From Oceaniovalibus sp. ACAM 378 (GTDB lineage Bacteria > Pseudomonadota > Alphaproteobacteria > Rhodobacterales > Rhodobacteraceae), in NCBI RefSeq assembly GCF_008085915.1, contig NZ_VSJK01000006.1, positions 248,001-312,000 of the forward strand: DNA of 64,000 nt, read 5' to 3'. The notes under the pieces were generated by a model. It was not told the DNA's origin. It was given only the letters and a program-made list of their open reading frames with translations, and searched no databases. Position numbers and translations under genes: made by a program. Below are positions 1 through 64,000 of this stretch, in pieces (positions within the stretch are counted from its first letter, which is position 1; the number at the start of each line of letters is the position of its first letter).

Positions 1-556
1 TGATGGCAGCCAGATCGGGGCGTGGCCGGTCCGGGGGGGTGCTGCTTTCGGTGCCCAGATGGATGATACCCGCAATGGATTCAGACGTTGCGACGCCAAG
101 CCAGGTCAGGATCTCCGGATCGCGTGACGCCCAGCCCGACAGCCAGTTCGCACCCCAGCCCGAGGCGAGCGCGGCGTTGAGCAACGACAGGCAGACCGCA
201 CCGGCGGAAAACAACTGTTCGCTGTCGGGAATCTTTTCCGACGCAACTGGCGAAGACACGACGATGACCGCCAGATGCGATCTTGCGTATTCGTCCCGCG
301 ACTTGACCGTTTGGTCGGGATCGATTTGCAAGACTGTCGCCCGCTCTGTCACCTTGATCGACATCGCCAGCAACGCCGCACGGTCAAGCAGAATAAACCG
401 CCAGGGTTCAAGTTTACCATGGTCGGGCGAGCGTGCGGCAGCGGTCAGGATGGTCTCCAGCGCGGCGTCATCCGGCACCGGCAGCCCCAGCGTCTTGGCC
501 GAAGTCGAGCGGCGGGTCAGCAGAAAATCAAGCGCGGCGGGATTTGGGGCAGGCAT
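1..556 (-). CDS. Nitroreductase family protein, C-terminus cut by window edge
   Basis: The start codon is at 556 and the frame stays open to the window edge, giving about 185 residues with the C-terminus missing. The N-terminal motif RRSTSAKTLG and the motif SPDHGKLEPWRF at about residues 40-51 are typical of YdjA-like nitroreductases, FMN flavoproteins that reduce nitro compounds or quinones with NAD(P)H in the cytoplasm. A GWGANW segment near residue 145 also fits the family. It lies on the same strand as the deacetylase-like gene behind it, about 117 bp away. The natural substrate cannot be read from the sequence. Confidence 0.85.
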   Translation of the reverse strand, partial: MPAPNPAALDFLLTRRSTSAKTLGLPVPDDAALETILTAAARSPDHGKLEPWRFILLDRAALLAMSIKVTERATVLQIDPDQTVKSRDEYARSHLAVIVVSSPVASEKIPDSEQLFSAGAVCLSLLNAALASGWGANWLSGWASRDPEILTWLGVATSESIAGIIHLGTESSTPPDRPRPDLAAI

Positions 557-673
557 CGGCAATCTCCGGTCAGTGTCCCCCGGATGTCGGGGTTTCGGCG
601 CGCGGGGTCAAGGCCCGCTGCATCCGCACAGGGGGGTGGGTTTTGTGTGCCTCAATCGGTGGAAAAGATTGAT

Positions 674-1792
674 TCAGCGGTGTCCGGGCAGGGGTTGCTC
701 GCGCGCCAGATCGGAAATCCATTCTGACAGGAATGCATTGAACGCACTGCCGGGTTGTCGGGCCATGAAGTTTTCGGCGACCGGATCGGGGGCGTCGATG
801 GCGCTGCCAGACAGTTGGCGGATCGTGGCATGACCGCAGAATGGCACATAGAATTCAGAATATCCGCCCTCGTGCACCAGAACCAGCTTGCCGCCGCACA
901 GATCATCGGCCAGCGCCATGGTCCGTTCGGTGAGGGCGCGGAATGTCTCGGCCGTCGCCATCATCCGGGCCAGCGGATCCATCAGCGCGGCATCAAAACC
1001 ACAGGCCACGATGATCACATCGGGGCGATAGGCGGCAAGCGCGGGGGCAACCAGCCTGTCGAATGCCTCAAGATAGCCGGAATGCCCGGTGCCAGCGGGC
1101 AGGGGGATGTTGATGTTGTATCCGGTGCCCGCACCGCGCCCACGGTCGGCGGCAAATCCGGTGTCCTGAGGATAGTTGCGGTCCTGATGCATCGACAGGG
1201 TCAGAACATCGGAGCGGTCATAGAAAATCGCCTCGGTCCCATTGCCGTGGTGGACATCCCAGTCGATCACCGCGATCCGTTCGGCGCGGTGTTCGGCAAT
1301 GGCGGATTCAACCGCGATGGCGATATTGTTCAGCAGGCAGAACCCGTTCGGGCGGTCGGGCAGGCTGTGGTGGCCGGGCGGGCGCGACAGGGCATAGGCG
1401 TTGGTCAACTCCCCTGACAGCACGCTGTCCAGCGCGCCCTTGGCCAGACCCGCCGACAGCGCGGCAATCTCGAATCCGCCGGGGCCAAAGGGTGTGCGGT
1501 GGCCAATCTCGCCGCCGCCATTGTCGGAGATCCGTTTGAACTCGGTCAGAAAGCTGTCGGGGTGGACGCGGCGCAGATCTTCCATCGTGGCCGGGGCGGC
1601 GCCCTGGGTGGCAAGATCGCCCCACAGTCCCGTCACCTCCATCAGCGTTTTCAGGCGGCGTTTGGTTTCCGGGCTTTCGGGCAAACCACCCGCCGCGAGC
1701 GGCTGCACCAGCCCGCCAACCGGCAGATACCCGGCATAATTTCCCCCGCCATGCCAGAAACAGCGTTCATCCCAGAAAAAACCGGTGGCCAA
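674..1792 (-). CDS. Histone deacetylase family (class II-like) amidohydrolase
   Basis: This 372-residue protein has the arginase/deacetylase-fold motifs of class II histone deacetylase-like enzymes: RPPGHH near residue 137, the zinc-binding segment DWDVHHGNGT near 175, CGFDA near 265 and HEGGYS near 310. Bacterial members remove acetyl or other acyl groups from polyamines, small amides or proteins with a zinc-activated water. The N-terminus (FFWDERCFWHGGGNYAG) is the usual opening of the bacterial class II subgroup. All catalytic His and Asp positions appear intact. The substrate is unknown, and polyamine deacetylation is only one possibility. Confidence 0.88.
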   Translation of the reverse strand: MATGFFWDERCFWHGGGNYAGYLPVGGLVQPLAAGGLPESPETKRRLKTLMEVTGLWGDLATQGAAPATMEDLRRVHPDSFLTEFKRISDNGGGEIGHRTPFGPGGFEIAALSAGLAKGALDSVLSGELTNAYALSRPPGHHSLPDRPNGFCLLNNIAIAVESAIAEHRAERIAVIDWDVHHGNGTEAIFYDRSDVLTLSMHQDRNYPQDTGFAADRGRGAGTGYNINIPLPAGTGHSGYLEAFDRLVAPALAAYRPDVIIVACGFDAALMDPLARMMATAETFRALTERTMALADDLCGGKLVLVHEGGYSEFYVPFCGHATIRQLSGSAIDAPDPVAENFMARQPGSAFNAFLSEWISDLAREQPLPGHR

Positions 1793-1878
1793 TTGCCCGC
1801 TCCTTTAGATTTCTCCTGTCACCTTAAGCGATGGCGGGGGCGTGTCCAGACCCGCCCGGAGGGGCGCAAGTCGCGGTG

Positions 1879-2109
1879 TCAGCGTTTCAGGCGATAGGCG
1901 CCTTCGGGCAGGTTCAGCGCGGCGGCCAGATCGCGGACCTGCGCCATCGACAGGCTGATCATGACCACCCGGTCGGTGCGCGCATCCAGTTGCTCCATGG
2001 TCACGACATCCTCGAACACGTTCAAGGTGATGTCTTCCTGACGGTGGGTGCCCACTTCGTCGACAAGGGTGATGACGGTCGCGTCAAATTCATGTTCTAT
2101 GGTAAACAT
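1879..2109 (-). CDS. Small conserved-looking protein of unknown function
   Basis: This 76-residue protein starts MFTIEHEFDATVITLVDE. The frame is open further upstream to 2175, but that N-terminus would be low-complexity and would run toward the divergent M48 gene, so the start at 2109 is preferred. It is acidic, has no signal peptide or membrane segment, and has a C-terminal part (MAQVRDLAAALNLPEG) that looks like a short helix. I recognise no family beyond small hypothetical proteins common in Rhodobacteraceae. Function is not assigned. Confidence 0.55.
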   Translation of the reverse strand: MFTIEHEFDATVITLVDEVGTHRQEDITLNVFEDVVTMEQLDARTDRVVMISLSMAQVRDLAAALNLPEGAYRLKR

Positions 2110-2278
2110 GAGCGTCAGAGTAAGCGCCGCGCGACGCGGTGCAAGCGCAATCGCACCCGAAACAGGCGATGACAAATACGCGAGCGTGCGGGTCTCTGGT
2201 GATTTTGGCGCTGCGTCCTCTGGTTCTTTACGGTTGGGCCGCTATTCTTGCGCCGACGTGTCGCGGAAAGGAACATCC

Positions 2279-2974
2279 ATGCGCCTGGCGCTGCTTTTGG
2301 CCCTATTGGCTGCTGCGGGATGTGCAGCACCGGTGATTTCTGTTGCGCCAACGCCGCCACCGGTTCAAACGCCCCGTCAGGCAGGCATAACCGCCGCGCG
2401 CAATTTCATCACTGTGGTCGAAGCGGTCGAACCCCAAGCCGAGCGTGAGTGCCGGGCGCGGACCCGGGGGGTGAACTGCGATTTCATCATCGTTGTGGAT
2501 GACCGGCGCGAACTGCCGCCCAACGCATTTCAGACGCTCGATAAAAGCGGACGGCCCATTGTCGGGTTTACCCTTTCGCTGATTGCCGAGGCCCGCAATG
2601 CCGACGAGCTGGCCTTTATTCTGGGGCATGAGGCGGCCCATCACATTGCCGGGCACATCGGCCGAACGCGGGATTCAGCGATGCGCGGCGCGATTTTCGC
2701 CGGGGTTCTGGCCACCGTGGGTGGAGCCAATGCCGAAACGGTGCGCGAGGCACAGAATTTCGGGGCCTCTCTGGGCGCCCGACGATATTCCAAGGGTTTT
2801 GAGCTTGAGGCCGATGCGCTTGGTACCCTGATTGCGGCGCGCGCCGGGTTCGACCCCCTGCGCGGCGCCGAATATTTCACCCGCACGCCCGACCCCGGAA
2901 ACCGCTTTCTGGGCACCCATCCGCCAAATGCACAGCGGATCGCCACCGTCCGGCGCGTGATGGCAGGGCTTTAG
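2279..2974 (+). CDS. M48 family metalloprotease, lipoprotein
   Basis: The start at 2279 follows an AAAGGAA ribosome-binding site and opens a lipoprotein signal peptide whose lipobox AAGC puts the lipidated cysteine at residue 15. The mature protein carries the zinc-protease motif HEAAH at residues 117-121, with the third ligand probably Glu175 or Glu177 in GFELEADALG. At 231 residues it is a short M48 protease of the BepA/LoiP-like periplasmic type, expected to act on outer-membrane or envelope proteins. There is no TPR domain. A longer upstream start is possible in frame but would bury the signal peptide. Confidence 0.88.
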   Translation: MRLALLLALLAAAGCAAPVISVAPTPPPVQTPRQAGITAARNFITVVEAVEPQAERECRARTRGVNCDFIIVVDDRRELPPNAFQTLDKSGRPIVGFTLSLIAEARNADELAFILGHEAAHHIAGHIGRTRDSAMRGAIFAGVLATVGGANAETVREAQNFGASLGARRYSKGFELEADALGTLIAARAGFDPLRGAEYFTRTPDPGNRFLGTHPPNAQRIATVRRVMAGL

Positions 2975-3166
2975 ACGGCCAAGCGTCACGCCCAAAAAGG
3001 CAGTGTAGGGTCAGGAATACCCGCCTTTTGGCGCGATTCTTTCGACCTCAGGGTAGACAGGTCGCCGGTTCGGCGGCAGGCTGACTCTATTCCCAAGCTA
3101 TTTTAACGATCTTTCAGACGATTTTCGCGACGACTTTTCAAATGGCCGACATTGCAGGAGCATATT

Positions 3167-3460
3167 ATGTGCGATCAATCCGCCCATTCCAAAGCTGACC
3201 TCTCCGAACCCGATCTGCGCGAACAGGCACGTCTTGTGCGCCGGATGGCCGGGGTCACCGGCGTTGATATCGATGATCCCCCACAGGCGGGCGTGGCACC
3301 CTGCGCTGTGCCCACCGAGGTGGTTCACAACTGTGCCACCTGTGCTGCCGCAGCAACCTGTCCCGGTTGGCTGGCCGCGCAGGAACGCCGGGCACAGACC
3401 GCCCGTGCGCCGGAATTCTGTCACAATCGCGCGTGGTTCGAGGCGCGGCAGGCAGGCTGA
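3167..3460 (+). CDS. DUF6455 family protein
   Basis: The ATG at 3167 has a GGAG ribosome-binding site at 3157-3160, which is better than the in-frame TTG at 3152. The 97-residue protein has the cysteine-rich C-terminus of DUF6455: NCATCAAAATCPGWLA followed by APEFCHNRAWFE. The three closely spaced cysteines plus a fourth near the C-terminus suggest metal binding, but that is inference. The function of the family is unknown. The gene stands alone and converges on rimO, with 19 bp between the stops. Confidence 0.7.
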   Translation: MCDQSAHSKADLSEPDLREQARLVRRMAGVTGVDIDDPPQAGVAPCAVPTEVVHNCATCAAAATCPGWLAAQERRAQTARAPEFCHNRAWFEARQAG

Positions 3461-3479
3461 TCCGACTCTGTGCTGCTGG

Positions 3480-4847
3480 CTATACCACCCGGCCCCACAG
3501 ATCATATTCCCCCGCCTCGTTCACCTCGGCGGTAACGATATCGCCGGGCGACAGCGTTTCGAACCCTTCGTCGATGAACAGGTTGCCGTCGATCTCGGGC
3601 GCATCGGCAAAGGTGCGGCACGTGGCGGCCTCATCGTCGACCTCATCGACGATCGCCTGCACCCGGGTGCCGACTTTCGCCGCCAGTTTCGCCTCGGAAA
3701 TCGCCTGCGCACGGGCCATGAAACGGTCCCAGCGGTCCTGCTTGACCTCTGGATCAACGTGATCGGGCAGGGCGTTCGAGCGTGCACCGGCGACGTTCTC
3801 ATATTGGAAGCAACCAACCCGGTTCAGTTGCGCTTCGTCCAGCCAATCCAGCAGCGTCTGAAACTCGGCCTCCGTCTCGCCCGGATAGCCAACGATGAAC
3901 GTGCTGCGCAGGGTGATATCGGGACATATATCGCGCCAGGCGGCGATCTTTTCCAAGGTGCCTGCGGCGGCGGCGGGGCGGGCCATACGTTTCAGCGTGT
4001 CGGGATGGGCGTGCTGAAACGGAATGTCGAGGTATGGCAGCACGCCACTGGCCGGATCGGCCATCAGCGGAATCAGATCGCGCACATGGGGATAGGGATA
4101 GACATAGTGCAGCCGGACCCAAGCCCCAAGCGTTCCCAGATCACGGGCAAGCGACAGGATCGGGGCCTTTTCGGGGCGGCCCTTCCAATCGGTGCCATAG
4201 GCGCTGGTGTCCTGACTGATCACCAGCAGTTCCTTCACGCCGGCACCGACCAGCCGTTCGGCTTCGCGCAGGACGGCGGCGTGCGGGCGCGAGGCCAGCT
4301 TGCCGCGCATGTCGGGGATGATGCAGAACTTGCAGGCGTGGTTGCAGCCCTCGGAAATCTTGAGATAGCTATAGTGGCGCGGCGTCAGCGTGACCGCCTG
4401 TTTCGGCAGCAGATCGATAAACGGATCGGGCGCGGGCGGCACGGCGGCATGTACGGCGTCCAGCACCTGTTCGTATTGGTGCGGTCCGGTGACGGCCAGC
4501 ACCCTTGGGTGTGCGCCGGTGATATACTCGGGGTTGGCCCCAAGGCAGCCCGTGACGATGACGCGGCCATTCTCGCTCAGCGCTTCGCCGATCGCCTCCA
4601 GACTTTCGGCCTTGGCGCTGTCCAGAAAGCCGCAGGTGTTGACGATGACCGCGTCGGCCCCGGCATAATCGGGTGAAATGCCATAACCTTCGGCGCGCAG
4701 ACGGGTCAGAATGCGTTCGCTGTCGACCAGCGCCTTGGGACACCCAAGCGAGACCATGCCGATCACCGGTTGATCCGCGCGGCGGACACCGTTGAGCTTG
4801 AGCGAAGGCGCGAGATCGGGGCGGAGGGAAGCGGGGTTGTTTGCCAT
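3480..4847 (-). CDS. rimO: Ribosomal protein S12 methylthiotransferase RimO
   Basis: RimO adds a methylthio group to the conserved aspartate of ribosomal protein S12 (Asp89 in E. coli). The 455-residue protein has the N-terminal UPF0004 domain with cluster cysteines Cys36 ([12 protein letters not shown]), Cys72 and Cys101, a radical SAM motif CNHACKFC (Cys168, Cys172, Cys175), and a C-terminal TRAM-like region. The SLGCPK opening is diagnostic of RimO rather than MiaB. The start at 4847 is chosen because the in-frame extension to 4928 is not RimO-like. It may be transcribed separately from the upstream pyr operon, since a 160-bp gap with a palindrome separates them. Confidence 0.95.
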
Positions 4848-4917
4848 CGCGTGCCTATACAGCAGGAAACGGAGCAGGGAAACGGGCGACATGATGTGCA
4901 ACGCTGGGGGCGGGCGA

Positions 4918-4938
4918 CGATTTTTCATTGAAAAATCG
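4918..4938. repeat. 21-bp A/T-rich perfect palindrome between pyrC-like gene and rimO
   Basis: Two 10-bp arms (CGATTTTTCA and its reverse complement) flank a single T. The element lies in the 161-bp gap between two minus-strand genes. It could act as a short terminator for the pyr operon, because the arm itself supplies a T run on either strand, or as an operator for rimO. With only one central base it could not form a normal hairpin loop without opening inner pairs, so a protein-binding palindrome is a fair alternative. Confidence 0.5.
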
Positions 4939-5008
4939 GGTCCCGCCGCAGATGTCGGTCTCAGATGGCCATATCGGCGCCTGCGTCAGGCCGCCATCGG
5001 GTCCGGTC

Positions 5009-6316
5009 TCAGGGCGCGTCCGAATCAAATACCCGGGTGCCGCCGACCCATGTGCCCAGCACGCGCCCCTCCATCCGCTGACCATCGAATGGCGTGTTCT
5101 TTGATTTGCTGAGCAGGGTGAACCGGTCCAGCACAAAGGGCGCGTCGGGATCAAACAGCACCAGATCGGCGGGCGCCCCTTCGGCCAGACGCCCCTGCGG
5201 CAGGTTCAGACGACGCGCCGGGTTTAGCGACAGCGCGCGCCACAACACCGGCAGCGCGACATGGCCGGAATGGACCAGTCGCATGGCCGCGGGCAGAAGG
5301 GTCTGCAAAGCCACCGCGCCGCTCGCTGCTTCCTCGAATGGCAGGCGTTTGGATTCCTCGTCCTGCGGGGTGTGCATGGAACACAAGATATCGATCAGCC
5401 CATCGGCCAACGCCTCGACCACCGCAATCCGGTCGTCCTCGGATCGCAGGGGCGGTTTGATCTTGAAGAAGGTGCGATAATCGCCAACGTCAAATTCGTT
5501 CAGCGTCAGGTGATGAATGCCGACCCCCGCCGTCACATCCAGTCCGTTCTGCTTGGCTCGCTCAAGCGCAGGCAGGGCGCGGGCGCTGGTGATCTGATCG
5601 GCGTGATACCGCGCCCCAGTCATTTCGACCAAAGCCATGTCGCGGTCCAGCGCCATACGCTCGGCCATGGGGGATACGGCGGGCAGACCCTTCAGCGATG
5701 CGAACTTGCCGCTTGTCGTGGCGGCACCCGCGCTCAGCCCCGGATCCTGAGGGTGCGCGATGACCAGCACACCCAGCGACCTTGCATAGGTCAGACAGCG
5801 CGAAAATACCTTTGTATCGGCCACCACCCGGTCGCAATCGGTGAAGGCGACGGCACCTGCGTCTTTCAGAAACCCGATCTCCGTCATCTCGCGCCCGGCC
5901 CGTTCCTTGGTCAGCGCGGCCATGGGCAACACGCGCACCGGGCTGTCCGCATTGGCGCGGCGCATGACGAATTCCAGCACCTCGGGGGTGTCGATCGCCG
6001 GTGACGTGTCGGGGCGGGTGACCATTGTGGTGATGCCGCCCGCCGCGGCCGCGCGTCCGGCGCTGCGAAAGGATTCCTTGTGCCGCTCGCCCGGTTCGCT
6101 GACCTTTACGCCGATATCGACGATTCCGGGGGCTAGGCAGCGCCCGCCGCAGTCCACGACGTGCTGTGCATCGCGCCTCGTCGCATCGGTTGTTTCGGTG
6201 GCGTCGGCGGGCAGGATCGCGATGATCGTTCCGTCCCGAACCAGCAACCCGCCGGGCGCATCGGTCAGGGTTTCCGGGTCGATCAGACGAGCGTTGATGA
6301 ACAGTGTCGTTGTCAT
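5009..6316 (-). CDS. pyrC': Dihydroorotase-like protein lacking metal ligands (PyrC'-type, probably inactive)
   Basis: The 435-residue protein has the overall layout of a class I dihydroorotase, including GGRCLAPGIVD before the usual metal site and an ending with the amidohydrolase pattern NPARRLNLPQGRLAEG. The catalytic residues are not there. The usual D-x-H-x-H-x-R-E-P-G reads D67-I-G-V-K-V-S-E-P-G, so both metal histidines and the substrate arginine are replaced. The usual T-D-H-A-P-H reads S313-M-H-T-P-Q, so the catalytic aspartate is Met314. Such pseudo-dihydroorotases (PyrC' of Pseudomonas) are structural partners of aspartate transcarbamoylase, and pyrB lies upstream here. I infer a scaffold role. 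A working dihydroorotase should exist elsewhere in the genome. Confidence 0.85.
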   Translation of the reverse strand: MTTTLFINARLIDPETLTDAPGGLLVRDGTIIAILPADATETTDATRRDAQHVVDCGGRCLAPGIVDIGVKVSEPGERHKESFRSAGRAAAAGGITTMVTRPDTSPAIDTPEVLEFVMRRANADSPVRVLPMAALTKERAGREMTEIGFLKDAGAVAFTDCDRVVADTKVFSRCLTYARSLGVLVIAHPQDPGLSAGAATTSGKFASLKGLPAVSPMAERMALDRDMALVEMTGARYHADQITSARALPALERAKQNGLDVTAGVGIHHLTLNEFDVGDYRTFFKIKPPLRSEDDRIAVVEALADGLIDILCSMHTPQDEESKRLPFEEAASGAVALQTLLPAAMRLVHSGHVALPVLWRALSLNPARRLNLPQGRLAEGAPADLVLFDPDAPFVLDRFTLLSKSKNTPFDGQRMEGRVLGTWVGGTRVFDSDAP

Positions 6317-6419
6317 GCCTGACCTTTCCGGGCGTGGATGAGAATGTCGTCACCCCGCCATCCGTCGGCGATTATCTTTAAGCCGGATGCGCCCCGGATA
6401 TCATCTATGCCCACCGCGA

Positions 6420-6941
6420 TCATCCCGATCGCGCCAAAAGAAACATGACCAGCGCAAGAACAGTCGCAGCGATCAACCCGATCAGCAGGGTTCGGCGGGA
6501 GGCCTGATGCGGTTCGGGCGCGGCACGACCGCCGCCCAGAGTGCCCTTTGCGCCGTCGCTGCGCAGCGGAGTCATTGCCGGGGGCGGTGCGTTCAGCTCG
6601 GGCAGGGTGGCGATATGGGTCAGCGCCGGGGCGGGTGACAGAGTGGCCCCACCGGGGGGCAGGGCGGCGGCGCGCAGCAACAGGACATGTCCGGTCAGCG
6701 CATCCAACCGCGCGCGTTGCTGCGCTGCGGCCTCTGGGTCAACGTCGAACCCGGCCAGAAGGTATCCGGTCAGGCCCATGGAGGAAATATCACCGGTGTC
6801 CAGCACCTCGGCCTGATCGGGGCGCGACAGGGGCGTGCCCAGCACCGAAGACAGGGCCTCGGGAGATTTCAGCGCCTCGGCCTCGGACGCGGGCATCGAC
6901 AGGGAGAAGATGTGAACGGCATTCCGGTCAGTCAGTTTCAT
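6420..6941 (-). CDS. Tail-anchored membrane protein of unknown function in the pyr operon
   Basis: This 173-residue protein begins [20 protein letters not shown]. It has a soluble N-terminal part to about residue 100, a Pro/Ala/Gly-rich linker, and one hydrophobic segment (LLIGLIAATVLALVMFLLA, about residues 152-170) ending two or three residues before the C-terminus, which suggests a tail anchor. It sits between pyrB and the pyrC-like gene. Its start overlaps the stop of the upstream 75-codon frame by ATGA. No domain is recognised. A link to pyrimidine synthesis is inferred from position only. Confidence 0.7.
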   Translation of the reverse strand: MKLTDRNAVHIFSLSMPASEAEALKSPEALSSVLGTPLSRPDQAEVLDTGDISSMGLTGYLLAGFDVDPEAAAQQRARLDALTGHVLLLRAAALPPGGATLSPAPALTHIATLPELNAPPPAMTPLRSDGAKGTLGGGRAAPEPHQASRRTLLIGLIAATVLALVMFLLARSG

Positions 6942-7165
6942 CGCGCGTCCCTTTGTAGAGAGTCCGGTCTCAGTTGAAAATCTGACCTTGGTTGAAAATT
7001 CCGGGTTTGTCGAAAATCCCGCCGCTGTTGAGGATCCGGCAGTGCAATCGCGCCCGGATATGTGCAGCTGCGGTTCGGCGTGGCAAGATGCCTGCGCTTT
7101 GACGGTCGACCGCGCATAGAACGGCCCGCTGCTGTGGCAGATGGCGCAGTCCTGTCCGCAGTCAT
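6938..7165 (-). CDS. Candidate 75-residue basic protein with six-residue repeats, coupled to pyrB
   Basis: This frame starts with an ATG that overlaps the pyrB stop as ATGA (7162-7165), and its own TGA overlaps the next gene's ATG in the same way (6938-6941). It therefore fills the 220-bp gap exactly with two 4-bp overlaps, the usual pattern of translational coupling. The product is rich in Arg and Gln. Its C-terminal third is a six-residue repeat (units [24 protein letters not shown]) encoded by an 18-bp DNA repeat. No family is recognised and the low complexity argues for caution. It may instead be non-coding spacer in which the overlaps are chance. Confidence 0.4.
6955..7044. repeat. Degenerate 18-bp tandem repeat, five units
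   Basis: On the plus strand, units start at 6955, 6973, 6991, 7009 and 7027, exactly 18 bp apart. The consensus is close to GTTGAAAATCCGGNNTT. The central three units are most alike and the outer two more diverged. Because 18 is a multiple of three, the repeat is also a six-residue repeat in the minus-strand 75-codon frame. Confidence 0.8.
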
Positions 7166-8112
7166 GCCATCACCCCCGGTTGTTCCGCGCGCAGGTTGCG
7201 CGCCAAAAGATCCATCGCCGCCATGCGCACGGCGACGCCCATCTCAACCTGCTCTTGAATCACGCTGCGGTTGATGTCGTCGGCCAGCGTCCCGTCGATC
7301 TCGACCCCGCGGTTCATCGGGCCGGGGTGCATGACGATGGCGTCAGGTTTTGCATGGGCGAGTTTTTCGCCGTCCAGCCCGTAACGGTGATAATATTCCC
7401 GCTCGGAGGGGATGAAACTGCCGTCCATCCGCTCTTTCTGCAATCGCAGCATCATCACCACATCGGCACCTTCCAGCCCGGCGCGCATGTCATCGAACAC
7501 CTCGACCCCCCAGTCGGCGGCACCTGCGGGCATCAGGGTGGGTGGACCGATCAGTCGGATCCGGGATTCCATCTTGCCCAGCAGCAGGATGTTCGACCGT
7601 GCCACGCGGGAATGGGCGATGTCGCCGCAGATCGCCACGGTCAGGCGGTGCAGCCGTCCCTTGGCGCGGCGGATCGTCAGCGCATCCAGCAAGGCCTGCG
7701 TCGGATGTTCGTGCCGCCCGTCACCGGCGTTCAGGACGGCACAGTTCACCTTTTCCGCCAGCAGATTCACCGCGCCCGAATGGGGGTGGCGCACGACCAG
7801 CAGATCGGGGTGCATCGCATTCAACGTCATTGCCGTATCAATCAGGGTTTCACCCTTCTTGATGCTGCTGGCCTGCATCGACATGTTCATCACATCGGCG
7901 CCCAGCCGTTTACCTGCCAGTTCGAAACTCGCCTGCGTCCGGGTCGAACTCTCGAAAAACATGTTGATCTGCGTCAGTCCGGCAAGAGCATTGCTGCGCT
8001 TGTCAGGGGCGCGGTTCAGCGCGACATATCGATCTGCCAGATCGAGAATGGCAGTGATTTCGACGGGATGAAGGGGCTCGATGCCCAGAAGATGGCGATG
8101 GCGATAGGTCAT
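7162..8112 (-). CDS. pyrB: Aspartate carbamoyltransferase catalytic subunit
   Basis: PyrB joins carbamoyl phosphate and aspartate to give carbamoyl aspartate, the first committed step of pyrimidine synthesis. The 316-residue protein has the carbamoyl-phosphate loop FFESSTRTQ (residues 52-60), the SIKKGET loop, VRHPHSGA, and [16 protein letters not shown], all intact. The length is normal for a catalytic chain. It heads a minus-strand group that runs through a coupled short frame and a tail-anchored protein to a PyrC-like pseudo-enzyme, the partner seen with this class of transcarbamoylase. No pyrI-type regulatory chain is present in the window. Confidence 0.96.
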
Positions 8113-8284
8113 GTTTCATCCTTGCTGCCCACAGGGTTATAGAAAACGGTGGCGCGACGTGCAATGCGCCCGATGGGATGCGCAATCGTTTCGACTTATC
8201 CACATAAATTCAATTCTCGAGGGTTGAATGATTTTCGAGTGCGAGCAATGTGAAGTTTGCTGCAACCTGGGAATTAAAATAAAT

Positions 8285-8728
8285 ATGAAGAATATATTAT
8301 TTCCGCTTCTTTTCGCCTCGGCGGCGGCTTTGGCCGGATGCGTCGAACAGCCACAACGGGTTTCAGCCGTCTATATTCCAAGTCTCGTTTTCAAGGGGGC
8401 TTCCTGCCAGGAGCTGCTTGGGGAGCGCGCACGTCTGGCCGGCTATGTTGCCCATGTGACCGCCGCCCAGAGGCGCGCGGCGGATAATGATGCGGCATTG
8501 ATGATCGTTGGCGCCGTGGTGTTCTGGCCCGCGCTGCTGGCGCTGCCTCTCACGGTGGACCAGTCGGCACAGCTGGCGGTCGCGCGCGGCCACTATGATG
8601 CGCTGAACGAGGCGATCCGAAAACAGGGATGTCAGGGGGCATCGCACGCGTCTGCGCCGCGCCATCCGGAGTTTGAGTATTCGGTCGGCACCTGGAAACG
8701 CTATCGCGGCGATTTTCCACCCCTCTGA
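8285..8728 (+). CDS. Small lipoprotein of unknown function
   Basis: The start at 8285 opens a signal peptide MKNILFPLLFASAAALAGC with a lipobox LAGC and lipidated Cys19. An in-frame start further upstream at 8228 would lack a secretion signal at its N-terminus. The 147-residue protein has one hydrophobic stretch (ALMIVGAVVFWPALLALPL) and a paired Cys near residue 118. Its upstream DNA is unusually A/T-rich for this genome, which suggests its own promoter. No family is recognised. Confidence 0.65.
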   Translation: MKNILFPLLFASAAALAGCVEQPQRVSAVYIPSLVFKGASCQELLGERARLAGYVAHVTAAQRRAADNDAALMIVGAVVFWPALLALPLTVDQSAQLAVARGHYDALNEAIRKQGCQGASHASAPRHPEFEYSVGTWKRYRGDFPPL

Positions 8729-8779
8729 TCGGCGGCGGACGGCTTTACCTTGCCATGGGGCGGACATATCGTCGGCCCC

Positions 8780-9564
<785 letters not shown>

Positions 9565-9571
<7 letters not shown>

Positions 9572-9655
9572 CGGGCCGGGCCGATCAGCCGGGCCAATCA
9601 ACAGGGCTCAATTGCGGGGCCAAATCAGAGGGCCACATTACAGGGTGCAAGCGGC
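9565..9655. repeat. Degenerate 13-bp tandem repeat, seven units
   Basis: Units beginning GGGCC or GGGCT/GGGTG start at 9565, 9578, 9591, 9604, 9617, 9630 and 9643, each exactly 13 bp apart. The best-kept units read GGGCCGATCAGCC, GGGCCAATCAACA and GGGCCAAATCAGA. The first unit overlaps the last codons of the glycosylase gene and the rest lies in the gap before the LysE gene. A 13-bp period shifts reading frame, so this is not a protein repeat. Confidence 0.8.
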
Positions 9656-9759
9656 GCAAACGGTCATCGCCCTCGTATCGCTACAAAAGCGCCATGCGGT
9701 TCGCATTTGCATTCCGTGCGATTGGGTGGCCTGATCAGCATTCATTCCGGAGGTGTTTC

Positions 9760-10392
9760 ATGCTGCCTGTCGACCCTGTGGTCCTGCTGGCCTTTCTGCC
9801 TGCTTCGCTGGCGCTGAACCTCACGCCGGGGGCTGACATGATGTTCTGCCTTGGGCAGGGGCTGCGCGCTGGCTGGCGGCCTGCCGTGGCGGCGAGTGCT
9901 GGAATTGCGTTGGGTGGCATGGTGCATGTGGCGCTGGCCGGGCTGGGGCTGGGGGCCGTCGTCGCCGCCGCGCCATGGGTGTTCGAGGCGATCCGCTGGG
10001 TCGGCGTGCTTTATCTGTTGTGGCTTGCGGTCGCGACGCTGCGTGCGAAAACCCGGGCGGACGTGCCGGTGGTGCGGTCGCGGCGCGCGCTGCGGGACGG
10101 GCTGGTGGTGAACCTGAGTAACCCAAAGGTGATCCTGTTCGTCCTGGCCTTCGTGCCGCAGTTCGTCGATGTGACGCGCCCGGTGTTGGGGCAGTTCCTG
10201 TATCTGGGGGCGGTTCTCGCGCTGGGCGGTTTCGTGATTAATGCGATGGTCGGCATTTTCGCAGGCGGCGTGGCCCGGCGGCTGATGACTTCATCGGGGT
10301 CAGCGCATATTCTGACGCGTATAATGTCGTGGGTCAGCGCCGGGATCTTCGGCGCGCTGGCCCTGCGGCTGGCTGTGATGGAAAAGGGTTGA
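9760..10392 (+). CDS. LysE/RhtB family amino-acid exporter
   Basis: The ATG at 9760 follows a strong GGAGG at 9749-9753. The 210-residue protein has the LysE family N-terminal signature LALNLTPGADMMFCLGQGLRAG and about six hydrophobic segments, with LVVNLSNPKVILFVLAFVPQF in the middle. The family exports amino acids such as lysine, threonine or homoserine lactones across the inner membrane. The substrate cannot be told from the sequence. It is followed by moaB only 3 bp later, so the two are probably co-transcribed although no functional link is known. Confidence 0.92.
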   Translation: MLPVDPVVLLAFLPASLALNLTPGADMMFCLGQGLRAGWRPAVAASAGIALGGMVHVALAGLGLGAVVAAAPWVFEAIRWVGVLYLLWLAVATLRAKTRADVPVVRSRRALRDGLVVNLSNPKVILFVLAFVPQFVDVTRPVLGQFLYLGAVLALGGFVINAMVGIFAGGVARRLMTSSGSAHILTRIMSWVSAGIFGALALRLAVMEKG

Positions 10393-10395
10393 ACT

Positions 10396-10938
10396 ATGTC
10401 CACGATCGACGAATCGCGTGAATTCTTGCCGGTGCGTATCGCGGTTCTGACCGTCTCGGACAGCCGGACATCTGCCGATGATCGGTCAGGCGACACTCTG
10501 GTGGCCCGGATCGAGGCTGCGGGGCATCAACTTGCGGCGCGTGAAATTGTGCAGGATGACCGCGCCACCATTGCTGCCCGCCTGCGCGACTGGTGCGCCG
10601 ATCCGGCCATTGACGTTGTGATCAGCACGGGCGGCACCGGGCTGACCGGGCGGGATGTGACGGTCGAGGCGCATAGGGACGTGTATGAAAAGGAAATTGA
10701 CGCCTTTTCCACGGTCTTTACCATCGTCAGTATGAAGAAGATCGGCACCAGTGCGGTTCAAAGCCGCGCCTGTGGCGGGGTGGCTATGGGCACCTATCTG
10801 TTCGCGCTGCCCGGCAGTCCTGGCGCCTGCAAAGACGCCTGGGACGAGATCCTGTCGCTGCAACTCGATTATCGCCACCGGCCCTGCAATTTTGTCGAGA
10901 TCTTTCCCCGACTCGATGAGCACCGGCGGCGAAAATAA
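10396..10938 (+). CDS. moaB: Molybdenum cofactor biosynthesis protein B
   Basis: MoaB/MogA-type proteins bind molybdopterin and adenylate it on the way to molybdenum cofactor. The 180-residue protein has the MoCF-binding motif VISTGGTGLTGRDVTVEA at about residues 76-93 and the C-terminal ALPGSPGACKDAWDEIL. Length and motif order match MoaB. It starts 3 bp after the LysE gene. No other Mo-cofactor gene is in the window and no Moco riboswitch is visible upstream. Confidence 0.93.
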   Translation: MSTIDESREFLPVRIAVLTVSDSRTSADDRSGDTLVARIEAAGHQLAAREIVQDDRATIAARLRDWCADPAIDVVISTGGTGLTGRDVTVEAHRDVYEKEIDAFSTVFTIVSMKKIGTSAVQSRACGGVAMGTYLFALPGSPGACKDAWDEILSLQLDYRHRPCNFVEIFPRLDEHRRRK

Positions 10939-11175
10939 CCGGCGCGACGGATTTCCGGGCTTGGCCCTTCGGCCCGGTCTGCCGTTGATACGGGCCTGCG
11001 GTGCGGGGTTGAGCGGGGGCGTCGATCCGTTCTGAACCCGGGGGGCAGAGAACAGCAGCTCAGCGCCACACGGGTTCGCCGGGCAGGATGCCTGCCCATG
11101 CGATAACGTGTATTTGCCTTGGCGAAGTTCCGCTATGGCCCCATTCTGTATCGTGTTGATCGGGAAAGGACACTC

Positions 11176-12717
11176 ATGCGGTTCCTGCGGCGCTCTTTGG
11201 TCGGGCTGTTTCTGCTGGCGGCGACGCTGGGCCTGCTGGCCTTGGCGGGCAATGCGATGTTTCAGGCCTTTCAGGTGCGCAATGCCGACAAGGGAGCGCC
11301 CCGTCAGGCGCGTGAACGGGTGTTGGCGGTGAATGTCATCGCTTTTGCCCCCGAAACGGTCCTGCCGATCCTGTCCACCTTTGGCGAGCTGCGCAGCCGC
11401 CGCACGCTTGAGGTGCGGGCAAGTGCCGCGGGTGCGGTGATCGAATTGGGCGACGGTGTGCAGGATGGCGGTACGGTGACGGCGGGGCAGCTGCTGTTCC
11501 GAATCGACCCGACCGAGGCAATGACCGCTTTCGAGGTGGCGCAGACCGACCTGCAAGATGCCGAGGCCGAGTTGCGCGATGCCGAACGTTCGCGCAATCT
11601 GGCGCGCGAGGATGTGGAGTCAGCCCGCGCGCAGGCCGATCTGCGGGCCCGGGCATTGCAGCGCCAGCGCGATTTGGCCAGTCGTGGCGTGGGCACCGAG
11701 GCGGCGGTGGAAACCGCCGGACTGGCTGCGGCGGCGGCGGATCAGGCGGTCCTGTCGCGCCGTCAGGCCGAAGCGCAGGCGCAGGCGCGGCTGGATCAGG
11801 CGGCGACACAACTGTCGCGCCGCAAGATTGCCTTGGCCGAGGCGCAGCGCCGGGTCGACGACACCGAAGTGCGCGCCGAATTCGACGGCGTGCTGGGGGA
11901 GGTAACGGTGGTCAAGGGGCGGCTGGTGACCAGCAACGAAAAACTGGCGGCGCTGATCGACCCTGACGCGCTTGAAGTGGCGTTCCGTGTCTCGACGCCG
12001 CAATATGCCCGGCTGCTGGATGCGGACGGGCAGTTGACCGGGGCGGATCTCAGCGTATCGCTGGATGTGACGGGGTTCACCCTGACCACGCCCGGGCGGA
12101 TCAGCCGGGAAAGCGCCGCAGTCGGATCGGGGCAGACCGGGCGGCTGTTGTACGCCACCCTTGCCAGCACAAAAGGCTTCCGGCCCGGCGATTTTGCTAC
12201 GGTGGATGTGACCGAACCGCCGTTGGAGCAGGTCGCGCGCCTGCCCGCCGCCGCCGTGGATTCGGCCCAGACGATCCTGCTGGTCGGCGCGGATGACCGG
12301 CTTGAGGTGGCGGCGGTCGAACTGCTGCGCCGGCAGGGCGATGACGTGCTCGTGCGCGCGACCGATGCGTCCGGCAGGCTGGCCGGGCGCGAGGTGGTTG
12401 CCGAACGCTCGCCGCTTCTGGGGGCGGGGATCAAGGTGCGGCCGATACGCCCTGTCATCGGCGATGGCACAGAAGATGAGACCGGGGATGACGGCGGCGA
12501 TGACACTGGCAATGATGGCGGCGATGAAACCGGGATCGCGCCCACCGCCCCCGCGATGATGGAACTAAGCGAAGAGCGGCGCGCGAAACTTATCGCATTC
12601 GTTGAGGGCAATCAGCGCATGCCATCCGAGGCGCGCGAGCGGGTTCTGGCACAGCTCAAGGAGACCAGCGTGCCCGCACAGACGGTCGAGCGGCTGGAAT
12701 CGCGGATGGGGGGCTAG
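11176..12717 (+). CDS. RND efflux pump periplasmic adaptor (membrane fusion protein)
   Basis: The ATG at 11176 has an AAAGGA site. The 513-residue protein has an N-terminal membrane anchor (residues 8-28), a lipoyl/barrel-sandwich half (ASAAGAVIELGDGVQDGGTVTAGQLL), a long coiled-coil hairpin (about residues 120-230, rich in Ala, Glu, Gln and Arg) and a beta-barrel part, the usual adaptor order. It links the inner-membrane pump to an outer-membrane channel. Unusual is the C-terminus: an Asp/Gly/Thr-rich acidic tract (about residues 432-455) followed by a helical tail of about 50 residues not typical of the family. The pump gene starts 3 bp downstream. Confidence 0.9.
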   Translation: MRFLRRSLVGLFLLAATLGLLALAGNAMFQAFQVRNADKGAPRQARERVLAVNVIAFAPETVLPILSTFGELRSRRTLEVRASAAGAVIELGDGVQDGGTVTAGQLLFRIDPTEAMTAFEVAQTDLQDAEAELRDAERSRNLAREDVESARAQADLRARALQRQRDLASRGVGTEAAVETAGLAAAAADQAVLSRRQAEAQAQARLDQAATQLSRRKIALAEAQRRVDDTEVRAEFDGVLGEVTVVKGRLVTSNEKLAALIDPDALEVAFRVSTPQYARLLDADGQLTGADLSVSLDVTGFTLTTPGRISRESAAVGSGQTGRLLYATLASTKGFRPGDFATVDVTEPPLEQVARLPAAAVDSAQTILLVGADDRLEVAAVELLRRQGDDVLVRATDASGRLAGREVVAERSPLLGAGIKVRPIRPVIGDGTEDETGDDGGDDTGNDGGDETGIAPTAPAMMELSEERRAKLIAFVEGNQRMPSEARERVLAQLKETSVPAQTVERLESRMGG

Positions 12718-12720
12718 GTC

Positions 12721-15700
12721 ATGGCGCATCGGCAGATTCCAGCGGTGACGGGCATTCTTGCCTATTTCGCCCGGCATCGCACGGCGGCAAACCTGCTTTT
12801 GGTAGTGATGATCGCGCTGGGCGTGGCCGCAGCACCCCGGATGCGCGCACAGTTCTTTCCCGATGTGGTTATCGACAACGTCAGCGTTTCTGTCCGCTGG
12901 GACGGGGCGGGCGCCGAAGACATCGACTCCGCCATCGTGCAGGTGCTCGAGCCGACCCTGCTGGCCGTCGAGGGCGTGGAAAGCAGCAGCGCAACCTCGT
13001 CCGAGGGGCGCGGGCGGATCAGTCTGGATTTCGAACCGGGATGGGATATGGCGCGCGCAGCCGACGATGTTCAGTCGGCGGTGGATTCGGTATCGACCCT
13101 GCCCGTGGATGCCGAAGACCCCGAGGTGCGCCGCGGCGCCTGGCGTGACCGGGTGACCGACGTGGTGATTCATGGCCCTGTCGGGGTCGATCAACTGGGC
13201 CGGTTCGCCGATGAATTCACCGCCCGTCTGTTTCAGGAGGGCGTCACCCGGGTGACGATTCAGGGCGTTGCAGCGCCCGAAACCGTGATCGAGGTGCCGT
13301 CAATCGCGCTGATCCGCAACAATGTCACCATGCGGGAAATCGCGGCCGCCATCGCACAACAGGCCGCCGCCAACCCGGCTGGCGATGTGGCCGGCAGCGC
13401 GCGTATCCGCACCGGGGTGGAACGGCGCAGCGCCGATCAGATCGGTGAAATCGTGCTGCGCAGCAACCCCGATGGCTCCAAACTGCTGATCTCTGATGTG
13501 GCCAGTCTGCACACCGAAGGCGTGGATCGCAACCGCGCCTATTTCGTCGGACCCAACAGCGCGATTTCGATCCGTGTCGATCGGACCGACCGGGGCGATG
13601 CCATCGGGATACAGCGCCAGGTCGAAGAGGTCGCGGCAGAGATGCAACTGGGCCTGCCCCGGGGTGTCAGGGTCGATCTTATACGCACCCGGGCCGAGGC
13701 GATCACCGGGCGGCTGAATATCCTTCTGGCGAACGGGCTGATGGGGATGGGTTTTGTCGTGCTGCTATTGTTCCTGTTCCTGAACGCGCGCACGGCGTTC
13801 TGGGTGGCGGCGGGCATTCCGGTTGCGATGACGGCGGCCATCGCACTGATGTATGCCGCCGGTCTGACGCTGAACATGATATCGCTGTTTGCGCTGATCA
13901 TCACGCTCGGGATCGTGGTGGATGACGCCATCGTGGTGGGCGAACACGCGGATTTCCGGGTGCGCCGCTTGGGCGAAGCCCCGATGGATGCGGCGATCAA
14001 TGCGGCGACGCGGATGTTTCCGGCGGTGTTTTCTGCGACGCTGACCACGATTATCGCATTTGTCGGCCTGATTGCTGTGGGCGGGCGTTTCGGCAATCTG
14101 ATCGCCGATATTCCGTTTACCGTCATCGTCGTTCTGATCGCGTCCTTGGCCGAGTGTTTCCTGATCCTGCCGAACCATATGGCCCATGCCATGGCCCATT
14201 CCGCCAAGGAACACTGGTACGACTGGCCGTCGCGCACCGTGAACAAGGGGTTCGTCTGGTTCCGCCGGGTGATCTTTCGCCGGATGATGGCCGGGGTGAT
14301 CTGGCTGCGCTATCCGGTTCTTGCGGGCACCGTTCTGATTCTGGCGTCACAGGTTGCCTTGTTCGTCCGGGGCGATGTGACGTGGCGGTTCTTTTCCAGT
14401 CCCGAGCAGGGGTCGGTCAGCGGTAATTTCGCCATGGCTCCGGGTGCGACGCGCAGTGACACCATTGATATGATGCGCGTTCTGCAACAGGCGGTCGCCG
14501 ATCTGGGCGCGAAATACGAGGTCGAGTTCGGCGTGAACCCTGTTGCCTTTGCCATGGCCGAAATCGGCGGCTCGACCGGGCGCGGGTTGTCGGGTGTCGA
14601 GAATAAAGACACCGACCTGCTGGGCTCCATCGCGATCGAGCTGATCGACGCCGATCTGCGGCCCTATTCCAGCTTTCGTTTCGTCGGTGAATTGCAGGAC
14701 GCAGTGCCCGCACACCCGCTGCTGGAAACCCTGTCGTTCCGCTCTTGGGGCTCTGGCCCCGGCGGTGATGCGTTGGAAGTGGAGATTTTCGGAGCCAGCG
14801 CCGAGGTGCTGAAATTCGCCGCCGAAGCGCTGAAGACCGCCTTGGCGCAGTTCCCCGAGGTTTCGGCGCTGGAAGATACGCTGGCCTATGACAAGGAAGA
14901 ATTAATTCTCGATCTGACCGCACAGGGGCAGGCGCTGGGCATTTCCATCGATGATCTGGGCCGTACCCTGCGCGACCGTCTGAACGGAATCGAGGCGGCG
15001 ACCTATCCCGATGGCCCCCGCTCGGCCAGCATCACCGTGGCCCTGCCGAAGGACGAACTGACAGCGGATTTCATGGACCGCACGCAGATCCGCACGGGAG
15101 CGGGCGATTATGTCAGTCTGGCTGACATCGTGACAGTTCAGCGGCGCGCCGGGTTTTCGACAGTCAAACGCGAAAACGGGCTGCGGCTGGTGTCGGTCAA
15201 CGGTGACATTTCCGATGACGATCCGGCGCGCGCGGCTGCCATTCAACTGGCGCTGAAGGACAGAATTTTGCCAAAGCTCGAAGAAGATTTCGGCGTTACC
15301 ACAAAACTGGCGGGTCTGGCCGAACAGGAAAATGCGTTCCTGACCGATGCGGCGGTCGGGTTCGGGCTGTGTCTGCTGGGGATATTCCTGACGCTGGCCT
15401 GGATATTCTCCAGCTGGACACGCCCGCTTGTGGTGATGGCGATTATCCCGTTCGGGTTGGTCGGCACGATTTACGGCCACGCCCTGTGGGATGTGCCGCT
15501 GACGATGTTTTCGGTCGTCGGGATCATCGGCATGACCGGGATCATCATCAACGATTCCATCGTTCTGGTCGGCACGATTGATGAATACGCAGCTGAACGG
15601 GGGCTGATCCCGGCGATCATCGACGGCACAGCCGACCGGTTGCGCCCGGTATTCCTGACCACTGCGACAACGGTTCTTGGGCTGGCGCCACTGCTCTATG

Positions 15701-16110
15701 AAAGCTCGGCGCAGGCGCAGTTTCTGAAACCCACCGTGGTCACTCTGGTCTACGGATTGGGGTTCGGGTTCGTTCTGGTGCTGCTGGTGGTTCCCGCGCT
15801 TTTGGCGATGCAACAGGACGTGGCGCGCCAAATGGCTGCTCTGCGCCGGGCGGTGGCATTCCGGCGCGGAGCGCGGGGCGTCGGATTTGGCGTTGGCCTT
15901 GCTGTGGTGCTGATGCTCGGATGGGGCGCGGCGACGCTGGGATCGGTGATCGTCAGCGGTGGCTGGCCCGCACCGCTGGCCGGGTTGTTGCCGGGAGCGT
16001 CGGTGACGATGGCGCTGGGCGTATTCCTTGCCGGGGTCGCCGCAGTCTGTCTGGCCGTATATGTGGTGGGCGCGCTGACGGTCGGGATGCGGCGCGGCGT
16101 CAGGTCTTAA
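12721..16110 (+). CDS. RND efflux transporter (AcrB-type, HAE1-like)
   Basis: The 1129-residue inner-membrane pump has the two RND halves: TM1 near residue 20, the porter domains, TM2-TM6 near residues 335-485 including the proton-relay Asp pair in LGIVVDDAIVVGEHAD, and a second set near residues 870-1020. It uses the proton gradient to expel drugs, lipids or other amphiphiles through a tripartite complex. It is about 80-90 residues longer than AcrB because of extra C-terminal hydrophobic segments after residue 1040. It follows its adaptor gene by 3 bp. No outer-membrane channel gene is adjacent. Its stop overlaps the convergent DsbD-like gene by 4 bp. Confidence 0.95.
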   Translation: MAHRQIPAVTGILAYFARHRTAANLLLVVMIALGVAAAPRMRAQFFPDVVIDNVSVSVRWDGAGAEDIDSAIVQVLEPTLLAVEGVESSSATSSEGRGRISLDFEPGWDMARAADDVQSAVDSVSTLPVDAEDPEVRRGAWRDRVTDVVIHGPVGVDQLGRFADEFTARLFQEGVTRVTIQGVAAPETVIEVPSIALIRNNVTMREIAAAIAQQAAANPAGDVAGSARIRTGVERRSADQIGEIVLRSNPDGSKLLISDVASLHTEGVDRNRAYFVGPNSAISIRVDRTDRGDAIGIQRQVEEVAAEMQLGLPRGVRVDLIRTRAEAITGRLNILLANGLMGMGFVVLLLFLFLNARTAFWVAAGIPVAMTAAIALMYAAGLTLNMISLFALIITLGIVVDDAIVVGEHADFRVRRLGEAPMDAAINAATRMFPAVFSATLTTIIAFVGLIAVGGRFGNLIADIPFTVIVVLIASLAECFLILPNHMAHAMAHSAKEHWYDWPSRTVNKGFVWFRRVIFRRMMAGVIWLRYPVLAGTVLILASQVALFVRGDVTWRFFSSPEQGSVSGNFAMAPGATRSDTIDMMRVLQQAVADLGAKYEVEFGVNPVAFAMAEIGGSTGRGLSGVENKDTDLLGSIAIELIDADLRPYSSFRFVGELQDAVPAHPLLETLSFRSWGSGPGGDALEVEIFGASAEVLKFAAEALKTALAQFPEVSALEDTLAYDKEELILDLTAQGQALGISIDDLGRTLRDRLNGIEAATYPDGPRSASITVALPKDELTADFMDRTQIRTGAGDYVSLADIVTVQRRAGFSTVKRENGLRLVSVNGDISDDDPARAAAIQLALKDRILPKLEEDFGVTTKLAGLAEQENAFLTDAAVGFGLCLLGIFLTLAWIFSSWTRPLVVMAIIPFGLVGTIYGHALWDVPLTMFSVVGIIGMTGIIINDSIVLVGTIDEYAAERGLIPAIIDGTADRLRPVFLTTATTVLGLAPLLYESSAQAQFLKPTVVTLVYGLGFGFVLVLLVVPALLAMQQDVARQMAALRRAVAFRRGARGVGFGVGLAVVLMLGWGAATLGSVIVSGGWPAPLAGLLPGASVTMALGVFLAGVAAVCLAVYVVGALTVGMRRGVRS

Positions 16111-16913
16111 CCGCAGCCCTGAATATCGACGGCCCCATTGCGCCCCAGAACGGTGATCCGCAGCTTGGAGCGGTCGAAGGCAACTGCACCCTGCGACAAA
16201 ACATCGGCGCTGGCGGTCAATGTTCCGCCCGCCCGGTGCGCAATCGCCGGGGAAACCCAGACATCGGTGCCGGGCAGTTCGAACACGGCGTATTCATTGC
16301 CGCCCAGCGTTGGCATGGGGATCGACGCCGTGATCGTTATTCCGCGTTGCGCCGGGTTGACCGAACAGCTCACCTGGCCCACCTGCGCCTCGGCCCGGGT
16401 CATCGGCCGGTCGGCCAGTGCGGCGCGGATCCGGGCATCGCGGTGCGCCGCTCCGGGCGACGATTCTGGCGGCAATTTCGCCGACAGCGGCGCGGAAATG
16501 GGCACACAGATATCCTGACAAACCCCAATATCTATAGCACCGTCCAAAATGATTTCGCGGGACGGATCACGCGGGCGAAGCTCCATCGGGATCACAACCT
16601 GCGTCTTGTATCCGATCGCATTCAACCCGTTCTGGACGAACACTTCGGGCACCGGCCAATGCAGCGTGACACCGGCCAGATTGTCAGAGCCGCGCCAATC
16701 GAAATATGCCGGAATTCCTGCATCGCCAGGGGCGCGCCAATAGGTTTTCCATCCCGGTGCCAGTTGCACCCGCAAAGCGGCCATGTGGGTGCCGTTGTCG
16801 GTGCGCCAGCCCGGCAGGATATCGATGACCGCCATGTCGCCCACGTCCTGCGCGGTGGCGGGAAGCGTAAAGGTTACGGCAAGGGCAAGGGAAAGCAGTG
16901 TGGTTTTCATCAC
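16107..16913 (-). CDS. DsbD N-terminal domain-like periplasmic protein
   Basis: The 268-residue protein has a signal peptide (MMKTTLLSLALAVTFTLPATAQ) and a single domain like the N-terminal module of the thiol:disulfide interchange protein DsbD, including YWRAPGDAGIPAYFDW and the redox-type segment GVCQDICVP with its cysteine pair. Two further cysteines lie near residue 184 and the C-terminus. It lacks the DsbD membrane core and thioredoxin domain, so it probably takes electrons from a separate CcdA/ScsB-like protein. The stop overlaps the RND pump stop tail to tail. A role in cytochrome maturation or metal stress is possible but not shown. Confidence 0.8.
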   Translation of the reverse strand: MMKTTLLSLALAVTFTLPATAQDVGDMAVIDILPGWRTDNGTHMAALRVQLAPGWKTYWRAPGDAGIPAYFDWRGSDNLAGVTLHWPVPEVFVQNGLNAIGYKTQVVIPMELRPRDPSREIILDGAIDIGVCQDICVPISAPLSAKLPPESSPGAAHRDARIRAALADRPMTRAEAQVGQVSCSVNPAQRGITITASIPMPTLGGNEYAVFELPGTDVWVSPAIAHRAGGTLTASADVLSQGAVAFDRSKLRITVLGRNGAVDIQGCG

Positions 16914-17020
16914 ATGACCCTAGCCAACGGGGCCGCGATTGGAAATCACATTGCGGCGATATTCGCGTGTACGCCTTTGGTCACCTTGCACATGCCGCCC
17001 CTCTGGGCCACGTTCATTGC

Positions 17021-17596
17021 ATGAGCAGGGCACACAACACTGACGATTTGACCGGCAAACTGCTGATCGCGATGCCCGGCATGGGCGATCCGCGTTTTGA
17101 ACGGTCGGTGATATTTATTTGCGACCATAGCCCCGACAGCACGATGGGGTTGATCGTCAACAAACCGCTGCCCGATGTCGCCTTTGCGACCCTGCTTGAC
17201 CACCTGTCGATCCGCGCCGATGACCGGACACCGCCGATGCCGGTGCATTTCGGAGGGCCGGTCGAATCGGGGCGCGGGTTCGTGCTGCATTCCGCCGAAT
17301 ACACCGGCGATGACACGACGCTGAAGATCGGCACAGACTTCGCGATGACCGATACGCGCGATATCCTCGATGATCTGGCGGTGGGCAAGGGGCCGGCGCG
17401 GGCGATCATGGCACTGGGCTATGCGGGTTGGGGCCGGGGACAGCTGACCTCCGAGATCGGCGCAAACGGCTGGCTGACCTGCGAGGCGGATGCCGATGTG
17501 GTGTTTGCGCCGGGGAACGAAGGCAAATGGGGCGCTGCGCTTGCCTTGCTGGGGATCGACCCGTTGACCCTGTCGACCACTGCCGGGCGGGCCTGA
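17021..17596 (+). CDS. YqgE/AlgH family protein
   Basis: The 191-residue protein starts at the ATG at 17021, matching the family N-terminus (LTGKLLIAMPGMGDPRFERSV). It has the conserved segments GLIVNKPL, HFGGPV and LGYAGWGRGQLTSEI. The structure of the family is known but its biochemical role is not. In Pseudomonas a member (AlgH) affects alginate regulation. Divergent from the DsbD-like gene with a 107-bp gap. The in-frame extension upstream to 16898 is rejected because it overlaps the divergent gene and lacks family similarity. Confidence 0.93.
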   Translation: MSRAHNTDDLTGKLLIAMPGMGDPRFERSVIFICDHSPDSTMGLIVNKPLPDVAFATLLDHLSIRADDRTPPMPVHFGGPVESGRGFVLHSAEYTGDDTTLKIGTDFAMTDTRDILDDLAVGKGPARAIMALGYAGWGRGQLTSEIGANGWLTCEADADVVFAPGNEGKWGAALALLGIDPLTLSTTAGRA

Positions 17597-17681
17597 TCGC
17601 CGGGGCGACGTCGCTTTAAGCGACCGGCGCTTGCGGCATCGGGGCGGTCATGCGACGCTGTAATCCACCTTTGGAGGCAGG

Positions 17682-19040
17682 ATGGACCCCGGCTTAGAGT
17701 CGCTGATCGGGCATGTTCAGACGCTGTGGATGCAGCTGGTGGCGCAGGCGTCGAGCCTTACGTTGCCATCGCGCCTGTACCAATTCGAGATCATTCTGGG
17801 ATGTATCGCACTCGCCTGGCTGATGGCCCGCGTGACAGGCGAACGGATGCGCGAATGGATGCGCGGGCTTGAGGGTTGGCCCAAGTGGCGGCTGCGCGTG
17901 TTGCTGACCGTCAACCGCCGCCTGCATCTTATCTGGTTCATTCTGCTGATCTGGGGCGCGACCTGGATCATGCGAAGCATCCACATCTTTCCCTCACGGT
18001 CGTTCCTTCTGGCGCTTGCGGGCAGCATCGCCACCGCATGGCTGCTGGTGGTGTTCGCAACGCGGCTGGTGCGCAACTCGGCGCTGCGCTGGGTCGTGCG
18101 CTGGGGGCTGTGGATCTATGTCACGCTCTATTATCTCGGGTTGGTGGATGAAATCAGCGGATTTCTTGACAGTGTGGCATTGCAGCTTGGCAATTTCCGT
18201 CTGTCGCTGCTGACGCTGATTCATGCGCTGGTTGTCACCGCAATCCTGTTCACCGGCGCGCGGCTGGTCACGCAGGTGACAGCGTCGCAGATCCGCACGA
18301 ACGAAAGTATCAGCCCGTCGATGCGGGTGCTTTCGGTCAAGCTGTTGCAGATATTCCTGTATGGCGCGGCGTTCTTTCTGGGGCTCAAGGCGGTCGGGTT
18401 CGATCTGACCGGGCTGGCGGTGCTGTCGGGGGCGATCGGTGTCGGGCTGGGCTTTGGGTTGCAAAAGGTGGTCAGCAATCTGGTGTCGGGGATGATCATC
18501 CTGCTCGACAAGTCGATCAAGCCGGGCGACGTGATTTCGCTGGGTGAAACCTTTGGCTGGATCAACGCTCTGGGTGCGCGATATGTCAGCGTGGTCACCC
18601 GCGACGGCAAGGAATATCTGATCCCGAACGAGGATCTGATCACCGGGCAGGTGGTCAACTGGTCGCATTCCGATAATTTCGTGCGACTCGATATATTTTT
18701 CGGCACGGCCTATCGCGACGATCCGCATCTGGTGCGAAAAACCGCCATTGCCGCCGCGAAAAGCGTGTCGCGCGTTCTGACGACCACAGAGCCGGTCTGC
18801 CACATCGTCGGTTTCGGCGACAGTTCAGTGGATTACATCCTGCGATTCTGGATCTCGGACCCGACGCAGGGCCTGACCAACATTCGCGGCAATGTCTTTC
18901 TGGCGTTATGGGATGCGTTCCGGGCCGAGGGCATATCGATTCCGTTCCCACAGCGCGAAGTGCGGATGTTGAAGGATGGCGAAGAGCCCGATGAGGCCAC
19001 CGTCGATCAGGGCTTTCTTAACAAAGCCGCACCCGACTGA
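17682..19040 (+). CDS. Mechanosensitive ion channel, MscS family
   Basis: A GGAGG just upstream supports the start. The 452-residue protein has about five N-terminal hydrophobic segments (residues 30-215), then the MscS pore helix and beta domain: LSGAIGVGLGFGLQKVVSNLVSG (about residues 247-269) and ILLDKSIKPGDVISLGETFGWI. It opens under membrane tension to release solutes on osmotic downshock. It is longer than E. coli MscS (286 residues), placing it with the larger YbdG/YnaI-like members. It stands alone between yqgE and tamA. Confidence 0.93.
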   Translation: MDPGLESLIGHVQTLWMQLVAQASSLTLPSRLYQFEIILGCIALAWLMARVTGERMREWMRGLEGWPKWRLRVLLTVNRRLHLIWFILLIWGATWIMRSIHIFPSRSFLLALAGSIATAWLLVVFATRLVRNSALRWVVRWGLWIYVTLYYLGLVDEISGFLDSVALQLGNFRLSLLTLIHALVVTAILFTGARLVTQVTASQIRTNESISPSMRVLSVKLLQIFLYGAAFFLGLKAVGFDLTGLAVLSGAIGVGLGFGLQKVVSNLVSGMIILLDKSIKPGDVISLGETFGWINALGARYVSVVTRDGKEYLIPNEDLITGQVVNWSHSDNFVRLDIFFGTAYRDDPHLVRKTAIAAAKSVSRVLTTTEPVCHIVGFGDSSVDYILRFWISDPTQGLTNIRGNVFLALWDAFRAEGISIPFPQREVRMLKDGEEPDEATVDQGFLNKAAPD

Positions 19041-19260
19041 TCGCGCGGTGTTTCTGAGCACACATAAGGGTTCACACCATCATCCGGCCATTCAATTGCG
19101 TGACAAGCGCGACATACCGCCTAGGTTGCAAATATTAGCGTTTCGTACAGTGAACTTTCGGTGAACTTTCGCGAATTCCGGGCGTTTGTGGTGTACTGCA
19201 ACGCTGGCGTTGCGTTGTATTGCAAGATACATTGGCGATAAAAGTTTGGGGGTCGGCAGC

Positions 19261-21054
19261 GTGGCAGGTGAACGAGTTGGACGGACGTGGCAGGGATATG
19301 CCGCCCTTGGTGCTGTTCTGGTCACCGCATGGCCTGCATTGGCGCTCGACAACCTTGAATTTACCGCGCCGGGGGCTGACGACGCCCTGTTGGACGGATT
19401 GCGTGCCGCATCTCTGTTGGTGGCCGCCCAGTCCGAAGATGTACAGGACCCTCAAGAACTTCTGGCCGCCGCTCTTGCCGATTATGGCCGGCTGGTCGGG
19501 GCGCTTTATGCCGATGGCCGTTTTGGCGGGGTGATCAATATAACCATCGACGGACGCGAGGCAGCGGCGATCCCGCCACTTGACCCGCCGGGTGCGATCC
19601 GCACCATCGCGGTGTCGGTACAGCCCGGCCCGCAATATCTGTTTTCCGAAACCACGGTCGCCCCGCGCGCGCCCGATACCGAACTCCCCGATGGGTTCGT
19701 GATCGGTAAGCCCGCGCGCACCCCGGTGATCCGCGACGGCGTATCGGCAGTGGTCGAGGGCTGGCGTGACGCCGGGCGCGCCAAGGCCGCCGTTTCATCG
19801 CAGAAGTTAACGGCGAACCACGACCGCGATCAGGTGGGCGTGAACGTCGGGATTGCCCCCGGCCCGCTGGTGCGGTTCGGCGATTTGCTGCTGAAAGGCG
19901 GCGACCGGGTGCGTCCCGCGCGGCTGCAAAAGATTGCCGGGCTGCCGGTGGGCGAGGTTTATTCGCCAGCGATGATTGACAAGGTCGCGACTCGTCTGCG
20001 CCGCACCGGGGTGTTCAAATCTGTCGCACTGACCGAAGCCGAGCGTCTTGGCCCCGGCGATACTCTGGATGTCACAGCGACGCTGGACGAAGAAAAGCCG
20101 CGCCGGTTCGGTGCTTCGGCCGAGCTGTCCTCGGTCGAGGGATTGCGGCTGGCCGGGTTCTGGATGCACCGCAATCTGCTGGGCGGGGCTGAGCGGTTGC
20201 GGTTTGAGGGTGAAGTCGCCGGGATCGGCGGTGGCACGGGGGGCGAAGATTACCGCTTTTCCGTCCGCTATGGCCGCCCCGCGACACCGGACCCGGATAC
20301 CGACCTTTACGTGCTGGCGCTGGTCGAACACGATGACGAGCCTGACTATATCTCCGATTCCGGCACTCTGGGGTTCGGGTTTACCCGTTACCAGACCGAC
20401 GAACTGACGCTTGAGGCCGGTCTGACGTTTCGGTTTTCCAAGGATAAAGACGCCTTTGGCACGACCCGGTTCAGCCATGTAAACCTGCCTTTGGGCGCAA
20501 CATACGACAGTCGCGACATGGCTCTGGATGCGACCAAGGGATATTTCGCCGATGTCGATCTGATGCCGTTCATTGGTGTCGCAGGCAGCGAAACCGGCGC
20601 GCGACTGGCCTTTGACACTCGGGCCTATCGCAGCCTTGGCGAAAAAATCGTGCTGGCCGGGCGGGTTCAGGGCGGATCGATCATCGGGGCATCGGTGCTG
20701 GGGGTGCCCAACGATTACCGGTTCTATTCGGGCGGAGGCGGCACAGTGCGCGGGCAAAGTTATCAGTCGTTGGGCATCACGGTGAACGGCAACGACACCG
20801 GCGGGCGCTCGTTTCTTGGCCTGTCGGGCGAGCTGCGCGCAACGGTGCGCAAGAACATCGGTGTCGTCGCGTTCGCAGATTACGGCTTCATCGGCGAAGG
20901 CAGCTTTGGCGGCACCGGCGACAGCCATGCCGGCGCGGGTCTGGGCCTGCGATATCTAACGCCCATCGGGCCAATCCGGCTTGACGTGGCGGCGCCCATT
21001 GGCGGCACCGGCAGTGGCGCACAGGTCTATGTTGGTATCGGGCAGGCATTTTGA
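19261..21054 (+). CDS. tamA: TamA, outer-membrane component of the TAM complex
   Basis: TamA is an Omp85-family outer-membrane protein that works with TamB to insert surface proteins and move lipid. The predicted product has a signal peptide ending ALAL, POTRA domains (about residues 30-250) and a C-terminal 16-strand barrel with GGGGTVRGQSYQSLG and the final GLRYLTPIGPIRLDVAAPIGG. A GTG at 19261 with a GGGGG stretch about 8 bp upstream is chosen as start. An in-frame ATG at 19186 would add 25 residues before the signal peptide and is less likely. tamB overlaps its stop by one base (TGATG). Confidence 0.9.
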   Translation: MAGERVGRTWQGYAALGAVLVTAWPALALDNLEFTAPGADDALLDGLRAASLLVAAQSEDVQDPQELLAAALADYGRLVGALYADGRFGGVINITIDGREAAAIPPLDPPGAIRTIAVSVQPGPQYLFSETTVAPRAPDTELPDGFVIGKPARTPVIRDGVSAVVEGWRDAGRAKAAVSSQKLTANHDRDQVGVNVGIAPGPLVRFGDLLLKGGDRVRPARLQKIAGLPVGEVYSPAMIDKVATRLRRTGVFKSVALTEAERLGPGDTLDVTATLDEEKPRRFGASAELSSVEGLRLAGFWMHRNLLGGAERLRFEGEVAGIGGGTGGEDYRFSVRYGRPATPDPDTDLYVLALVEHDDEPDYISDSGTLGFGFTRYQTDELTLEAGLTFRFSKDKDAFGTTRFSHVNLPLGATYDSRDMALDATKGYFADVDLMPFIGVAGSETGARLAFDTRAYRSLGEKIVLAGRVQGGSIIGASVLGVPNDYRFYSGGGGTVRGQSYQSLGITVNGNDTGGRSFLGLSGELRATVRKNIGVVAFADYGFIGEGSFGGTGDSHAGAGLGLRYLTPIGPIRLDVAAPIGGTGSGAQVYVGIGQAF

Positions 21055-24000
21055 TGACATATATTTCGCGCCTGCTGATCGCCCTGCTGATCCTTGCTGT
21101 TCCCGTCTCATCGCCCGTTGTGGCGCAGGACGAAGATGGCGGTGGCTTTCTTGAACGGTTGATCGAAGACAACCTGTCCGGGGCAGGGCGGGTCGTGACG
21201 ATTCAGGGCTTTGCCGGTGCGCTCAGCTCCCGCGCTCGGCTGGATACATTGACCATTGCCGACAGCGAAGGCGTCTGGCTGACCCTGCGCGACGTGGTGC
21301 TTGACTGGAACCGTTCGGCCCTGTTGCGCGGACGGTTGGAGGTCACCGAGTTGACGGCGGCGGAAATCCTGTTGCCCCGCGCTCCGGTTTCGGAATCCAC
21401 CGCCCCATCTCCCGAGGCGACGCCGTTCAAGCTGCCGGACCTGCCGGTATCGGTGCAGATCGGCAAAGTGGCAGCCGAAAAAGTCTCGCTGGGCGAGGCG
21501 CTGTTCGGGGCCGCCGCTGATGTATCGCTGGAGGGTTCGGTGTCTCTTGCCGGTGGTGCGGGCGAAGCGGATATCGCCATCCGCCGGATCGACGGGCGCG
21601 AAGGATCGCTGACTCTTAAAGTGGCCTATGACAACGGCACCGAGGTGCTGGCGCTGAACCTTGACGTGGCCGAGGGCGAAGACGGGATCGCGGCGAACCT
21701 GCTGACCCTGCCGGGCAAACCTTCGGTTCATCTGACAGTGGCAGGCGACGGCCCGCTGGCGGATTTCACTGCCGATATCGGCTTGGAAACTGATGGCGAG
21801 CCGCGGATTACCGGCACGGTTGCGTTAAGCGCCGATGGCACGGGCGATGCCGTCACCCGCCGGTTTTCCGCCAACATCGGTGGCGATATCGCGCCGGTGT
21901 TCGCGCCGCGCTATCGTCCGTTCTTTGGCCCTGACATACGGCTGATTGCCGAGGGACAGCGCGAACCGGACGGGCGTACCGTGCTCGACCGCTTTTCACT
22001 TACCGCGGATGCGCTGTCGCTGAATGGTCAGGTGGTGATCGCCGCGAATGGCCTGCCCGAAAAGATCGACGTGACAGGCGAAATTATCGCAGCTGACGGC
22101 ACCTCGGTTCTGTTGCCGATGGGTGGCGAAAGCACGCAGGTGGGCCGGGTCGGCCTGAACGTGCAATTCGACGCGGCGCAGGGCGAGGATTGGACCGGCG
22201 ATATTACGCTGGAAGATCTGGATCTGGCGACCATCGATATCGGCCGGGTGGTGTTGGACGGTTCGGGACAGATTGCCGACGACGCCGGTGCCAAGACGGT
22301 CACCGCCGGTTTCGATTTCAGTGTGACGGGATTGTCTGCCGCCGATCCCTCTGTGGCGCAGGCGTTGGGCGATTCTGCAACGGGCTCCATCGCGATCGAC
22401 TGGGCGACAGGTGCGCCGCTGGCTCTGCGAAAGCTGCGGCTGACGGGGGCAAGCTTTGATCTGGACGGGTCGGGGCAGGTGACATTTGGCGACCGGGTTC
22501 TGGCCACCCTCAAGGCCGTGTTGAACGCCGATGATCTGACCGCATTCTCTGGGCTGGCGGGGCGGACGCTGGACGGTTCAGCAGCGCTGGACATCGATCT
22601 GAGCGCCGCCCCTCTGGACGGCAGTTTCGATGTGACGCTGGGCGGCACGGCCACCAACCTGTCAGTCGATCAGCCGCAGGCAGACGCTCTGCTGGCCGGG
22701 GAAACCCGGCTGAGCCTGCGCGCCGACCGCGATGAAACCGGCACGCGGCTGTCTGAACTGACCCTGACCAATCCGGCGCTGGAGCTTGCAGCCAGTGGCG
22801 ATTTGAAATCCGAGGCAAGCAGCCTGCGCGCAGACATCCGTATGGTGGAGTCCGCCGTGCTCGATCCGCGGCTGTCCGGACCGATCGAGGTGACCGCACT
22901 GGCGCAGCAGGCGGGCAGCGCGTGGAATTATGAACTGCGCGGCGCCGGTGCGGGTGCCGAGATCGACAGCACCGGCACGGTCAGCGGACTGGATGATCCG
23001 TCCTTCCGCATCACGACCGAAACCAAGGCGACCATTGCCGATCTTGCCGGATTTTCCGGGTTGGCCGGGCGCGATCTGGCCGGGTCCGCTGACCTGCGGG
23101 TCAACGGCTTTGTGCTGGCCGATCTAAGCCTCGCCGATGCGACCGTCGACGGCACCACCCAAGGTATTCGTATCGGCGATGCGCGGATCGACGATCTGTT
23201 GATCGGGCAGACCGATCTGTCATTGCGGGTTCAGCGCGACGGTCCTGTCGTGACATTCCCCCGGTTCACGCTGAATGGCGCGGGCGCGGGCCTGCGCGCC
23301 ACCGGCTCGGCCGAAGTGCGCGGCGTGATGGATGCCGCACCGCTGATCAGCGGCGCGGTGGAGTTCAGCGCCAACCGGTTGTCGCCATTCTCGGCCCTGG
23401 CCGGTCGCCCGCTGGACGGGGCAGTGACGGGCAAGGTTTCCGGCTCGGCGCGGATGGATGGGTCCGAGGCGGATCTGCTGATTGATGCCAATGGGCGGTC
23501 GGTGCGGACCGGAATCGACGGGCTTGACCCGGTGCTGGCCGGGATCGTCGAGCTGGCGGGTCGCGTAAAGCGTGTGGAGGACACGGTCACCATCGACGAT
23601 CTGGTGCTGAGCGCCGAAGCGCCGGGCCTGCGACTGACCGGTTCGGCGCGGGCCGAGGACATCACCGGTTCCGCGCCTCTGGCGGCGCTCGACGGCACAT
23701 TGGCGGTGGATGACCTGTCGAAATTCTCGGGCCTTGCCGGGCGCGAGTTGGGCGGCGCGGTGGACGTGACGGTGGATGCGACCGCGCGCACTGGCCTCAG
23801 CGTGCTGGATGCGGTGCTTGACGGTGAGACACGCAATTTGCGTCTGGGGCAGGAGAATGCTGACCGCCTGTTGCGCGGCGTGACAAAACTGGCGCTGAGC
23901 GCCCGCCGCGATGGCGATGTGATCGACCTGAGCCGGCTGAACATCACCAACCCGCAGATCACGGCGGTGGCCGATGGCCGCTATAACGCCGGGCAAAGTG

Positions 24001-25997
24001 CGCTGAAGGCCGATGTGACCATCGCTGATCTGTCCGATCTGGATGCCCGGATGACCGGGAGCGGCAAGGTCAATCTGTTCGCCGAAGAGGTGGGCGATGT
24101 CTGGCAAGTCACGCTGGACGGGGATGCCGCCGACGCCGTGGTGCGCGCCACGGCCGAGGTGCGCAATGCCCTGAGCGGCAATCCGACGGTCGCCGGATCG
24201 GCCAATGTGGATGCACGAGATCTGTCGCGGTTTGCGCCCTTGGCCAACCGGCCTTTGGGCGGCGCACTTACCGCACAGCTTTCGGGTAGTGCGCGCGCCG
24301 ATCTGGGTGTGTTCGACGTGGACGCAACGGTGGACGGGCGCAACCTGCGCATCGGCGTACCCGAGGCCGACCGGATTCTGGGCGCGCAAACCGACCTGCG
24401 CATTGTTGCCCGGCGCACCGGCCCGGACAGCCCGATCGACGTAGAGACGTTCCGCGCGCAAACCCCAATGCTGAGCGCGACGGCAAACGGCACGGTTCTG
24501 GGCAACGACGCAAACCTGACGGTTGATGCGCGGCTGGCCGATATCGCGCCCTTTGTACCCGGTTTCAGCGGCCCGGTGACGGCGGGCGGGACGATACGCA
24601 GCGCGGGCAGTACGCTGAACCTGAATGTCACCGGGACCGGGCCGGGGGGGATCACCCTGCGCGCCACGGGGGATGTGCAACAGGATTTCAGCCGCGCGAA
24701 CCTGTCCGTCGCGGGCAGGGCGCCTTTGGCATTGGCCAACAGTTTCATCGAACCGCGCCTGCTGGACGGAACTCTGGCATTCGATCTGGGCATCAACGGT
24801 CCGCTGGCGTTGTCGTCGGTCAGCGGGCAGCTCTCGTCTTCTGACGCGCGTCTTGTGGCTCCGGCGCTGGGTGTGGTGCTTGAGAATATAGCCCTGACCG
24901 CCAATTTGGGCGGCAACACCGCGCAATTGAACCTTCAGGCCGAAAAACAGGGCGGCGGGCGGCTGACCGTCACCGGCCCGATCACGCTGAGCGGTGGATT
25001 CAATGCGGATCTGGCGATTGACGCGAGGGGCCTCGTTTTCGAAGACCCCCGGCTGTATCGCACGGTGCTGGATGGGCGGATCGGCGTCAACGGACCTTTG
25101 ACCGGCGGGGCGCGGATTTCGGGAACGCTGAATCTGGGCGAAACCGAAGTGCGGATCCCGTCAACCGGGCTGGGTGCAACGGGGCCGATCCCCGACGGGT
25201 TGGTTCATGTCAACGAACCGGCAGCGGTGCGCGCAACCCGTGAGCGGGCCGGAATGATTGAACAGGCCGGATCGGGCAGCGGCGGATCGGGCGGCGGTGT
25301 TGCTTATCCACTCGATCTGACAATTCAGGCCACAAACCGGATTTTCATCCGCGGTCGCGGTCTGGACGCCGAGATGGGGGGCGCGCTGACGCTGCGCGGA
25401 ACGACGGCCAATGTCATTCCGGCAGGGCAGTTCGATCTGGTGCGTGGGCGGCTTGATCTTCTGGGCAAACGGCTGACGATGGACGAGGGGCGGGTGACGC
25501 TTCAGGGCGATTTCACGCCGTTTATCCGGCTGGTGGCGCGCACTGACGCGGGTGATGTCGTCGTGATCATCGTTATCGAGGGCGAGGCACTGTCGCCCGA
25601 AATTGATTTCCTGTCGGAACCGTCACTGCCCGAGGAAGAAGTGCTGGCGCGTCTGCTGTTCGGCAAATCGATCACTTCGATTTCACCGCTTCAGGCGGCG
25701 CAGCTGGCATCCGCCGTGGCGACACTGGCGGGCAAGGGGGGCGATGGCGTGATCGGCAAGCTGCGCAATAGCTTCGGGCTGGATGATCTGGACATCACCA
25801 CCGACGACGAGGGCAACGCCGGAGTGCGCGCGGGGAAATACCTGTCCGAGAATGTCTATACCGATGTGACCATCGAGGCCGGGGGCGATGCGACGATCAA
25901 TCTCAACCTCGATCTGTCGCCCTCGCTGACGATCAAGGGCGGCGCGAGCAACAGCGGTGAAACCTCTCTCGGGATATTCTATGAAAAGGATTATTGA
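21054..25997 (+). CDS. tamB: TamB, translocation and assembly module protein
   Basis: TamB spans the periplasm from an inner-membrane anchor to TamA and has the beta-taco groove of bridge-like lipid transfer proteins. The 1647-residue product has an N-terminal signal anchor, a very long repetitive beta region and the classic DUF490 C-terminus (EIDFLSEPSLPEEEVLARLLFGKS and GDATINLNLDLSPSLTIKGG, ending in Phe-Tyr-Glu-Lys-Asp-Tyr). Five copies of a FSGLAGR-x-L-x-G motif start with Phe498, 667, 779, 891 and 1060, so spacing is 169, 112, 112 and 169 residues, followed by related DxLLxGxTxLxL segments. It is longer than E. coli TamB (1259 residues), and the repeats explain much of the excess. The start is the ATG in TGATG. 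Confidence 0.93.
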   Translation: MTYISRLLIALLILAVPVSSPVVAQDEDGGGFLERLIEDNLSGAGRVVTIQGFAGALSSRARLDTLTIADSEGVWLTLRDVVLDWNRSALLRGRLEVTELTAAEILLPRAPVSESTAPSPEATPFKLPDLPVSVQIGKVAAEKVSLGEALFGAAADVSLEGSVSLAGGAGEADIAIRRIDGREGSLTLKVAYDNGTEVLALNLDVAEGEDGIAANLLTLPGKPSVHLTVAGDGPLADFTADIGLETDGEPRITGTVALSADGTGDAVTRRFSANIGGDIAPVFAPRYRPFFGPDIRLIAEGQREPDGRTVLDRFSLTADALSLNGQVVIAANGLPEKIDVTGEIIAADGTSVLLPMGGESTQVGRVGLNVQFDAAQGEDWTGDITLEDLDLATIDIGRVVLDGSGQIADDAGAKTVTAGFDFSVTGLSAADPSVAQALGDSATGSIAIDWATGAPLALRKLRLTGASFDLDGSGQVTFGDRVLATLKAVLNADDLTAFSGLAGRTLDGSAALDIDLSAAPLDGSFDVTLGGTATNLSVDQPQADALLAGETRLSLRADRDETGTRLSELTLTNPALELAASGDLKSEASSLRADIRMVESAVLDPRLSGPIEVTALAQQAGSAWNYELRGAGAGAEIDSTGTVSGLDDPSFRITTETKATIADLAGFSGLAGRDLAGSADLRVNGFVLADLSLADATVDGTTQGIRIGDARIDDLLIGQTDLSLRVQRDGPVVTFPRFTLNGAGAGLRATGSAEVRGVMDAAPLISGAVEFSANRLSPFSALAGRPLDGAVTGKVSGSARMDGSEADLLIDANGRSVRTGIDGLDPVLAGIVELAGRVKRVEDTVTIDDLVLSAEAPGLRLTGSARAEDITGSAPLAALDGTLAVDDLSKFSGLAGRELGGAVDVTVDATARTGLSVLDAVLDGETRNLRLGQENADRLLRGVTKLALSARRDGDVIDLSRLNITNPQITAVADGRYNAGQSALKADVTIADLSDLDARMTGSGKVNLFAEEVGDVWQVTLDGDAADAVVRATAEVRNALSGNPTVAGSANVDARDLSRFAPLANRPLGGALTAQLSGSARADLGVFDVDATVDGRNLRIGVPEADRILGAQTDLRIVARRTGPDSPIDVETFRAQTPMLSATANGTVLGNDANLTVDARLADIAPFVPGFSGPVTAGGTIRSAGSTLNLNVTGTGPGGITLRATGDVQQDFSRANLSVAGRAPLALANSFIEPRLLDGTLAFDLGINGPLALSSVSGQLSSSDARLVAPALGVVLENIALTANLGGNTAQLNLQAEKQGGGRLTVTGPITLSGGFNADLAIDARGLVFEDPRLYRTVLDGRIGVNGPLTGGARISGTLNLGETEVRIPSTGLGATGPIPDGLVHVNEPAAVRATRERAGMIEQAGSGSGGSGGGVAYPLDLTIQATNRIFIRGRGLDAEMGGALTLRGTTANVIPAGQFDLVRGRLDLLGKRLTMDEGRVTLQGDFTPFIRLVARTDAGDVVVIIVIEGEALSPEIDFLSEPSLPEEEVLARLLFGKSITSISPLQAAQLASAVATLAGKGGDGVIGKLRNSFGLDDLDITTDDEGNAGVRAGKYLSENVYTDVTIEAGGDATINLNLDLSPSLTIKGGASNSGETSLGIFYEKDY

Positions 25998-26047
25998 TCG
26001 CGGGTTGCGGACCGGCGATCACTGAACGCGGCGCATCCCAGCCACGT

Positions 26048-26087
26048 AAGGGGGCAGGGCCCGGCGGATCGTGATCCTCGCCCCCTT
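26048..26087. terminator. Hairpin between convergent tamB and kinase genes
   Basis: An 8-bp perfect stem (AAGGGGGC at 26048-26055 with GCCCCCTT at 26080-26087) encloses a 24-nt loop that itself contains GGATC/GATCC. It sits between the tamB stop and the stop of the convergent kinase gene, the right place for a two-way terminator. There is no clear T run. Confidence 0.5.
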
Positions 26088-26091
26088 TGGG

Positions 26092-27870
26092 TCAGCCTGC
26101 CGAACTGCCCGAACTGCGGTTGGATCCGGTGTCGGGATCGTCGGTGAAATCCGCAGTCTCGAAGGTGACGCCAACGGAATACACCCCGTTGTCTTCATTG
26201 GCGCTGCTTACGCCGCCCAGTTGCATCACAAACGCGCTGATCAACTGTGACCCGAGGCCGGAGACCGCTTGGTTTTGCTGCTCGATCACAAAGGGGCCAG
26301 TGCTGTTGGCAATGATCAGTTCGATTTTCGCAGCGCCGCTGGTGTCCTGTTCCAATTTGCGCAGGATCACCGAAACCCAAGGGTTCCCGGTCTCGGGCTG
26401 GCCGAGATATTTGAAGGCATTGGTCACGGCCTCGGTCAACATAAGCGACAGGGGCACCGCCTGATCGGGATAGAGCAGCACAGGTTCGGTTTCGAGCGTA
26501 AAGTCGATCCGTTTGCCGGGCACGATCGACGAATTTGCCAGCTGCCGCGCAAGCTCGGAAATCAGGGTGTCGGCCCGCACTTCGGACAGGACAGCCGCCT
26601 GATACAGATTGCGATGCACGGTCGCCAGACCCATCACCCGGTCCTGCAGGCGGCGCAGCATGAATTTGGTTTCGCCGTGCTGGGCGCGGCGGATCTGCAT
26701 GTTGGTCATCGACGCGATCAGTTGCAGGTTGTTCTTGACCCGGTGATGCACCTCTTTCAGCAACACGTCCTTTTCATGCAGCAGGTTTTCTTGATCCGCC
26801 TCGTCCAGCAGGATCTGTTCGGTCATCTGGGAAAATGCATCCATCACCTCGCGCAGTTCGGCTGGCACGTCGCGGCCATCATCGATGCGGATCCGGCGCG
26901 TGGCGGCAAAGGTGCGAATATTTCGGCGCAGGCTGCGGATGTGGCGGATGACCAACCGGTGCACGGCGATATAGGCGACGGCAAGGCTTGCCAGCCACAT
27001 CAGCAGCGGAAACAGCATCGCCGCGACATAACCGCCGACGCCGATCCGCCAGGTTTCGACCGACCATATTCCAAGAGTATAGACCTGCCCTGGAACCAGC
27101 GGCACCACAGTATAAATCCGTTCGCGCCCCGCCTTGTCGAAATCCTGAAACACAATTCCGGTGTCGGTGGTCAGATTGACAAGGGCGCGGTTGGCCGGAA
27201 TCCGCTTTTCGACGGTTTCAAGTCCAACGTCCGAGATCAGCGGAATTCCCTGACTGTCGAATGTCAGAATGTCGATGGCATTGACCTGATTGCCTTCGAT
27301 ATCCCGTTCCAGGGTCACGCTGTTGAACGGCAGGGCAAGAGTGACGTAACCGATCGGCTGCATGGAAGCGTCGCGCACCGATTTACGGATCAGGATCGAG
27401 GCCGCGTCGGTGATCGCAGTACGTTCGGCAACTCTGACCGAGCCCTCTGTGTCATTGGAGAACATCAGGGCGACGTCGGGTTCGGCAACCTGCTGCCCGA
27501 CCCGCTGGGATCCGCAAACCAACTGGCCCGTGGTATCGGTGAAGCCCGCAAAGTTGATGATCGGCGTATCCCGCACCATGCGGACCATATAGGCGCTGCA
27601 CGACGATGTGTCGTCCATCATTTCGGGCAGGTTCAAAGCCAGTGAATCCGCCAGACCGATCATCCGAGTAATGACGCGGCGTTCGACGGCAGAGGCATTC
27701 AGACTTTCGCCCAAAAGGGATGAATCGACGCGGCGGTTCGCCTCGGACAGCACCCGCCAGGTCTGCATCATCGTCATGATGCCGACGGGCAAAAGAGCCA
27801 GCCCCAGCAGGAGAACCAACCGCACGCCAAGCCTGTCAAGCCGCGCAAATCCCAGAGCGCCGGGAACCAT
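26092..27870 (-). CDS. Membrane-bound HisKA_2 sensor histidine kinase of the general stress response
   Basis: The ATG at 27870 begins one base after the ecfG stop (TGAAATG), so this 592-residue start is preferred to an extension that would overlap ecfG. Order: TM1 (residues 17-37), a periplasmic sensor of about 240 residues, TM2 (about 280-305), a HAMP-like linker, then the HisKA_2 dimerisation motif LLKEVHHRVKNNLQLIASM (phospho-His at 375/376) and a HATPase domain with LTEAVTNAFKYLG. HisKA_2/HWE kinases of this kind control PhyR in alphaproteobacteria, and its place in the nepR-ecfG operon supports a role as the PhyR kinase/phosphatase. The signal sensed is unknown. Confidence 0.88.
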   Translation of the reverse strand: MVPGALGFARLDRLGVRLVLLLGLALLPVGIMTMMQTWRVLSEANRRVDSSLLGESLNASAVERRVITRMIGLADSLALNLPEMMDDTSSCSAYMVRMVRDTPIINFAGFTDTTGQLVCGSQRVGQQVAEPDVALMFSNDTEGSVRVAERTAITDAASILIRKSVRDASMQPIGYVTLALPFNSVTLERDIEGNQVNAIDILTFDSQGIPLISDVGLETVEKRIPANRALVNLTTDTGIVFQDFDKAGRERIYTVVPLVPGQVYTLGIWSVETWRIGVGGYVAAMLFPLLMWLASLAVAYIAVHRLVIRHIRSLRRNIRTFAATRRIRIDDGRDVPAELREVMDAFSQMTEQILLDEADQENLLHEKDVLLKEVHHRVKNNLQLIASMTNMQIRRAQHGETKFMLRRLQDRVMGLATVHRNLYQAAVLSEVRADTLISELARQLANSSIVPGKRIDFTLETEPVLLYPDQAVPLSLMLTEAVTNAFKYLGQPETGNPWVSVILRKLEQDTSGAAKIELIIANSTGPFVIEQQNQAVSGLGSQLISAFVMQLGGVSSANEDNGVYSVGVTFETADFTDDPDTGSNRSSGSSAG

Positions 27871-27871
27871 T

Positions 27872-28426
27872 TCAGCCGTTGCGCGGCGCAGAAAGCACCG
27901 AGGCATTGTTGGCGTCGGAAATGGTCGGATCCTCTCCCTCTTCCAGATGCAGGAGTTCGGCCAGTTTCTTGCGCCCGCGATTGGCCCGGCTCTTGATCGT
28001 GCCGACGGCAACGCCGCACATTGCCGCCGCTTCCTCGTAAGCAAAACCCGAGCCGCCGACCAGAATCAACGCCTCGCGTTGCTCAACTGGCAGTTTGTCA
28101 AAAGCCTTGCGGAAATCGTTCAACGCCAGCCGTCCGTCATGGGCCGGTTTTTCGGCAAGATTGCCGGCCATGATGCCGTCAATATCCTCGACCTCGCGTT
28201 TGACCTTGCGGCGCGACGAATAGAACGCGTTGCGCTGGATCGTGAACAGCCAGGCGCGCAGATTTGTGCCGGGTGTAAAGCTGGTGATGTTTTTCCACGC
28301 CTTTTCAATTGTGTCCTGCACAAGATCGTCGGCGGCGGATGAATTTCGAGTCAATGACATCGCAAAAGCACGCAGCGCTGGCAAGTGATCGATCAATTCA
28401 TCCCGCGGGTCGCGGTGTTCCGTCAT
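27872..28426 (-). CDS. ecfG: EcfG-family sigma factor of the general stress response
   Basis: The 184-residue ECF sigma factor has region 2 (DDLVQDTIEKAWKNITSF and LRAWLFTIQRNAFYSSRRK) and region 4 (LPVEQREALILVGGSGFAYEEAA then GVAVGTIKSRANRGRKKL). This is the ECF15/EcfG pattern. EcfG directs RNA polymerase to GGAAC-N16/17-CGTT promoters and is held by NepR until phosphorylated PhyR takes NepR away. Its ATG overlaps the nepR stop by ATGA and its stop is one base before the kinase ATG. A consensus EcfG promoter upstream of nepR implies autoregulation. Confidence 0.95.
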   Translation of the reverse strand: MTEHRDPRDELIDHLPALRAFAMSLTRNSSAADDLVQDTIEKAWKNITSFTPGTNLRAWLFTIQRNAFYSSRRKVKREVEDIDGIMAGNLAEKPAHDGRLALNDFRKAFDKLPVEQREALILVGGSGFAYEEAAAMCGVAVGTIKSRANRGRKKLAELLHLEEGEDPTISDANNASVLSAPRNG

Positions 28427-28569
28427 TTGGGCGGTTCCTGCTCGCGCAGCTTGTTCAGCAGATCCTTGAACCGGTCCGGTACCTCGTTCTTTTCAACTTC
28501 GCGGTAAACCCGCCGCAAGTTTTCATCGATCTGCTTCATTACGTTCGAGGGTTCCTTGGCAGGGTCCAT
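28423..28569 (-). CDS. nepR: NepR anti-sigma factor
   Basis: This 48-residue reading frame encodes a product with the NepR core: MKQIDENLRRVYREV, then EKNEVPDRFKDLLNKLREQE. The two amphipathic helices are the part that binds EcfG, or PhyR when PhyR is phosphorylated. Its TGA overlaps the ecfG ATG (ATGA), as expected for a coupled anti-sigma/sigma pair. The start at 28569 lies 45 bp from the end of the -10 element of the divergent stress promoter. It is at the short end for the family and easily missed by gene callers. Confidence 0.93.
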   Translation of the reverse strand: MDPAKEPSNVMKQIDENLRRVYREVEKNEVPDRFKDLLNKLREQEPPK

Positions 28570-28606
28570 AATCTGATCTAGCTCTCATCATTATTCTGCG
28601 CGCTTC

Positions 28607-28631
28607 GGAACCAAACGCCACCGTCGGCGTT
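28607..28631 (+). promoter_or_regulatory. EcfG-dependent promoter for phyR
   Basis: The -35 element GGAAC is at 28607-28611 and the -10 element CGTT at 28628-28631, separated by exactly 16 bp, an exact match to the known EcfG consensus. The phyR ATG is 42 bp downstream. It lies within a perfect 16-bp-arm palindrome (28604-28619 and 28626-28641). Confidence 0.88.
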
Positions 28632-28638
28632 TGGTTCC
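28614..28638 (-). promoter_or_regulatory. EcfG-dependent promoter for nepR-ecfG-kinase
   Basis: On the minus strand GGAAC (28638-28634) and CGTT (28617-28614) are 16 bp apart, again an exact consensus. This promoter and the phyR promoter share the two arms of one palindrome, so the -35 of each overlaps the other's -10 region. nepR starts 45 bp downstream. Confidence 0.88.
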
Positions 28639-28672
28639 GAACGTTTCTAAAAATAAAAGGATCAGGGTTCGG

Positions 28673-29500
28673 ATGACTGCTCAAATTCACGTTGACGATC
28701 TTTCGGGGCAGATCGGCGATGATCTGCCATATCTGCGCCGCTATGCACGCGCACTCACCGGCAGTCAGGAGACCGGCGATCGTTATGCTGCCGCCACTCT
28801 TGAGGCAATTCTGATCGACCGGTCGATTTTCCAGTCGCATCTTCAGCCAAAAGTGGCGCTTTTCCGGGCGTTTCACCTGATCTGGGCGACATCTGGTGCG
28901 CCTACTGCCGATACTGAAGCGCCGGCGACACGGCTGGAATCCGCGGCGCTCGACCATATGGCGGGGCTGACCAACAACAGTCGCGAGGTTCTGTTGCTGT
29001 CGACAATCGAATCCTTCACCTATGCCGAAGTCGGGCAGATCATGGAGATCACCGCGGACGAGGCGGGCGAACTGGCTGCGGTTGCGATTGCCGAAATGGA
29101 AAGATCCATGGCTGGCAAGGTGATGATCATCGAAGATGAGGCGATCATCGCCATGGATATTCACTCCATCGTCTCCGAGATGGGCCATTCGGTTACCGGC
29201 ATCGCCCGGACCCGCAAAGCGGCCGTCGAACTGGGCAGCCGCGAACGGCCCGATCTGATCTTGGCCGATATTCAGCTGGCCGACAATTCGTCGGGCATTG
29301 ATGCGGTGAACGATCTTCTGGCGCAGTTCGATAATATCCCGGTGATTTTCATCACCGCTTTCCCCGAACGGCTGCTTACAGGAGACAAGCCCGAACCGGC
29401 ATTTCTGATCTCGAAGCCGTATTCGGAAGAGCAGGTGCGCTCTGCCGTCAGTCAGGCGATGTTCTTCTCCAGTACGGAAACGCTTAAATCGCCGGTCTGA
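28673..29500 (+). CDS. phyR: PhyR response regulator, anti-anti-sigma factor
   Basis: PhyR has an N-terminal sigma-like domain (residues 1-140, resembling EcfG regions 2 and 4) and a C-terminal receiver domain (about 148-265) with the phospho-acceptor Asp199 in DLILADIQLAD, an acidic pocket at EDE (154-156) and the switch Lys in SKPYS. When phosphorylated it binds NepR and frees EcfG. The 275-residue length is normal. The start at 28673 gives the family N-terminus. It is divergent from nepR-ecfG, with a shared palindromic promoter between them. Confidence 0.95.
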   Translation: MTAQIHVDDLSGQIGDDLPYLRRYARALTGSQETGDRYAAATLEAILIDRSIFQSHLQPKVALFRAFHLIWATSGAPTADTEAPATRLESAALDHMAGLTNNSREVLLLSTIESFTYAEVGQIMEITADEAGELAAVAIAEMERSMAGKVMIIEDEAIIAMDIHSIVSEMGHSVTGIARTRKAAVELGSRERPDLILADIQLADNSSGIDAVNDLLAQFDNIPVIFITAFPERLLTGDKPEPAFLISKPYSEEQVRSAVSQAMFFSSTETLKSPV

Positions 29501-29531
29501 TCCGGTTTGACGATCGCGCCAGTATTGGAAG

Positions 29532-29565
29532 CACCCCGTCCGATATCCGGGCGGGGTGTTTTTTT
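29532..29565 (+). terminator. Rho-independent terminator after phyR
   Basis: An 11-bp stem with one G-T pair (starting CACCCCG, ending CGGGGTG) at 29532-29558 is followed by seven T (29559-29565). The T run overlaps the last codon and stop of the convergent DUF1328 gene. Confidence 0.85.
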
Positions 29566-29737
29566 ATCGGCGGTCCGGGCGTCCGGCCACACGCCCCGCC
29601 AACGTGCCGACAGACAGGAACAGAAACAGATAAAAGACTGCGCGGGCCAGTGTGCCGTACAAACCTGTGGCGCCGCCAAATCCAAAAGCGGCCGCGCCCA
29701 GCGCAATAATAAGAAAAGCCAGTGCCCATCTGAGCAT
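29564..29737 (-). CDS. DUF1328 small membrane protein
   Basis: This 57-residue protein (MLRWALAFLIIALGAAAFGFGG, then LYGTLARAVFYLFLFLSV) has two membrane segments and matches the DUF1328/YtjA family. The family occurs widely in stress-induced gene sets of proteobacteria but its function is unknown. A near-consensus EcfG promoter lies about 80 bp upstream (29819-29843). Its stop lies in the T run of the phyR terminator. Confidence 0.85.
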   Translation of the reverse strand: MLRWALAFLIIALGAAAFGFGGATGLYGTLARAVFYLFLFLSVGTLAGRVAGRPDRR

Positions 29738-29818
29738 GGATTATTTCCTTTGATGGTGGACCGGCCCGATTTTACGGGCCTTACTCTCGGGCCCGGGTTA
29801 CAGGTGGTTACACGTAAA

Positions 29819-29843
29819 ACCGCCGCGACGGGCAGATTGTTCC
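29819..29843 (-). promoter_or_regulatory. Near-consensus EcfG promoter for the DUF1328 gene
   Basis: On the minus strand GGAAC (29843-29839) is followed after 16 bp by CGGT, or after 17 bp by GGTT, each three of four matches to CGTT. The DUF1328 ATG is about 80 bp downstream. This is weaker than the exact matches nearby. Confidence 0.5.
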
Positions 29844-29870
29844 CTGGTGCGACAATTCATGCTGCAGCGC

Positions 29871-29895
29871 GGAACCGTTCGGTGTTTCGGGCGTT
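29871..29895 (+). promoter_or_regulatory. EcfG-dependent promoter for the DUF883-DUF1469 pair
   Basis: GGAAC at 29871-29875 and CGTT at 29892-29895 are exactly 16 bp apart, a full consensus match on the plus strand. The DUF883 ATG is 30 bp further on, after a GAGGAG ribosome-binding site. Confidence 0.85.
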
Positions 29896-29925
29896 GATGA
29901 CACAGAAATTCTGAGGAGCTCCACC

Positions 29926-30237
29926 ATGGCCACGACCAAGACCCCGACCCCCGAAGATCTTTCGATGCAGATCGACCAGCTTAAGCTGGACATCGCATTG
30001 CTGACCGAAACAATCACCGATATTGGCAAAAGCAAGGGCGATGAGCTTGCTGACACAGTGCGCTCCAAGGCGCGTTCCGCCCGTGCCGCCGGAGAAGAGC
30101 AGGTTGCCGAGTTGCAGCGTCGCGCTCAGGAAACCGCAAATTCCGCCGAAGATTATGTGCGTGCCAACCCCGCTGCGGCTTTGGGGATTGCGGCCGGGTT
30201 CGGACTTTTGGTCGGTCTTATCACTTCGCGACGCTGA
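29926..30237 (+). CDS. DUF883 (ElaB/YqjD-like) membrane-anchored protein
   Basis: The 103-residue protein is mostly a charged helical rod (residues 10-75) and ends with VRANPAAALGIAAGFGLLVGLITSRR, the C-terminal membrane anchor of the ElaB/YqjD/YgaM family. In E. coli these are stationary-phase proteins that bind ribosomes at the inner membrane. Here an exact EcfG promoter 30 bp upstream predicts stress induction. It is followed 4 bp later by a small membrane protein gene. Confidence 0.88.
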   Translation: MATTKTPTPEDLSMQIDQLKLDIALLTETITDIGKSKGDELADTVRSKARSARAAGEEQVAELQRRAQETANSAEDYVRANPAAALGIAAGFGLLVGLITSRR

Positions 30238-30241
30238 TCTG

Positions 30242-30598
30242 ATGTTAAGCAGCCTGCTGCAAGCTTTCCAATCCAACCTGCGCCGTGCCGCACAGCGCGC
30301 CGCCATTGGCGCAATTGCGCTGATTTTCTGCATGACCGGCGTGTTCTTTCTGACGCTGGCCGCTTGGATCGCACTTGCTGCGGCTCTGGGCGCGCTCAGT
30401 GCGGCGCTGATCCTTGGGTTGGTGTTCATGGGGGTTGGCCTTTTGGCCTTTGCTCTGGTCGCGATGCGGCGGACATCGGTGCCTCATCGAAGCGTACCAC
30501 CCGCGCCACCGCCACCACCGCCCCCGGTTCGTCAGACTGATCTGATAAACGCCTTTCTGGCCGGATTGGACGCCGCCAAGTCCATGCGGCGGCGCTGA
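30242..30598 (+). CDS. Holin-like DUF1469 (phage holin superfamily) small membrane protein
   Basis: The ATG at 30242 follows the DUF883 stop by 4 bp. The 118-residue protein has two long hydrophobic helices (about residues 20-45 and 48-72), a proline run (PPAPPPPPPP) and a basic C-terminus. This matches the DUF1469 or phage-holin-like family that often travels with DUF883 proteins. It is a cellular envelope protein, not evidence of a prophage. Transcription from the same stress promoter is inferred. Confidence 0.72.
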   Translation: MLSSLLQAFQSNLRRAAQRAAIGAIALIFCMTGVFFLTLAAWIALAAALGALSAALILGLVFMGVGLLAFALVAMRRTSVPHRSVPPAPPPPPPPVRQTDLINAFLAGLDAAKSMRRR

Positions 30599-30659
30599 GC
30601 CAAAAGGATTCTCTGTGCCTGTCTTTGGCATAGAGCGCACGGTGGAGGAGAGGTCTGAT

Positions 30660-30690
30660 CCCGGGGAGTAAATTCCCGGGCCGTCTTTTT
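30660..30690 (+). terminator. Rho-independent terminator after the DUF883 pair
   Basis: An 8-bp stem (CCCGGGGA at 30660-30667 with TTCCCGGG at 30673-30680, one G-T pair) and GTAAA loop are followed by CCGTC and a TTTTT run. The rest of the 307-bp gap before the Crp/Fnr gene holds an 8-bp tandem repeat but no recognised gene. Confidence 0.75.
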
Positions 30691-30800
30691 GCGGTTTGCC
30701 GACGTCGGGTCATCGATGGCGGTCTTAGACCGGTTTATGTGCCGGGAAATACCGGATTCCGGTTTGGGTTATTGGCAGGCCAATCAACTCCCGGCAGCGC

Positions 30801-30824
30801 GGGGTGCTGGGGTGCTGGGGTGCT
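30801..30824. repeat. Three perfect tandem copies of GGGGTGCT
   Basis: Copies are at 30801-30808, 30809-30816 and 30817-30824, about 80 bp before the Crp/Fnr start codon. Short perfect repeats of this kind can change copy number by slippage. Confidence 0.85.
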
Positions 30825-30905
30825 ATGGTCGGTCACCAGACCGCACTGGTCCATCCTCGCTTGGCGCCGGGATGGCCCCGTCCAAGACACCGACAGGAGG
30901 CAAGA

Positions 30906-31634
30906 ATGCCGACGAAATGCTTCAATTGTCCCCTGCGCCGGAAATCGATTTTCTCGCCCATGACTGACGATGAAGTTGCTTTCATGTCGCGGTTCAAGAC
31001 TGGCGAGCTGACGGTAGATCCTGGGACACAGCTCTTGATGGACGGGTCGAATTCGCCACAGCTTTATACCGCTCTCAGCGGAATGGGCGTGCGGTATAAG
31101 ACGCTTCTTGACGGTCGGCGACAGGTCGTCAGCTTTGTCTTTCCCGGCGATCTGATCGGGATGCAGGCCGGAATAATGGGCGAAATGAAGCACTCTGTTG
31201 AAGCAACCACAGCGATGACGCTGTGCGTGTTCAGCCGCAGCGATGTCTGGAACCTGTTCAAGACCCATCCCTCCCGTGCTTTTGACATGACCTGGCTGGC
31301 GGCCGTCGAGGAAAATTTTCTGGGTGATGCTCTGGCGACCATTGGCCAGAGGACCGCGATCGAGCGTATCTCCTGGGCCATGGTCAAGATGTTCCGACGG
31401 GCCGAGGCTCTTGAGATGACCGACGGTCAGTTCATGCCGCTGCCGTACCGGCAACAGGATCTGGCGGATGCTCTGGGGCTGTCGCTGGTCCACACCAACA
31501 AGACGCTGGGAAAGCTGCGCGAGCGGCAACTTGCGTCCTGGGCCGATCGAAAACTGCATCTGATGGATATTGATGCACTGGCCCGGATCGCGCAGATCGA
31601 ACACGAAGAACCCGAGATGCGCCCGCTGATGTAG
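30906..31634 (+). CDS. Crp/Fnr family transcription regulator
   Basis: The ATG at 30906 has an AGGAGG site. The 242-residue protein has a cNMP-binding-type beta-roll domain (about residues 20-135: VSFVFPGDLIGMQAG) and a C-terminal winged helix with the recognition segment YRQQDLADALGLSLVHTNKTLGKL. The N-terminus has CFNCPLR only, without the four cysteines of oxygen-sensing FNR, so an FNR-type 4Fe-4S cluster is unlikely. It lies between two stress-controlled units and may be part of the same network, but no EcfG promoter was found in front of it. Effector and targets are unknown. Confidence 0.88.
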   Translation: MPTKCFNCPLRRKSIFSPMTDDEVAFMSRFKTGELTVDPGTQLLMDGSNSPQLYTALSGMGVRYKTLLDGRRQVVSFVFPGDLIGMQAGIMGEMKHSVEATTAMTLCVFSRSDVWNLFKTHPSRAFDMTWLAAVEENFLGDALATIGQRTAIERISWAMVKMFRRAEALEMTDGQFMPLPYRQQDLADALGLSLVHTNKTLGKLRERQLASWADRKLHLMDIDALARIAQIEHEEPEMRPLM

Positions 31635-31637
31635 CTG

Positions 31638-32555
31638 TCAGATTAATTCATCTGCGGCAGGCGGGTCTGGCAGAGGCGCGCGCGCTGTCGGCTCTGCTCC
31701 AAACGAGGTCATCCGCAGGCGCGCACGGTCCAGTTCGGCATTCAGGGACGCACCCAGCAAGACGACATAAGCGCTGATATAGAACCACATCAAAAGCGCG
31801 ATAACGGCGCCAAGAGCCCCGTAGATCTCGTTGTATTTTCCGAAATTGGCGAGGTACAGCGAGAATCCATAGGACGCCAGACCCCAGATCACCACAGCAA
31901 CGACAGCCCCGGATGTGAACCATGCCGGGCGTGACCGCCGCCGGTTCGGACCATAGCGATAGATCACGCCAAGCCCGAACATGACCACGGCACCGGCGAC
32001 AATCCAGCGTACCGAAGACAGCGCCAGTTGCATCAGCGGCCCCAACGGCAGGAACGCCAGAACGATGGGAACGATCACCACCGATGCAAGGGCGACCAGC
32101 ACCATTCCGATCAGCGCAAAGGTGAGCGCAAGCGCGACAAGGACCTGGCGGAAACTGTTGCGGTTCGAGACGTGATAGATCGCGTTCAGCCCCCGGATCA
32201 AAGCCGCCACCCCGGCCCGTGAAGACCAAAGCGCGGCTCCGGTCGAAATCGCCGTGGCCCATCCCAGGGCGCTGTTATTGGCACGGACCAGTTGGCTCAC
32301 CTGAGTGTCGAGGATGGCAAAGGCCTCGGGTGGGACAAGGCCGCGAAACAGTTGGACCTGCGCGTCGACGATCACCGGATCGGCGATCACGCCCCAAAGC
32401 GCAATAATCGCTGCAATAGCCGGAAAAATGGCGAGCATGGCATAGAAAGCCACACCCGCCGAAATCAGGCCGAGGTTCAGATCGTTCATTCCGTTGAAGA
32501 CCGCCAAGGACGCCCGCCACCAGATTTTCGAGGTTGGCGGCGAGATTGGCGTCAT
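31638..32555 (-). CDS. YihY/virulence factor BrkB family membrane protein
   Basis: The start at 32555 follows an AGGAG site and matches the family N-terminus. The 305-residue protein has about six membrane segments, with the family features LISAGVAFYAMLAIFPAIAAI near residue 30 and YGALGAVIALLMWFYISAYVVLLGASLNAEL near residue 245. Despite old names (BrkB, ribonuclease BN) the family's function is unknown. It follows a PLDc_N small protein by 16 bp, and both are probably driven by the EcfG promoter at 32782-32807. Confidence 0.9.
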   Translation of the reverse strand: MTPISPPTSKIWWRASLAVFNGMNDLNLGLISAGVAFYAMLAIFPAIAAIIALWGVIADPVIVDAQVQLFRGLVPPEAFAILDTQVSQLVRANNSALGWATAISTGAALWSSRAGVAALIRGLNAIYHVSNRNSFRQVLVALALTFALIGMVLVALASVVIVPIVLAFLPLGPLMQLALSSVRWIVAGAVVMFGLGVIYRYGPNRRRSRPAWFTSGAVVAVVIWGLASYGFSLYLANFGKYNEIYGALGAVIALLMWFYISAYVVLLGASLNAELDRARLRMTSFGAEPTARAPLPDPPAADELI

Positions 32556-32571
32556 GGGTGCTCCTGGAGGG

Positions 32572-32751
32572 TTAAACCGCCTTACCGCGCGGCCCCGCAA
32601 AATACCATATAATGAAGCCAATTATCGGCAGGATCAGGACCAGAAGGATCCACATCACTTTGGTTCCGGTCGATTCTCTTGATCCGATGATTGAGATGAG
32701 TGCATAAATATCGAGCACGAAAACGATCAGACCGCCCAGACCTGTCAGCAT
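32572..32751 (-). CDS. PLDc_N-domain small membrane protein
   Basis: This 59-residue frame has two hydrophobic helices, GLGGLIVFVLDIYALISIIG and VMWILLVLILPIIGFIIWYF, with the ending AGPRG. That is the pattern of the phospholipase D N-terminal (PLDc_N) membrane module found as stand-alone small proteins. Function is unknown. An exact EcfG promoter ends 31 bp upstream of its start. The YihY gene follows 16 bp downstream, suggesting a two-gene stress operon. Confidence 0.82.
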   Translation of the reverse strand: MLTGLGGLIVFVLDIYALISIIGSRESTGTKVMWILLVLILPIIGFIIWYFAGPRGKAV

Positions 32752-32781
32752 CTTGAAATTCCTTGTTCTGCGTCGGTGCTC

Positions 32782-32807
32782 AACGCGTTCTACCCGTGTC
32801 GGGTTCC
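32782..32807 (-). promoter_or_regulatory. EcfG-dependent promoter for PLDc_N-yihY
   Basis: On the minus strand GGAAC (32807-32803) and CGTT (32785-32782) are 17 bp apart, within the EcfG consensus of 16 or 17. The first start codon is 31 bp downstream. The rest of the 324-bp gap to iolG holds no recognised gene. Confidence 0.82.
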
Positions 32808-33075
32808 GGAATCAGCCCGGAGGTGTCGGGTTTTTGATCGGCAGTTTGCCACCCCGCGCCTGTTTCCGGGCACCGATCAGCGGCCGGATGCCGTATCGCG
32901 GACCAGAGTCCGATGGCATCTGCGCGGTGAATGTAAGGATCGTTTCGTCCGCAAGGTCTGGTCAGACCCCGTTGGGGTCAGGTTCCGCCAAGGACCCCTT
33001 GCGATCCGGCTTTCCGTTTCGTGTCATTGCGTTATTGTGCTGCACGAACCCGGTTGCGTCGCAAAGGACTGCAAA

Positions 33076-34077
33076 ATGACCGTAAGATTTGCCATTCTCG
33101 GTGCCGGCCGCATCGGGCAGGTGCACGCCGCTGCAATCGCCTCGGTCCCCGGTGCAGCGCTGATTGCGATATCCGACCCGGTAGAACAGGCCGCCGCCCG
33201 TGTCCGTGACGCCTTTGGTGCCGATATCCGCAGCATCGATGCCATCGCAGACGCCGACGATGTCGACGCCGTGGTGATCTGCACCCCAACCGACACCCAC
33301 GCTGATCTGATCGAAAGGTTCACGGGCGCGGGCAAGGCGGTATTTTGCGAAAAGCCGGTCGACCTTGATCTTGCCCGGGTCAAGGCGTGTCTGGCCCATG
33401 TCGAGAGGGTCGCGGGCATACTGATGGTCGGGTTTCAGCGCCGCTTTGATCCCGATTTCAACGCGCTGAAATCCGCAATCGACGCCGGTCGGATCGGTGC
33501 CGTCGAAATGGTGACATTGACCAGCCGCGATCCCGGCCCGCCGCCGGTAGACTATATCGCCCGCTCGGGGGGGATTTTTCGGGACATGATGATCCATGAT
33601 TTCGACGTCGCCCGGTGGGTGCTGGGCGAAGAGGTGGCCTATGTGATGGCCGCCGCGTCAAATCTTGTCGATCCCGCCATCGGGGCCGCCGGAGATTTTG
33701 ACAGTGCGAATGTGATCCTGACCACGGCATCGGGCAAGCAGGCCGTCATCACCAACAGTCGCCGTGCCGCCTATGGCTATGATCAGCGGATCGAGGTGCA
33801 CGGATCGCTGGGCAGCGTCAGTGCCGAAAATACCCACATGGCAAGGATAGAGATCGCAGACCGGGACGGATACCATCGCCCGCCGTTGCTGGATTTCTTC
33901 ATGTCCCGCTATACTGCCGCCTATGCTGCTGAAATCGCCGCCTTTGTTCACTGCGTCACCACCGGCGCACCGGTTCCCACAACGGGTCATGACGGGTTGA
34001 TGGCGCTGGCGTTGGCCGAGGCGGCGTTGCGGTCGGTGGCCGAAGGGCGGCGGGTGGCAATCGGTGAACTGATCTGA
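33076..34077 (+). CDS. iolG: Inositol 2-dehydrogenase
   Basis: IolG oxidises myo-inositol to 2-keto-myo-inositol with NAD+. The 333-residue protein has an N-terminal Rossmann motif (ILGAGRIGQVHAAAI, residues 6-20), the EKPVDLD motif of the GFO/IDH/MocA family, and GGIFRDMMIHDFDVARWVLGE carrying the catalytic Asp/His region. Downstream genes for the next steps (iolE, iolD) support inositol over other sugars. The start at 33076 follows AAAGGA. The in-frame extension upstream runs into the divergent stress promoter and is rejected. Confidence 0.88.
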   Translation: MTVRFAILGAGRIGQVHAAAIASVPGAALIAISDPVEQAAARVRDAFGADIRSIDAIADADDVDAVVICTPTDTHADLIERFTGAGKAVFCEKPVDLDLARVKACLAHVERVAGILMVGFQRRFDPDFNALKSAIDAGRIGAVEMVTLTSRDPGPPPVDYIARSGGIFRDMMIHDFDVARWVLGEEVAYVMAAASNLVDPAIGAAGDFDSANVILTTASGKQAVITNSRRAAYGYDQRIEVHGSLGSVSAENTHMARIEIADRDGYHRPPLLDFFMSRYTAAYAAEIAAFVHCVTTGAPVPTTGHDGLMALALAEAALRSVAEGRRVAIGELI

Positions 34078-34256
34078 TGTTCAACTTCGATCACCCGTTC
34101 TATCGCCCCCTGTGGCGCCGCATCGCAATCACCGGGTTCTGTTTGGTCTGGGCAGTATTCGAGTTCGCCCAGGGTGCGCCGGTCTGGGCGATGATCTTTG
34201 CAGGGTTGGGCGCGTTGACCGGCTATCACTTTTTTGTGGCGAAAAAAGGCGATTGA
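34077..34256 (+). CDS. Small membrane protein, possibly DUF3329
   Basis: This 59-residue frame overlaps the iolG stop by one base (TGATG). It begins MFNFDHPFYRPLWRRIAITG and has two hydrophobic helices (about residues 15-30 and 36-54). The HPF..PLWRR opening resembles small DUF3329-type proteins of Rhodobacteraceae, though I cannot confirm it. The tight overlap suggests translation coupled to iolG. Its relation to inositol use is unknown. Confidence 0.65.
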   Translation: MFNFDHPFYRPLWRRIAITGFCLVWAVFEFAQGAPVWAMIFAGLGALTGYHFFVAKKGD

Positions 34257-34313
34257 TCCAGACTCCCGGCAGCGTTGCCGGTGCCGGGCCTTGCAGCCGG
34301 AGTGATCCCGCGC

Positions 34314-35201
34314 TCAGAATCCGATGGACTGCAGATAGGTGCGGTTGGTCCGGGCATCTTCGACGGGGTTGGACGGGCCTTCGGGGTCGCAATCCTGCTC
34401 GACCGTGCACCAGCCATCAAATCCGTTGTCCAGCAGGATTTGCCGCACCGCCGGAAAATCCACATCGCCCTGTCCGAGATTGCAAAAAATCCCCTGAGCG
34501 CAGGCGTCATAGAAGCCCGTGCGATTTGCCACCACCTGTGCCTTGACGATGGGGTCTATGTCCTTGAAATGCATATAACTGATACGCTCGATATGCCGTT
34601 TCATAAAGGCCACGGGATCGAAGCCGGCATAGGAATGATGCCCGGTGTCGAAACAGATTTTCAGGTGGTTTTCATCCACCTCGCCCAGAAGACGCTCCAA
34701 CTCGGGTTCGAAATCGACAAAGCCGGCGGCGTGGGCGTGGATGCCGACGGTCAGGCCGAAATCCTCGGTGCCGATTTTTGCCACCGTCGCGATGCGGTCG
34801 CGAAAGGCGGTCCATTCAGCCGTGTCCATCTGTTCGGCCTCATCCGCGCGCCCGGCGGTCGGGGCGCGCCGGGGCGAAATTGAATCGATCAGCACCAGAT
34901 GACGCGCGCCATGTGCGCTCAGCGCCCGGCAGGTGCGCAGCGCACCGTCCATCACATCGTCCCATTGGTCCGGATCGTGAAAAGCGCGAAACACCACACC
35001 GCCGATCAATGTCTGGCCATGTTCGTCCAAGGCTTCCGCCAATTCGACGGGATCTTCAGGCATGAAGCCGACAGGGCCAAGTTCGATGCCGCTGTATCCC
35101 GCTGCGGCGTTTTCGGCGAGAACCCGACGCCAGTCAGGGTTGCGCGGATCCTTGGCGAATTCGACACCCCATGAGCAGGGCGCATTGCCGATGGTGATCA
35201 T
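34314..35201 (-). CDS. iolE: Myo-inosose-2 dehydratase
   Basis: IolE dehydrates 2-keto-myo-inositol to the trihydroxycyclohexane-dione that IolD hydrolyses. The 295-residue TIM-barrel protein starts MITIGNAPCSWGVEFA, the typical IolE N-terminus, and has GYSGIELGPVGFMP, IGIHAHAAGF-like and CFDTGHHSYAG metal-site segments, with YMHFKDIDP near residue 206. The start at 35201 is divergent from iolD with a 108-bp shared control region. The in-frame extension to 35318 would overlap iolD. Confidence 0.92.
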   Translation of the reverse strand: MITIGNAPCSWGVEFAKDPRNPDWRRVLAENAAAGYSGIELGPVGFMPEDPVELAEALDEHGQTLIGGVVFRAFHDPDQWDDVMDGALRTCRALSAHGARHLVLIDSISPRRAPTAGRADEAEQMDTAEWTAFRDRIATVAKIGTEDFGLTVGIHAHAAGFVDFEPELERLLGEVDENHLKICFDTGHHSYAGFDPVAFMKRHIERISYMHFKDIDPIVKAQVVANRTGFYDACAQGIFCNLGQGDVDFPAVRQILLDNGFDGWCTVEQDCDPEGPSNPVEDARTNRTYLQSIGF

Positions 35202-35309
35202 GTGGTTGTCCCTTTCTCTCAACGCCAACTCGGCGCGGCTGCAAGTGTGCTGTGCTTGACAGTCGCGTCCGGTCAATGGCCAATCTGTATTGAATGTACG
35301 GAGAATGAT

Positions 35310-37181
35310 GTGAGCCACCTACCGAAAACCATCCGTCTGACTGTGGCGCAAGCGATCACCCGCTATCTGGCCGCGCAGTATATTCAAATCGACGGGACGC
35401 GCACACGGCTGTGCGGCGGCGGGTTCGGCATATTTGGCCATGGCAATGTGACCTGTCTGGGCGAGGCGCTGTATGATTGTCGCGATGTCCTGCCGCTGTA
35501 TCGCGGGCAGAATGAACAGGGCATGGGGTTCGCCGCTGCAGCATATGCCAAATATCATCTGCGCCAGCGATTCATGTTCTGCACGGCCAGCGCGGGGCCG
35601 GGTGCTGCGAACCTGCTGACCGCCAGCGCATTGGCCCATGCCAACCGGTTGCCGATGCTGATGCTGTGCGGAGATACGTTCCTGACGCGCCTTCCCGATC
35701 CGGTGTTGCAGCAGCTTGAGCATTTCGGCAATCCGACGCTGGGTCTGAACGACGCGTTCAAGGCGGTGACGCGGTATTGGGATCGCATCACCCATCCGGC
35801 GCAGGTCGTTCAATCTCTGCCCGCCGCGCTGGCGACCATGCTGGACCCGGCAGATTGCGGCCCGGCGTTCCTTGCCTTGCCGCAGGATGTGCAGGGGTGG
35901 GCGTGGGAGTATCCGGCGGAATTTTTCGATGAAAAATTGCACCGCATCCGGCGGCAAGCGCCCGATGTGGACGAGGTGGCCGAAGCAGCCGCCCTGCTGG
36001 CCACGGCAAAACGCCCGGCGATCATCGCCGGCGGCGGTGTGCAATATGCGCGGGCGGTGGCAGAATTGACCGCCTTCGCCGAGGCGCGCGGCATACCGGT
36101 GATCGAAACCATCGCCGGGCGGGCAAATATGCTGAACGATCATCCGCTCAACCTTGGTCCGGTCGGGGTCACCGGATCGGACAGTGGCAACTGGCTGGCC
36201 GAGCGGGCCGACGTGATCCTGTCGGTCGGATCGCGATTGCAGGATTTCACCACCGGATCCTGGACCGCCTTTGCCCAGGACGCACGGTTCATTTCGCTGA
36301 ACACGGCGCGTCACGACGCAGGCAAGCACATGTCGCTGCCGATTGTGGGTGATGCGATGCTCGGGCTGACCGCGCTGGATGGCGCATTGGGCGATTACCG
36401 CGCGCCCGGCGACTGGCTGCGTGACGCACAGGCCGAGCGCGCGAAATGGAACGGATATGTCGCTGAAAACATAACTCCGGGCAATCGGCCCAATTCCTAT
36501 GCTCAGGCAATCGGCGTGGTGAACGCCCTGTGCGACCCGGCGGATCGGATCGTCACAGCGGCGGGGGGCCTGCCCGCCGAGGTGACGGCGAACTGGCGAA
36601 CGCTGAAGATCGGGACGGTTGACGTGGAATTCGGTTTCTCCTGCATGGGGTATGAAATCGCCGGGGGGTGGGGCGCGCGGATCGCGCAGTCAGAATCCGA
36701 ACCGAACCGCGACACCATCGTGTTCTGCGGCGACGGCAGTTACCTGTTGATGAACTCGGACATCTATTCCTCCGTCCTGACCGAGAAAAAGCTGATCGTG
36801 CTGGTCTTGGACAACGGAGGGTTCGCGGTGATCAACAAGTTGCAAAACAACACCGGTCAGGACAGTTTCAACAATCTGATCGCCGATACTCCCACCGCAA
36901 CAAACCAAGTGCGCGTGGATTTCCAGGCCCACGCCCGCGCCATGGGGGCAATCGCCGAAACCGTGGCCAACCCAGCAGAATTGGCCGAAGCCTTCAAACG
37001 CGCGCAGGCCGCGGCAACGACCAGCGTGATTGTCATGCAGGTCGACGCCCACGAGGGTTGGACGACCGAAGGACACGCATGGTGGGAAATCGGCACGCCT
37101 CACGTTTCCGAACACGCCAGTGTCACGGCGGCGCATAAGGTCAGTGAAAGCGCCCGGGTGCGCCAGCGCAAGGGCATCTGA
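35310..37181 (+). CDS. iolD: 3D-(3,5/4)-trihydroxycyclohexane-1,2-dione hydrolase
   Basis: IolD is a thiamine-diphosphate enzyme that opens the inositol-derived ring to 5-deoxy-glucuronate. The 623-residue protein starts at a GTG at 35310 with GGAG at 35300-35303. It has the N-terminal TPP-enzyme Glu region (YRGQNEQGMGFAAAAYAKY), a central domain, and the cofactor motif GDGSYLLMNSDIYSSVLTEK in the C-terminal third. iolA, iolB and iolC are not in the window, so the rest of the pathway must be elsewhere. Confidence 0.93.
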   Translation: MSHLPKTIRLTVAQAITRYLAAQYIQIDGTRTRLCGGGFGIFGHGNVTCLGEALYDCRDVLPLYRGQNEQGMGFAAAAYAKYHLRQRFMFCTASAGPGAANLLTASALAHANRLPMLMLCGDTFLTRLPDPVLQQLEHFGNPTLGLNDAFKAVTRYWDRITHPAQVVQSLPAALATMLDPADCGPAFLALPQDVQGWAWEYPAEFFDEKLHRIRRQAPDVDEVAEAAALLATAKRPAIIAGGGVQYARAVAELTAFAEARGIPVIETIAGRANMLNDHPLNLGPVGVTGSDSGNWLAERADVILSVGSRLQDFTTGSWTAFAQDARFISLNTARHDAGKHMSLPIVGDAMLGLTALDGALGDYRAPGDWLRDAQAERAKWNGYVAENITPGNRPNSYAQAIGVVNALCDPADRIVTAAGGLPAEVTANWRTLKIGTVDVEFGFSCMGYEIAGGWGARIAQSESEPNRDTIVFCGDGSYLLMNSDIYSSVLTEKKLIVLVLDNGGFAVINKLQNNTGQDSFNNLIADTPTATNQVRVDFQAHARAMGAIAETVANPAELAEAFKRAQAAATTSVIVMQVDAHEGWTTEGHAWWEIGTPHVSEHASVTAAHKVSESARVRQRKGI

Positions 37182-37616
37182 CGGGCGGGACAGGCGGCGT
37201 ATCGCAACCACTTCCCTGTGACCGGACGCGTGAACCGACGGTTCTCCCGACCCGCACGACTTCGACGACTCGGCAACGTCCGTCAACGGGAATTGCTGCA
37301 ATCCGTCCCGCAACTCAAATCATGACTGGAGTTTTGCGTCGCCGATACGGCAAGGTTCCCCTAGGTGCAGATCCCGGCCGATCCCAATGTTTCCGTGGTC
37401 GCTGCCACCCGCGACGCGCCGCGCGCCCTTGCTCGCGCACCACAGGGCGCGGCAAATTGGCGATTCTGCGCCACATGACATTGAGATTTCGTGTCGGCGA
37501 TGCTATTTCTGTTCCACGCCCTGCGCCGGGGCCCAGATCGGCGTGCAACCGAGGAGGACGATGTCCTGTCCCTGTCCCAAGATGCGGTCGCCCATGTGGC
37601 CGCCCAGACCCCGCGC
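37182..37616. other. 435-bp gap between iolD and rsfS
   Basis: No gene is recognised. Frames on both strands give Arg/Pro-rich shadows without family motifs. The last 60 bp contain a ribosome-binding-site-like GAGGAGG followed by a 19-codon frame ending on the rsfS start codon, listed separately. A promoter for rsfS-rlmH probably lies here but no clear hexamers could be fixed. Confidence 0.5.
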
Positions 37617-37620
37617 ATGA
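37561..37620 (+). CDS. Possible 19-residue leader peptide of rsfS
   Basis: An AGGAGG at 37552-37557 precedes an ATG at 37561 that opens a 19-codon frame (MSCPCPKMRSPMWPPRPRA). Its TGA overlaps the rsfS ATG as ATGA. The spacing of only 3 bases is short for efficient initiation. The same ribosome-binding site might instead serve a rare CTG start at 37566 in the rsfS frame. It is recorded as possible only. Confidence 0.3.
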   Translation: MSCPCPKMRSPMWPPRPRA

Positions 37621-37991
37621 CTGCCACCGGGTCCGTACTGACCAGCGAACAATTGCTGGCCCATATCCTGACATCCCTTGACGAAGACAAGGCCGAAGAT
37701 GTGGTGCAGGTCGATCTGCGCGGCATTTCCGAAATGGGTGACTATATGGTCATCTGCTCGGGGCGGTCGTCGCGTCAGGTCATGGCGATTTCCCAGAACC
37801 TGGTCGATCACCTGAAACAAGACCACAATCGCGCATCCAAGGTCGAAGGCAAAGAAGCCGGCGACTGGGTGCTGATCGATACGGGCGACGTCATCGTCCA
37901 TGTCTTCCGGCCCGAAGTGCGCGAATTCTATCAGCTGGAAAAGATGTGGCTGAACCCAACCGCACCGCAGAGCACCACGACTCCGGTCTGA
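37617..37991 (+). CDS. rsfS: Ribosome silencing factor
   Basis: RsfS binds ribosomal protein L14 and keeps 50S and 30S apart when nutrients are short. The 124-residue protein has the conserved core DLRGISEMGDYMVICSGRSSRQVMAI and the ending VHVFRPEVREFYQLEKMW. The start at 37617 fits the family. The same frame is open upstream, and a strong ribosome-binding site lies about 60 bp earlier, so a longer form is not excluded. rlmH follows 4 bp later, the usual pairing. Confidence 0.93.
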   Translation: MTATGSVLTSEQLLAHILTSLDEDKAEDVVQVDLRGISEMGDYMVICSGRSSRQVMAISQNLVDHLKQDHNRASKVEGKEAGDWVLIDTGDVIVHVFRPEVREFYQLEKMWLNPTAPQSTTTPV

Positions 37992-37995
37992 GTTC

Positions 37996-38466
37996 ATGCG
38001 GCTGCACATCTGCGCCGTGGGCCGGTTACGCACCGGCCCCGAAAAGACGCTGATCGACGACTATCTGGCGCGGTTCGACCGGACTGGCCGCGCCCTGTCC
38101 CTCGGCCCCTGTCAGGTGGCCGAGGTTGAGGACAAGCGCGGAACCGGCATGGCGGGCGAGGGTGCGTTGCTCTCTCGCGCCATTCCGGACGGCGCGCTGA
38201 CCTGCGTGTTGGAAGAACGCGGGCGGACTTTCTCGTCGCCCGAATTCGCCGATCAACTGATCCTCTGGCGCGATCAGGGCCGGTCCGACCTTGCCTTTGT
38301 CATTGGTGGCGCAGATGGGATCGACCCGGCACTGCGCGATTCTGCCGATGATGCGCTTTCTTTTGGTGCGATGGTCTGGCCGCACATGCTGGTCCGGGTG
38401 ATGCTGGCCGAACAATTGTACCGCGCAGCATCGATCCTGTCCGGCGGGCCCTATCACCGGGCCTGA
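37996..38466 (+). CDS. rlmH: 23S rRNA pseudouridine-1915 N3-methyltransferase
   Basis: RlmH methylates pseudouridine 1915 in helix 69 of 23S rRNA. The 156-residue SPOUT-fold protein has FVIGGADGIDPALRD (residues 101-115), the knotted SAM site, and the C-terminal HMLVRVMLAEQLYRAASILSGGPYHRA-type ending that is diagnostic for the family. It lies 4 bp after rsfS, in one operon. Confidence 0.95.
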   Translation: MRLHICAVGRLRTGPEKTLIDDYLARFDRTGRALSLGPCQVAEVEDKRGTGMAGEGALLSRAIPDGALTCVLEERGRTFSSPEFADQLILWRDQGRSDLAFVIGGADGIDPALRDSADDALSFGAMVWPHMLVRVMLAEQLYRAASILSGGPYHRA

Positions 38467-38522
38467 ATCATACGTCAGATCGGGCCTGAAATCGGTCCGA
38501 ACGGCGCCGCCTCACACCATAC

Positions 38523-38548
38523 CGGTTTCTTCTTTGTCCAAATACTCA
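38523..38548 (+). repeat. Intergenic CTTTG..AAATACTCA motif, copy 1
   Basis: The 26-nt element CGGTTTCTTCTTTGTCC followed by AAATACTCA lies between rlmH and gpmI. The same motif occurs at 43792 and 58746, always on the plus strand and just after a plus-strand gene. Confidence 0.75.
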
Positions 38549-38633
38549 GAAAACCACGCCATCCCCCGGCGCACCGGTTCCGGTCGGCGCGGATCCGCGA
38601 TAACAAGGGGGCGAAACGCGAAAGGGCCGCATC

Positions 38634-40151
38634 ATGACACCGAAACCCGTCGTTCTGTGCATTCTCGATGGTTGGGGCATCAACCCCGATACCACGGCCA
38701 ACGCCCCGGCGCTGGCTGCGACCCCGACGTTCGACGCGATCATGGCGAATTGCCCCAACGCCCGGCTGATTACCCATGGCCCCGATGTGGGGCTGCCCAG
38801 CGGGCAGATGGGCAACTCCGAAGTCGGGCATACCAACATCGGCGCAGGGCGCGTGGTGGCGATGGATCTCGGACAGATTGATCTGGCAATCGAAGATGGC
38901 AGCTTTGCCGTCAACCCCGCCCTGACCGGTTTCATCGACGCGGTGAAACGCACCGGCGGCACTGCGCATCTGATGGGCGTGGTCTCTGACGGCGGGGTAC
39001 ATGGCCATATCACGCACATTATCGCCGCCGCCCGGACCATTGCGGCAGCCGGAGTGCCCGTGGTCTTGCACGCGATGACCGACGGACGTGACGTCCCGCC
39101 CGGCTCGGCGCCGCGATTTATTGCGGAGTTGACGGCAGGTCTGCCCGAAGGCGCGCGGATCGCCACAGTGACCGGGCGATACTTTGCCTTGGACCGCGAC
39201 AACCGATGGGACAGGGTGCAGACGGCATTCGATGCGATGGTTTCGGCTAAAGGCGCGGTGGCAACGGATGCGGCAAACGCCGTCGCTCAAGCCGCCAATG
39301 CGGGCAAGAGTGATGAATTCATTCCGGCCACGGTGATCGGCGATTATGCCGGGATGCGCGACGGCGACGGTTTGTTCTGCCTGAACTTCCGTGCGGACCG
39401 GGCGCGCGAGATCCTCGCCGCGCTGGGCCAGCCGGAGTTCGATGCCTTTGACGTTTCCGCCCGGCCAGATTTCGTGCAGATGCTGGGGATGGTGGAATAT
39501 TCCGAGGCGCACAACGGTTTCATGCAGGCGGTGTTTCCCAAGCGCAAACTGGTCAACACGCTGGGTGAATGGGTGGCGGCCCATGGCAAAACCCAATTCC
39601 GCCTTGCCGAAACCGAGAAATATCCCCACGTCACATTCTTCCTGAACGGGGGGCGTGAAACCCCCTATGAGGGCGAAGACCGGGCAATGCCGAAATCGCC
39701 CAAGGTCGCCACCTATGACCTGCAACCCGAAATGTCGTCGGAAGAGGTGACCGACCGTTTCGTTGATGCGATTGACCATGGCTATGACCTGATTGTCTGC
39801 AACTATGCCAACCCCGACATGGTGGGCCACACCGGCGACCTGCAAGCGGCGATGGCGGCCTGTGCGTCGGTCGACCGGGGGCTGGCGCGGGTCGTTGCAG
39901 CGTTGGAAAAGGTCGGGGGCGCGATGATCCTGACCGCCGATCATGGCAATTGCGAAACCATGGTCGATCCGCTCACCGGCGCACCGCACACCGCGCATAC
40001 CACAAATCTTGTACCTGTTGCACTGATCGGCGGGCCGGATGGGGTGCGCTTGCGTGACGGTCGGCTGGCCGATCTGGCGCCAACGTTGCTGGAGCTGATG
40101 GGCCTGCCCAAGCCGGACGAGATGACCGGTCAAAGCCTGATTCAACGATGA
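38634..40151 (+). CDS. gpmI: 2,3-bisphosphoglycerate-independent phosphoglycerate mutase
   Basis: GpmI interconverts 3- and 2-phosphoglycerate in glycolysis and gluconeogenesis using a phosphoserine and two manganese ions. The 505-residue protein has the metal motif LCILDGWG (residues 7-14), the serine loop LPSGQMGNSEVGHTNIG (phosphoserine near residue 63) and TADHGNCETM near residue 436. Length is normal. The envC-like gene overlaps its stop by ATGA. Confidence 0.96.
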   Translation: MTPKPVVLCILDGWGINPDTTANAPALAATPTFDAIMANCPNARLITHGPDVGLPSGQMGNSEVGHTNIGAGRVVAMDLGQIDLAIEDGSFAVNPALTGFIDAVKRTGGTAHLMGVVSDGGVHGHITHIIAAARTIAAAGVPVVLHAMTDGRDVPPGSAPRFIAELTAGLPEGARIATVTGRYFALDRDNRWDRVQTAFDAMVSAKGAVATDAANAVAQAANAGKSDEFIPATVIGDYAGMRDGDGLFCLNFRADRAREILAALGQPEFDAFDVSARPDFVQMLGMVEYSEAHNGFMQAVFPKRKLVNTLGEWVAAHGKTQFRLAETEKYPHVTFFLNGGRETPYEGEDRAMPKSPKVATYDLQPEMSSEEVTDRFVDAIDHGYDLIVCNYANPDMVGHTGDLQAAMAACASVDRGLARVVAALEKVGGAMILTADHGNCETMVDPLTGAPHTAHTTNLVPVALIGGPDGVRLRDGRLADLAPTLLELMGLPKPDEMTGQSLIQR

Positions 40152-41275
40152 TCCGGCTGGCGTGCCTGTTGCTGTTGTGGCCGGCTCTGGCCTTTGCACA
40201 GGCCGATCCGGCTGACATTGCGCGCCGTGCAGTGATGGAGCTGGATCGCGCGGCGCGCACGCTGACGGCCGCTGAAGGCTCGCGCGACCGGGTGTCGGCG
40301 CTGACCGAAACGATCCGCGCCTATGAATCCGGGCTATCTGCCCTGCGCGAAGGTCTGCGCCGCGCCAGTGCCCGCGAGGCACAGATCAGGCTGCAATTCG
40401 ACCGGGAAAACGCCCGACTGGGCAGTTTGATCGGCGCATTGCAAACCATGCAGGCGAGCCCCGAGGCGTTGTTGTTGCTGCACCCTGACGGCCCGATGGG
40501 TACGGCGCGGTCCGGTATGATATTGTCTGCCGTGACACCCGCCCTGTTGTCCGAGGTGGAACGCCTGCGGACCGATCTGACCGAAATCGCGACCCTGCGC
40601 GCACTTCAGGCTGGTGCCCAGGACACGCTGCAACAGGGGCTGGACGGGGTGCAAAAGGCACGCACCGCCCTCAGCCGGGCAGTGTCGGACCGGGTGGATC
40701 TGCCGCGTCGGATGACCGAGGATGACGAACAGATGCAGCGATTGATCGAGTCGACCGAAACGCTGGAAGGATTCGCCAGCGGTCTGTCCGTGCTGCCGCG
40801 TGATGAAACCGTCGCCAGCCTTCCCGATTTCGCCGATGCGCTGGGCGATCTGGCGCTGCCTGCACGGGGCAGGGTGACGGCCGGGTTCAATGATCCCGAC
40901 GCGGCGGGCATCCGCCGTCCGGGGCTGACTCTGGCCACCGCGCCGGGTGCTTTGGTCACCGCACCCTGGCCCGCGACGATCCGGTATCGCGGGCCGCTGC
41001 TCGACTACGGAAACGTGATGATCCTTGAACCCGCACCGGGCTATCTTCTGGTTCTGGCGGGGATGGATCGGGTCTATGGTGAGACGGGGCAGGTGATCCC
41101 TGCGGATGCGCCGGTGGGTTTGATGGGGGGGACCGGATCGTCGGATTCCCCGCTTATCCCGTCGCAAAGTGTCAATGAGGATGGTCAATCGGACCGGGAA
41201 ACGCTTTATATCGAACTGAGAGACGGGCAAGATCCGATGGACCCGGCCCTTTGGTTCCGAATGGATGAGGAATGA
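40148..41275 (+). CDS. EnvC-like murein hydrolase activator, degenerate LytM domain
   Basis: The 375-residue protein has a signal peptide (residues 1-18), a coiled coil (about 20-220) and a C-terminal M23/LytM-type domain (about 235-340: GRVTAGFNDPDAAG to GLMGGTGSS). The zinc-site residues of active M23 peptidases (HxxxD and HxH) are not present: the first site reads AAGIRRPGLTL and the second LLVLAGM. Such degenerate proteins, EnvC in E. coli, activate amidases during cell separation. It sits between gpmI and ctpA, overlapping gpmI by 4 bp. This gpmI-envC-ctpA order is common in proteobacteria. Confidence 0.85.
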   Translation: MIRLACLLLLWPALAFAQADPADIARRAVMELDRAARTLTAAEGSRDRVSALTETIRAYESGLSALREGLRRASAREAQIRLQFDRENARLGSLIGALQTMQASPEALLLLHPDGPMGTARSGMILSAVTPALLSEVERLRTDLTEIATLRALQAGAQDTLQQGLDGVQKARTALSRAVSDRVDLPRRMTEDDEQMQRLIESTETLEGFASGLSVLPRDETVASLPDFADALGDLALPARGRVTAGFNDPDAAGIRRPGLTLATAPGALVTAPWPATIRYRGPLLDYGNVMILEPAPGYLLVLAGMDRVYGETGQVIPADAPVGLMGGTGSSDSPLIPSQSVNEDGQSDRETLYIELRDGQDPMDPALWFRMDEE

Positions 41276-41282
41276 TCGACAG

Positions 41283-42617
41283 ATGAGAAAATTCGCAATC
41301 GCGGCAATTGGCGGCACGCTGGCAGGCCTTCTTCTGACGACACAGATCGCCGGCCCGTTGATCGCGCAGGAAAAAGAGCGCAATGGCAGCGTCTATGAAC
41401 AGCTTGACCTGTTTGGCGACATCTTCGAACGGATCCGCGCGCAATATGTGACCGAAGTTGACGCCAAGAATCTGATCGAAGCGGCGATCAATGGTATGCT
41501 CACCTCACTTGATCCGCATTCATCCTATTTGTCGCCCGACGACGCAGCGGCGATGCGGGTGCAAACGCGGGGCGAATTCGGTGGTTTGGGGATCGAGGTC
41601 ACCCAGGAAGAAGGCTTCGTCAAGGTCGTGTCACCGATGGATGGCACCCCGGCAGACGAAGCTGGCGTCGAGGCCGGCGATTTCATCACCCATGTGAACG
41701 GCGATTCGGTTCTGGGGCTGACGCTGGACGATGCGGTCGAATTGATGCGCGGCCCGATCGGCAGCGAAATCGTGATCACCGTGATGCGGGAGGGCACAAC
41801 CGACCCGATCGAAATTTCGATCATCCGCGACACGATCAAACTGACCGCGGTGCGCACCCGTACCGAAGGCGAATCTGTTGTTCTGCGGATCACCACCTTC
41901 AACGACCAGACCTTTCCCAATCTTGAAGAAGGGTTGAAGAAACAGGTCGAGGAAGCGGGCGGGATCGACAAGGTCAACGGGTTCGTCATCGACCTGCGCA
42001 ACAACCCCGGTGGCCTTTTGACTGAGGCGATCCGGATCAGCGATGCCTTCCTTGAAACCGGCGAAATCGTCAGCACACGTGGCCGCGATCCGGTCGACAG
42101 CGACAGGTACAATGCCACACCGGGCGATCTTGCTCAGGGCAAACCGGTGGTCGTTCTGATCAATGGCGGCTCGGCTTCGGCGTCGGAAATCGTTGCGGGT
42201 GCGTTGCAGGACCACCGCCGCGCCATCGTGATCGGAACCAAATCCTTTGGTAAGGGATCGGTGCAAACGGTCATGCCGCTGCGCGGTGACGGCGCGATGC
42301 GGTTGACCACGGCGCGGTATTACACCCCGTCGGGCCGGTCGATCCAATCGCTTGGCGTGTCGCCCGATATTGTTGTGGCCCAACCGCCGCGCCAGCCTGA
42401 GACCGACGAGGAAGCACCGGTCAACCGCAACCGGACCGAGGCCGACCTGCGCGGCGCAATCACCAACGATTCGGTGTCCGAGGACGAGCGCAAGATCATT
42501 CTGGAGGAACAGAAAAAGGCCGAAGACGCGGCCAAGCTGCGCGATGATGATTATCAGCTGGCCTATGCCATCGATATTCTGAAGGGCCTGTCGGCACTGG
42601 GTCCGGATGCCAAGTGA
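41283..42617 (+). CDS. ctpA: S41 family C-terminal processing peptidase
   Basis: The 444-residue protein has an N-terminal signal/anchor (MRKFAIAAIGGTLAGLLL), a PDZ domain (about residues 85-165: EFGGLGIEVTQEEGFVKVVSP) and the S41 domain with NGGSASASEIVAGAL (nucleophile Ser) and the Lys in IGTKSFGKGSVQ. CtpA-type proteases cut C-termini of periplasmic proteins, often murein hydrolases, which suits its place behind an EnvC-like activator. The start at 41283 is preferred. An ATG at 41265 overlapping the previous gene is possible and adds six residues. Confidence 0.94.
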   Translation: MRKFAIAAIGGTLAGLLLTTQIAGPLIAQEKERNGSVYEQLDLFGDIFERIRAQYVTEVDAKNLIEAAINGMLTSLDPHSSYLSPDDAAAMRVQTRGEFGGLGIEVTQEEGFVKVVSPMDGTPADEAGVEAGDFITHVNGDSVLGLTLDDAVELMRGPIGSEIVITVMREGTTDPIEISIIRDTIKLTAVRTRTEGESVVLRITTFNDQTFPNLEEGLKKQVEEAGGIDKVNGFVIDLRNNPGGLLTEAIRISDAFLETGEIVSTRGRDPVDSDRYNATPGDLAQGKPVVVLINGGSASASEIVAGALQDHRRAIVIGTKSFGKGSVQTVMPLRGDGAMRLTTARYYTPSGRSIQSLGVSPDIVVAQPPRQPETDEEAPVNRNRTEADLRGAITNDSVSEDERKIILEEQKKAEDAAKLRDDDYQLAYAIDILKGLSALGPDAK

Positions 42618-42626
42618 TGTGAAACC

Positions 42627-42649
42627 GCGCCCCGATCTGTTCGGGGCGC
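42627..42649. terminator. Hairpin after ctpA
   Basis: A 9-bp perfect stem (GCGCCCCGA with TCGGGGCGC) and 5-nt loop lie 10 bp after the ctpA stop. There is no T run, so termination efficiency is uncertain. Confidence 0.55.
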
Positions 42650-42749
42650 TACTCCTGCGCAACGTGCTGAACGGCAGCGGGACTGGACGTTATTGCCAAC
42701 GCCCTGCGGTGGACGCGAGACGCGCAAACCCAACTGTCAGGGCTTCGGC

Positions 42750-43232
42750 ATGACGCCCGACGACATCGCCCGTTTGCCCTATCGCCCCTGTGTCGGGGTG
42801 ATGCTGGTCAACAGTCGGGGCGGCATTTTCGTGGGTCAGCGGATCGACAACAGTCAGGCCGCTTGGCAGATGCCTCAGGGCGGGATCGACGCGGGCGAAG
42901 ATCCTCGCGCCGCCGCCCTGCGCGAGTTGGGCGAAGAAACCGGCGTAACCCCCGATCTGGTGCGGATCGAGGCGGAAACGCCGGACTGGATCACCTATGA
43001 TCTGCCTCAGGATCTGGTTCCAAGAGTGTGGAAAGGCCGGTACCGAGGGCAGGAACAGCGCTGGTTTCTCATGCGGTTTCTCGGCCGTGATGACCAGATC
43101 GACATTTCCCGTCCGCCTGCTGAATTTTCTGAATGGCGCTGGTTGGACAAGTCGCAACTGGTTGAACAGATCGTGCCATTCAAACGGGCGGTCTATGCCA
43201 GTGTCCTGCAATCTCTGGGAGATCAGATATGA
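42750..43232 (+). CDS. rppH: RNA pyrophosphohydrolase (Nudix)
   Basis: RppH removes pyrophosphate from the 5' end of mRNA and starts decay. The 160-residue protein has the [11 protein letters not shown] opening and a complete Nudix box, [22 protein letters not shown] (residues 43-64, with catalytic Glu at REL-GEE). YDLPQDL and [17 protein letters not shown] are RppH hallmarks. The start at 42750 fits the family; an in-frame TTG at 42693 is rejected. A small exported protein overlaps its stop by ATGA. Confidence 0.94.
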
Positions 43233-43738
43233 TCGCCGCCGCCCGCATGGACGTCCAGACGCTGGCGCAATCTCTGGCGCTGACTCTGACCCTGATCGCC
43301 ATTGCGGGCCCGTCTTTCGCCCTGTCCTGTGTCCGCCCCGACCCAGAGCGCAGCTTTGCCCGGGCGTTCGAGGCGGCAGAACCCTATATCGTGGTCCACG
43401 GAAGCTTTGCTTTTGACACGACCCGTATGCCCATGACGGCCAGTGGCGGGGATCAGCCCAACGCATCAGGCGCGAGCCTGCCCGCACGGTTCACCGGCAG
43501 CGGTCTGACCACCGACGGGTTCACCACTCCGTTGGCGATACCCGTGACGCTGGATGTCGAGTGTCTTGGCCCGTGGTGCGGCAGTTTGTCGGAAAAGACC
43601 GATCAACTTGCCTTTCTTGAACGGCGGGATGACGGCTATCACCTGTCGGTCACCGCCTGTCCGGGAATGGTTTTTGACACTCCGGATGCGGAACTTCTGT
43701 CCCGGATGCAATCCTGCCTCAGCGAAGGCGGCTGTTGA
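43229..43738 (+). CDS. Exported protein of unknown function
   Basis: The ATG overlaps the rppH stop (ATGA). The 169-residue product has a signal peptide (hydrophobic core [16 protein letters not shown], cleavage near residue 31) and a mature part with six cysteines, several in pairs (VECLGPWCG and the final SCLSEGGC), suggesting periplasmic disulfides. No family is recognised, although such proteins often follow rppH in Rhodobacteraceae. Confidence 0.68.
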
Positions 43739-43791
43739 AATCCACCTGGTCATCGGCACGCGCTCAGCGCGTTGAAAGCCCGGACCTTCTC

Positions 43792-43816
43792 CGGTTTCTC
43801 CTTGCATAAATACTCA
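43792..43816 (+). repeat. Intergenic CTTTG..AAATACTCA motif, copy 2
   Basis: A 25-nt copy (CGGTTTCTCCTTGCAT then AAATACTCA) lies between the exported-protein gene and the convergent DUF1428 gene. It has a one-base deletion and a few changes compared with the copies at 38523 and 58746. Confidence 0.65.
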
Positions 43817-43861
43817 TCTGGCGACCCCAGCCCCGAACACTCCATCGCGGGCAGGGGCGGA

Positions 43862-44212
43862 TCAGGCTGATACGACTGTTTCGAAACCGCCAAAGATCAT
43901 CCGCGCCCCGTCCAGCGGCAAGCTCTGGAACATCGCCTCGGCTTCGGGGTCGGACATCACCGCCTCCATACAGGAATCCCGCGTTGCCTTGTCGGGGTAT
44001 GTGATAAAGCAGATGGCGCAGGTCTCGTCCTTTTCCAACGCCACGGCGAGTGGAAAGGACGTGCGTTTGCCATCCGGCACATCGGAGCCCCAACATTCGC
44101 AATAGGCCAGGGCGCCATGCTGCTTGAACAGTTTCGCCATCGCCTGAGATGTGGCGACATATTCGTCTTTGCTGGCAGATTTGACCGGCGCGACCATTGC
44201 TTCGATATACAT
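43862..44212 (-). CDS. DUF1428 family protein
   Basis: The 116-residue protein begins MYIEAMVAPV and has the features KLFKQHGALAYCECWG, DVPDGKRTSFPLAV and PLDGARMIFGGFETVV, which define the DUF1428/YbaA family (a ferredoxin-like dimeric alpha/beta barrel). The function is unknown. The start at 44212 has a GGGAAAC site close by; the extension to 44272 lacks family similarity. Confidence 0.85.
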   Translation of the reverse strand: MYIEAMVAPVKSASKDEYVATSQAMAKLFKQHGALAYCECWGSDVPDGKRTSFPLAVALEKDETCAICFITYPDKATRDSCMEAVMSDPEAEAMFQSLPLDGARMIFGGFETVVSA

Positions 44213-44308
44213 CCAGTTTCCCTTCGGGTTGTCCCTGCAAGGGTCGCCCGAATCAGATGTCTGCGTCAACACATGCGGGTCCGGCGGCGCGCCTCCGCCC
44301 GTCCTGAC

Positions 44309-45346
44309 CTAATAGCGGCGCAGGGTATCGCCGGGTTGCAGTTTTGGCGTCAGCTCGATCCGCTTGCCACCCTGAGTGTCCTTGCCGGTGGTGCGGTCAA
44401 CGATGATCTGTGCCGCCGCGCGACCGATCTCGGCCCGTCCTGCATCCATCGTGGCCAGTTGCTTCGGCAGGCCACGCAAGAATTCGACACCGTTGAACCC
44501 GGCCATGCCGATCCGTCCCGGCACATCCATTCCCTTCTCCAGACAATACAGCAACCCGCCGGCGCCGATCATGTCGTTGGAATAATACAGGAAATCGAGA
44601 TCGGGATCGCGCGAGAGGATCGCTTCGGTCATCTCGCGGCCCTTCACCAGAGCCGAGCCGCCTTCATAGAATTCCTGCGCGACCACTTCGAGCCCGGTCT
44701 TGGCCAAAGCCTCGGTAAAGCCTTCAAAGCGTTTGCGGGCACGGAAATCCAGCGGCATCTTGGTGCCGAGGAAACCGATACGCTCGTACCCCTGTTTGAC
44801 GATCGCATTGGCCATTTCGCGGCCCGCGCGGCGATGCGATATGCCGACAACGCTGTCCACAGCCTCGCCGTCCACGTCCATGATCTCGACCACCGGAATG
44901 CCGCTGGCGCGCAGCATCGCCCGCGAAGCGTCGGAATGTTCGAGCCCGGCGATGATCACGCCGGACGGACGCCACGACAACATCTCGTACAGCACGTCCT
45001 CTTCCCGCTCGGGGCGATAGTTGGTGACGCCGACAACCGGTTGCAGATCGGTATTGTCCAGAACCTCGGAAATGCCGGTCATTACCTCGGGGAACACCAT
45101 GTTCGACAGGCTGGGGATGATGACGGCGACAAGATTTACTTGCGACGAAGCCAGAGCGCCGGCGATCTTGTTCGGCACGTATCCCATACGTTTCGCGGCT
45201 TCCTGCACCTTTTTGCGGGTCGCTTCGCTTACATCGCCGCGATTGCGCAACACGCGGCTGACCGTCATTTCGCTGACCCCGGATTCTTCAGAGACGTCGC
45301 GCAGGGTCAGTTGGCGGCGGGGCGGTATTGGCGGAACCTGAGTCAC
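44309..45346 (-). CDS. LacI family transcription regulator (GntR-like)
   Basis: The 345-residue protein has an N-terminal LacI helix-turn-helix (LTLRDVSEESGVSEMTVSRVLRNRGDVSEATRKKV, about residues 13-47, cited here as a region) and a periplasmic-binding-type effector domain with AVIIPSLSNMVFPEVMTGI and FLYYSNDMIGAGGLLYC. It resembles the gluconate repressor GntR branch. A GTG at 45346 with AAAGGA about 10 bp upstream is chosen as start; the frame is open to 45526 but that part is Pro/Arg-rich and not LacI-like. No sugar operon is adjacent, so its targets must be elsewhere. Confidence 0.87.
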   Translation of the reverse strand: MTQVPPIPPRRQLTLRDVSEESGVSEMTVSRVLRNRGDVSEATRKKVQEAAKRMGYVPNKIAGALASSQVNLVAVIIPSLSNMVFPEVMTGISEVLDNTDLQPVVGVTNYRPEREEDVLYEMLSWRPSGVIIAGLEHSDASRAMLRASGIPVVEIMDVDGEAVDSVVGISHRRAGREMANAIVKQGYERIGFLGTKMPLDFRARKRFEGFTEALAKTGLEVVAQEFYEGGSALVKGREMTEAILSRDPDLDFLYYSNDMIGAGGLLYCLEKGMDVPGRIGMAGFNGVEFLRGLPKQLATMDAGRAEIGRAAAQIIVDRTTGKDTQGGKRIELTPKLQPGDTLRRY

Positions 45347-45539
45347 TGGCAGCGCATCCTTTGCGGTATGGCCCGGTTTAGCCGGAAACGCCGGGAGGTT
45401 CCAACCCCCATGCGCATGGGCAAAGCGAATGGTCACCCCCGGCGCGTCGCGATCCCGGTTGTCAAAGCAGAACGGCGCGGTTTCAGGATGACAGCCTGAC
45501 GGTGCGGTTGTAAGAGGGATCTGCACGTCGACAAGCGTC

Positions 45540-45616
45540 GGCCCCGTGGCTCAACTGGATAGAGCAGCCCCCTCCTAAGGGGCAGGTTAGTGGTTCGAAT
45601 CCACTCGGGGTCACCA
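45540..45616 (+). tRNA. tRNA-Arg (anticodon CCU)
   Basis: A full cloverleaf folds from 45540 to 45616: a 7-bp acceptor stem with one G-U pair, D stem GCTC/GAGC, anticodon stem GCCCC/GGGGC with loop CTCCTAA (anticodon CCT at 45574-45576), T stem AGTGG/CCACT with TTCGAAT loop, discriminator A and an encoded CCA. It reads the AGG codon. A strong terminator follows. Confidence 0.96.
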
Positions 45617-45644
45617 TTAAATCAATGAAATCAAATCATTGCGC

Positions 45645-45687
45645 GGCGTCTGTCTGCGCATTTCACAAGACAGACGCCTGGTTTTTT
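45645..45687 (+). terminator. Rho-independent terminator after tRNA-Arg
   Basis: An 11-bp perfect stem (GGCGTCTGTCT at 45645-45655 with its complement at 45668-45678) is followed by TGG and six T. It ends the tRNA transcript and may also serve the convergent rfbA on the other strand. Confidence 0.9.
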
Positions 45688-45753
45688 CGGCTTCTTTCCG
45701 CCAACGTGCATTTAATCCGGCAACCGGTGGTCCTGCCCGCTGTTCGATCGTTC

Positions 45754-46650
<897 letters not shown>

Positions 46651-46820
46651 GAAATCTGTTCCTGGTTCAATCGGGTTGTCGCATCAGCCCGTCGGGGCCG
46701 CGAGTTTCGCTGTAACGTGGGATATCGTCGGAATGCTATTGCGTGACGGTATCGAACAACGCCTAGTCATCCCTCGCACGATGGTAAGGCTTACGCGCCT
46801 GCGTTGTAGTCCGGTGCGTA

Positions 46821-47675
46821 TCAGTTGGCACGATTAAGTTCTTCAAGCACATCCCGCAGTCCTGCGCGCCAGTCGGGCCGCTCGATGCCAAAAGTCCGTG
46901 TCAGGCTGTCGCAGTTCATCCGTGAATTGGCGGGGCGGGGCGCAGGCGTCGGATAGTCGCGGGCAGGGATGCCGGTGACAGTCACAGGTTTGCCCGCCTG
47001 TGCGAAAATCTCGGTCGCAAACCCGGCCCAGCTCACATCCGGGGAGCCGGAAAAGTGATAGATGCCCGATTTGTCGGCGCCAGCGCGCAGTGCCTCGGCC
47101 ATGGTCAGACAGGCGGCGGCGATGGCGGCGGCGGGGGTTGGGCCGCCGATCTGGTCATTGACGACGTTCAACGCATCGCGGGTTTCGGCCAGTCTGAGCA
47201 TCGTTTTGACGAAGTTGCCGCCGTGTGCGGAAAAGACCCAGGATGTGCGCAGGATGCCATATGTGCCGCCCCCTGCGCACACCGCCTCTTCGCCCGCGAG
47301 TTTTGAGCGACCATAGGCCCCCAATGGCGCGGTGGGGTGATCTGCGGCGAAAGGATCGGATCCCTGACCGTCAAAAACATAGTCGGTCGAGATATGGACG
47401 AAAGGAATCCCGAGTTTGGCACAGATCCGCGCCATCGCGCCGGGGGCTGTGCCGTTGACTGTGGTCGCCAGCGGCTCGTCGGATTCGGCCTTATCCACTG
47501 CGGTATAGGCGGCGGCGTTGATCACCGCCACAGGGCGGTGGGTTCGGATCGCTTCGGCACAACCCTCTGGATCGGACAGATCAGCGCTGTCGCGTCCCAG
47601 ATACACCGCTTCGGGCGCAAGGCGATGCAGCTCTTGCGCCACCTGACCGGTCTTGCCAAAGATCAAAAGGGTCAT
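46821..47675 (-). CDS. rfbD: dTDP-4-dehydrorhamnose reductase
   Basis: RfbD performs the final reduction to dTDP-L-rhamnose with NAD(P)H. The 284-residue protein has the Rossmann motif LIFGKTGQVAQEL (residues 3-15), the SDR catalytic YGRSKLAGE, and HISTDYVFDG. It lies 170 bp upstream of rfbA on the same strand, and that gap shows nothing I can name. Confidence 0.94.
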   Translation of the reverse strand: MTLLIFGKTGQVAQELHRLAPEAVYLGRDSADLSDPEGCAEAIRTHRPVAVINAAAYTAVDKAESDEPLATTVNGTAPGAMARICAKLGIPFVHISTDYVFDGQGSDPFAADHPTAPLGAYGRSKLAGEEAVCAGGGTYGILRTSWVFSAHGGNFVKTMLRLAETRDALNVVNDQIGGPTPAAAIAAACLTMAEALRAGADKSGIYHFSGSPDVSWAGFATEIFAQAGKPVTVTGIPARDYPTPAPRPANSRMNCDSLTRTFGIERPDWRAGLRDVLEELNRAN

Positions 47676-47787
47676 GAAGGCTCCTGTGGTGGTATCGAGG
47701 GATCGTGAAATTGCGAATCCGGCGCGTTATCGTATCTGCACCGGGTTTGGTTGTCGTCGATCTGGGGCGATCTGCGCGATATTGCCG

Positions 47788-48513
47788 TCAGGACGGGGCG
47801 CGGCTGTCAATCCAGGCCACCGCCTCGTCCCATTCGGCCAGAGGCAGGCGGTCGATGTTTTCGTACAGCCAGCCGAACCTTTCGTTCAGCAATTCGCTCT
47901 CCATATCCGCCAGCGGTTCGGCACCCGGATCGACCTGCAACAGGCCGACGCCGTGGTCGATCAGCACCAGCCGGAAATCGAGCCCCTGCGTCGCCGCGAT
48001 TTCCATCGCGACCTTCCACACATCGCCGGTCCACCCCAGATGCATGCGGGGCATGTGTTCCTGTTTCCAGTTGGTCGGCATCAGATCATGCAGCGCGATC
48101 CAGCCGCCCGGTTTCAGGCAGGCCAGCGCGTTGATCAAATCGCGGTGGACTTGGGTGTATTCATGCAGCCCGTCGATCCAGATGAAGTCAAACTTCTTGC
48201 TATTGGTGTCAAAGAAATCGTCTGACGTCAGACGAACCGTGCCGCCCTTGACCGGATCGACTCCGGTCTTGTCGCTGATCGGCAGTGCATCGAACAGGTC
48301 ATTGCCGCCGCAGCCGATTTCCAGATAGGCGCAATCCATCGGCAGTTTGCGCAGGACATAATTAACCAGCGCGACGCGATTGTGATGAACGTCTTTCCAA
48401 TTCCACTTGAAACCCTTGGGATAGGCGTTGCTTTGGAAATGCTGCGCGATCTTGCGGCGACCCTCGCCATCGAGATCTTCAAACGGTTTCGTCAAGAAAT
48501 CAGCGTCGTTCAT
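47788..48513 (-). CDS. Class I SAM-dependent methyltransferase in the rhamnose cassette
   Basis: The ATG at 48513 has an AAGGAA site and gives a 241-residue protein; the longer frame to 48825 is rejected because it overlaps rfbB. It has a methyltransferase motif I (YLEIGCGGNDLFDALP, about residues 64-79), a FDFIWIDGLHEYTQVHRDL segment and GGWIALHDLMP. These are features of the Methyltransf_24 group acting on small molecules or sugars. Its place between rfbB and rfbD suggests it methylates a surface polysaccharide, perhaps a rhamnose or a chain terminus, but that is inference. Confidence 0.82.
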   Translation of the reverse strand: MNDADFLTKPFEDLDGEGRRKIAQHFQSNAYPKGFKWNWKDVHHNRVALVNYVLRKLPMDCAYLEIGCGGNDLFDALPISDKTGVDPVKGGTVRLTSDDFFDTNSKKFDFIWIDGLHEYTQVHRDLINALACLKPGGWIALHDLMPTNWKQEHMPRMHLGWTGDVWKVAMEIAATQGLDFRLVLIDHGVGLLQVDPGAEPLADMESELLNERFGWLYENIDRLPLAEWDEAVAWIDSRAPS

Positions 48514-48743
48514 CCGGAAAATTCCTTTTTCGATCCTTACATCGCTCGCAGGCGGTCGGTCCTGCCTATCCCTGCCATATGTGCAAACCTGAGCAAAGGC
48601 TACTTTTTCGGACCAAGCGGGAAATCCCGGGTTTCCGGTGGAACCTGCCGTTCTGCAGTTCTTGCGGCGCAATCCCGCGGGCAAATCAACCCTGTGCCCG
48701 CCAGATCTGAATGGCGGGCACAGGATCGTATCGGGTGCATTCG

Positions 48744-49784
48744 TTACCCGGCCTTGCCCAGCCGCTCGCCCACGCCTTGCCGGGTTTGCAGCGCGCGCCA
48801 CCAGCTTTCGTTGTCCAGATACCACTGCACGGTCAGTTCCAGACCTTCGGCCAGAGTGACCGAAGGACGCCAGTTCATTTCGTCGCGCATGCGCTTTGGA
48901 TCGATCGCATAGCGGGCATCGTGCCCCGGACGGTCGGTGACAAAGGTGATCTGATCTGCATAGGGTGCCTTGGCCGGGCGCTTTTCGTCGAGAATGGTGC
49001 AGATCGTCTTCACCAGATCGATATTGCGCGCTTCGTTCTCGCCGCCGATGTTATAGGACCGGCCGATCTCGCCGTTTGCCACCACCAGCAAAAGAGCGTC
49101 GGCGTGATCTTCGACATAGAGCCAATCGCGCACATTGTCGCCCGCGCCGTAAATTGGGATTTCCTTGCCCGCCAACGCGTTCAGAATGACCACGGGAACC
49201 AGCTTTTCGGGAAAGTGGAACGGGCCATAGTTGTTGGAACAATTGGTCAGCACCACCGGCAGACCATAGGTTTCGTGCCATGCGCGCACCAGATGGTCGG
49301 ACCCGGCCTTGGACGCAGAATACGGGCTGCGCGGATCATAGGGGGTTTCTTCGGTGAACTGGCCGGTTTCGCCCAGCGATCCGAACACCTCATCCGTCGA
49401 GATGTGGTGAAAGCGGAACGTCTCGGGCCGTTCTTTCGCGTTCCAGTATGCCCGCGCGGCCTCAAGCAGGTGAAAGGTGCCCATGATGTTGGTGTCGATG
49501 AAGGTGCCGGGGCCGTCGATCGACCGGTCGACATGGGATTCTGCCGCCAGATGCATCACTGCGTCAGGTTCATGTGTGGCAAAAATCCGGTCCAGCGCAG
49601 CGCGGTCACGGATATCGGCCTGTTCGAACGCATAGAGCGGGCTGTCGGCCACGCTGGCCACATTGTCGAGACAGGCGGCATAGGTCAGCGCATCGAGGTT
49701 GACCACGGAATGCCCCTGCGCAATGGCGCGACGCACCACCGCAGACCCGATGAACCCGGCACCGCCGGTGACAAGCAGCTTCAT
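48744..49784 (-). CDS. rfbB: dTDP-glucose 4,6-dehydratase
   Basis: RfbB converts dTDP-glucose to dTDP-4-keto-6-deoxyglucose with bound NAD+. The 346-residue protein has the Rossmann motif [17 protein letters not shown] (residues 5-21), [15 protein letters not shown], the SDR active site [15 protein letters not shown] and the [13 protein letters not shown] segment. rfbC overlaps its start by ATGA. A 230-bp gap before the methyltransferase gene shows nothing recognisable. Confidence 0.96.
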
Positions 49785-50371
49785 TCTACGGCTCCCTTAG
49801 TTGTGCCCGATCCCTCAAAAACAAAGGGACTTTCGAGCCTATCGAGTCCGCCAGCTTCGGCATCCTTGCCTGACAGCACCGGCGCAACCCCGTCCATCGC
49901 CCATTCGATGCCGATGGCCGGATCGTTCCACAACAGCGCACCTTCGGTTTCGGGCGCGTAATAGTCCGAGCATTTATAAACGATTTCAGTTTCCGGAGCG
50001 CGGGTGACAAAACCATGAGCAAATCCGGCAGGCACAAGCAATTGGCGACCGTTCTCAAAACTCAGCTCGGTCCCGAACCATTGCCCGTACGTGGGCGAGC
50101 CCTTGCGGATGTCCACGGCCACATCAAACAGCGCACCGCGACCGCAGCGCACCAGTTTGTCCTGAGCGTGGGGCGGCGCCTGAAAGTGCAACCCGCGCAC
50201 CGTGCCCGGCGTCATCGACAGGGAATGATTGTCCTGAACGAACTCGATATCGATACCCGCCTTCGCAAGTGCTGCGCGGCTGTAACTTTCCGAAAAGAAC
50301 CCACGATGATCGCCGAACCGCCCCGGCGTGATGACAATGACGCCCGGCAGGGGTGTTTGATCGATTTTCAC
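49781..50371 (-). CDS. rfbC: dTDP-4-dehydrorhamnose 3,5-epimerase
   Basis: RfbC epimerises C3 and C5 of the 4-keto sugar. The 196-residue cupin has [15 protein letters not shown] (residues 22-36), [21 protein letters not shown] with the catalytic His, and GFAHGFVT. It is the first gene of the minus-strand rhamnose cassette, and the promoter should lie in the 179-bp gap to pheT. Confidence 0.95.
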
Positions 50372-50550
50372 GAATGCTGTCCCTTGGAATGAATTTCACA
50401 GATCTGCGGGACTATTAGCAACGACATTGACCAGTAGCAACGACACCTGCCAGCACTCTTAGTGCCAATCCGCGTCCAGGCCTGACCCCTTTCACCTGTG
50501 GCAACCGCCTGTTATGGGATGCGCCGAACCCGATTGACCGGATGGCGCCC

Positions 50551-52947
50551 ATGAAATTCACTCTCTCCTGGCTGAAACAGCACCTTGAAACCGAGGCAAC
50601 GGTGGATGAAATCACCGACACGCTGACCGATCTCGGACTTGAGGTCGAAGGCGTGGAAAACCCCGCCGAACGTTTGGGGGCCTTCACGCTTGGATATGTG
50701 AAGAGTGCCGAAAAGCATCCCGATGCCGACCGGTTGAATGTCTGTCAGGTGGATACCGGCGACGGAATCAGCCAGATCATCTGTGGTGCCGCCAATGCCC
50801 GCGCGGGCATCACCGTCGTGGTGGCGCGGCCCGGCACCTATGTTCCCGGCATCGACACGACGATTCAGGTGGGCAAGATCCGTGGCATCGAATCGCACGG
50901 GATGATGTGTTCCGAGCGTGAGATGGAGCTGTCGGAAGAACACGACGGCATCATCGAACTGGCCACCGGGACCGTGGGGCAGCGGTTCACCGATTGGCTG
51001 GCCGAACATGACCCGGCGCGCGTTGATCCGGTGATCGAGATTGCGATCACCCCGAACCGCCCCGACGCTTTGGGCGTGCGGGGCATCGCCCGCGATTTGG
51101 CGGCGCGGGGCTTGGGCACCCTGAAACCCGACACGATTGAACCTGTGGCGGGCGGATTCCCTTGCCCGGTTTCTGTGACGATTGATGACGACACATTAGA
51201 TGGCTGCCCGCTGTTCACTGGTCGGTTGATCCGTGGTGTCAAGAACGGGCCGTCGCCGCAATGGCTGCAACAGCGGCTCAAGGCGATCGGGCTGCGGCCA
51301 ATTTCGGCGCTGGTGGATATCACCAACTTCTTCACCTTCGACCGCAATCGCCCGCTGCATGTGTTCGACGCCGACAAGGTATCGGGCGGATTACGGGTGC
51401 ACCGCGTCGCGGGTGGCGAAACCCTGATGGCGCTGGACGACAAGGAATACACATTCAAGCCTGACATGATGGCGATTTCCGACGATAGCGGCGCACAAAG
51501 CATCGCCGGGATCATGGGCGGGGCTGCGTCGGGGGTTACCGATGAAACGGTGAATGTGTTTCTCGAATCCGCCTTCTGGGACAGTGTGACCATCGCACAC
51601 ACCGGGCGTGCGCTGAAAATCAACTCGGATGCGCGATACCGGTTCGAACGGGGCGTCGATCCGGAATTCACCTTGCCGGGGCTGGAACTGGCCACCGCGA
51701 TGATTATGGATCTGTGCGGCGGCGAAGCTTCCGAAGTGGTGGTCGCCGGCGCAGTGCCCGATCATGCGCGGGCCTACCGGCTCGACACCGACCGGGTGCA
51801 AAGCCTTGTGGGCATGGAAATTCCGGCGGAAACTCAGCGCGCGACTCTGGGCGCGCTGGGCTTTGTGATGGACGGCGACATGGCGCAGGTGCCCGCATGG
51901 CGGCCCGATGTGCAGGGCGGCGCCGATCTGGTCGAAGAGGTGGCGCGCATTGCTTCCCTGACCCGCCTGAAGGGGCAGCCGCTCGCGCGGGTGCAGGCAG
52001 GTGTGCCAAAGCCGATTCTGACACCGGTGCAAAAGCGCGAGCAGATGGCGCGGCGTACACTTGGGGCTTTGGGCTACAACGAATGCGTCACCTACAGCTT
52101 TGTTGATGGTGCCTCGGCGGCGCTGTTTGGGGGCGGTGACGAAGCGACCCGGGTGGAAAATCCGATTTCGGCCGACCTTTCGCATATGCGCCCGGCGCTT
52201 TTGCCCGGGCTGTTGCAGGCGGTGCGACGCAATCAGGCGCGCGGCATCGCTGACATGGCCTTGTTCGAGGTCGGCCCGGCCTTTCAAGGCGGTGAACCGG
52301 GCGAACAGCACCTGCTGGCCACTGGCCTGCTGATCGGGAGGACCGGGCCAAAGGATGTGCACGGCGATTCGCGCGGCGTCGATCTTTACGACGTGAAGGC
52401 CGACGCCGAAGCGGTGCTGGCCGCGATCGGTGCGCCGGCCAAGGTGCAGATCCTGCGCGGCGCAGAGCCGTGGTGGCATCCGGGCCGCCACGGGATGATC
52501 TGTCTCGGACCGAAAAAGGTGCTGGGCGTGTTTGGCGAACTGCACCCCAAGGTGCTGCGGGCAATGGGGATCAAGGGTTCGGTCATGGCCTTTACGATTT
52601 GGCCCGAACAGGTGCCCCTGCCGCGCCAGACCGGGGCGGCGCGCCCGCCGTTGCGGGGCAGCGATCTGCAATCGGTCGAGCGTGACTTTGCCTTTGTCGT
52701 GGATGCCGGGGTCGAGGCGCTGACACTGGTCAACGCGGCGGCAGGGGCGGACAAGGCTTTGATTTCTGACGTGAGAATCTTCGATCAGTTCGTCGGCGGC
52801 TCGCTGGGCGAGGGACGCAAGTCGCTGGCGATCACGGTGCGGCTGCAACCGAAGGATGCAACACTGACCGAAAAAGAGATCGAGGCGGTTTCGGCCCGAA
52901 TCGTCGAAAAGGTGGCCAAAGCCACAGGCGGCGCGCTGCGCGGCTGA
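50551..52947 (+). CDS. pheT: Phenylalanyl-tRNA synthetase beta subunit
   Basis: PheT with PheS charges tRNA-Phe. The 798-residue protein starts MKFTLSWLKQHLETEA, the family N-terminus; an ATG three codons earlier (50542) is possible. Domain order is tRNA-binding (about residues 40-150), B3/4 editing (about 200-370), B5 and core (about 400-690), and the anticodon-binding FDX-ACB domain at the C-terminus. pheS is not next to it: the gene upstream is divergent rfbC. A 21-bp hairpin follows the stop. Confidence 0.96.
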   Translation: MKFTLSWLKQHLETEATVDEITDTLTDLGLEVEGVENPAERLGAFTLGYVKSAEKHPDADRLNVCQVDTGDGISQIICGAANARAGITVVVARPGTYVPGIDTTIQVGKIRGIESHGMMCSEREMELSEEHDGIIELATGTVGQRFTDWLAEHDPARVDPVIEIAITPNRPDALGVRGIARDLAARGLGTLKPDTIEPVAGGFPCPVSVTIDDDTLDGCPLFTGRLIRGVKNGPSPQWLQQRLKAIGLRPISALVDITNFFTFDRNRPLHVFDADKVSGGLRVHRVAGGETLMALDDKEYTFKPDMMAISDDSGAQSIAGIMGGAASGVTDETVNVFLESAFWDSVTIAHTGRALKINSDARYRFERGVDPEFTLPGLELATAMIMDLCGGEASEVVVAGAVPDHARAYRLDTDRVQSLVGMEIPAETQRATLGALGFVMDGDMAQVPAWRPDVQGGADLVEEVARIASLTRLKGQPLARVQAGVPKPILTPVQKREQMARRTLGALGYNECVTYSFVDGASAALFGGGDEATRVENPISADLSHMRPALLPGLLQAVRRNQARGIADMALFEVGPAFQGGEPGEQHLLATGLLIGRTGPKDVHGDSRGVDLYDVKADAEAVLAAIGAPAKVQILRGAEPWWHPGRHGMICLGPKKVLGVFGELHPKVLRAMGIKGSVMAFTIWPEQVPLPRQTGAARPPLRGSDLQSVERDFAFVVDAGVEALTLVNAAAGADKALISDVRIFDQFVGGSLGEGRKSLAITVRLQPKDATLTEKEIEAVSARIVEKVAKATGGALRG

Positions 52948-52949
52948 AG

Positions 52950-53014
52950 CCTCATCGGTCCTGCGTCCCTCTTCGGCGACCCAAGGCCCGAAAAGGGACG
53001 CAGGACCGATGAGG
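52950..53014. terminator. 21-bp perfect inverted repeat after pheT
   Basis: Arms at 52950-52970 (starting CCTCATCGGTCC) and 52994-53014 are perfectly complementary over 21 bp. The 23-nt loop adds an inner stem TTCGG/CCGAA after one mismatch. It begins 3 bp after the pheT stop and ends 6 bp before the SRP RNA promoter. It has no T run. It probably ends pheT transcription and insulates the RNA gene. Confidence 0.65.
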
Positions 53015-53020
53015 GGCCGC

Positions 53021-53049
53021 TTGAAACCCGCCGACGGGGACGATATATA
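53021..53049 (+). promoter_or_regulatory. Promoter of the SRP RNA gene
   Basis: TTGAAA at 53021-53026 and TATATA at 53044-53049 are 17 bp apart, a good housekeeping sigma match and unusually A/T-rich for this genome. The RNA begins within a few bases downstream. Confidence 0.7.
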
Positions 53050-53052
53050 ACC

Positions 53053-53152
53053 GGTGAGAGGTTGGCGCGGGCAGGCACCTCGCCAACCCGGTCAGGTCCG
53101 GAAGGAAGCAGCCGTAACGAGCCCCGCTTGGGTCGTTGTCCAGCCTCTCACC
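53053..53152 (+). ncRNA. ffs: 4.5S signal recognition particle RNA (bacterial small SRP)
   Basis: The region contains the invariant SRP RNA core GGTCAGGTCCGGAAGGAAGC followed by AGCC (53090-53113), which forms the symmetric loop and GGAA tetraloop bound by Ffh. The ends GGTGAGAGG and CCTCTCACC pair to close the long hairpin, giving about 100 nt. With Ffh it targets membrane proteins to the translocon. Ends are accurate to about 3 nt. Confidence 0.97.
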
Positions 53153-53156
53153 CCAA

Positions 53157-53181
53157 TCTCCTTCGGTAAGGGAGGGTTTTT
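53157..53181 (+). terminator. Rho-independent terminator of the SRP RNA
   Basis: A short stem (CTCCTT with AAGGGAG, one bulge) and CGGT loop are followed by GG and TTTTT ending at 53181. Confidence 0.75.
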
Positions 53182-53304
53182 CGATGAATGTGATTCAGAT
53201 CCTCCCACGGGCCCGCGTCTGATTCCCCCGGCGCGAATCATGCCGTCTGACCGAGGCTCGCATCCGCTTTGGTGGTATCGCCGTGCAGTGTTGGGCATGA
53301 TCCA

Positions 53305-54351
53305 GTGACCCAGCCATTTTCTCTCGACGATCTGGGGTGGGCGGCGCATTTTTCTTCGCAGCTTGAACTTTCCGAGGCCGAAACCCTTGTTCCTGCCCGT
53401 GTGACCGGTGTTCTGCGCGACCGGGTTCAGGGGTTGACGGCCAGCGGCGCGCCTCTGCTGTATCTGCCTTCAGACGAAAGCGCGGGCGAATATGCGGTCG
53501 GCGACTGGGTTCTGTACGATCCTGAAACCAACCGTATCACCCGGCGGCTTGACCGGCTGTCATTGTTGCAGCGGCGCGCCGCGGGCACGGGGCGGGAAAC
53601 CCAGTTGATCGCCGCCAATATCGACACATTGTTCATCGTCACCTCCTGCAACGCCGATTTCAACCCCGCGCGGCTGGAGCGGTATCTGGTGCTTGCCGCC
53701 GAGGCCGGGGTGTCACCGGTGATCGTATTGACCAAGGCCGACACCTGCGACGACGTCGATACCTATGTTGCCGAGGCCCGCGCCGTTGCCCGCCACATCC
53801 CGGTCGAGGCGGTGAACGCCAAGTCACCCGAAACCGCCGATGTGCTGGCTGGATGGCTGGGCCGGGGCCGGACCGGTGCTTTGCTGGGATCTTCGGGGGT
53901 GGGTAAAACGACCCTGCTGAATGCGTTGACCGGGGGGTTAGAAGCCACCGCTGACATCCGCGAGGATGACGCGCGGGGTCGTCACACCACCACGGCGCGC
54001 GGTTTGTTCGCCGCCCGGGGCGGTGCCTGGCTGGTCGACACGCCGGGGATGCGGGCGGTGCGGCTGACCGATGCGGCAGACGGGATCGACACGGTCTTCT
54101 CTGATCTGGTGGAACTGGCTGGGCGCTGCCGATTCAATGATTGCGCCCATGTCGGCGAACCCGGATGCGCGGTTCAGGCGGCCATTGCGGCGGGTGAAAT
54201 TGATCCCGTCCGGCTGGCCCGTTGGCAGAAACTGACCGGTGAAGAGGCCGAAAACACCGCCACGCTGCATCAGGCGCGACAACGGGGCCGGGCGAAAAGC
54301 CGCATCTATCGTCAGGCCAAAGAGAACCGGCAGCGCAAAGAAGGGATCTGA
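53305..54351 (+). CDS. rsgA: Ribosome small-subunit biogenesis GTPase RsgA
   Basis: RsgA is a late 30S maturation GTPase. The 348-residue protein has an OB-fold N-terminus and a circularly permuted GTPase domain, with G4 VLTKAD preceding G1 LGSSGVGKTTLLNAL and G3 DTPGM, then a zinc-binding C-terminus CRFNDCAHVGEPGC. The GTG at 53305 is chosen because it gives MTQPFSLDDLGW, close to the family start; no strong ribosome-binding site is visible. The C-terminal tail is basic. Confidence 0.93.
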   Translation: MTQPFSLDDLGWAAHFSSQLELSEAETLVPARVTGVLRDRVQGLTASGAPLLYLPSDESAGEYAVGDWVLYDPETNRITRRLDRLSLLQRRAAGTGRETQLIAANIDTLFIVTSCNADFNPARLERYLVLAAEAGVSPVIVLTKADTCDDVDTYVAEARAVARHIPVEAVNAKSPETADVLAGWLGRGRTGALLGSSGVGKTTLLNALTGGLEATADIREDDARGRHTTTARGLFAARGGAWLVDTPGMRAVRLTDAADGIDTVFSDLVELAGRCRFNDCAHVGEPGCAVQAAIAAGEIDPVRLARWQKLTGEEAENTATLHQARQRGRAKSRIYRQAKENRQRKEGI

Positions 54352-54371
54352 TCCGGCGGTCGCAACCACGA

Positions 54372-54402
54372 TATCTTTCGCGTTGAAGTGTCGCGAAAGA
54401 TA
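54372..54402. terminator. Hairpin between convergent rsgA and ankyrin gene
   Basis: An 11-bp perfect stem (TATCTTTCGCG at 54372-54382 with its complement at 54392-54402) and 9-nt loop lie between two convergent stops. It could serve both strands. There is no long T run. Confidence 0.6.
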
Positions 54403-54428
54403 CCGATGATCCGCCGTATCCCTGAATA

Positions 54429-55925
54429 TCAGGCGCCAACGACCTGCCCGGGGTGGGCCGTTGCCCAATCCTTCAGAAACAAGCGCATGTCGGGATCGCC
54501 TGCCAGATCAGCGGCATTCCGGGGCAGGGCGACCCCATGTTCCAGCGCCAGCCGGGCGCAGGCGATGTGATCGCTGCTGTCCCGCGACGGCGCGTTCTCC
54601 GATCCGTGGATGATGGTGGTCAGTAAGCTGCCGCCATGGCGATTCACATGGCCAAGATCAGGGCGCAGCTCCAGAAACAGCGCGACCATATCCGGCTGCC
54701 CGGACCAGCCCGCATACTGAACCGGCGTCACGCCCATTGCGTCGGGCCGGTCGTATTCCAGCCCCAGCGCCACCAACGCCCGGATATGGTTCAGCCTGTT
54801 GGTTCCATCCTGCAATCCGCGCAAAAGGTTGCGATATTCTTCGGGCAGGGTGGCGGGGTCCAGATATGCTCCCTCGGTCTCCAGCCCCTGCGCCGCGTCG
54901 GCGAGCAGGGTTTCGATATGGCTCAGTTCCGTGTCGCCTCCGGCCTCGGCGATCAAGCGCGCCGCCTCGACGTTTCCATAGACCCGCGCAAGCGCAAAGG
55001 CGGTCAGCCCCTGCCACCGCGACGATGGATGGGCGCCGGCATCCAGCAGCAAACGCACCATCGCGCCGTCGCACATCCGTCGCGCCGCATGGGGCAGGGC
55101 GGGGATTGCGCCGCATCTGGCCTCATTCGGATCGGCCCCGGCCTTCAGCAGCATCTGCACCGCCTCGTGATCGTTGAAGTCCAGCGCACGGGGCAAGGCG
55201 TTGGTGCCCGCGGGCCGCGCTCCATGGGTCAACAGCAGACACAGCCCCTCATGGTGGCGCAACTCGGTTGCATGATAGAGCGATTCGCCGTCGTTTGGAT
55301 CGGCGCCATGGGTCAGCAGCCATTCGGCCAGTGCGATATTGTTGCCCGAAATGGCACCATAGAGGGGCGACAAAGCGCCGCTGTCACCCGTCGGCTGAAG
55401 CGCATCACTCACATCGGCACCGGTTGCGACAAGAAGTGCGGCAATCGCGATCATGTCCCCGCTCAGATCGGGGCGCAGGTGGATGTACCGGGAAAACGCC
55501 AGATGATGGATCGGGCGGCGCGGCCCAACCGCCTTGGTCGCCGCCCCAGCGTCAGCGGCAAGCGCGGCGCGCACCGCCGGCAGATCGTAGAGAGCAATTT
55601 CCAGCCCCAGCAGACCGTTCGCCAGATCAGGCGTGTCGTTCAACAGCATGTCGACCACGAAGGTCTGGCCCTGCGCCAGCGCGATCTTCAGCCGCTGCTG
55701 TTTTGCCGCCCGGTCCATGCCTTGGGTTTCCACCGCTAGCTTGAGACGCGGCCAGCTATCGAAATGCGCTTCGCGCGCAACCACATGCAGGAAATCGGCG
55801 TGTTTCAGGGGTGTCGGGCCATTGGCCACATGGATGTGCACCCGGGCGGCCGCAGCAGAATCGGCGGCACCATAGGCACGGCGCAACAGTTTCGCCTTGC
55901 GGCGCAAGGAGTCGAGATCGGTCAT
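54429..55925 (-). CDS. Ankyrin repeat protein
   Basis: The ATG at 55925 has an AGGAG site. The 498-residue protein has no signal peptide or membrane segment. From about residue 90 to 460 it contains at least eight ankyrin-like repeats, recognisable by LLxxGADxN-type turns (WLLTHGADPNDG, LLKAGADPNEA, LLLDAGAHPSS, LIAEAGGDTEL). Ankyrin stacks bind other proteins, and the partner is unknown. The N-terminal 80 residues (LRRKAKLLRRAYGAADSAAAARV) are helical and often precede ankyrin repeats in such bacterial proteins. Confidence 0.85.
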   Translation of the reverse strand: MTDLDSLRRKAKLLRRAYGAADSAAAARVHIHVANGPTPLKHADFLHVVAREAHFDSWPRLKLAVETQGMDRAAKQQRLKIALAQGQTFVVDMLLNDTPDLANGLLGLEIALYDLPAVRAALAADAGAATKAVGPRRPIHHLAFSRYIHLRPDLSGDMIAIAALLVATGADVSDALQPTGDSGALSPLYGAISGNNIALAEWLLTHGADPNDGESLYHATELRHHEGLCLLLTHGARPAGTNALPRALDFNDHEAVQMLLKAGADPNEARCGAIPALPHAARRMCDGAMVRLLLDAGAHPSSRWQGLTAFALARVYGNVEAARLIAEAGGDTELSHIETLLADAAQGLETEGAYLDPATLPEEYRNLLRGLQDGTNRLNHIRALVALGLEYDRPDAMGVTPVQYAGWSGQPDMVALFLELRPDLGHVNRHGGSLLTTIIHGSENAPSRDSSDHIACARLALEHGVALPRNAADLAGDPDMRLFLKDWATAHPGQVVGA

Positions 55926-56113
55926 CGGGGTTTCTCCTGATATCGCCCGACGGTCCGCTGAACCGGGCGCAAGAAAAACCGGTGTGGGTCTTTCCGATCT
56001 GATCGGGGTGCAAATGCTGTCCGCGGACCCGGATGCCGCCCCGTGCGACAAATTTCAGTCTAGAACGCGACGGGCGCGGCGACAAGCCCCGGGTCTCGCG
56101 CTAAAGTCAGACC

Positions 56114-56485
56114 ATGATGGACACGAAAACCAAATGGGCCGAAGACCGCACCGACTGGGCCGAGGATCGTACGATCCTGGCCAATGAGCGCACCTTTGCG
56201 GGGTGGATACGCACGGGCATGGCCTGTGTCGCCATCGCCATGGGGCTGAGTGCGCTGATCGGAGAATCCGATCTGTGGTTCCATCCGGGGCGGATCGTGT
56301 CCAGCCTGTTCTGCGGCGTCGCCATCTTGATCTTCTGGACCGCGCGGAAAAAGTGCCTTGAGACCGTCGCGCGACTGAACGACCATGCGGCAAAACCCCT
56401 GCCGACGGCAATGGTGACCCTGTTGAGCACCCTGATGACACTGGGCGCGGCTGGGGTCGCTGCGCTGTTGTGGGTGATTCCGTGA
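56114..56485 (+). CDS. DUF202 (YidH-like) membrane protein
   Basis: The 123-residue protein has the DUF202 opening (DRTILANERTFAGWIRTGMACVAIA) and three membrane segments (about residues 33-50, 60-78 and 97-120). The family is widespread and of unknown function. An unusual feature is a small repeat at the N-terminus (WAEDRTDWAEDRT). It precedes dnaX by 66 bp on the same strand. Confidence 0.88.
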   Translation: MMDTKTKWAEDRTDWAEDRTILANERTFAGWIRTGMACVAIAMGLSALIGESDLWFHPGRIVSSLFCGVAILIFWTARKKCLETVARLNDHAAKPLPTAMVTLLSTLMTLGAAGVAALLWVIP

Positions 56486-56551
56486 CACTTGCGGTTTACG
56501 CCCCCGGGCGCTGGGCCTAGATTGCCCGGGTCGATCGCCCCGGAGGCCCCC

Positions 56552-58315
56552 ATGTCCGATAAGAATGATTCACCCGCCTATCAGGTGCTGGCCCGCAAAT
56601 ACCGCCCCGAGACCTTTGTGGATCTGGTGGGGCAGGATGCGATGGTGCGCACGCTGAGAAACGCGTTCAAGGCCGACCGGATCGCGCAGGCGTTCATCAT
56701 GACCGGCATTCGCGGCACCGGGAAAACGACGACGGCGCGGATCATTGCCAAGGGGATGAACTGTATCGGACCCGACGGGAACGGCGGACCGACGACCGAC
56801 CCCTGCGGTGTCTGCGATCCCTGTCGGGCGATCATGGAGGGGCGGCATGTCGACGTTCTCGAGATGGACGCGGCATCGCGCACCGGGGTCGGTGACATCC
56901 GCGAGATTATCGATTCGGTGAATTACCGCGCGGCCTCGGCGCGCTATAAGATTTATATCATCGACGAGGTTCACATGCTGTCCACCAGCGCGTTCAACGC
57001 GTTGCTGAAAACGCTTGAAGAACCGCCCGCCCATGTGAAATTCATCTTTGCGACGACGGAAATCCGCAAGGTGCCGGTGACGGTGCTGTCGCGCTGCCAA
57101 CGGTTCGATCTGCGGCGGATCGAACCCGAGGTGATGATCGCCCTGCTGCGCCGGATCGCCGATGCCGAAGGTGCGGCGATCGCCGACGACGCGCTGTCGC
57201 TGATTACCCGGGCGGCCGAAGGGTCGGCACGGGATGCGACCTCGCTGTTGGATCAGGCGATCAGCCATGGCGCGGGCGAAACCGGCGCCGATCAGGTGCG
57301 CGCGATGCTTGGTCTGGCCGATCGTGGCCGGGTGATGGATCTGTTCGACCAGGTGATGCAGGGCGATGCGGCGGCGGCGCTGACCGAGTTGGGCGCGCAG
57401 TATTCTGATGGCGCCGATCCGATGGCGGTGCTGCGCGATCTGGCCGAGATCACCCATTGGGTCAGCGTGATCAAGATCACCCCCGAGGCGGCGGACGATC
57501 CCACGATCGGCCCTGATGAACGGGCGCGCGGGTTGGCCATGGCTGACCGGCTGGCAATGCGAATTCTGACGCGGATGTGGCAGATGCTGTTGAAAGCGCT
57601 GGAGGAGGTGGCCCACGCCCCCAATGCAATGATGGCAGCGGAAATGGCAGTGATCCGGCTGACCCATGTGGCCGACCTGCCCAGCCCCGATGAATTGCTC
57701 AGGAAACTCGGTGACGCGCCGCGCCCACCGATGCCGGGCGGCGGTGGGGGCGCCTCGTCGGGCCCATCCTCGGGTCTCCCCTCGTCCGGACCCTCCTCGG
57801 CTGCTGGGCGCGTAACGGCCGGCGTTGGCGGCGGCGGTGGTGGTGCGGTGGCACTTGCACCGCAACTCGACACGGCGCTGGCCCGCTTTGCCGGATTTTC
57901 CCAGGTGGTCGAACTGATCCGCGCCAATCGCGACGCCAAACTGCTGATCGATGTGGAAACCTGCCTGCAACTGGCCGAATACAGCCCCGGACGGATCGAA
58001 TTCGTTCCCACCGACCGCGCGCCACGGGATCTGGCCGCTCGGCTGGCCCAGCGGTTGCAACTCTGGACGGGCACGCGTTGGGCAGTAACCTTGGTGAACG
58101 AAGGCGGCGCCCCGACCATCGCCGCCCTGCGCGATGCTGAACAGGACGCGCTGAAACAACAGGTGACGGAGCATCCGCTGATGCAGGCTGTCCTGCTGTC
58201 CTTTCCCAAGGCGCGGATCACCGACATCCGCAGCGCCAAGGCCATCGCCGCCGAAGCCGAGGCCGATGCGCTTCCCGAGGTCGAGGATGAATGGGATCCC
58301 TTCGAGGACGACTGA
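56552..58315 (+). CDS. dnaX: DNA polymerase III gamma/tau subunit
   Basis: DnaX is the ATPase motor of the clamp loader. The 587-residue protein starts at 56552 after GGAGG. It has the Walker A motif GIRGTGKTTTARI (about residues 50-62), a zinc-binding set with CGVCDPC, Walker B IIDEVHMLS and sensor 1 FATTEIRKVPVTVLSRCQRF. A Gly/Ser/Pro-rich linker (about residues 395-430) leads to the tau-specific C-terminal domain. I saw no A-rich slippery site of the E. coli type, so tau may be the only product. ebfC and recR follow. Confidence 0.96.
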   Translation: MSDKNDSPAYQVLARKYRPETFVDLVGQDAMVRTLRNAFKADRIAQAFIMTGIRGTGKTTTARIIAKGMNCIGPDGNGGPTTDPCGVCDPCRAIMEGRHVDVLEMDAASRTGVGDIREIIDSVNYRAASARYKIYIIDEVHMLSTSAFNALLKTLEEPPAHVKFIFATTEIRKVPVTVLSRCQRFDLRRIEPEVMIALLRRIADAEGAAIADDALSLITRAAEGSARDATSLLDQAISHGAGETGADQVRAMLGLADRGRVMDLFDQVMQGDAAAALTELGAQYSDGADPMAVLRDLAEITHWVSVIKITPEAADDPTIGPDERARGLAMADRLAMRILTRMWQMLLKALEEVAHAPNAMMAAEMAVIRLTHVADLPSPDELLRKLGDAPRPPMPGGGGGASSGPSSGLPSSGPSSAAGRVTAGVGGGGGGAVALAPQLDTALARFAGFSQVVELIRANRDAKLLIDVETCLQLAEYSPGRIEFVPTDRAPRDLAARLAQRLQLWTGTRWAVTLVNEGGAPTIAALRDAEQDALKQQVTEHPLMQAVLLSFPKARITDIRSAKAIAAEAEADALPEVEDEWDPFEDD

Positions 58316-58390
58316 CCGTACCGCGGCACTTGTGGGTCGGGGATGGCGCGCGTATCTGTGAACCAACCAGAAAACAGACGGAGACGGCAG

Positions 58391-58735
58391 ATGTTCAAGG
58401 GATTGGGCGGGCTCGGCGACATGGGCAAGATGATGAAGGCCGCGCAGGACATGCAGGGCAAGATGGCCGAACTGCAAGAGACGCTGGAAACCATCACGGT
58501 AACCGGCGAATCCGGCGCCGGACTGGTCCGTGCCACCGCCACCGCCAAGGGCGTGCTCACCGGGCTGGACATCGATCCGTCGATCTTCAACCCCGATGAA
58601 AAGGAAGTGGTCGAGGATCTGATCCTTGCCGCCATCAAGGACGCCCAGTCGAAAGCCGCCGACAAGAGCCAGCAGGAAATGTCGAAGCTGACCGAGGGAT
58701 TGGGCCTGCCCCCGGGCATGAAGCTGCCGTTCTAA
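58391..58735 (+). CDS. YbaB/EbfC family nucleoid-associated protein
   Basis: The 114-residue protein (MFKGLGGLGDMGKMMKAAQDMQ region) has the conserved GLV-A-AT-KG middle and the ending LTEGLGLPPGMKLPF. The family binds DNA as a tweezer-like dimer. Its position between dnaX and recR is the standard order in proteobacteria. The start at 58391 gives the family N-terminus. Confidence 0.94.
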   Translation: MFKGLGGLGDMGKMMKAAQDMQGKMAELQETLETITVTGESGAGLVRATATAKGVLTGLDIDPSIFNPDEKEVVEDLILAAIKDAQSKAADKSQQEMSKLTEGLGLPPGMKLPF

Positions 58736-58745
58736 GGTGATGCTT

Positions 58746-58771
58746 CGGCTTCTTCTTTGTACAAATACTCA
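58746..58771 (+). repeat. Intergenic CTTTG..AAATACTCA motif, copy 3
   Basis: A 26-nt copy (CGGCTTCTTCTTTGTAC then AAATACTCA) lies in the 63-bp gap between ebfC and recR. It differs from the copy at 38523 at two positions. Confidence 0.75.
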
Positions 58772-58798
58772 TTCAACGCTGCCCACGGGCGTGACGGG

Positions 58799-59398
58799 AT
58801 GAGTGACGCGCCCGCCGATATCGACGCGCTGATCGATCTGATGGCGCGCCTGCCCGGTCTTGGCCCCCGCTCGGCCCGGCGCGCGGTTCTGCACCTGATC
58901 AAGAAGCGTGGCCAGTTGTTGCGCCCGCTTGCCGAAGCGCTGACCCGCGTGGGCGAAACGGCGCGCGAATGTCTGCGCTGCGGCAACATCGGCGTGGCCG
59001 ATCTTTGCGATATCTGTACCAGTGAGAAACGCGCAACGGGTGAGATCTGCGTGGTCGAGGATGTCGCCGATCTTTGGGCGATGGAACGGGGCCGCGCCTT
59101 CAAGGGGCGCTATCACGTGTTGGGCGGCACGCTTTCGGCGCTGGATGCGGTCGGACCGGATGAGCTGCGGATTCCCCGGCTGATCGACCGGTTGGCCGAT
59201 GAATCGGTGACCGAAGTGATCCTGGCGCTGAACGCCACGGTCGATGGCCAGACCACCGCGCATTATATCGCCGAACAGATCGAAGGTTCCGGCGTTGCCG
59301 TGACTTCTCTTGCCCAAGGTGTACCGATCGGCGGCGAGCTGGACTATCTCGATGATGGGACGATCCATGCCGCACTGAAGGCGCGCCGGGCTTTCTAA
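58799..59398 (+). CDS. recR: Recombination protein RecR
   Basis: RecR works with RecO and RecF to load RecA at gaps. The 199-residue protein has the helix-hairpin-helix [20 protein letters not shown] (about residues 14-33), the zinc finger [16 protein letters not shown] (about residues 58-73) and a Toprim domain starting with [14 protein letters not shown]. Length is normal. It ends the dnaX-ebfC-recR group. Confidence 0.96.
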
Positions 59399-59728
59399 GG
59401 GCGGATCGTCGTCACAACGCAGTCACCCGTCGCACAGGTTCAGCCGTTGTCGCCTGCCGTCGATCCGGCATGGAGGTCATGGCCATCGGGGTTTGCAAAT
59501 GGGTCCACGCCGCGACGAAGCCATCTACATTCCTGAACACTTGACCCACGGCGCGCCGTGTGACCGTAGACAAGCCCATCCGGGTGACGCGATCCAGAAC
59601 GATCACAAGCTGTCCGATCCCATGCGCCGTGCGGTTGACGAAGGCGTACGAACGGGCAAGGTCGTGCATCTGGACCAAGGACAAGCCCGGTTGCAAGGGC
59701 GCAGGATCAACAACAGGGAGCGGATGGC
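59399..59728. other. 330-bp gap between recR and the amidase gene
   Basis: No gene is recognised with confidence. A minus-strand frame at 59412-59735 gives a 107-residue product with a helical-looking middle (GIGQLVIVLDRVTRMGLSTV), but it overlaps the amidase start and shows no known motif. A plus-strand frame at 59493-59750 is equally unsupported. The segment near 59695-59728 carries an AGGGAGCGG stretch that can serve as the amidase ribosome-binding site. Confidence 0.4.
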
Positions 59729-61162
59729 ATGGCAACAGGTTCCGAACTGATCGGCATGACCGCCTGCACGGTTGTCGGGCATCTGAAGCAGGGTGAAATC
59801 ACACCGCTTGAACTGCTCGATGCGGTCGAAGAACGGATCGCGGCGGTGGACCCGGTGGTGAACGCGCTGCCGACGCTTTGCCTTGATCGTGCGCGCGACC
59901 GTGCCCGTGCCCTTATGCAGCGGCCTTTGGGCGAACGCGGTATCCTTGGCGGGTTGCCGCTGCCGATCAAGGATCTGACCGATGTGGCAAGCGTTCTGAC
60001 CACCCATGGTTCGCCAATCTATGCCGACAATATTCCCGACAGTTCGGATATCGTCGTGGACACCATCGAATCCGAGGGCGGCATCGTCTTTGGCAAAAGC
60101 AACGTCCCTGAGTTCGGCGCCGGCGGTAACACTTTCAACGAAGTCTTCGGCGCCACGCTGAACCCCTGGGACATATCACGTTCGGCCTCGGGGTCATCCG
60201 GGGGCGCCGCGGTGGCGCTGGCGACCGGCATGGCTTGGGTGGCTCATGGCAATGATATGGGTGGTTCGCTGCGCAATCCGGCGTCGTTTTGCGGTATCGT
60301 CGGATTGCGGCCCAGTCCGGGGCGCGTCGCCCGCACGCCCGGTGTTCTTGTGGACAGCCTGCTTGGGACCGATGGTCCGATGGCGCGCAACATCGCCGAT
60401 ACTGCTCTGTTTCTTGATGCGCTTTGCGGCGAGAATCCGTTGGACCCACTGTCGCTGCCACGCCTTTCGACCCGGTTTCTGGACGCCGCGCAGCAGCCCC
60501 GCAAACCCCTGAGGGTGGCGTTCAGCGCCGATCTGGGCATCACGCCCGTTGACCCCGAGGTGGCTGCGATCTGTCGCGCCGCCGCTGACCGGTTGGCCGC
60601 CAGCGGTGTCGATGTGGTCGAGACGCATCCGGACCTGAGCGATACCCACGAGGTCTTTCAGACCCTGCGTGCTTTTCAGTATGCTGCGTCGCACAGCCAG
60701 AAACTGCGCGATTTTCCCGAATTGCTGAAGCCGGAGATGGTGTGGAACATCCGCAAGGGCCAAAAATTATCCGCCGCTGAAATCATCGACGCGCAAGCGA
60801 AACGCGCCCGGATGATCGCCCGCACGGTTGCTTTTTTCGATACGTTCGATCTGCTGCTGACCCCGGCGACCATCGTTTCGGCGTTTCCGGTTGGTGAACG
60901 CTATCCGACTGAATGCGATGGGCAGAAGTTCGACACCTATATCGATTGGCTGGCGATTGCTTTTGCGATCACGCTGACGACGGCGCCAGCACTTTCGATG
61001 CCCTGCGGTCTGACCCGATATGGAATGCCCGTCGGTCTTCAGGTCATCGCCCGCCCTCGCAACGAGGCCGGATTGCTGGCCCATGCGGCCTTTATCGAAG
61101 AACTACTCGGTATGACGATCCGCAAGCCGATGGATCCAAAGCGCACGCACCGGGATCTCTGA
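59729..61162 (+). CDS. Amidase signature family enzyme
   Basis: The 477-residue protein has the amidase-signature catalytic triad: Lys81 in LPLPIKDLTDV, a cis-Ser in SASGSSGG (residue 156 or 157) and the nucleophile Ser180 in NDMGGSLRNPA. Such enzymes hydrolyse amides, from carboxamides to glutamyl-tRNA. The motif set fits a stand-alone amidase rather than GatA, since no gatC or gatB is nearby. The substrate is unknown. It has no signal peptide, so it is cytoplasmic. Confidence 0.92.
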   Translation: MATGSELIGMTACTVVGHLKQGEITPLELLDAVEERIAAVDPVVNALPTLCLDRARDRARALMQRPLGERGILGGLPLPIKDLTDVASVLTTHGSPIYADNIPDSSDIVVDTIESEGGIVFGKSNVPEFGAGGNTFNEVFGATLNPWDISRSASGSSGGAAVALATGMAWVAHGNDMGGSLRNPASFCGIVGLRPSPGRVARTPGVLVDSLLGTDGPMARNIADTALFLDALCGENPLDPLSLPRLSTRFLDAAQQPRKPLRVAFSADLGITPVDPEVAAICRAAADRLAASGVDVVETHPDLSDTHEVFQTLRAFQYAASHSQKLRDFPELLKPEMVWNIRKGQKLSAAEIIDAQAKRARMIARTVAFFDTFDLLLTPATIVSAFPVGERYPTECDGQKFDTYIDWLAIAFAITLTTAPALSMPCGLTRYGMPVGLQVIARPRNEAGLLAHAAFIEELLGMTIRKPMDPKRTHRDL

Positions 61163-61189
61163 CCCGGGTGCCAGATGCCGGCGTGGGGA

Positions 61190-61981
61190 TTAGCCCAGTG
61201 TCAGGACCATACCGTCATAGGCGGGGGTGATATGGGGCGGGGTTTCGGCATCCACCGTGGCATGATCCAGATCGACATGCATGTTGGTTAAAACGGCGCG
61301 GGCCGGGCGGACGCGTTCGATCCATTCAAGGGTACGCGCCAGATGGGCGTGGGTCGGATGCGGCATACGGCGCAGGGCATCGACGATCCAGATGTCCAGA
61401 TCGGCCAAAAGCGGCCAGGCCGCATCGGGAATTTCGGCCACATCGGGCAGATAGGCCAGCGTCGCAACACGAAAGCCAAGCGCGTCGATGTTGCCGTGGT
61501 TCACCGTGAACGGGGTGAGCGTCACCGCGCCGCCTTTGCCTGTCACCGTAACCGGTCCGTCGATTGTGTTCATCTCGCAGATCGGCGGATAATTCGACCC
61601 CGGCGGCTGTTGGAATGCATAGGCAAAGCGGGTCAGCAGATCAGCCTGCGTCGGCTCGTCAGCCCAGACAGGCAGACGCCGGCGCATGTTGAAGACGATC
61701 ATCCTGAGATCATCCAGCCCATGGGTGTGGTCGGCGTGGGCATGGGTGTAGACCACGGCGTCCAGTTCTCCGACGCCCGCGTCGAGCAGTTGCGCGCGCA
61801 GGTCTGGCGAACTGTCGATCAGCACCCGGGTGGTGCCCTCTGGCCCGTCACGCTCGACCAGCAAGGAACAGCGGCGGCGCGCGTTCTTCGGGTTCGTCGG
61901 ATCGCAATCACCCCAGTGCCCGCCAAGGCGCGGGACGCCTCCGGACGAGCCGCAACCGAGTATGGTGAACCGGTAACTCAT
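61190..61981 (-). CDS. MBL-fold metallohydrolase (PhnP-like)
   Basis: The 263-residue protein starts at 61981, overlapping the tatD stop by ATGA. It has the metallo-beta-lactamase metal motif THAHADHTHGLDDLR (about residues 76-90) and the N-terminal FTILGCGSSGGVPRLGG of the PhnP/cyclic phosphodiesterase-like group. A conserved gene in this position after tatD in alphaproteobacteria suggests a housekeeping role. The exact substrate is unknown. Confidence 0.9.
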   Translation of the reverse strand: MSYRFTILGCGSSGGVPRLGGHWGDCDPTNPKNARRRCSLLVERDGPEGTTRVLIDSSPDLRAQLLDAGVGELDAVVYTHAHADHTHGLDDLRMIVFNMRRRLPVWADEPTQADLLTRFAYAFQQPPGSNYPPICEMNTIDGPVTVTGKGGAVTLTPFTVNHGNIDALGFRVATLAYLPDVAEIPDAAWPLLADLDIWIVDALRRMPHPTHAHLARTLEWIERVRPARAVLTNMHVDLDHATVDAETPPHITPAYDGMVLTLG

Positions 61982-62778
61982 GGCCTGCGCCATTTGGCGG
62001 CTTTGGAGAACAGGCGGTCAAAATTCGCCTCGCTCGCGGCGGCGAATTCCGGATAGCTGATCCCGAAGATTTCGGCTCCCTTTTGCGCCGTATGGGCAGT
62101 ATAGGCGGGTTCGTTGCGTCTGCCGCGATGGGGCGGGGGGGCAAGATAGGGCGCGTCGGTTTCCACCAGAATCCGGTCGAGCGGGGCGGTCGCAAAAATC
62201 TCGCGCAGGGCGGTGGATTTCGGGAATGTCGCGATGCCCGACATCGACAGGAAAAACCCAAGATCCAGCGCAGCGCAGGCCAGATCCGGACCGCTGGAAA
62301 AGCAATGCATCACACAGGTGAACGGCCCGGCGCGGTGTTCTTCGGTCAGAATGCGCGCCATGTCGTCGTCCGCAGCGCGGGCATGCACGATCATCGGCAG
62401 GCCGGTCTGGCGTGCGGCCTCGATATGAATGCGCAGCGACTCTTGCTGAACGTCCTTGGTGTCGGCGGTATAGTGATAATCCAGCCCGGTTTCGCCGATC
62501 CCGACGCATTTCGGATGGGCGGCGATGGTTGTCAGCTGTTCCAGCGTTGCCATCGGTTCGCTTGCCACGCTCATCGGATGGGTGGCGGCGGCAAAAAATA
62601 CCGGTGCGTGCTGTTCGGCAATCGCGCGCACCTGCGGTTCATTGCGCAGCTTGGTGCAGATCGTCACCATGCGATGCACCCCGGCGGCCTGTGCCCGGGC
62701 GATCACATCGGGCAGTTCCCCATCGAAATCGGGAAAGTCCAAGTGGCAATGGCTATCTGTTATCATGGGATGTGTCAT
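61978..62778 (-). CDS. TatD family metal-dependent hydrolase
   Basis: The 266-residue TIM-barrel protein has the TatD metal motif DSHCHLDF (residues 8-15), GIGETGLDYHY, PMIVHARAADDD and LVETDAPYLAPPPHRGRRNEP. TatD proteins are nucleases or deacylases of uncertain role in DNA and RNA repair. It lies 7 bp after holB and overlaps the MBL gene, forming tmk-holB-tatD-MBL. Confidence 0.94.
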   Translation of the reverse strand: MTHPMITDSHCHLDFPDFDGELPDVIARAQAAGVHRMVTICTKLRNEPQVRAIAEQHAPVFFAAATHPMSVASEPMATLEQLTTIAAHPKCVGIGETGLDYHYTADTKDVQQESLRIHIEAARQTGLPMIVHARAADDDMARILTEEHRAGPFTCVMHCFSSGPDLACAALDLGFFLSMSGIATFPKSTALREIFATAPLDRILVETDAPYLAPPPHRGRRNEPAYTAHTAQKGAEIFGISYPEFAAASEANFDRLFSKAAKWRRP

Positions 62779-62785
62779 CGGCGGA

Positions 62786-63907
62786 TTACCCTGCGGCGAT
62801 GCGTGCCGCCGTCTGGTTGATGGTCAGTCCCATATCAAGGATGAGCGCGGAGGGGTCAAGGTTCACCGCCCGTCCATGTGCCGCGCGGGCCGAAAGTGTC
62901 TGTTGCACATCGGCCCAAATTCGCGCCGCCCAGGGGTCGGGGGAATGTCGTGACAGGATCGCGGATTCACCCCGGACGATATCCGCCAGCGGAGGAAGCC
63001 CCGCACCGCTGCGCGCCAACCGCGCCAAAAGCCGGTCAATCAGCCGCAGGGTCATGTCAAACCTGTCGGCCTTGGCGGCACCTGTCATCGTGCCCGCAAG
63101 GGTAAGCAGCGCGGGGCGGTCCATGTTCGGCGCCGTGTCCAGCAGGCGCAGCAGGTTGCCATAGATCGCCAGCCCGCCCAGACGCAAAAGGCGCACCGCT
63201 TCACCCACCGATCCGGCCGCCAATTCGGCCAGTGCCACGGGATCATCGGGGGTTTCACCCGCCGCCGTCAGCGCCCTCGCCATATCGGCGGGCAACAGGG
63301 GCGACAGGCGCAGAGTGCGGCAGCGCGAGCGGATCGTCGGCAGCAGCCGCGACGGTGCATGACTGATCAACAGCAGGGTCGCATTGGCGGGGGGTTCTTC
63401 CAGCCGCTTCAAAAGTGCGTTCGCCGCCTGCGGGTTCATGTCATCGGCGCTGTCAACGATGACCACGCGCCGTCCGCCCTCGGCCGATGACAGGGCAAAG
63501 AAGGCATTCAGCCGCCGGACCTCATCCACCGTGATCACGGTCTTCAGCTTGTCGGCCTTTTCGTCATAGGCACGGCGCAGCAACAACAGATCCGGGTCGG
63601 ACAGGGCGCGGGTGCGGTGCGTCACCGGATGATCGGGCGGCAGGGCAAGGGTGGTGGGCGGATCGCCAGCGAACATCCCGCCCGGTGGGGGTTGCGCGAT
63701 CAGGAACCGGGCGATCGTCCAGGCCAGCGTTGCCTTACCCACACCGCGCGGGCCGGTCAGCAACCAGGCGTGGTGCATCTGGCCACGAGTGAAGGCATCC
63801 AGCATCTCGGCCTGCGCCGCATCCTGCCCGATCAGGGACAGGGTGTTGCGCGGATGCGGTGCGCCATCAACGGCATCGGGTTCGGGCGGAGCGGTGGCTT
63901 CAGCCAT
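62786..63907 (-). CDS. holB: DNA polymerase III delta-prime subunit
   Basis: HolB is part of the clamp loader. The 373-residue protein has a Walker A-like segment TGPRGVGKATLAWTIARFL (about residues 52-70), a Walker B-like VVIVDSADDMNPQAANALLKRLEEPP, and the sensor segment SHAPSRLLPTIRSRC with SRC. The zinc-module cysteines seen in E. coli delta-prime are not evident. Its start overlaps the end of the upstream tmk-like gene, giving tight coupling. Confidence 0.93.
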   Translation of the reverse strand: MAEATAPPEPDAVDGAPHPRNTLSLIGQDAAQAEMLDAFTRGQMHHAWLLTGPRGVGKATLAWTIARFLIAQPPPGGMFAGDPPTTLALPPDHPVTHRTRALSDPDLLLLRRAYDEKADKLKTVITVDEVRRLNAFFALSSAEGGRRVVIVDSADDMNPQAANALLKRLEEPPANATLLLISHAPSRLLPTIRSRCRTLRLSPLLPADMARALTAAGETPDDPVALAELAAGSVGEAVRLLRLGGLAIYGNLLRLLDTAPNMDRPALLTLAGTMTGAAKADRFDMTLRLIDRLLARLARSGAGLPPLADIVRGESAILSRHSPDPWAARIWADVQQTLSARAAHGRAVNLDPSALILDMGLTINQTAARIAAG

Positions 63908-64000
63908 GGGGCAGGCGCTGCGTCAGTGCGGCCCTGACGGCCTCGGCCACCCGATCGGGCGTGTCGTCGCCCGGCACGGTGACAAAACGGTCGGGCGCGG
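63900..64000 (-). CDS. tmk: Probable thymidylate kinase, only the C-terminus in window
   Basis: Only the last 32 or so codons are in the window, ending PHG and a TGA at 63900-63902 that overlaps the holB start. The segment DRFVTVPGDDTPDRVAEAVRAALTQRL looks like a thymidylate kinase C-terminus. The tmk-holB-tatD order is standard in alphaproteobacteria. The assignment rests mostly on position. Confidence 0.6.
   Translation of the reverse strand, partial: APDRFVTVPGDDTPDRVAEAVRAALTQRLPHG

Follow-up and report, generated by a model that had tools for sequence, protein, structure and literature searches.

The window, a 64,000-nucleotide stretch of DNA from Oceaniovalibus sp. ACAM 378, carries a phyR gene whose product combines a sigma-like domain with a receiver domain. 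It is divergent from nepR and an ecfG-type ECF sigma factor gene, and the three genes lie side by side as a PhyR-NepR-EcfG partner-switch locus (Table 1). nepR and the sigma factor gene probably form one operon, since the end of nepR is overlapped by 4 bp. The PhyK-like histidine kinase scores 185 bits against the PhyK model, under that model's cut-off of 750. Two further genes were noted in the vicinity of phyR. The small DUF883-family gene, downstream of another predicted EcfG-type site, is possibly a further member of the regulon; the FNR/FixK-type regulator gene has model scores below cut-off, and the same neighbour has been reported in R. sphaeroides.

Table 1. Features of the phyR/nepR-ecfG region and related elements in the window
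Feature	Position	Strand	Details
HisKA_2/HWE histidine kinase, PhyK-like	26092 to about 27882	-	HisKA_2 1.3e-19
ecfG-type ECF sigma factor gene	27872-28426	-	overlaps the end of nepR by 4 bp
nepR, 48 aa	28423-28569	-	Pfam NepR 8e-15
Perfect inverted repeat, 16-bp arms, 6-nt centre	28604-28641	.	arms 100% complementary
EcfG-type promoter (predicted) towards phyR	28607-28631	+	GGAAC 28607-28611, N16, CGTT 28628-28631
EcfG-type promoter (predicted) towards nepR-ecfG	28638-28614	-	-35 28638-28634, N16, -10 28617-28614
Interleaved 32-bp module, the conserved unit	28607-28638	.	31-33 bp version in 75/88 phyR genomes
phyR	28673-29500	+	Pfam PhyR_sigma2, Response_reg; NCBIfam PhyR above cut-off
Further EcfG-type site (predicted)	29871-29895	+	30 bp before DUF883-family gene
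DUF883-family gene	29926-30237		small
FNR/FixK-type regulator gene	30804-31634	+	model scores below cut-off
Inverted repeat, 27-nt arms, 11 nt apart	52950-53014		96% complementary (one mismatch)

Two opposed promoter motifs within one inverted repeat

The start codons of phyR and nepR are 103 bp apart, and within these 103 bp sits an inverted repeat with arm 1 TTCGGAACCAAACGCC (28604-28619), centre ACCGTC (28620-28625) and arm 2 GGCGTTTGGTTCCGAA (28626-28641). The initial annotation had described a perfect palindrome between phyR and nepR-ecfG, and both its arms and the flanking genes were confirmed. Among the 13 inverted repeats listed in the window (arms of at least 13 nt, spaced up to 50 nt) it is the longest at 100% complementarity. 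A longer perfect run, of 21 bp, is contained in the pair at 52950-53014; this second repeat is possibly a terminator or a mobile-element remnant.

The EcfG-type promoter motif GGAAC-N16/17-CGTT occurs exactly, with the 16-nt spacer, on both strands of the repeat, as the annotation had stated. The + strand -10 element lies 41 bp from the phyR ATG and the - strand -10 element 44 bp from that of nepR. It had further been claimed that the -35 of each promoter overlaps the -10 region of the other. This is inexact, since the core elements do not overlap but are interleaved, the two 25-bp intervals having 18 bp in common: GGAAC (28607-28611) and the opposed -10 (AACG on the + strand, 28614-28617) are 2 bp apart, and the two -10 elements (28614-28617 and 28628-28631) are separate, with 10 bp between them. 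These predicted sites support the proposal that two opposed EcfG-type promoters occupy common DNA where phyR and nepR-ecfG diverge. The repeat was also considered as an RNA element, which was rejected because Rfam gave no match at gathering score in 27800-29600, and as a terminator, which was rejected because by eye neither arm is followed by a T-run and the predicted starts fall inside the repeat.

The bare motif is no evidence in itself, because within its own genome GGAAC-N16/17-CGTT shows no enrichment, with 103 matches against 144 for the pattern read backwards. When 96 family phyR upstream regions were resampled with a first-order Markov model, both sites appeared in any arrangement in 74 of 9600 resamples and the interleaved pair in one. 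The presence of the interleaved pair at this position upstream of phyR is not due to chance.

The interleaved module in related genomes

PhyR is present in 90 of the 198 genomes of the window's family group, f1 (E <= 1e-40), and upstream DNA covered 88 of these 90 (G036 and G143 are partial phyR matches at contig ends). An opposed interleaved pair of 31-33 bp, with each site matching at least 8 of 9 consensus bases, was found in 75 of the 88. The arrangement, which the initial annotation took to be unusual, is therefore the usual one in this family. Thirteen genomes are without a clean pair (G028, G061, G091, G092, G094, G100, G104, G163, G171, G187, G202, G213 and G224), and in some of them, for example G092, G104 and G224, the skeleton is kept with one element damaged. 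The exact pattern occurs in 32 of the 198 genomes, in one place each, against none for the reversed control. All 32 carry phyR, none of the 108 genomes without PhyR at E <= 1e-40 has the pattern, and 31 of the 32 places are just upstream of phyR, the exception being G143 with its partial phyR on another contig.

Scoring the sites free of any assumed geometry gave a similar picture at loci with a divergent ecfG. Both sites are present in 83 of 96 family loci, 79 of the 83 at -31 to -33, and in 61 of 77 loci of the named set, 57 of them interleaved; some genomes occur in both sets. When lengths of 30-34 bp were searched in 180 loci (100 plus 80 named, again with some genomes in both), 141 had a pair, of 31 bp (12), 32 bp (90) or 33 bp (39). 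The closest 80 of 515 named candidate loci include 59 with an overlapping pair, among them Oceaniglobus, Palleronia, Cereibacter, Thioclava, Salipiger and Roseovarius, and 21 without, one of which is missing its upstream DNA. As judged by sequence, the two sites are present, they stand in this register, and the register is conserved across f1.

All 12 named Paracoccus loci retain the site on the nepR side, and none has the overlapping pair (geometry-free scoring labels nine of the loci nepR-only and three as having a distant second site). Relatives that keep one promoter and lose the symmetry would, by the initial annotation's own standard, count against its reading; such relatives occur in some lineages, Paracoccus being one, whereas most relatives keep both promoters. 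We also observed, reading by eye, a stretch TCTTGTGCGC near the expected nepR start in all 12 Paracoccus loci, where the phyR-side EcfG site is lost. It lies to the left of the nepR-side site (L172, L176, L193, L196, L202, L210, L214, L215, L219, L222, L224 and L225) and could represent a novel operator, promoter or leader element.

Published expression data from R. sphaeroides bear on whether both sites are in use. According to the available text of PMC5830050, membrane stress raised ecfG mRNA in a PhyR-dependent manner, was the sole tested stress to do so, and did not raise phyR mRNA, which increased 2-3 fold under singlet oxygen, paraquat and diamide. In the dRNA-seq text available there, a start is given upstream of nepR-ecfG, and for phyR no start is mentioned. 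As Cereibacter ovatus and C. changlensis, of the same genus as C. sphaeroides, carry two full-consensus sites in the module, equal co-induction is not what the R. sphaeroides data show. Two readings accommodate these data: the directions compete and one wins, or the phyR promoter is not driven by EcfG.

The second possibility can be extended to many members of the family: the nepR-ecfG side alone would be a working EcfG promoter, with phyR transcribed mainly from another promoter and its EcfG-like site weak or relict. That phyR mRNA does not track ecfG mRNA in R. sphaeroides (PMC5830050, as far as its available text goes) is consistent with this, as are the Paracoccus loci and the bias among single-site loci with divergent ecfG, 22 of 24 being nepR-only and two phyR-only (96 plus 77 family loci, the two sets sharing some genomes). 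A relict would be expected to decay, however, and the retention of both sites in most loci with divergent ecfG in either set makes this account unlikely in our judgement. Some of that retention could be passive, since interleaving protects part of each promoter.

Symmetry of the module

The 141 interleaved loci comprise 129 distinct modules, and the longest perfect arms among these are the window's, at 16 bp. No other module reaches that length (1 of 129), and the next longest arms, of 14 bp, occur in five modules. In the 48 modules whose spacers are both 16 nt, none of the free columns showed left-right symmetry above permuted arms at p < 0.05, the smallest column p being 0.075, just outside the -35. 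Shuffling of arms among the 84 modules of 32 bp gave arms of at least 16 bp in 28% of trials, and the mean arm length of this class does not differ from shuffles (p 0.41). Nor did the 10 modules of 31 bp show an arm-length excess over shuffles (p 0.22); the 35 modules of 33 bp have a mean slightly above shuffles (p 0.042), a weak excess. Seven central columns of the 48 modules are nearly free, at 0.03-0.19 bits. The consensus columns reach about 2 bits, a value that is partly built in because the modules were chosen by those bases.

Symmetry is thus not conserved beyond the promoter elements, and on the column permutation together with the arm shuffles the palindrome was rejected as a selected feature. 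The expectation in the initial annotation that the symmetry would be conserved is not supported by these comparisons, as most relatives keep both promoters without it and shuffled arms reach 16 bp in 28% of trials. The perfect symmetry of the window looks like a by-product of two consensus promoters in this register and a few chance matches.

Long perfect dyads are typical of the operators of dimeric regulators, and the palindrome could accordingly be read as the operator of a dimeric repressor or activator. We regard this as extremely improbable, given that relatives do not preserve left-right symmetry beyond the EcfG elements and that the central bases vary without constraint.

The flanks differ between the two sides, so that the directions are not equivalent. 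Across 131 modules, columns +5/+6 and +12 to +15 of the phyR leader are rich in A (0.45-0.85 bits), and on the nepR side columns -13 to -17 form a weak run of T (about 0.3 bits). A G+C-rich element seen to the left of the module in close relatives is not general, TGCGC or GCGCA being present in 12 of the 131 left flanks.

Possible polymerase competition on shared promoter DNA

The explanation we favour, and consider probable, is that 28607-28638 comprises two opposed EcfG-dependent promoters, interleaved and acting as one shared feedback element, with the symmetry as a by-product. Each -10 element, 2 bp inside the opposite promoter's -35, would serve one direction, one driving phyR and the other nepR-ecfG, and both would be transcribed by RNA polymerase with EcfG. 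The starts are predicted roughly 7 nt past each -10, which for phyR would be at about 28637-28640. Because each predicted start falls in the opposite -35 element, polymerases would bind one at a time, so that any one initiation event would exclude the other direction and the two promoters would not be occupied at once. While EcfG activity is low, the two directions would barely interfere and would rise together, and at high activity polymerases would compete and both outputs would be capped. Simple occupancy algebra suggests that the mean initiation ratio would be independent of the EcfG level.

A toy simulation with equal directions compared shared occupancy with independent promoters at varied binding ratios, under constant or fluctuating sigma. 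At a binding ratio of 0.1 the simulated output was 4.9 mRNAs for shared and 5.5 for independent promoters, and sharing cost a third of the output at ratio 1 and almost half at ratio 10. The Fano factor at ratio 1 was 2.1 shared versus 3.8 independent when sigma fluctuated, and 0.95 versus 0.77 when it was constant. The share of one mRNA per cell was more variable with sharing from ratio 0.1 upwards (CV of the fraction at ratio 1, 0.163 versus 0.113). A tight per-cell ratio of the two mRNAs is consequently not supported as an effect of the arrangement, sharing having made the simulated ratio noisier. In this model the likely effect of sharing would be an output ceiling with less amplification of sigma fluctuations, without exclusive states.

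The simulated correlation between the two mRNAs ran from -0.13 to +0.01 when sigma was constant. When sigma fluctuated it lay between +0.06 and +0.62, lower for shared than for independent promoters. Values that never fall below -0.13 argue against the view, put forward in the initial annotation, that feedback on EcfG and PhyR is exclusive rather than simultaneous; as a whole, that earlier interpretation is partly supported. In its full form such a reading would have the symmetry itself selected and the two feedbacks mutually exclusive, as a two-state switch. It could draw on the 18 bp common to the promoters, which would make simultaneous occupancy sterically implausible, and on the R. sphaeroides phyR and ecfG mRNAs answering different stresses (PMC5830050, available text). 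Against it, beyond the promoter elements the modules are no more symmetrical than permuted arms, 16-bp arms are confined to one of 129 modules and the simulation produced no exclusive mRNA states, so that we judge a switch very unlikely. Moreover, promoter clearance takes seconds and mRNA lifetimes are minutes, which also speaks against a switch.

A class-wide draw found PhyR in 46 of 289 genomes (E <= 1e-30), and 48 loci were scanned, two from the window's family and 46 from outside it. ecfG is divergent within 1.3 kb upstream in 24 of the 46 outside loci, and 18 of these 24 have both sites. The -35 gaps in the 18 are -32 in four (three from one genus), -27 in three (two from one genus), +6 in one, +8 in six (two from family f5) and 28, 40, 41 and 88 in one locus each. 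Five of six loci in family f42 are interleaved. The -35 elements of family f5 are 5-14 bp apart in 24 of 30 loci (30 of 42 places found); one of the 24, G515, has an alternative pair at +1, and some of the 24 also have a nested one. Seen locus by locus in f5 (L283-L311), the phyR/nepR promoters stand back to back, with -35s 7-10 bp apart in 19 of 30, L030 included. Upstream of phyR in L312 and L313 we observed a 27-bp nested form, GGAACC-N15-GGTTCC, in which each direction's -35 contains the opposite direction's -10 (GGTT).

A PhyR tree of 56 rows placed f42 apart from the window family. With the long row L314 left out of the clade tests, a clade of the window family and f42 was not rejected (AU p 0.077), and the tests did reject a clade joining the window family to G009 and G398 (p 0.013). 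Counts of geometry changes on the tree are rough, the geometry rule having labelled G020 and G007 'other pair' despite an interleaved pair. These tests did not demonstrate an independent origin of interleaving in f42, which may derive from horizontal transfer or an ancestral state.

A single origin for the two families, compatible with the same test, would suit a lock-in without function, in which the interleaved register, once fixed by accident, has stayed in place, spares a few tens of bases and brings no regulatory benefit. Neither promoter could then drift without breaking the other, and because one promoter or both would suffer from any insertion between the elements, the exact register would be expected without selection for competition. 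Lock-in is compatible with the promoter part of our explanation. The other tight geometries elsewhere (+8 in 6 and nested 27 bp in 3 of the 18 outside loci; +5 to +14 in 24 of the 30 f5 loci) hint instead at a common preference for closeness, but loci of one genus or family are not independent and lock-in remains compatible with them. We see lock-in as possible, if somewhat unlikely.

A broader proposal, which we make tentatively and hold to be rather doubtful, is that Alphaproteobacteria confine the promoters of phyR and nepR-ecfG to a small number of sterically tight geometries (-31 to -33; nested -27; -35s about 8 bp apart), with polymerase competition as a built-in limiter and ratio-setter of the stress feedback and one direction able to win per stress, in line with what the R. 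sphaeroides mRNA data suggest.

The interleaved pair can be compared with several known systems. According to the available text of PMC4814048, nepR-ecfG is most often divergent from phyR in Alphaproteobacteria, usually with EcfG-type promoters on both sides and positive autoregulation expected, and co-regulation has been proposed to keep stoichiometry. Gene order and promoter type are alike here; shared promoter DNA is not described in that text, whereas here the promoters are interleaved within 31-33 bp. At the bidirectional promoters that Warman, Grainger and co-workers describe from E. coli and other prokaryotes (PMC12825309, available part), polymerase likewise binds in either orientation, one at a time. 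Those promoters share a -10, with starts mostly 18 but also 10 or 23 bp apart. The window pair has no opposed starts at a shared -10 by sequence: its -10s are separate, each beside the opposed -35, its predicted starts are about 30 bp apart, and its sigma factor is ECF-type and probably autoregulated. The E. coli promoters interfere only when strongly activated and show lower noise under interference (same source). In Pseudomonas syringae an ECF sigma factor restrains its own production by way of polymerase bound to the adjacent divergent promoter (hrpL/hrpJ; PMC5263251, available part). There the limited promoter uses sigma-54, whereas here sites for the same ECF sigma face both directions.

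Divergent EcfG control is already known, as are promoters on common DNA. Among the matches listed, no printed account of the interleaved register, of its spread or of its alternatives was found: a full-text literature search gave no plain description of the interleaved phyR/nepR-ecfG geometry in the titles and abstract beginnings of these matches, and none is given in the available portions of PMC7083833, PMC3999984, PMC10673084, PMC9275681 and PMC5263251. A figure legend for Rubellimicrobium, in the available part of PMC12148442, predicts GGAAC-N16-17-C/GGTT promoters at such a locus, and that figure may depict the overlap already.

For the partner switch, what counts is how PhyR, NepR and EcfG are balanced. 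A pair of promoters on shared DNA would couple the synthesis of all three and cap the positive feedback, and would offer a simple case of an autoregulated ECF polymerase competing with itself. It is also a possible explanation for the stress differences between phyR and ecfG mRNAs described for R. sphaeroides in the available text of PMC5830050.
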